This document shows positions 1 through 28,354 of a stretch of DNA of 28,354 nt, one piece after another. This DNA is from an uncultured Gemmatimonadota bacterium (GTDB taxonomy: Bacteria; Gemmatimonadota; Gemmatimonadetes; Gemmatimonadales; Gemmatimonadaceae): NCBI GenBank assembly GCA_946480295.1, contig CAMLIT010000051.1, forward strand, positions 1 to 28,354, read 5' to 3'. Below the pieces are notes generated by a model. It ran no database searches. It worked only from the letters and a program-made list of their open reading frames with translations, and was not told the DNA's origin. A program made the position numbers and the translations under genes. Positions within the stretch are counted from its first letter, which is position 1; each line of letters opens with the position of its first letter.

Positions 1-1
1 G

Positions 2-244
2 CGCCTCATGCGCGCGTCGCAGGATCCGGCGGCGCGCGTCTCGGTGGATCTCGCCGCCCAGACGCTCACCCTGCCCGACGGCGAGGCGATCGCCTTCCCC
101 ATCGCGCCCTTCGTGAAGCACTGCCTGCTCCACGGCATCGACGAGCTGGACTTCCTCCTCGGCGCCGACGCGGACACGGCGGCCTACGAGGCGACGCATC
201 CGGCGCGCGTGACGACGACCGAGCGCGACGAGGTGGTCGCATGA
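2..244 (+). CDS. leuD: 3-isopropylmalate dehydratase small subunit (C-terminal part)
   Basis: This is the C-terminal fragment of the small (swivel-domain) subunit of isopropylmalate isomerase, which with LeuC converts 2-isopropylmalate to 3-isopropylmalate in leucine synthesis. The frame is open from the window edge, so the start lies outside. About 81 codons are visible. The tail matches the family's end: a strand like VDLAAQTLTLPDGEAIAF, then FVKHCLLHGIDELDFLL, which corresponds to the usual 'K..LL.G.DDI..LL' element. The stop overlaps the leuB start as ATGA, so the two are translationally coupled in a leu operon. The assignment rests on this short tail plus the leuB neighbour. The substrate-binding part cannot be checked here. 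Confidence 0.85.
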   Translation, partial: RLMRASQDPAARVSVDLAAQTLTLPDGEAIAFPIAPFVKHCLLHGIDELDFLLGADADTAAYEATHPARVTTTERDEVVA

Positions 245-1365
245 CCGCGCCGAGCGAGTCGACGATCGCGCTCCTCCCGGGCGACGGCATCGGCCCGGAG
301 GTGCTCGGCGCCGCGCGGACGGTGCTCGACGCCGTCGGCGCGCGCTTCGGCCACCGCTTCGCCTTCCAGGAGGCGCCGATCGGCGGCGCGGCGATCGACG
401 CCGCCGGCACGCCCCTGCCTGACGAGACGGTCACCCTCTGTCGCGCCGCCGACGCCGTGCTGCTCGGCGCCGTCGGCGGTCCGCGCTGGGACAACCCATC
501 CGCCCGCGTGCGCCCCGAGCAGGGGCTGCTCGGCATCCGGCAGGCGCTCGGCCTCTACGCGAACCTGCGGCCCGTCGTCGCGCATCCGGAGCTCGCCGGT
601 TCGCCCTTCCGCCCCGAGCACCTCGAGGGCATCGACATCCTCGTCGTCCGCGAGCTGACGGGAGGCATCTACTTCGGCAGGAAGAGTCGATCGTCGGACG
701 CCAGTGGAGAATCCGCGTCGGATGTCTGCACGTACAGCACGTTCGAGATCGAGCGGATCGTGCGGATGGGGGCGGAGCTGGCGCGCCGCCGCCGCGGGAA
801 GCTCGCGTCGGTGGACAAGGCGAACGTGCTCGAGACCTCGCGCCTCTGGCGGAGCGTCGCCGCGCGCGTCGTCGCCGAGGAGTTCCCCGACGTGCAGCTC
901 GAGCACGTGCTCGTCGACACCTGCGCGATGCGCCTCGTGCAGCGGCCGCGCGACTTCGACGTCATCGTCACCGAGAACATGTTCGGCGACATCCTCACCG
1001 ACGAGGCGGCGGTGCTCGCGGGCTCCATCGGCCTCCTCCCCTCGGCCTCGCTCGGCGCCTCGCCGAGCGCCGGCCGCGTCCCCGGGCTCTACGAGCCCAT
1101 TCATGGGTCCGCGCCGGACATCGCCGGCAAGGGGGTGGCGAACCCCGTCGGCTCGATCCTCAGCGCGGCGATGCTCCTCCGCTACTCGCTCGGGCTGGAG
1201 ACGGAGGCGCGCGCCGTGGAGGCGGCGGTGAGCGAGACGATCGCGGCCGGCGTGCTCACGCGCGACGCGGCGGCGCGCGCCGAGGACGCGGCGCCGACGA
1301 TGGAGGTCACCGACCGCATCGTCTCGCGAATCGAGACGGCGACGCCGGCGCTCGCCGCGCGCTGA
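241..1365 (+). CDS. leuB: 3-isopropylmalate dehydrogenase
   Basis: LeuB oxidises and decarboxylates 3-isopropylmalate with NAD+, the third step of leucine synthesis, in the cytoplasm. The 374-aa product is of normal family length. Visible family motifs are an N-terminal LLPGDGIGPEV, the PEQGLLGIR substrate loop, RELTGGIYFG, the catalytic lysine region DKANVLETSRLWR, the metal and cofactor site FDVIVTENMFGDILTDEAA, and the NAD-binding PIHGSAPDIAGKGVANP. The start is fixed by its ATGA overlap with leuD. The section after IYFG is slightly longer and more Ser-rich than usual. Among the first 13 leucines all codons are CTC or CTG and none is CTT, a useful baseline for the leader peptides described elsewhere in the window. 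Confidence 0.97.
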   Translation: MTAPSESTIALLPGDGIGPEVLGAARTVLDAVGARFGHRFAFQEAPIGGAAIDAAGTPLPDETVTLCRAADAVLLGAVGGPRWDNPSARVRPEQGLLGIRQALGLYANLRPVVAHPELAGSPFRPEHLEGIDILVVRELTGGIYFGRKSRSSDASGESASDVCTYSTFEIERIVRMGAELARRRRGKLASVDKANVLETSRLWRSVAARVVAEEFPDVQLEHVLVDTCAMRLVQRPRDFDVIVTENMFGDILTDEAAVLAGSIGLLPSASLGASPSAGRVPGLYEPIHGSAPDIAGKGVANPVGSILSAAMLLRYSLGLETEARAVEAAVSETIAAGVLTRDAAARAEDAAPTMEVTDRIVSRIETATPALAAR

Positions 1366-1388
1366 GACGCGGGACGCCCGATCGGCAT

Positions 1389-1421
1389 CGGGAGCAGGAG
1401 CGAGGCTCGCTCCTGCTCCCG
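1389..1421. terminator. Bidirectional hairpin between leuB and the permease gene
   Basis: A 14-bp perfect stem (cgggagcaggagcg paired with cgctcctgctcccg) with a 5-nt loop lies 23 nt after the leuB stop. It is followed on the plus strand by cttgcttct. It sits between two convergent genes, so it can end both transcripts. The T-tract is weak, as is usual in GC-rich genomes. Confidence 0.75.
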
Positions 1422-1465
1422 CTTGCTTCTCACGAGCCGTTCGTCACGAGCGCGAATCGGAGACG

Positions 1466-4198
1466 CTACTCCGCGCGGATCGCCACCTGCGGATCGATGC
1501 GCGACGCGCGCAGCGCCGGGAGGAGGCTCGCCAGCGCGGCCACTCCCAGCAGCAGGAGCGCCGATCCGACGAAGGTGGGCGGATCGATCGGGCTCACCTC
1601 GAACAGCATCGTGCGCGCGACCCGCGACGCCAGCAGGGCGCCGCCGAGCCCGAACGCCACTCCGGCGGCCGCGAGGCGTGTTCCCTGCCCGAGCACCAGC
1701 CGCACCACGTCGCGCCGCGTCGCCCCCATCGCCATCCGCACGCCGATCTCCCGCGTGCGCTGCACCACCGAGTACGCCACCAGGCCGTACACGCCCACCG
1801 CGGCCAGCGACAGCGCCAGCAGCGCGAACGCGGTCAGCAGCGCCGTGTCGAACAGCCGCTCGGCGACCGAGATGCCGACCATGTCGGACAGGGTGCGCAG
1901 TCCGATCAGCGGGAGATCCGGATCCTCCCGCCTGACGACGCGCTGCACGGCGGGCATGATGGAGCCCTCGTCGCCCCGCACGCGGACGACGAACGACATC
2001 CCCCGCGCGGTGCCCGCCGAATGCCGCTGCAGCGCGTCGAGGTAGATGGCGGGCTTCACCGGCTGGTCCAGGCCGTCCTCCTTCACGTCGCGGATGACGC
2101 CGACGATCGTGAGCCATGGCCCCGGGACCGCGGCCGTGCCCAGCTTCAGGCGCCGTCCCATCGCGCGCGCCGCGGAGCCGAAATACTGCCGGGCGAGCGC
2201 GTCGTTCACGATCACCGCGGGGAGCGAGCCCTCCACGTCGGTCGTCGTGTAGAAGCGACCCTCGCGCAGCCTGGCGCGCATCGCCTCGAAGTATCCCGGA
2301 TACACCACCTCGCCGGTGGCGATGGGGATCTTCGACTCGGCCACCTTGCCCCCTTCGACGGTGAATCCGAGGACGGTCGGGTTTCCCATCGGGAGATGGT
2401 TCGTGGCCGCGACCGCGGTCACGCCCGGCAGCGCGCCGATGTCGTCGGTCATGCGCTGCCGGAACTGCTCCACGCTCTGCCAGGTGGGATACCGTGCGCC
2501 GGGCAGCCCCACGCTGAAGGTGATCGCGTGATCGGGATCGAACCCCGGATCGCTGCCGCGCGCGCGCGCGAAGCTCCGCACCATCAGGCCGGCGACCGTC
2601 GCCAGCACGAGGGCGAGCGCGACCTCCGCGGCGACGAGGAAGCGGCGTCCGCGCTGTCGTGACACGCCCGCCGTGCGCCCCGGCCCTTCCTCGTGCAGCG
2701 CCGGCGCGAGCGCTCCGCGGTTCCACTGCCCGATCGCCGGGACGAGCGAGAAGGCGATCGCCGTCACGATCACGACGAGCCCCGTCACGGCGAGGACGCG
2801 CAGGTCGACGGAGACCTGGAAGCCGTCGAGCACGCCCGCCGGCGCATGCGCCGCGAGCAGCCGGACTCCCCACACCGCCCCCACCACCCCGAGCACGCCG
2901 CCGACGGTCACGAGCACCAGCGCTTCGGCGAGGAACTGCGAGGCCAGACGGGAGAAGGGCGCGCCGAGCGCCTCGCGCACGGCGATCTCGCGCCGCCGCG
3001 CGGAAGCGCGCGCGAGCAGCAGGCTCGAGACGTTGATGCACGCGACGAGCAGCACCAGGCCGACCGCGGCGAGCACGACGAGCAGCGGCCGGCGCACGTC
3101 GCGCCCGATCCTGTCACGCAGCGGGAACACGTCGGCGACGATCTTCCAGTCCGTGTCGTACGCGGCGGGGTGCATGCGCGGCAGGCTCGCGGCCACGACG
3201 CCGACGGCCCTGCGCGCGCTCTCCAGCGTCACGTCCGGCGCCAGGCGCGCGAGGAGGAAGGTGATCATGCCGTTGCCGCGCTCCCGCTCGGTCGCCGCCG
3301 ACACCTTGTAGGGCACGATCACGTCCGCCGGATCGCCCCCCACGCCGGGCAGCGGGAAGTGGAACGAGGCGGGCATGATGCCAACGACCGTCGCCGCCTT
3401 GCCGTCCACGTCCACCACGCTCCCGATCGCGCGTGGATCCCCGCCGAAGCGCCGACGCCACGTGGCGTTCGAGAGCACGACGACGTCGGGCGTGCCGACG
3501 TCGCTGTCCGCCGGGACGAAGCCGCGGCCCATGGCCGGCGCCGCCCCCAGCACGGCGAACAGCTCCGGCGAGGCGCGCAGTCCGGTCACCTGCTCCGGCG
3601 CGGCCGCGCCGCCGGAGAGCGTGAACGAGCCGCCCTTGTACATCGCCGAGCGGCTGAAGATGCGGCCGTCGAGGCGCTTGTAGTCCTCGAACTCGGGTGT
3701 CGAGATCATCCCGACGTTCTGGTCGGCGATGCGCGGCACCCCCTCGCCGACGAGCACGAGGCGCTCGGCGGCGGGGAACGGCAGCGGCCGAAAGAGCACG
3801 GCGTCGACGACGCTGAAGATCGCGGTGTTCGCGCCGATGCCGAGCGCGAAGCTGAGTATCGCCACCGCGCTCAGCGACGGATTGCGCCGCAGCTGCCGGA
3901 CGGCGTAGCGCAGGTCCAGGATGACGGCGCGGACGATGTCGGCCATGGTGCGTTCCCTCTGCCACTGGGTGTCGATGGCGGTGCAGGCGCGCCGCACGCT
4001 GTCCACGTCGCCGAACCGCCGCGCCACCTCGGCGCGCGCCTCGTCGGCGGTCATGCCGCCGGCGACGTATTCGTCGTATCGGGCGACGAGGTGGAAGCGC
4101 AGCTCGTCGTCGAGGTCGCGGCCCGGGTCGCTCGCCCAGAACCGCAGGTAGCGCCGCCAGGCCGGCGGGCGGGATCCGGAGGTCATCGCGCCGCCCAC
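1466..4198 (-). CDS. ADOP-type orphan ABC permease (duplicated MacB/FtsX)
   Basis: This 910-aa inner-membrane protein has the layout of the 'acidobacterial duplicated orphan permease' family. A soluble N-terminal segment (about 1-85, with DLDDELRFHL and ARAEVARRFGD) precedes a first membrane helix near 110-135 (LSFALGIGANTAIFSVVDA). A periplasmic MacB-type core and an FtsX helix block follow at about 370-450 (LLARASARRREIAVREALGA). A second copy of the same unit starts near 525 and ends in a second FtsX block (TREIGVRMAMGATRRDVVRL). No ATPase gene is adjacent, as is usual for the family, and the transported substrate is unknown. The N-terminus overlaps padR by 16 nt, so the two are co-transcribed. 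ATG codon 5 (at 4186) is an alternative start. Confidence 0.9.
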   Translation of the reverse strand: MGGAMTSGSRPPAWRRYLRFWASDPGRDLDDELRFHLVARYDEYVAGGMTADEARAEVARRFGDVDSVRRACTAIDTQWQRERTMADIVRAVILDLRYAVRQLRRNPSLSAVAILSFALGIGANTAIFSVVDAVLFRPLPFPAAERLVLVGEGVPRIADQNVGMISTPEFEDYKRLDGRIFSRSAMYKGGSFTLSGGAAAPEQVTGLRASPELFAVLGAAPAMGRGFVPADSDVGTPDVVVLSNATWRRRFGGDPRAIGSVVDVDGKAATVVGIMPASFHFPLPGVGGDPADVIVPYKVSAATERERGNGMITFLLARLAPDVTLESARRAVGVVAASLPRMHPAAYDTDWKIVADVFPLRDRIGRDVRRPLLVVLAAVGLVLLVACINVSSLLLARASARRREIAVREALGAPFSRLASQFLAEALVLVTVGGVLGVVGAVWGVRLLAAHAPAGVLDGFQVSVDLRVLAVTGLVVIVTAIAFSLVPAIGQWNRGALAPALHEEGPGRTAGVSRQRGRRFLVAAEVALALVLATVAGLMVRSFARARGSDPGFDPDHAITFSVGLPGARYPTWQSVEQFRQRMTDDIGALPGVTAVAATNHLPMGNPTVLGFTVEGGKVAESKIPIATGEVVYPGYFEAMRARLREGRFYTTTDVEGSLPAVIVNDALARQYFGSAARAMGRRLKLGTAAVPGPWLTIVGVIRDVKEDGLDQPVKPAIYLDALQRHSAGTARGMSFVVRVRGDEGSIMPAVQRVVRREDPDLPLIGLRTLSDMVGISVAERLFDTALLTAFALLALSLAAVGVYGLVAYSVVQRTREIGVRMAMGATRRDVVRLVLGQGTRLAAAGVAFGLGGALLASRVARTMLFEVSPIDPPTFVGSALLLLGVAALASLLPALRASRIDPQVAIRAE

Positions 4199-4539
4199 GA
4201 CGGCTCATCGGTCGACGTGAGCACCTTCGCCACCGCGTCGACGAAGGTGTTCCACGTGGAGCTCTCGCTGCGGAGCTGCTGCCGTCCGCGCGTCGTCAGG
4301 CGGTAGTACTTGGCGCGCCGGTTGTTCTCGGACAGCCCCCACTCCGACTCGATCCATCCGCGCTTCTCGAGGCGGTGGAGCGCGGGATAGAGCGAGCCCT
4401 CCTCGATCCGCAGCACGTCGCCGGTGACGTGCTGGATCCAGCGCGCGACGTCGTAGCCGTGGGCCGGCCCCCAGCTCAGCGTCTTGAGGACGAGGAGGTC
4501 GAGCGTGCCCTGCAGGAGGTCGAGCGGTTCCGCGGCCAT
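4183..4539 (-). CDS. PadR-family transcriptional regulator
   Basis: This 118-aa winged-helix protein belongs to the short PadR subfamily that accompanies orphan permeases. The family signature is clear: LLQGTLDLLVLKTLSWGPAHGYD at the start, IEEGSLYPALHRLEKRGWI for the recognition helix and wing, and YYRLTTRGRQQL after it. The C-terminal helix (TWNTFVDAVAKVL) is the usual dimerisation helix. It probably represses its own operon, which includes the overlapping permease gene downstream. The inducer cannot be read from the sequence. Confidence 0.93.
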   Translation of the reverse strand: MAAEPLDLLQGTLDLLVLKTLSWGPAHGYDVARWIQHVTGDVLRIEEGSLYPALHRLEKRGWIESEWGLSENNRRAKYYRLTTRGRQQLRSESSTWNTFVDAVAKVLTSTDEPSWAAR

Positions 4540-4582
4540 GCGATGTCTTCCCGGAGCGGGTCTCCGGGACGATGCGTCGCCT

Positions 4583-4602
4583 CCCCTAGAATGTCAATGG
4601 GG
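4583..4602 (-). promoter_or_regulatory. Candidate padR promoter/operator
   Basis: Upstream of padR there is a perfect TTGACA on the minus strand (4597-4592). It lies inside a small inverted repeat, CCCC-tagaatgtcaat-GGGG. A repressor site overlapping a -35 box is typical for PadR autoregulation. No convincing -10 hexamer is found at 16-18 nt, so this remains a weak call. Confidence 0.3.
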
Positions 4603-4623
4603 GAAAACGCCAGCGGGCAACGA

Positions 4624-4651
4624 GAGAGGGCCGGCTCTCGCCGGCCCTCTC
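4624..4651 (-). terminator. Terminator hairpin after gltD
   Basis: A 12-bp perfect stem (gagagggccggc paired with gccggccctctc) with a 4-nt loop lies about 40 nt after the gltD stop. On the minus strand it is followed by tctcgttgcc. It separates gltD from the upstream region of padR. Confidence 0.7.
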
Positions 4652-4690
4652 ATCGCCCGCCGTTCGGCGCGGCACCGCCACGCGCGTTCG

Positions 4691-6113
4691 TCAGGCGCGC
4701 CGCAGCTGTCGATCGATGCTCTCCGCCGCGTCGCGGCCTTCGCGGATCGCCCACACGATCAGCGAGGCGCCGCGGTGCGTGTCCCCCGCCGCCCACACCC
4801 CGGGCACGCTCGTGCGGTGCTCGGCGTCGGTCGCCACGTTGCCGCGCGCGTCGAGCCGCACGCCGAGCCCGTCGAGCAGGGGGCCGCGCTTCGGGCCGGT
4901 GAAGCCCATCGCCAGCAGCACGAGGTCGGCCTCGATGGTGAAGTCGCTCCCCGCCACCGGCGTCGGCCGCATCTGGCCCACGGACACCTCGCGCATGTCC
5001 ACCCGCACGGCGTGGAGGCGCTTCACGTGCCCGTGGTCTCCGGAGAACGCCGTGGTCGAGACGCTCCAGTCGCGCTCCGTCCCCTCCTCGTGCGCGTGCG
5101 AGGTGCGGAGCTGCATCGGATAGAGCGGCCAGGGCGTGCTCGCGGCGCGCTCCGCCGGCGGCGCGGGGAGCAGCTCGAACTGCTTCACGCTGCGCGCCCC
5201 CTGCCGGATGCACGTGCCGGCGCAGTCGGAGCCGGTGTCGCCGCCGCCGATGATGACGACGCGCTTCCCACGCGCCGAGATCGCCTGCTCGCTCGGCAGC
5301 TGGTCGCCGGCGAGCCGCCGGTTCTGCTGCATGAGGAAGTCCATCGCCAGATGGATTCCCCCGAGCTCGCGCCCCGGAATCGGCAGGTCGCGCGGCGTCT
5401 CCGCACCCGCGGCGAGGCAGATCGCCTCGAACTCGCTCCGCAGCGCCGCGAGGTCCACGTCCACGCCGACGTTCACGCCCGTGCGGAACTCCACCCCCTC
5501 CGCGCGGAGCTGGTCGAGCCGGCGGTCGAGCACCGCCTTCTCCAGCTTGAACTCGGGGATCCCGTAGCGGAGCAAGCCGCCGACGCGATCGTTCTTCTCG
5601 AAGACGACGACGGTGTGCCCCATCCGCCGGAGCTGCTGCGCGGCGGCGAGCCCCGCGGGCCCCGAGCCGACCACGGCGACGCGGCGTCCCGTCTCCGTCA
5701 TCGGCGGCTGCGGCGCCAGCCAGCCCTCGGCGAACGCCCGGTCGGCGATCGCCTGCTCGATGCTCCGGATCGTCACCGGCTGGGCGATGAGGCCGAGGAC
5801 GCACGCGGACTCGCAGGGCGCGGGACAGAGCCGGCCGGTGAGCTCGGGGAAGTTGTTCGTCGCGTGCAGCGACGCCGATGCCTCGCGCCACTGCCCCTTG
5901 TAGACCAGGTCGTTCCACTCCGGGATCACGTTGCGCACGGGGCAGCCGGTGTCGCCCTGGCAGAAGGGGACGCCGCAGTCCATGCAGCGCGAGCCCTGCG
6001 CGCGCAGCTCCTCCTCGGGGAGGGTGTCGTAGAACTCCCCCCAGTGCTGCACGCGCTTCTCCACCGGCTGCCGCGGCGCGGTCGCGCGGCGGAGCTTCAG
6101 GAACCGCTTCGGA

Positions 6114-6121
<8 letters not shown>
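4691..6121 (-). CDS. gltD: Glutamate synthase small subunit
   Basis: This is the NADPH-oxidising beta subunit of glutamate synthase. It passes electrons through FAD and iron-sulfur clusters to GltB, which makes glutamate from glutamine and 2-oxoglutarate. The 476-aa length is normal. The N-terminal cluster-binding domain shows C46-x2-C49-x4-C54-x5-C60 and a second set, C99, C103 and C107. An FAD Rossmann motif follows ([14 protein letters not shown], about 148-161), then the NADPH Rossmann motif [15 protein letters not shown] in the middle. The C-terminal [23 protein letters not shown] closes the FAD site. It overlaps the end of gltB by 8 nt, so the two subunits are translationally coupled. 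Confidence 0.97.
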
Positions 6122-10697
<4,576 letters not shown>

Positions 10698-10735
10698 GGC
10701 ATCGCTGATCTCCTCGTGGGGTGTCTACACACGAC

Positions 10736-10768
10736 GGGGCCCCTCCGGTTCAGCTCCGGAGGGGCCCC
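10736..10768 (-). terminator. Attenuator hairpin in the gltB leader
   Basis: A 13-bp perfect stem (ggggcccctccgg paired with ccggaggggcccc) with a 7-nt loop lies between the leader ORF stop (10795) and gltB. Its 5' arm on the minus strand contains CCTCCGG (10762-10756). That is complementary to CCGGAGG inside the end of the leader ORF (10817-10811), giving a 7-bp competing pairing. The downstream sequence gtcgtgtgtag is only mildly U-rich. The hairpin may also stop ilv operon readthrough. Confidence 0.65.
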
Positions 10769-10794
10769 TTCGCGCGCTCAGTCTATCCTTCCCG

Positions 10795-10893
10795 CTACGC
10801 GTCGGCCTCGCCTCCGGTCCAGCCCCGAATAATCTCGCGCTTCGGAAGAAGCGGGAGAGTAAGGAGGTGGAGACGAAGCATCGAAGCGCGCAT
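10795..10893 (-). CDS. Putative Leu-rich leader peptide of gltBD
   Basis: This is a 32-codon frame too short for routine annotation. It starts MRASMLRLHLLTLPLLPKR, continues EIIRGW and ends TGGEADA. Seven of the first sixteen residues are leucine, coded CTT four times and CTC three times, with two ATT isoleucines and one Trp codon further on. An ATG at codon 5 (10881) is an alternative start. No strong Shine-Dalgarno is seen. It lies 34 nt downstream of a good -10 box and is followed by a 13-bp hairpin. I infer a ribosome-stalling leader peptide that senses charged tRNA-Leu. It has the same parts and spacing as the leader before ilvD, which strengthens the call. Confidence 0.6.
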   Translation of the reverse strand: MRASMLRLHLLTLPLLPKREIIRGWTGGEADA

Positions 10894-10927
10894 CGCGAGT
10901 GATTCGTGTGAGAGATCGTTCCCAGCG

Positions 10928-10956
10928 AACGTACGCCTCGACACGGTGCGAGTCAA
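10928..10956 (-). promoter_or_regulatory. gltB leader promoter
   Basis: TTGACT (10956-10951), a 17-nt spacer and TACGTT (10933-10928) form a good sigma70-type promoter. It starts 17 nt after the ilvC stop. The expected start site is near 10921, leaving a leader of about 220 nt before gltB. Confidence 0.7.
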
Positions 10957-10972
10957 GAGCATTGGTGCGCAA

Positions 10973-11995
10973 TCAAGCCCCGCCAGCGCCGGGCACGACC
11001 TCCTTCGGATTCACGAAGGGCATCATGCGCCGCAGCTCGCGCCCCACCTGCTCGATCTGGTGCTCGGCCTCGCGCTTCCGCCGCTGGGCGAAGCGCGGCC
11101 GCCCCTTCCGGTTCTCGTCGATCCACTCCTTCGCGAACTCGCCGTTGCGGATCCGCTCGAGCAGCCCGCGCATCGCCTGCCGCGTCTCGTCCGTGATGAT
11201 CCGGTCGCCGGCGACGTAGTCCCCGTATTCGGCCGTGTCGGACACCGAGTAGCGCATGTAGTTCAGCCCACCCTGGTAGAACAGGTCCACGATGAGCTTG
11301 AGCTCGTGCAGGCACTCGAAGTACGCGACCTCGGGCTGGTAGCCCGCCTCGACGAGCGTCTCGAACCCCGCCTTCACGAGCGCGGAGGCGCCGCCGCAGA
11401 GCACCGCCTGCTCCCCGAAGAGGTCCGTCTCCGTTTCCTCGGCGAAGGTCGTCTGGAGGACCCCGGCGCGCGTGGAGCCGATCCCCTTCGCGTACGCGAG
11501 GGCGTCCTCCAGCGCGTGTCCCGACGCGTCCTGGTGCACGGCGACGAGCGCCGGCACGCCGCCCCCCGCCTGGAACACCTCGCGCACGCGGTGGCCCGGC
11601 GACTTCGGCGCGACCATGCTGACGTCCACTCCCGCCGGGGGCACGATCTGGCAGTACCGCACGTTGAAGCCGTGCGCGAACATGAGCGTCTTCCCCGGGC
11701 GGAGGTGCGGCTCGATCTGCTCGTGGTAGAGCTTCGCCTGCTCGGTGTCCGGCGTGAGGATCATGATGATCTGCGCCTCGTCCGCCGCCTGGGCGACGGT
11801 GCGCACGCGGAGGCCGGCCTGCTCGGCCTTCGCCCAGCTCTTCGAGCCCTCGTAGAGGCCGACGCGGACGTCGCAGCCGCTGTCGCGCAGGTTCAGCGCG
11901 TGGGCGTGGCCCTGGCTGCCGAAGCCGATCACGGCGACCGGGCGGCCGTGGAGCCGCTCCACCGCGGCGTCGTGGTCGTAGAACAGACGGGTCAT
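10973..11995 (-). CDS. ilvC: Ketol-acid reductoisomerase (class I)
   Basis: IlvC isomerises and reduces acetolactate or acetohydroxybutyrate to the dihydroxy acids of valine, leucine and isoleucine synthesis, using NADPH and Mg2+. The 340-aa size is that of class I enzymes with a single knotted domain. The nucleotide motif is at 22-40 ([19 protein letters not shown]), followed by the cofactor-specificity loop [10 protein letters not shown]. The active-site His is in FAHGF (H108). The Mg ligands fall in D191-LFGE-195 and in E227-CLHE-231. It is the last gene of ilvDBNC, starting 13 nt after ilvN. Only 17 nt separate its stop from the next -35 box, and no separate terminator is visible. Confidence 0.97.
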
Positions 11996-12008
11996 CTCGG
12001 TATCATCC

Positions 12009-12581
12009 TCAGGCGATTCGGGTGGTCTTCCAGGCGGACGGTCCGGCCGCGGGAGCCGCGTCCGCCGTCGTGTCGTCGTGCTGCTTCCTGCTCTTCCCGG
12101 CCGTGCGCGCGGGCGTGCCGCGCACCATGGCGATGCGGCCGGTGCGCATCATCTCCTTGATGCCGAAGGGGCGGATCGCGGCGATGAAGCGCTCGACCTC
12201 GTCCGGCGACGCGCTCAGCTCCATGACCATGGACGTCGCGCCCACGTCGAGGATCGCCGCGCCGCACGCCGTGGCCGTCGCCACGACGCCGGCGCGCGTC
12301 GCGCCGTTCGCGCTCACCTTCACGAGCGCCGTCTCGCGCTCGACCGTCGGCTCGGCGGTCACGTCGGTCACCTTGAGCACCTCGACCAGGCGGTAGAGCT
12401 GCTTGATGACCTGCTCCACGTCCGCCGCCTCGACGACGAGCGACATCCGGCTCACGCCGGGCGTCTCGCTCTGCCCCACGGCGAGGCTCTCGATGTTGTA
12501 GCCGCGGCGGCGGAAGAGGCTCACGGCGCGGTGCAGGACGCCGGGCCGGTTCTGCAGGAGGGCGACGAGGGTGTGCTTCAT
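12009..12581 (-). CDS. ilvN: Acetolactate synthase small (regulatory) subunit
   Basis: This 190-aa protein is the feedback-sensing subunit that activates IlvB and binds valine. The N-terminal ACT domain is clear ([21 protein letters not shown], then [14 protein letters not shown]). A second ACT-like domain follows ([19 protein letters not shown] to [16 protein letters not shown]). The start is chosen at MKHTLVALL because its ATG overlaps the ilvB stop as ATGA; the frame upstream is a shadow of ilvB. The last 30 or so residues are an Ala/Lys/Asp-rich low-complexity tail beyond the family core, perhaps disordered. Confidence 0.95.
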
Positions 12582-14323
12582 GAGGCTCTCCCGATCGGGG
12601 TGGATCGTGCCGGGACGGGCATGTCGGCGCCGACGAGCATCTCGCCGATGCTCTTGCCCTGGGGCACGATGGGGAAGACGTTGGCCTCGCGCTCGACCCG
12701 GAAGTCGATCACGACGGAGCCGTCGTGGTCCCAGGCCACGGCGATCGCGTCCTCCACCTGGTCCACGTGGTCCACGGTGATGCCGCGCAGCCCGTGCGCC
12801 TCGGCGAGCTTCGCGAAGTCCGGGCTGACGAGCGGCGTGTTGCTGTAGACCTTGTTCTCGAACAGCTCCTGCCACTGCCGCACCATGCCCAGGTAGCCGT
12901 TGTTCACGATGGCGATCTTCACGTTCCGGACGTTCTCCTGGACGAGCGTGGAGAGCTCCTGGTTGGTCATCTGGAAGCCGCCGTCGCCGCAGATCACCCA
13001 GACGGTGTCCTCCGGGTGCGCGAGCGCGACGCCGAGCGCCGCGGGGACGGCGAAGCCCATCGTGCCGGCGCCGCCGCTCGTGATGTGCGTCCGCGGCCGG
13101 CTCCAGTCGATGAGCTGCGCCGCCCACATCTGGTGCTGGCCGACGTCGGTCACCACGCGGTAGCCCCCGCGCTCGTCGAGCTGGCGGTTCAGCGCCGCGT
13201 ACACGTCGTGCGGCATCAGCGCCTCGCTCTGCGGGCGCGACAGCTCCTTGTGCCGCCCCTGGAACTGCTGCTGCATCTCGCGGATGTGGGCGACCCACTC
13301 CGTCGCCTCGCGCGGGGGCACCTCGTCGAGGAGCGCGCGCAGCACGGCACGCGCGTCGCCGACGATCGGCACCGCGACCTTCACGTTCTTCCCGATCTCC
13401 GACGGGTCCACGTCGACGTGGATGACGGCGGCGCGCGGCGCGAAGGTGGAGGCCTTCCCCGTGACGCGGTCGTCGAAGCGCGAGCCGATGTTGAGCAGGA
13501 CGTCGCACTCCTGGATCGCGCGGTTCACGTGCACCCAGCCGTGCATCCCCGGCATGCCGAGGCTCAGCGGGTGCGTCTCGGGGAAGGCGCCCATGCCGTG
13601 CAACGTCGTGATCACCGGGATCCCCGTGCGCTCGGCGAGCTCCTGCAGCTCCCCCGCGGCGCCGGCCTGGATCACGCCGTTGCCGGCGAGGATGAGCGGT
13701 CGCTCGGCGCCGGCGAGCAGCTTCGCCGCCGCCTTGATCTGCCGCGCGTTCCCGTGGTGCTGCGGCTTGTAGCCGGGCAGGTGAAGGGGCACGTCCCAGT
13801 CGGGGACCACCTTCTCCTGCTGCGCGTCCTTCGTGATGTCCACGAGCACCGGCCCGGGACGGCCGGTGGACGCGAGATGGAACGCCTCGCGGAAGACGTA
13901 CGGCAGCTCGGCGGCGCTCGTCACGAGATAGTTGTGCTTCGTGATCGGCACCGTGATCCCGGTGATGTCGACTTCCTGGAAGGCGTCCTTGCCGAGCAGC
14001 TGGCTGGACACCTGCCCGGTGATCACGACGAGCGGCGTCGAGTCCATCCAGGCGTCGGCGATCGGCGTGACGAGGTTCGTCGCGCCCGGGCCGCTCGTGC
14101 CGACGCACACGCCGACGCGCCCCGTCGAGCGCGCGTAGCCCTCGGCGGCGTGGCCGGCGCCCTGCTCGTGCCGACAGAGCACGTGGTGCAGCCGCCCGCG
14201 GTAGCCCGCCAGCGCGTGGTAGAAGGGCATGATCGCGCCGCCCGGGATCCCGAACAGCACGTCGACGCCCTCGCGCAGCAGCGCCTCGCAGATGATCTGC
14301 GCCCCCGTCAACTGCTCCGTCAT
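12578..14323 (-). CDS. ilvB: Acetolactate synthase large subunit
   Basis: This is the ThDP-dependent catalytic subunit that joins two pyruvates, or pyruvate and 2-ketobutyrate, in the first common step of branched-chain synthesis. The 581-aa protein starts [20 protein letters not shown]. The catalytic Glu53 lies in [34 protein letters not shown] follows, and the ThDP/Mg motif is [15 protein letters not shown] with the distal NN of [13 protein letters not shown]. The start is supported by a GGAGG Shine-Dalgarno and a 4-nt ATGA overlap with ilvD. The end overlaps ilvN in the same way, giving strict coupling and matched subunit synthesis. Confidence 0.97.
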
Positions 14324-16065
14324 CGCACTACCTCCAGCCTGGCGCCGGCGCGCGCCGCCCGAGGCGCGCGCGCCGGCGATGGATTCGCCAGCACCGCCCC
14401 GGTGCTCGCGTTCGTCACGAGCGCCTGGTAGCGGGCCAGCCAGCCCGTCGTGTACTTCGGCGCCGGCGGCTCCCAGTCCGCGCGGCGCGCCTCCAGCTCC
14501 TCCTCGCTCAGCTCCACGGCGAGCGTGCGCGCGGGAAGGTCGATCGCGATCACGTCGCCGTCGCGCAGCAGCGCGATCGGCCCGCCCTCCGCCGCCTCCG
14601 GCGCCACGTGGCCGATGCTCAGCCCGCGCGAGCCGCCGGAGAAGCGGCCGTCGGTGATCAGCGCGACGTGGTCGCCCAGCGGCATCCCCTTCAGCATGCT
14701 GGTGAGGGCGAGCATCTCGCGCATCCCCGGGCCGCCGCGCGGCCCCTCGTAGCGCACGACGATCACCGAGCCCTCGGCCACGCGGCCGTCGCGCACCGCG
14801 GCGATCGCCTCCTCCTCGCCGTCGAAGACGCGCGCCGGCCCGCGGAAGGTCATCTCGTGCTGGTCCACCGCGCCGACCTTGATCACCGCCCCCTCCGGCG
14901 AGAGGTTGCCGAAGAGGATGGACAGCGCGCCGCGCTCGGTGTGCGGCTTGTCGATCGGGCGGATGCACGCCGGGTTGCGGTTCTCCGCCACGGACACGTT
15001 CTCGCCGAGCGTCTTCCCCGTCACCGTCGGCGCGTCGAGGTGCAGCGCGCCCGGGCGCTGCGACAGCTCCTTGAGGATCGCCGGGACGCCGCCCGCCGCG
15101 TGCACGTCCTGCATGTGCCACTGCCGGTTGCCGTCCCACGCCGGCGAGACCTTCGCCAGGTGCGGCACTCGTTCGGCGACGTCGTTGAAGCGCTCGATCG
15201 GGTAGTCCAGCCCCGCCTCGCGCGCCAGCGCGAGCACGTGCAGCACCGTGTTCGTCGAGCCGCCCATCGCCACGTCGAGCGCCATCGCGTTGTCGATCGC
15301 ATCGGCGTTCACGATGTCGCGGAAGCGCGTGCCCGACTCGAGCAGCTTCATGAGCTGCGCCGCCGCGCGCTTCGCCAGTTCGTGCCGCTCGGGCGACGTC
15401 GCCAGCAGCGTGCCGTTGAAGGGCAGCGCGATGCCGAGCGCCTCGCAGAGGCAGTTCATCGAGTTCGCCGTGAACATGCCGCTGCAGCTCCCGCACGTCG
15501 GACAGCCGACCGTCTCCAGCTCCGTGAGCCGCGCGTCGTCGATCGTGCCGGCGAGGCGCGCGCCCACGCCCTCGAAGACGCTGATCAGGTCCACCTTCAG
15601 CCCCGACCGGTCGATGCCGGCCTGCATCGGGCCGCCCGAGACGAAGATCGTCGGGATGTTCACGCGCGCCGCGCCCATGAGCATCCCCGGGACGATCTTG
15701 TCGCAGTTCGGGATGCAGATCATGGCGTCGAAGCAGTGCGCCCGCGCCATCGTCTCCACCGAGTCGGCGATGAGCTCGCGCGAGGGGAGCGAGTAGCGCA
15801 TCCCCTCGTGCCCCATGATGATGCCGTCGTCGACGCCGATGGTGTTGAACTCGAACGGCACACCGCCCGCCGCGCGGATCGCCTCCTTCACGACGCGCCC
15901 GAACTCCTGGAGATGGACGTGCCCCGGGATGATGTCCACGTACGAGTTGCAGACCGCGACGAACGGCTTGTCGAAGTCGCACTCGTCCCGGATCTGCCCG
16001 GTGGCGCGCAGGAGGCTGCGGTGGGGCGCCCGCTCGATGCCGCGCTTGATCGTGTCAGATCGCAT
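14320..16065 (-). CDS. ilvD: Dihydroxy-acid dehydratase
   Basis: IlvD dehydrates the dihydroxy acids made by IlvC to the 2-ketoacid precursors of valine, leucine and isoleucine. The 581-aa length is normal for the family. The iron-sulfur cysteines expected from the family are present: C39 in [15 protein letters not shown]121 in [12 protein letters not shown] and C194 in [17 protein letters not shown]. The C-terminal half has the usual [21 protein letters not shown]. It is the first structural gene of the operon. It is preceded by a promoter, a Leu-rich leader ORF and two GC hairpins. The ATG lacks a strong Shine-Dalgarno of its own but overlaps a small upstream ORF by 11 nt. Confidence 0.97.
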
Positions 16066-16114
16066 CGCGGTACTCGAGTTCGTTGGGCGTGGCGGTGGCG
16101 CACGTTCTCATCAT
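16055..16114 (-). CDS. Small ORF overlapping the ilvD start
   Basis: A 19-codon frame ([19 protein letters not shown]) has a GGAG Shine-Dalgarno 6 nt before its second ATG. Its TGA lies 8 to 10 nt inside ilvD, so the two frames overlap by 11 nt. Because ilvD has no good Shine-Dalgarno, ribosomes ending here could restart at ilvD. This is inference. The peptide resembles nothing I recognise, and the frame may be fortuitous. Confidence 0.35.
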
Positions 16115-16186
16115 GAGCTCCGGAGTGGTCGTGGTGGGGATGAAGGCGGGCCGCGCGTGGCGCGGAGACGTGCCCCGAGACGACGA

Positions 16187-16210
16187 GGCCCCTTCCGTTG
16201 GGAAGGGGCC
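16187..16210 (-). terminator. ilv leader hairpin 3:4 (candidate attenuator terminator)
   Basis: A 10-bp perfect stem (ggccccttcc paired with ggaaggggcc) with a 4-nt loop is the last stable structure before ilvD. The minus-strand tail is tcgtcgtctcgg, so there is no canonical U run. Its 5' arm can instead pair with the 3' arm of the preceding hairpin. Confidence 0.6.
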
Positions 16211-16232
16211 GTGTCCGGCTCCAGAACTCGAA

Positions 16233-16257
16233 CGCCCCTCCCAGGGTGGGAGGGGCG
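16233..16257 (-). promoter_or_regulatory. ilv leader hairpin 1:2 (candidate pause/protector structure)
   Basis: An 11-bp perfect stem (cgcccctccca paired with tgggaggggcg) with a 3-nt loop lies 27 nt after the leader-peptide stop. Its 3' arm (16243-16234) can pair with GCCCCTTCCCA of the next hairpin (16209-16199), giving 10 bp with one bulge. That makes an alternative 2:3 antiterminator. A GGGAGG right after the leader stop (16284-16279) is complementary to CCTCCC in the 5' arm. Confidence 0.6.
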
Positions 16258-16284
16258 CTGCGTTGCCGCGGTGCTCGGCCTCCC

Positions 16285-16353
16285 TTAAGCGCGTGCTCCC
16301 GTAATAAGGAGCCCGGTAAGAAGAAGGCTGAGTCGAAGCGAAAGACGCGGCAT
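16285..16353 (-). CDS. Putative ilv operon leader peptide
   Basis: This is a 22-codon frame starting MPRLSLRLSLLLTGLL and ending ITGARA. Eight of the 22 residues are leucine and one is isoleucine. Six of the eight leucines use CTT, a codon not seen among the first 13 leucines of leuB. Rare codons at the regulating amino acid are a known hallmark of attenuation leaders. The frame starts 34 nt after the -10 box of a strong promoter and is followed by two hairpins with mutually exclusive pairings before ilvD. The Shine-Dalgarno is weak (GAGA). I infer that stalling at Leu codons when charged tRNA-Leu is low allows transcription into ilvDBNC. Confidence 0.7.
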   Translation of the reverse strand: MPRLSLRLSLLLTGLLITGARA

Positions 16354-16387
16354 TGGTCTCTGGCGGTGCGAATCGGTGTGGATCCCG

Positions 16388-16416
16388 AACATAAGACGAT
16401 GCTACGTGGGCGTCAA
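16388..16416 (-). promoter_or_regulatory. ilvDBNC promoter
   Basis: TTGACG (16416-16411), a 17-nt spacer and TATGTT (16393-16388) form a near-consensus sigma70-type promoter. It begins 47 nt after the pheA stop, with an expected start site near 16381. The leader before ilvD is therefore about 315 nt, long enough to hold the attenuator. Confidence 0.78.
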
Positions 16417-16463
16417 TGCTCAACTGCCGAAAGATTTGCACGACGCCCGGGTCGCGCTCCCGT

Positions 16464-17320
16464 CTACCCCCATGCCCGGTCATCGTTCGCGTTCGGCGCC
16501 TCGTCGGCCGCGTAGGTGCCGATGCCCCGACAGGAGGCCGCCGCCTGGCGGATGAGCTCGATCGCCTCCGCCGCCACCGGATCGCCACCCGCGTGCTCGA
16601 ACTCCACGAGGAACCGGTACGTCCACGGCTCCCCCGTCGGCCGCGACTCGAGCTTCACCATGTTGAGCCCTCGTTCGGCGAGCGGCGTGAGCAGCCGCAG
16701 GAGCGAGCCGGGCTCGTTCTTCGCCGTCGCCGCGAAGAGCGTCCGTGCCGGCGTGCCGGGCGCGAGCGGGGCCGCCTGACGAGAGAGGACGAGGAAGCGC
16801 GTCTGGTTGTCCGGGCGGTCCTCGATATCGGCGGCGAGGATCGTCAGGCCGTAGCGCCGCGCGGCGGCCCGGCTCGCCAGCGCCCCGCGATCGGCGGCGC
16901 GCGACTGCGCGATCTCGCTCGCGCTCCCCGCGGTATCGTACGTCGGCCGCGGCTGGAGCTCGGGATGCGCGGCGAAGAAGCGCATGCACTGGGCGAGCGC
17001 CACCGGATGGCTCTCCACCACGCGGAGCCCGGCCAGCGTGCTCCCGGGCACACCCAGCAGACAGTGGTGGATCGGCAGCACGAGCTCGCGCACCGCGTGC
17101 ACGGTCGGCTCGTCGAGGATCGCGTCGTACGTCGCGAGGACGCTCCCGGCGAGGGTGTTCTCGATCGGCAGGACGCCGTAGTCCACCGTGCCCTCGGCGA
17201 CGGCGCGGGTGACGTCGCGGTTCTCGCGGCAGGGCACCGGCTCCGACTCGTCGGCGAACGCCCGCTGCACGGCCTCCTCGCTGTACGCGCCGAGCGCGCC
17301 CTGGAAGGCGACGCGTCGCA

Positions 17321-17321
<1 letters not shown>
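16464..17321 (-). CDS. pheA: Prephenate dehydratase
   Basis: PheA converts prephenate to phenylpyruvate for phenylalanine synthesis. The 285-aa protein is monofunctional: a dehydratase domain at about 1-180 and a C-terminal ACT domain at about 193-270, with no chorismate mutase domain. Motifs are VAFQGALGAYSEEA at the start, PIENTLAGSV, and the catalytic Thr in the TRF motif (NQTRFLVLS, 172-180). The ACT domain carries ESRP (225-228), the known phenylalanine-binding motif, so feedback inhibition is expected. The start is set at MRRVAFQG, where its ATG shares one base with the stop of the upstream reductase gene (TGATG). The open frame further upstream is a shadow. No terminator is visible before the ilv promoter. 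Confidence 0.95.
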
Positions 17322-19540
<2,219 letters not shown>

Positions 19541-19735
19541 GTCTCTCTCCTGGTTGCGTCGAGTGCGGCCAGGGCACGCCGTGGCCGGTGCTGTAAACGT
19601 ATGGTGCGCCACGCGCCCGCGCTTGCCAGGCGGCGCGGCTTGCCGGTGCGCATCCGGCGGCGAGGCCCGCGCCATGCCAAATGGGAGCGCACTGGCAGCA
19701 CACGTTGGACATCGCAGCACCGCAGGACCCCGAAC

Positions 19736-20491
19736 ATGTTGCATCCTTTCATCAGCTCGCGGAAGTTCCGACTCGGCGACCCCGGGCTGCTCGTCGCGAG
19801 CGTGGTCACGCATGCCGGTCTGATCGCCCTCGCCGTGACCTGGCCGCAACGGCCGATCCCCGCGGCGGTCTCGTTCGCCCGCGAGTTCGCCGAGCAGGTG
19901 ACCTACGCCTTCACCGACCCGCTCGTCGATCGCGTCGCCGAGTCCAGCACCGGGCGACGCGCGCGCTCCCGCGCACACCACAGGAAGGCGTCGGAGCCGG
20001 CGCGCGATCCGTACGCCGGACTCGCCGCGCTCCAGCTCTCCTTCTCCGCCAACATCCCGGCGCCGGACGTCCCTGACGACTACGACTTCGGCGCGGTCGC
20101 GCGGCACGTGACCTACGCCGACGCCGATGGCGAGCTGGCACGGACGGTCCTCGGCCGCGGCGTTCCGCGCCCGAACGTCGATGGCGCATACACCGAGGAC
20201 CTCGTCGAGAAGGCCGTCCTGCCGTACCACAACAACCCGCGACCTCGCTATCCGCAATCGCTGCTCGCGTACCGCGTTCAGGACGAGTTCGAGGTCTTCT
20301 TCGTGGTGGACAGCACGGGCCGCGTCGACGAGCACACGATCCGCGTGACGGGGAATCGCGTCGAGCGGCTGCTCGTCGACGCGGTGCGCTACGCGCTGAA
20401 GCGCTCGCGCTACTTCCCCGCCGAAGTGGGAGGGCGCCGGGTGCCGCAACTCGTCGAGCAGCGGTTCATCTTCCGCGTCGAGGATCGCTAG
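19736..20491 (+). CDS. TonB-like C-terminal domain protein
   Basis: The 251-aa protein has one N-terminal membrane helix (about 18-36, LLVASVVTHAGLIALAVTW) and a periplasmic linker rich in Arg, Ala and Ser. The C-terminal domain of about 90 residues resembles the TonB/TonB-like fold: PRPRYPQSLLAYRVQDEF, VDSTGRVDEHTIRV and a final strand VPQLVEQRFIFRVE. Such proteins usually transduce ExbBD energy to outer-membrane receptors, but no exbB, exbD or receptor gene is nearby. The usual Pro-rich TonB spacer is absent. The start is the first ATG in frame that leads directly into the membrane segment. The gene is divergent from the hydrolase gene. Confidence 0.75.
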   Translation: MLHPFISSRKFRLGDPGLLVASVVTHAGLIALAVTWPQRPIPAAVSFAREFAEQVTYAFTDPLVDRVAESSTGRRARSRAHHRKASEPARDPYAGLAALQLSFSANIPAPDVPDDYDFGAVARHVTYADADGELARTVLGRGVPRPNVDGAYTEDLVEKAVLPYHNNPRPRYPQSLLAYRVQDEFEVFFVVDSTGRVDEHTIRVTGNRVERLLVDAVRYALKRSRYFPAEVGGRRVPQLVEQRFIFRVEDR

Positions 20492-20511
20492 CCGCGCGGG
20501 AGGACGATGCT

Positions 20512-20541
20512 GGCGGAGCCCGCGCGGTGGCGGGCTCCGCC
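20512..20541 (+). terminator. Hairpin after the TonB-like gene
   Basis: A 12-bp perfect stem (ggcggagcccgc paired with gcgggctccgcc) with a 6-nt loop lies 20 nt after the stop. There is no T-tract. It sits upstream of the flavoprotein start chosen at 20597 and argues against a start at 20507. Confidence 0.55.
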
Positions 20542-20596
20542 GGAGCACGGGAGATGCGTGCGAACGCGGGTGTCCATCACCTGGAGGGGCACCCGC

Positions 20597-21646
20597 ATGC
20601 GCTATCGCATCCTCGGCGCCGGCCCCGCGGGGCTCGCGGCGGCCATCACCCTCGCCGCCGCCGGCGCGGACGTCGAGGTGTTCGAGCGCCGCGACAGCTG
20701 CGGGGCGCGGTTCGGGGGCGACCTGCAGGGGCTGGAGAACTGGTCCGATGATCGCGATGTCCTCGACGAGCTGCGCGACGCCGGGCTCACGCTGGACTTC
20801 CATCGCGCGCCGATCACGCGCGCCGTGCAGACGAACGGGCGCCGGTCCGACCACCTCTCCTTCACGCGCCCAGGGCTCTACCTCGTCAAGCGCGGCACCG
20901 CCGCGGACACGCTCGACCAGGCGCTCGAGCGGCAGGCGCGCGCGATGGGCGTGCACATCCGCTTCCGCCAGACGCTGCCCGCTTCCGAGGCGGACATCGT
21001 CGCGACCGGTCCGCGCGGGCGGCGGATCTTCGCCATCGACCGCGGCATCGTGTTCGACACCGACTCGTCGGACATGGTGGTGGTGCTCCTCGACGACGAC
21101 GCGGCGCCCAAGGGCTACGCGTACCTGCTCGTGACGGGCGGCTACGGCTGCCTCTGCACGATGCTGTTCGAGGACTTCCCGTCGGTGCACGAGCGGCTGG
21201 TGCGGGCGCGCGAGATTCTCGCCGACCGACGGGGCGTGCGCATCCGCGGCCCGCGCCCCGTGGGCGGCGTCGGCCACTTCGCGCTCGCGCGCGAGCTCCG
21301 GTCGGGGAAGGCGCTCCACGTCGGCGAAGCCGCCGGGCTCCAGGATCTCCTGTGGGGGTTCGGGATGCGCACCGCCATGCGCTCGGGGATCCTCGCCGCG
21401 CGCTGCCTGCTCGAGGGCGGCGACTGGGAGGCGATGGTCGACACGCAGCTTGGCAAATCCCAGCAGGCGAGCGTGGTCAATCGCTTCCTCTGGGACCTGC
21501 TCCGCCACGGGCACCACCGGCTGCTGATGACGATGTTCCGTCTCGGCGGGCCGGACGCGCTGCTGCATTCGTTCGCGGGATACAACGCGCTGCAGCGGGC
21601 GCTGTTCCCGGTGGCGCGGGGGTATGCGAGGGGGAGGTATCTGTGA
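20597..21646 (+). CDS. Geranylgeranyl-reductase-type FAD oxidoreductase
   Basis: This 349-aa FAD-dependent protein starts [20 protein letters not shown], a dinucleotide-binding GxGxxG at residues 7-12, followed by an acidic strand end (VEVFERR). The C-terminal flavin motif reads LHVGEAAGLQDLLWGFGMRTAMRSG, matching the 'GDAAG...P..GEGI..A..SG' element of the geranylgeranyl reductase family. These enzymes reduce isoprenoid chains in lipids or quinones, or act on related unsaturated substrates. The actual substrate here is unknown. The start at 20597 has a GGAGG Shine-Dalgarno 9 nt upstream; an earlier in-frame start at 20507 would cross a hairpin. No partner gene is adjacent. Confidence 0.82.
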   Translation: MRYRILGAGPAGLAAAITLAAAGADVEVFERRDSCGARFGGDLQGLENWSDDRDVLDELRDAGLTLDFHRAPITRAVQTNGRRSDHLSFTRPGLYLVKRGTAADTLDQALERQARAMGVHIRFRQTLPASEADIVATGPRGRRIFAIDRGIVFDTDSSDMVVVLLDDDAAPKGYAYLLVTGGYGCLCTMLFEDFPSVHERLVRAREILADRRGVRIRGPRPVGGVGHFALARELRSGKALHVGEAAGLQDLLWGFGMRTAMRSGILAARCLLEGGDWEAMVDTQLGKSQQASVVNRFLWDLLRHGHHRLLMTMFRLGGPDALLHSFAGYNALQRALFPVARGYARGRYL

Positions 21647-21970
21647 GAGGGGCGAGGGACGAGGGACGGGCTGGCTTCCATCGCCGTGCGCTGGGACCCG
21701 GCCTCGTCTGGCACCAGCGCCAGTTGGACGCGGATGCCGCGGAGGACACGGATCCGACGGATGGGGGCCGGGGGCCGGCTCCCGGTGTCCTCCTGACCCA
21801 GGCGAAGGCATGCCATGAGCGAAGCGAATGGGATCCGGCTCCGGCGCGCCGGCCTCAGATGCTTCGCTCCACCCAACGTGAATAGGGTAATCTCGGCGCA
21901 CGGCGCCCTCGCGCCACTGGGAGCGATCCGCGGCATCCGTGCTGTCCATCCGTGAAATCCGTGTCCGAGA

Positions 21971-22011
21971 CGTGTGATGCCGGCTCGGCGGAGGAGCTCG
22001 ACGCACGGCGC
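21971..22011. repeat. 41-nt direct repeat, copy 1
   Basis: The element begins cgtgtgatgccggctcggcg and ends acgcacggcgc. It matches copy 2 at 22181 in 37 of 41 positions, exactly 210 nt away. Confidence 0.75.
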
Positions 22012-22180
22012 GGCCAGGCCCTCGTCGCCGCCGCTGCGCCCTCTACCGGGCCAAAGAGCAGACGCGAATCTGATCGGACATCGTGCGAATCGGCGCGAAT
22101 GGGCGCTGGGGTGGGGGCGCCGGTCCCCGGGCCGGCCGTGGCGAGGGGAGCCGTCCCGCCACGCGGACGCGTCTCCCCAT

Positions 22181-22221
22181 CGTGTGATGTCGGCTCGGCG
22201 GAGAAGCCCCACGCACGGCGC
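22181..22221. repeat. 41-nt direct repeat, copy 2
   Basis: This is the partner of the element at 21971. A short shared word (ccgtcccgccacgcgga) also occurs on both sides of it, at 22151 and 22236, showing nested duplication. Confidence 0.75.
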
Positions 22222-22578
22222 CACGGTGCCAGGCTCCGTCCCGCCACGCGGAGCGATCCATCGGATCCGCCCTGTTTCCATTCAATCCGTGTCCCCTCGT
22301 GTGATGCGTCCCGACTGGTGAGCCATGCGCCCGGCGCCCGCGTGATCGCGATGTCTAACGCAACGGAATGATGGTGCTCTCAGCGCCCAGCATGGCGACT
22401 GTTGCATCGCTCCATCGCGACACTCACGCCGTTTGCAGCTTCCGTCACCTCCGTCGAGTCCCATCCACCACTCACGCGAACAGGCCCCGAACTAACGGGC
22501 CCCCGCCACCGCCTCACGAGCCCCCGGTGACCTGGCTCGCCGCTGTTCCCTCCCCCCGCGCCCCATCGTCTTCCCAAC

Positions 22579-23697
22579 GTGCACCTCTCCCGCAAGCTCC
22601 CCAAACAGGCGGGCATCGTCGCCGCGAGCGTGACGGTCCTCCTGCTGCTCGGCGCCTGGCGCAACCGGGCGGCCGGGCGGCCCGCGGCTGCCGTGCACTG
22701 GGGCGCGCACCACCATCTCCCGCTCCCGCCGATGATCATCCGGGCCGACGCGCCGGGGGTCGCGCCCACGGTGGAGTCGGTGCTCGCCGACGACGCGCGG
22801 AACGCGCCGACGGGCGCGAGCGGCGACGTCTACCTCCGCGTCGTCACCGAAGCCGACGCCCCGATCGACATCGGCCCGGGGGTGTACACCGTGTCCGGCC
22901 TCGACCACCCCGAGGCGGTCGCCGTGCTCCGTCCCTTCCACTCGAAGCTCGGGCAGTGGGTCGGCGCATACGAGGTCGGCTACTGGCCGGCGGAGCTGCA
23001 CCACGTGCACTCCCCCGCGTACCAGAACCCTTCGGGGTTCATCGAGGTGACGCCGGAGACGGAGGACGTGCAGGTGTCGAAGCACTTCCGGCTGCGCGAC
23101 TTCATCACCCACGACCAGCCGGGCGTCTGGCCGAAGATGGTCGTGCTGCGCGAGCCCCTGCTGGACAAGCTGGAGCTCGTGCTCCAGGACCTCGAGCGCC
23201 ACGGCATCCCGGCGAGCCACGCGGTGATCCTCTCCGGCTTCCGCACGCCGGCGTACAACCTCGCCCTCGGCGACGCGTCGGGGCGCGCGCGCGAGAGCCG
23301 CCACCAGTACGGCGACGCGGCGGACATCATCATCGACGCCGATCACGATGGGCGGATGGACGACCTGAACGGCGACGGCCGCGTGAACACGGCCGACGTG
23401 CGGGTGGTCGAGGCGGCGGTGAACCGCGTCGAGCGGCTGCACCCGGAGCTGGCGGGCGGGCTCGGACTGTACGAGGCGCAGGGGCCGCACGGGCCCTTCG
23501 CGCACGTGGACGTGCGCGGGTGGATCGCGCGCTGGAACCGTTACGGACGATCCGGCGCGCTGGCGCGGGGCGAGCGGCGCTGGGCGCGCCACGTCGGCCC
23601 CGCGTTTGGCGGCGACATGGACGGCCGCCTCAGCGTGCGTGTCGGGAGCGGCCAGTGCTCGGCGCCGCCGCAGTTCGCGGCGCTCTGCGGGCACTGA
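22579..23697 (+). CDS. M15A-type zinc peptidase with dockerin-like calcium loop
   Basis: This 372-aa protein has an N-terminal membrane anchor or signal (about 11-26, AGIVAASVTVLLLLGA). A family-typical N-terminal beta domain is followed by a D-Ala-D-Ala carboxypeptidase-like domain from about 165. Zinc ligands fit the M15 pattern SxHxxGxAxD (S240, H242, D249) plus H309 in FAHVDVRGW. Between them sit DADHDGRMDD and the dockerin-like D262-L-N264-G-D266-GRVN-TA-D273, a probable calcium-binding loop. The likely substrate is peptidoglycan cross-link peptide in the periplasm. The start is GTG with no clear Shine-Dalgarno, so the exact start is uncertain. Confidence 0.82.
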   Translation: MHLSRKLPKQAGIVAASVTVLLLLGAWRNRAAGRPAAAVHWGAHHHLPLPPMIIRADAPGVAPTVESVLADDARNAPTGASGDVYLRVVTEADAPIDIGPGVYTVSGLDHPEAVAVLRPFHSKLGQWVGAYEVGYWPAELHHVHSPAYQNPSGFIEVTPETEDVQVSKHFRLRDFITHDQPGVWPKMVVLREPLLDKLELVLQDLERHGIPASHAVILSGFRTPAYNLALGDASGRARESRHQYGDAADIIIDADHDGRMDDLNGDGRVNTADVRVVEAAVNRVERLHPELAGGLGLYEAQGPHGPFAHVDVRGWIARWNRYGRSGALARGERRWARHVGPAFGGDMDGRLSVRVGSGQCSAPPQFAALCGH

Positions 23698-23724
23698 CCG
23701 CCGACTCGCGAGTTCGGCTCGCCC

Positions 23725-24054
23725 TCAGTACCCCGCCTTCTTGTTCCGATGATGCTGGATGAGCGCGCCCGCGGCCGCGCCGAGGAGCGCGTGATGGCCC
23801 ATGTAGTGGCCGGCGACCGCGCCGGCGGCGGCGCCGCCCAGGACGCTGTGATGCTTCCCCTGCACCGGCGCGTTCGTCTGCGCCGTCGTGTCGTACGGCG
23901 CGGGTGACGCCGGGGTCGGCGCGGATGCCGCCGGCGCCGCGCTGTCGTAGCTCCCGTTCGAGTAGTTCTGGTTCGAGTGCCCGCCGCAGCCGCCGACGAG
24001 GAGCATCGCGGAGGTGAGGAGCACGGCGGTCCGGTTGCGGGTCTGGTGCAGCAT
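23725..24054 (-). CDS. Glycine-zipper lipoprotein
   Basis: This 109-aa protein starts MLHQTRNRTAVLLTSAMLLVGGC, a lipoprotein signal with lipobox VGGC. It has a Ser/Ala/Pro-rich linker and a C-terminal segment, HSVLGGAAAGAVAGHYMGHH followed by ALLGAAAGALIQHHRNKK. That is a glycine-zipper pattern of two short membrane-prone helices. Such proteins associate with the outer membrane or periplasm; no specific role is known. The start is chosen at the ATG that opens the signal and has AGAGGA upstream; a longer frame from 24114 lacks this logic. The gene is convergent with the peptidase gene across 27 nt. Confidence 0.75.
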   Translation of the reverse strand: MLHQTRNRTAVLLTSAMLLVGGCGGHSNQNYSNGSYDSAAPAASAPTPASPAPYDTTAQTNAPVQGKHHSVLGGAAAGAVAGHYMGHHALLGAAAGALIQHHRNKKAGY

Positions 24055-24163
24055 TCGATCCTCTGATTGCCCGAAGGCCTGGTGACTCACCGTGGAGCTC
24101 GCCCCGAGCGCCACGTGCGCGTCAGAGTGCAGGGCACATGCCCCGCGCCCGTAGTCGAACGAA

Positions 24164-24193
24164 AGCGGCCGCCCGAGTGATCGTGCGGCCGCT
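24164..24193 (-). terminator. Terminator hairpin after the GH28 gene
   Basis: A 9-bp perfect stem (agcggccgc paired with gcggccgct) with a 12-nt loop lies about 40 nt after the GH28 stop. On the minus strand it is followed by ttcgttcg, a fair U-rich tail. It closes the pectin-related operon. Confidence 0.65.
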
Positions 24194-24234
24194 GCGGGCT
24201 CGACGCGGGAGCGGACGCGCCGCTCGTCAGGCGG

Positions 24235-25872
24235 TCAGAAGCTCTGCTCGGTGGTCCGGCGCACCGTGCGGTCACCGACCGGCCGCGCGTCGATCGTCCG
24301 GAAGTCCTCGACGTTGCGCAGCTCGAACGTCGGCACGCCGGCGGTCTTCTGCGCCGTCACGTCCTCGAACTTCGCGTCCGTCACGTCCTGGAGCACGAAG
24401 ACGGGGCGCGTGTCCGGCTGGGCGAAGCTGACGTCGATGCCGTCCATCGTCAGCCCCTTCACGTGGCGGATGTAGAAGCCCGACGCGGGCACGAGCCCGA
24501 ACATGCTCGGCTCGGGATACGCGTTCGCCTGCTCCGGGACGTCGTAGGGCGCGCGCGCGCCGACGTGCCCGCCGTGCGACGGCTCCCGCGTCATCGTCGC
24601 CGGCTGCTCCGCCACCTGCTGCATGTTCATCCCGCCGCGGTACTGGATGCGGATGTTGCTGAGCCGCACGTCCTCGATGTCGTGGCCGGGGAGGCCGGTG
24701 ATCGTGGACGCGTAGCGCGGGTCGGCATCCGACGCGACGACGTTGCTGATCGTCACGCGCTTGATGCTGCCGATCGCGGTCGTCTCCTTCGGGCCGCGCA
24801 GGCGGGCGCCGAGGCGAAGGAAGAGCGGCGACGTGTAGACGTGCCGCATCGTGAGGTTCGTGATGGTGATGTCCTCGAGCTGCGACCCGTCCACCGTCTC
24901 CAGCGCCAGCCCGCGCGCGTGGTCGAAGACGACGTTGGAGATGGTGATGTTGCGGAACGGGCCGTTCGACTCGGTGCCGAGCTTCACGCGGCCGGTGGGG
25001 CCGTCCTGGTTCGACGGCACCGCGAGCGGCCGGTAGGTCCCGTCGAGCACGGAGCCCATGGTGAAGCCGCTGACGAAGCTGTTCGTCAGCTCGACGTTCT
25101 CCGTCGCGCGGACCGTGTCGAGCGCGTACGAGGTCTTGAGCACGATCGCGTCGTCGTAGGGCGAGTTCACGCTCGTGTTGGAGATGCGGACGTTGCGGCA
25201 GTCGTCGACGTCGATGCCGTCCCGGTTCGTGTCGATCGTCAGGTCGTCGATCGTCATGTTGTCGACGCCCGTGGCGAGGATGCCGAAGTGGCCGCCGCGG
25301 TAGATGGAGAAGTCGCGCAGGAGCACGCCGCGGACGTTCTTCAGCGCGATGGCCTTGTTCCCCCAGCGCGGCGTGTCGCGGTTGATGCTGCGGCTCAACC
25401 CGAGGCCGTCGATGCGTCCTGGCCCGGTGATGGAGACGTCGTGGACGTTCTCGCCCCAGATCAGGCTGTTGTGCCAGTGGCTGTGGCCATAGTCCTGGTA
25501 CGGCGGCGGTCCCGGCTCCGCCGGATCGTAGCCGACGTTCTCCGGCCGATCCGTGGGACTCGCGGCGAGCAGCGTCGCGCCGTGGTCGAGGTAGAGGCCG
25601 ACGTTGCTCTGGAGCTGGATGGAGAAGCTCGAGTAGACGCCCGGGCCGAAGTACACGGTGCCGCCTCCCGCCGCCGCGGCGGCGGCGATCGCGCGGTTGA
25701 TCGCGTCGGTGTCGAGCGTGGTGCTGTCGCCCTTCGCGCCGAAGGCACGGACGTCGAAGACGCGCGCCGTGGCCGCGGTCGCGGAGGGGGTGGGGTTGGC
25801 GCCCTGGGCGAGCGCCGCCTGGCCGACGAGCGCGCAGCAGGCGGCGATGGTCAGTGACCGGATCTGGAGCAT
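24235..25872 (-). CDS. GH28-family polygalacturonase-like hydrolase
   Basis: This exported protein of 545 aa has a signal peptide at about 1-22 (ending QAALAQ) and a right-handed beta-helix. The N-terminal FDVRAFGAKGDSTTLDTDAINRA is the usual pectate-lyase/GH28 opening. The acid motifs are NRDGIDVDDCRN (D218) and SPYDDAIVLK (D240, D241), corresponding to NTDG and DD of the family. The conserved GHG histidine motif is not seen: the equivalent position reads GRVKLGTESNG. This suggests a divergent GH28 subgroup acting on galacturonan or rhamnogalacturonan ends. It follows the GH88-GH105 gene by 34 nt in one operon, so the two probably work on the same pectin fragments. Confidence 0.85.
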   Translation of the reverse strand: MLQIRSLTIAACCALVGQAALAQGANPTPSATAATARVFDVRAFGAKGDSTTLDTDAINRAIAAAAAAGGGTVYFGPGVYSSFSIQLQSNVGLYLDHGATLLAASPTDRPENVGYDPAEPGPPPYQDYGHSHWHNSLIWGENVHDVSITGPGRIDGLGLSRSINRDTPRWGNKAIALKNVRGVLLRDFSIYRGGHFGILATGVDNMTIDDLTIDTNRDGIDVDDCRNVRISNTSVNSPYDDAIVLKTSYALDTVRATENVELTNSFVSGFTMGSVLDGTYRPLAVPSNQDGPTGRVKLGTESNGPFRNITISNVVFDHARGLALETVDGSQLEDITITNLTMRHVYTSPLFLRLGARLRGPKETTAIGSIKRVTISNVVASDADPRYASTITGLPGHDIEDVRLSNIRIQYRGGMNMQQVAEQPATMTREPSHGGHVGARAPYDVPEQANAYPEPSMFGLVPASGFYIRHVKGLTMDGIDVSFAQPDTRPVFVLQDVTDAKFEDVTAQKTAGVPTFELRNVEDFRTIDARPVGDRTVRRTTEQSF

Positions 25873-25906
25873 CGATCGCGTGTGGTGGTGGTGACGCTGG
25901 GCAACG

Positions 25907-28201
25907 TCAGCGGAGCAGCGCCGCGGCGGTCCACAGCACGGGTGCCTCGCCGTGCAGGTCGCCGGTGTGGCGCGCGCGGGCGAGGTAGAACTCGTATTGC
26001 TTCTGCAGGTCGGGGCCGACCTCCTGGGAGGCCTTGTTCGTGCCGACGCAGACGTCGCGGATGTCGCCGTTCGGCTCGAGCTCGCGCACGAGGCCGAGCC
26101 ACGCCTTCCGCGCGGCGGGGCCGTAGGTCCGCGCGTCGAGCCAGCCCTCCTTCACACCGGTGACCATGGCGTAGGCGAACATCCCGCTCCCCGACGTCTC
26201 GATCCACGTCTGCGGCTTGTCGATGAGCTGGCGCCAGAGCCCCTCGGGCGCCTGATACTGCAGCAGCGCCGCCATCATCTTCCGGTAGCCGGCCATGACA
26301 CGCGCGCGGCGCGGGTGGTCGGGGGGCATGGAGCGCAGGAGCTCCGCCATCCCCGCGGCGATCCAGCCGTTGCCGCGTCCCCAGTAGAAGGGCGTCCCCG
26401 GGCCGTGGTAGAACAACCCGCTCGGCTGCTGCAGGCTGTCGAGGTACGCGGTCATGATCCGCGCCGTGCGGTCGAGGTACACGCGGTCGCCCGTCGCGCG
26501 GTACGCCTGCAGCTCGACGAGGGGGAGCATGTACATGTCGTCGACCCAGTAGCGCGCCTCGCGCGTGAGCCCGTCGGGCGTCGTGTCCGCCCACTGCCGG
26601 TCGGCGAAGCTCCTGCCGAACGAGAGGAGCGCCGTGTCCCCCGTCAGCATGGAGATCTCGAGGGGGAGCGCGCCGAAGATGTGGTAGTCGACGTGCGCCT
26701 GCCGCGAGATGTGCTCCGCGCCCGCGGGGGTGCGCAGGGTGTCGTACTTCCGGATGAGCGCCGTGCGGAGGCCGTCGTCGTGGAGCAGGTCGGCGACGGT
26801 GAGCGCGCCGTACCAGGTCGCGACCTCGGGGTAGATGACGTACTTCCGGCGCGGGTTGACCTGCCACTCCATGGGGCGCGCGAGGAAGTTCCGCGCGACG
26901 CGCGTGCCGATCACCGCCGGCGAGGCGTCGGCCGGCCAGTCGTGGAGGTACGCGTCCGCCTGCATGGCGCGCCAGCGGAGCAGCGCCTCGATGAAGTAGT
27001 AGTCGGCGTAGATCATGCCGACGTCAACCTCGGAGTTGGCCGGCTTCGCGCCCGTCGAGTGCAGCAGCACCGCCGCGTTGGGCGTCCCCTTCGACAGGTA
27101 CGACGTGGCGAGCGACGTGAGGATCTGCTCCGCCGCCGCGCGATAGCGCGCCGCCGCGTCGCCGGGCGCCGCCTTCGCCAGCTCCAGCAGCCCCGAGGCG
27201 GCGATCGCCGCGGCGGAGGCGTCGCGCGGCGCGTTCGGGATCGCCGGGTCGCTGAAGTCCCAGTACGGCACGTGGTCCGGCGGCAGGTGCGCGATGAACC
27301 AGTCGGCGGCGCGCTCGGCGCCCTGGAGGAGCTCCGGACGATGCGTCTGCTGGTACGCCGTGGTGAAGCCGTAGATCGCCCACGCCTGGCCGCGCGACCA
27401 CACCGAGCTGTCGGAGTAGCCCTGCGCCGTGACCGTGCGCTCCAGCGCACCCGTCTCCGGGTCGAAGAGCGCCACGTGCGCCGTGCTCCCGTCCGGGCGC
27501 AGGTGCGCGTGCAGCGACGTCAGCGCGTGGCGCTCGGCCATCTGCCGCCACGCCGGATCGCCGCCGTGCGAGCCCGCCCAGAAGAGGAGGGGCAGGTTCA
27601 TGAGGTTGTCGACGATGACCGGGAACTTCCACGTCGCACGCGGACCGCGCGTGGCGTGGATGTCCCACGACTTCGTCGCGCCCACCTTCGGGTTGAAGCG
27701 GCCGGCGAGGTGCGCCGCGGCCGTGAGGATCACGTCCTTCGCATGTGGATCCTGCGTCAGCGCGTACTCGTGGCCGAAGCTGTCGAAGATCATGAAGCCG
27801 AGGTCGTGCGTCGTCGTCATCGTGTCGGCGACCTCGATCCCCGCCGTCCAGCGCTCGGCCTGCGTGCGCCAGTACGGGTCGTGCGTGAACTCGTACATGT
27901 ACCACAGCTCGCCCGGGAAGAAGCCGCTGCGCCAGTCGGTCGCGCGGCTCTGCCGCCACGCGCCGTCGGGCGTGGTGGAGGTGGGATAGCCCCTGCTCGG
28001 GTCGAGCGACTCCGCCGTGCGGCGGAGCTGCGTCTCGGCGTACTGCAGCGCGCTGTCGGAGAGCGCGCGCAGCGCGCTATTCCCGACGAGCTGCGCCTCC
28101 GCGGTGCTCGCGGCGGTGCGCGTGCTCCGCGCGCACGCGGCGCTCGTCGCGGCGAGCGCGGCGACGAGCGTGGCGGCGACACGACGGTGCCGACTGTTCA
28201 T
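25907..28201 (-). CDS. GH88-GH105 two-domain unsaturated uronyl hydrolase
   Basis: This exported protein of 764 aa appears to hold two (alpha/alpha)6 hydrolase domains. The N-terminus (1-23) is a signal with a possible lipoprotein Cys23 and a non-ideal lipobox. Domain 1 (about 40-410) looks like GH88: DWRSGFFPGELWYMYEF (89-105), THDLGF with Asp133 at the known catalytic position, SRGQAWAIYGF (269-279) and a closing YADYYFIEALLRW. Domain 2 (about 440-760) looks like GH105: HVDYHIFGALP, YWVDDMYMLPLVELQAY (551-567), YWGRGNGWIAAGMAE and SGSGMFAYAMVTGVKEGWL. Both families remove unsaturated uronic acids left by polysaccharide lyases. The GH28 gene downstream supports a pectin/rhamnogalacturonan role. 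Confidence 0.85.
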   Translation of the reverse strand: MNSRHRRVAATLVAALAATSAACARSTRTAASTAEAQLVGNSALRALSDSALQYAETQLRRTAESLDPSRGYPTSTTPDGAWRQSRATDWRSGFFPGELWYMYEFTHDPYWRTQAERWTAGIEVADTMTTTHDLGFMIFDSFGHEYALTQDPHAKDVILTAAAHLAGRFNPKVGATKSWDIHATRGPRATWKFPVIVDNLMNLPLLFWAGSHGGDPAWRQMAERHALTSLHAHLRPDGSTAHVALFDPETGALERTVTAQGYSDSSVWSRGQAWAIYGFTTAYQQTHRPELLQGAERAADWFIAHLPPDHVPYWDFSDPAIPNAPRDASAAAIAASGLLELAKAAPGDAAARYRAAAEQILTSLATSYLSKGTPNAAVLLHSTGAKPANSEVDVGMIYADYYFIEALLRWRAMQADAYLHDWPADASPAVIGTRVARNFLARPMEWQVNPRRKYVIYPEVATWYGALTVADLLHDDGLRTALIRKYDTLRTPAGAEHISRQAHVDYHIFGALPLEISMLTGDTALLSFGRSFADRQWADTTPDGLTREARYWVDDMYMLPLVELQAYRATGDRVYLDRTARIMTAYLDSLQQPSGLFYHGPGTPFYWGRGNGWIAAGMAELLRSMPPDHPRRARVMAGYRKMMAALLQYQAPEGLWRQLIDKPQTWIETSGSGMFAYAMVTGVKEGWLDARTYGPAARKAWLGLVRELEPNGDIRDVCVGTNKASQEVGPDLQKQYEFYLARARHTGDLHGEAPVLWTAAALLR

Positions 28202-28223
28202 GGCGTGTATCGCTTCGCGTTCT

Positions 28224-28354
28224 TCAGGTGGTGACGCGCGCCTTGTCCGTGGCGCGCGCCGGCGAGTGCGCCTGGCGGGGCGGGGTGTCCAGGCGATAGG
28301 TCTCCTTGACGAGCTCGTAGGCGAGGGCGCGGCCCATGGCGCGCGCGTCGGCGA
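28224..28354 (-). CDS. C-terminal fragment of an unidentified gene
   Basis: The last 42 codons of a minus-strand gene are visible, open to the window edge. They read RAMGRALAYELVKETYRLD and then a Pro/Arg/Ala-rich tail ending KARVTT. The stop lies 22 nt before the GH88-GH105 start, so it is likely the preceding gene of the same operon. The helix-like end could suit a carbohydrate esterase or a sugar-acid enzyme, but I do not recognise it. Confidence 0.6.
   Translation of the reverse strand, partial: ADARAMGRALAYELVKETYRLDTPPRQAHSPARATDKARVTT

Follow-up and report, generated by a model that had tools for sequence, protein, structure and literature searches.

On the minus strand of the window, by which is meant the whole stretch of 28,354 nucleotides analysed here, a pheA-like gene is followed by ilvD, ilvB, ilvN and ilvC and, after a gap of 275 nt, by gltB and gltD, the genes for the two subunits of glutamate synthase (GOGAT). 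The names pheA, ilvDBNC and gltBD are those we take these genes to deserve, and they are backed by matches to relatives. The best identities found among genomes of the phylum of G001 (67% for gltB and 83% for ilvD) place the window in the Gemmatimonadota, probably in the family of genome G243; its ilvC is 83% identical to that of G243. The gene order of G243, ilvD-ilvB-ilvN-ilvC-gltB-gltD, is also that of the window, but in the window gltB is equipped with a Leu-coded leader of its own. The nearest relatives of the window are G243 and G305 (the contig of the latter stops inside gltB). In both, gltB overlaps the stop codon of ilvC (ATGA), so that there is no leader between the two genes and gltB would come under the ilv leader instead. 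The features of the locus are collected in Table 1.

Table 1. Genes, leader elements and pairing segments at the ilvDBNC-gltBD locus of the window.
Feature	Position	Strand	Basis and remarks
gltD, glutamate synthase small subunit	4691..6121	-	ORF; also 3' of gltB in G243; name presumed
gltB, glutamate synthase large subunit	6114..10697	-	ORF; gltB-type relatives matched; name presumed
GAGGAG, likely gltB ribosome-binding site	10710..10715	-	sequence; putative function
Terminator-like 13-bp hairpin	10736..10768	-	5' arm 10768-10756, 3' arm 10748-10736
Segment 2, CCGGAGGCGAGG	10806..10817	-	CCGGAGG (10817-10811) complementary to CCTCCGG (10762-10756)
glt leader ORF, 32 codons, ATG at 10893	10795..10893	-	sequence
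Hairpin CGCTTC-TTCC-GAAGCG spanning Leu codons 15-16, possibly for pausing	10838..10853	-	fold; putative function
Candidate control codons, Leu codons 6-16	10846..10878	-	sequence
Segment 1 (protector), CTTCGTCTCC, Leu codons 6-9	10869..10878	-	can pair with GGAGGCGAGG (10815-10806)
Promoter-like -10 box TACGTT, 17-nt spacer, 34 nt to leader ATG	10928..10933	-	sequence
Promoter-like -35 box TTGACT	10951..10956	-	sequence; consensus scanner silent
ilvC, at the end of ilvDBNC, separated from gltB by 275 nt	10973..11995	-	ORF
ilv attenuator	16187..16284	-	GGGAGGCC 16284-16277; hairpin 16258-16233; second hairpin 16211-16187
ilv leader ORF, MPRLSLRLSLLLTGLLITGARA and stop, ATG at 16353	16285..16353	-	upstream of ilvD

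The candidate gltB leader and its possible pairings

The promoter-like boxes, the 34-nt spacing, the 32-codon frame with its seven Leu codons, the CCGGAGG segment and the 13-bp hairpin, all described in the sequence-only reading of this DNA, were recovered base for base. The -10 box of the putative transcription start is a weak one, matching the consensus TATAAT at three of six positions, and the consensus scanner returned no promoter and no terminator with a T-run between 10500 and 11200. The leader frame would be translated into the peptide MRASMLRLHLLTLPLLPKREIIRGWTGGEADA, and its stop codon ends at 10795; no Shine-Dalgarno box was seen before its ATG. Leu stands at codons 6, 8, 10, 11, 13, 15 and 16 (four CTT and three CTC), and seven Leu among the first 16 residues constitute the clustering of control codons by which classical attenuators are recognised. 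When the ilvC-gltB gap was shuffled 20,000 times with its dinucleotides preserved, no ATG frame with at least seven Leu in 16 residues arose, and CTT accounts for four of the seven Leu codons of the leader versus 4 of 383 in the seven neighbouring coding sequences (binomial 4e-7). The hairpin, GGGGCCCCTCCGG-AGCTGAA-CCGGAGGGGCCCC, has an estimated energy of -31.8 kcal/mol, carries CCTCCGG in its 5' arm and ends 38 nt before the gltB ATG; directly 3' of it follows GTCGTGTG, and a U-tract is absent. The same shuffling gave a hairpin of this class in 11 of 20,000 cases; the folding z-score was -4.51. The run of Leu codons, the choice of CTT and the hairpin all exceed chance.

Two further helices can be drawn within the leader, one between segment 2 and the 5' arm of the hairpin (antiterminator) and one between segment 1 and part of segment 2 (protector). 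Taken alone, neither is significant, as 644 of 5000 codon shuffles equalled or bettered the 10-bp protector helix and 272 of 2000 shuffles did so for the 7-bp antiterminator helix; duplex estimates over wider segments were, in this order, -19.2 and -22.5 kcal/mol, versus -31.8 kcal/mol for the hairpin. The protector and the terminator coexist in the ribosome-free fold, and the minimum-energy fold retains the terminator when the upstream part is removed at several stall sites. Because the static folds keep the terminator, the antiterminator must win kinetically, by forming first. The small hairpin over Leu codons 15-16 could pause the polymerase.

It was proposed in the sequence-only reading that a ribosome finishing the leader frame would mask CCGGAGG. 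On an estimate of the ribosome footprint, only part of this segment would be covered by a ribosome that has reached the stop codon; the protector pairing (10878-10869 with 10815-10806), a third helix beside the hairpin and the antiterminator, could hide CCGGAGG once a ribosome has moved past without stalling. A ribosome-mediated attenuator is the best reading of these elements, and it is probable that translation of the leader peptide governs this candidate transcription attenuator of gltBD. When charged Leu-tRNA for CTT and CTC is scarce, the ribosome would stall within codons 6-16 and would keep the Leu-codon region off segment 2, whereupon the freed CCGGAGG may capture the emerging CCTCCGG of the 5' arm before the 3' arm has been made; with the terminator blocked by this pairing, gltBD would be transcribed. 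With ample Leu-tRNA, the ribosome would run on, segment 2 would be covered or re-paired with the Leu-codon region and, thus occupied, would leave the 13-bp hairpin to stop transcription, presumably without the aid of a U-tract. This protector, antiterminator and terminator logic is that of classical attenuators.

Leaders before gltB and ilvD in the Gemmatimonadota

A gltB match was obtained in 86 of 298 genomes of the phylum and in 52 of 179 genomes of the G243 family, two sets that overlap. An initial screen for leaders with at least five Leu in the first 16-22 residues had suggested that the leader of the window was unique and had overlooked the Asn-rich and mixed leaders, which were uncovered by a hairpin scan before gltB; a fixed-length terminator scan, which overlooked several leaders including that of the window, was superseded by a three-part detector requiring a terminator, a leader ORF and an antiterminator. 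The detector was applied to 113 sequences from 110 genomes, plus the window, with hits counted by genome. In the survey of gltB upstream regions, rows without the gltB 5' end (L123 included) were dropped, and L219 and L221-L223 were scanned by coordinates. The detector fired before gltB in 38 of 110 Gemmatimonadota genomes, two of which (L104 and L221) look spurious by eye. The corresponding figures were 2/342 for shuffles and 3/114 for reverse complements of this set, 1/79 for the gltB loci of other groups (assigned by record titles) and 0/91 for control windows (coding, 0/52; 1 kb upstream, 0/39), while 13 of 26 ilvD upstream regions were detected as a positive control. The elements of an attenuator are present and in order in the window, and the design recurs before gltB in the phylum.

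The detector being strict, the 23 family genomes in which gltB shows an identity of 56% or more across a stretch exceeding 140 residues were also inspected by hand. A strong hairpin stands before gltB in 17, and in 16 of these it is preceded by a short ORF (L116 is cut by its contig, and the hairpin of L115 was read from the sequence without a score); the remaining genomes comprise the two in which gltB is fused to ilvC and four without an attenuator (G370, G001, G026 and G311). An orthologous Leu-coded leader was not found before gltB among the genomes searched, the window being so far alone in having a Leu-only leader. For the refuting condition that the sequence-only reading had set on gltB upstream regions the outcome is mixed: a hairpin with a leader occurs in a large number of relatives, but they lack the Leu run, and the two nearest relatives are leaderless because gltB overlaps ilvC.

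A conserved type of leader, designated class A, belongs to the family of G180, in which gltB was present in 46 of 102 genomes and class A leaders were read in 31. A conserved GCCCGCTC...GAGCGGGC hairpin precedes gltB in 17 of 107 upstream regions (104 genomes scanned, besides the window), each from a different genome. The end of the class A frame contains GGGAGCG or something close to it, and the hairpin contains its complement, CGCTCCC. In class A and in the window alike, the end of the leader frame could pair with the 5' arm of a GC hairpin located immediately upstream of gltB; the window differs in carrying CCGGAGG and CCCCTCCGG in place of the GGGAGCG at the ORF end and the GCCCGCTCC in the terminator, class A being further distinguished by the combination of GGGAGCG with GCCCGCTCCC, a T-containing tail, promoter repeats resembling ARG boxes and an Asn-rich peptide. 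Across the 31 sequences, 97.7% of the antiterminator cells are paired, versus 44-71% when the segments are slid; 39 of 500 column shuffles also reach 97.7%, which makes the within-column evidence weak. Compensatory changes, with both sides altered, were seen in one of nine terminator pairs and one of seven antiterminator pairs, and such near-nil covariation would be anticipated where segments 2, 3 and 4 restrict one another. A search of 102 genomes for the paired class A motifs gave at least one match in 72; by eye, matches accompanied by the leader-end sequence belong to known gltB sites or to contigs carrying a partial gltB (G375, G376 and G262), and the others among the matches listed look fortuitous. 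A backwards control pattern also matched many genomes. Within this family, G380 was seen in part and G375, G376 and G262 through the motif pattern only, and the leader count leaves aside G381, G234, G208, G390, G391, G107, G398 and G402, some of them fragments.

AT-rich repeats, GTATATTTAT and TGCATAATTAATAC among them, that resemble tandem ARG boxes occur in several class A promoters (L172, L178, L184, L186, L189, L240 and L257), and the arginine repressor family (Arg_repressor, PF01316) is encoded in 37 of 41 genomes of the G180 family. The class A frames of L189, L199, L203 and L255 (MHKHT...) start within the ARG-box-like ATGCATAAACATACG, so that operator and leader codons may overlap. Upstream of gltB in G268 (L240 / L183), an ARG-box-like promoter and a GCCCGCTCC hairpin are found with the leader frame missing, perhaps as a degenerate attenuator; before gltB in G016 (L257) and G240 (L099), no attenuator was seen.

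The ilv leader of the same window provides a yardstick. Its spacer of 17 nt and the distance of 34 nt to its ATG are identical to those of the glt leader, the 34-nt correspondence having been pointed out in the sequence-only reading; it holds eight Leu codons (six CTT and two CTC), and its second hairpin likewise has no U-tract. A leader frame dense in Leu, Ile and Val precedes ilvD at 23 of 27 loci of the G243 family (ilvD 72-83% identical), one of the four loci without it, L152, being cut by its contig. Most of these leaders are then followed, by eye, by one or two GC hairpins, and that of G311 (L133) has a single hairpin, like the glt leader of the window. CTT or CTC makes up 158 of 182 Leu codons in the ilv leaders of the 23 relatives, as a raw count without background usage. 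The earlier claim of a leader-peptide attenuator of gltBD is accordingly favoured by the anatomy and by similar leaders before the gltB of relatives and before 23 of 27 ilvD genes, but its Leu-only coding is, as far as seen, confined to the window.

Proposed signal, origin and mode of termination

What the gltB leaders encode bears on the signal to which they would respond. In the class A control regions (31 leaders, 507 codons), Asn is encoded 59 times in frame versus 7 and 2 times off frame, and Lys 23 times versus 0 and 3; the absence of in-frame stops is by construction. Asn is enriched 6.5-fold over the gltB coding background, with p-values that are too small because the sequences are related. 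The contrast between frames suggests that the class A reading frame is under selection. These control regions are also nearly devoid of acidic residues (one Asp and no Glu in frame), with 35 Asp and 37 Glu being read in one of the off frames. A set of 17 further and more diverse gltB leaders, several of the ORFs of which were picked by eye, shows a mild excess (1.8- to 2.8-fold) of Asn, Lys, Ile and Pro. The idea that class A genomes lack AsnS, with Asn-tRNA reporting glutamine by transamidation, found no support, asnS having scored above the cut-off in 53 of 61.

It is possible, if rather doubtful, that the signal in the window is broader than leucine, with a shortage of several amino acids or generally slow translation relieving termination. 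Such a signal would be in keeping with the mixed gltB leaders of the phylum, enriched as they are in Asn, Lys, Thr, Ile and Pro, and with the fact that almost every amino acid draws its amino group from GOGAT. The leader of the window, however, contains no Asn, has the highest Leu content of 49 leaders (7 in 16 residues, followed by 6 in L228, with a mean of 2.1 in leaders other than that of the window) and encodes Leu solely by CTT and CTC. Leucine remains the presumed signal for the window. The earlier proposal that leucine supply sets GOGAT expression must be narrowed, applying at most to the lineage of the window because the gltB leaders of relatives favour other residues.

As to origin, the gltB attenuators found in many genomes of the phylum are the likeliest ancestors of the glt leader, which would have changed its code to leucine in the setting of gltBD behind ilvDBNC. 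Given how often gltB leaders occur in the family, it would be simplest to assume an ancestral gltB leader that was re-coded here and lost after the fusion in G243 and G305. A tentative alternative, which would leave the mechanism unchanged, is that the glt leader was copied from the ilv leader of the same genome. The identical 17- and 34-nt spacings speak for copying, as does the end-to-end alignment of the two ORF regions (z 3.0, reached in 5 of 300 shuffles; whole leaders, z 2.3, 8 of 300). This similarity is weak and inflated by the shared Leu codons, however, and L084, one of nine gltB leaders of kin, scores about equally (z 2.9, 4 of 300); the glt leader, moreover, has a single hairpin whereas the ilv leader of the window has two, and the frequency of gltB leaders in the family also tells against a copy. 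Returning to descent with re-coding, its extension to the whole phylum appears to us evenly poised between right and wrong: a widespread set of gltB attenuators in the Gemmatimonadota would have been re-coded to Asn (with Lys, Thr and Ile) under ArgR-type promoters in one family, to mixed codons in the family of the window and to Leu alone in the lineage of the window, while in its sister genomes gltB became fused to ilv and leaderless. A coupling of GOGAT to branched-chain amino-acid supply would result from either arrangement, the leader of the window or the fusion seen in G243 and G305; it makes sense because branched-chain transamination uses glutamate, and it may be adaptive.

That the hairpin is something other than an intrinsic terminator, acting through Rho, as an element of RNA processing or stability, or in the control of gltB translation, is unlikely. 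No U-tract follows it, the scanner found none, and the tails of the equivalent hairpins in its kin G310, G309 and G362 are U-poor as well; yet T-rich tails follow the equivalent hairpin in many relatives, and the hairpin of the window ends 20 nt upstream of GAGGAG and leaves this site uncovered. Least probable of all is that the hairpin is merely the 3' terminator of ilvDBNC, the Leu-rich frame fortuitous and gltBD served by an ordinary promoter or by read-through, since, although the hairpin does lie downstream of ilvC, where read-through transcripts must cross it, and although neither switching helix is significant alone, the Leu-rich frame was absent from all 20,000 shuffles, CTT makes up about 1% of Leu codons nearby, and a terminator with a leader ORF also precedes gltB where the fetched stretch shows no ilvC match.

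Relation to known leaders and to the control of glutamate synthase

Leader peptides precede ilvB in Actinobacteria according to PMC1262725, in which replacing the control codons of the Streptomyces coelicolor ilvB leader is stated to have had no effect, so that attenuator anatomy alone can mislead. Related work comprises a leader-peptide reporter study of Mycobacterium ilvB1 (PMC13236596), papers on the leader-peptide attenuators of ilvBNC in Corynebacterium and Mycobacterium (PMC10272879 and PMC11857589) and one on a leucine-rich attenuator peptide in Staphylococcus aureus (PMC5794164). The leader of the window resembles these branched-chain attenuators in its short ORF with control codons and its GC hairpin before the first gene, and it also has the segments for alternative pairing; it differs from them in its target, gltBD not being an amino-acid biosynthetic operon, in its occurrence in the Gemmatimonadota, and in the lack of a U-tract and of a visible Shine-Dalgarno box.

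For glutamate synthase itself, the gltD (SRC-18-1) motif and the glutamine riboswitch are given in PMC8632094 as RNA candidates preceding glutamate synthase genes; they share with the present candidate the control of GOGAT by a cis-acting RNA, but are presented there as ligand-binding candidates without a leader peptide. Shewanella gltBD is placed under LiuR and ArgR in PMC3223726, and E. coli gltBD under Lrp in the title of a reference cited there. Such control similarly ties gltBD to leucine, branched-chain or arginine supply, but through DNA-binding proteins and not by attenuation. The published controls of GOGAT found in these papers are DNA-binding regulators or riboswitch-type RNAs.

The statement in the sequence-only reading that no attenuator of this kind has been described for gltB held among open-licence papers, judged by titles, the beginnings of abstracts and passages: no leader-peptide attenuator of gltB was found in this full-text literature, papers on asparagine leaders included, nor was any paper on leader peptides in the Gemmatimonadota. 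Rfam release 15, to which that reading had also referred, gave no match at gathering score in the window or in 15 loci of relatives, the matches at 10690-10980 lying far below gathering scores, and none in the five ilvD leader loci of relatives tested (L133 and four others). What is new in the gltBD candidate would be its target, its phylum and, probably, its re-coded signal, the mechanism of attenuation being already known. A translation-based sensor, if true, would let tRNA charging directly set nitrogen assimilation. The relatives moreover offer a series of natural variants in which different amino acids seem to be read by a single type of switch, and this makes the evolution of an attenuator signal testable. 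The results as a whole point to leader-peptide attenuation in the Gemmatimonadota at both gltB and ilvD.

Some minor features of the ilvD leaders were also observed. In several of them (L130-L155), CTTATT or CTTAC lies within a small hairpin located towards the close of the control codons. In L140, L142 and L153, the leader starts, by eye, a few bases past a -10-like box (in L140, TATCAT, 8 nt and ATG), and since the start adjoins the box, these leaders may be translated from leaderless transcripts. Finally, in L162 (G347) the ilv leader is located between ilvD and a leuB match immediately upstream, so that a leader is present inside a leu-ilv cluster as well.
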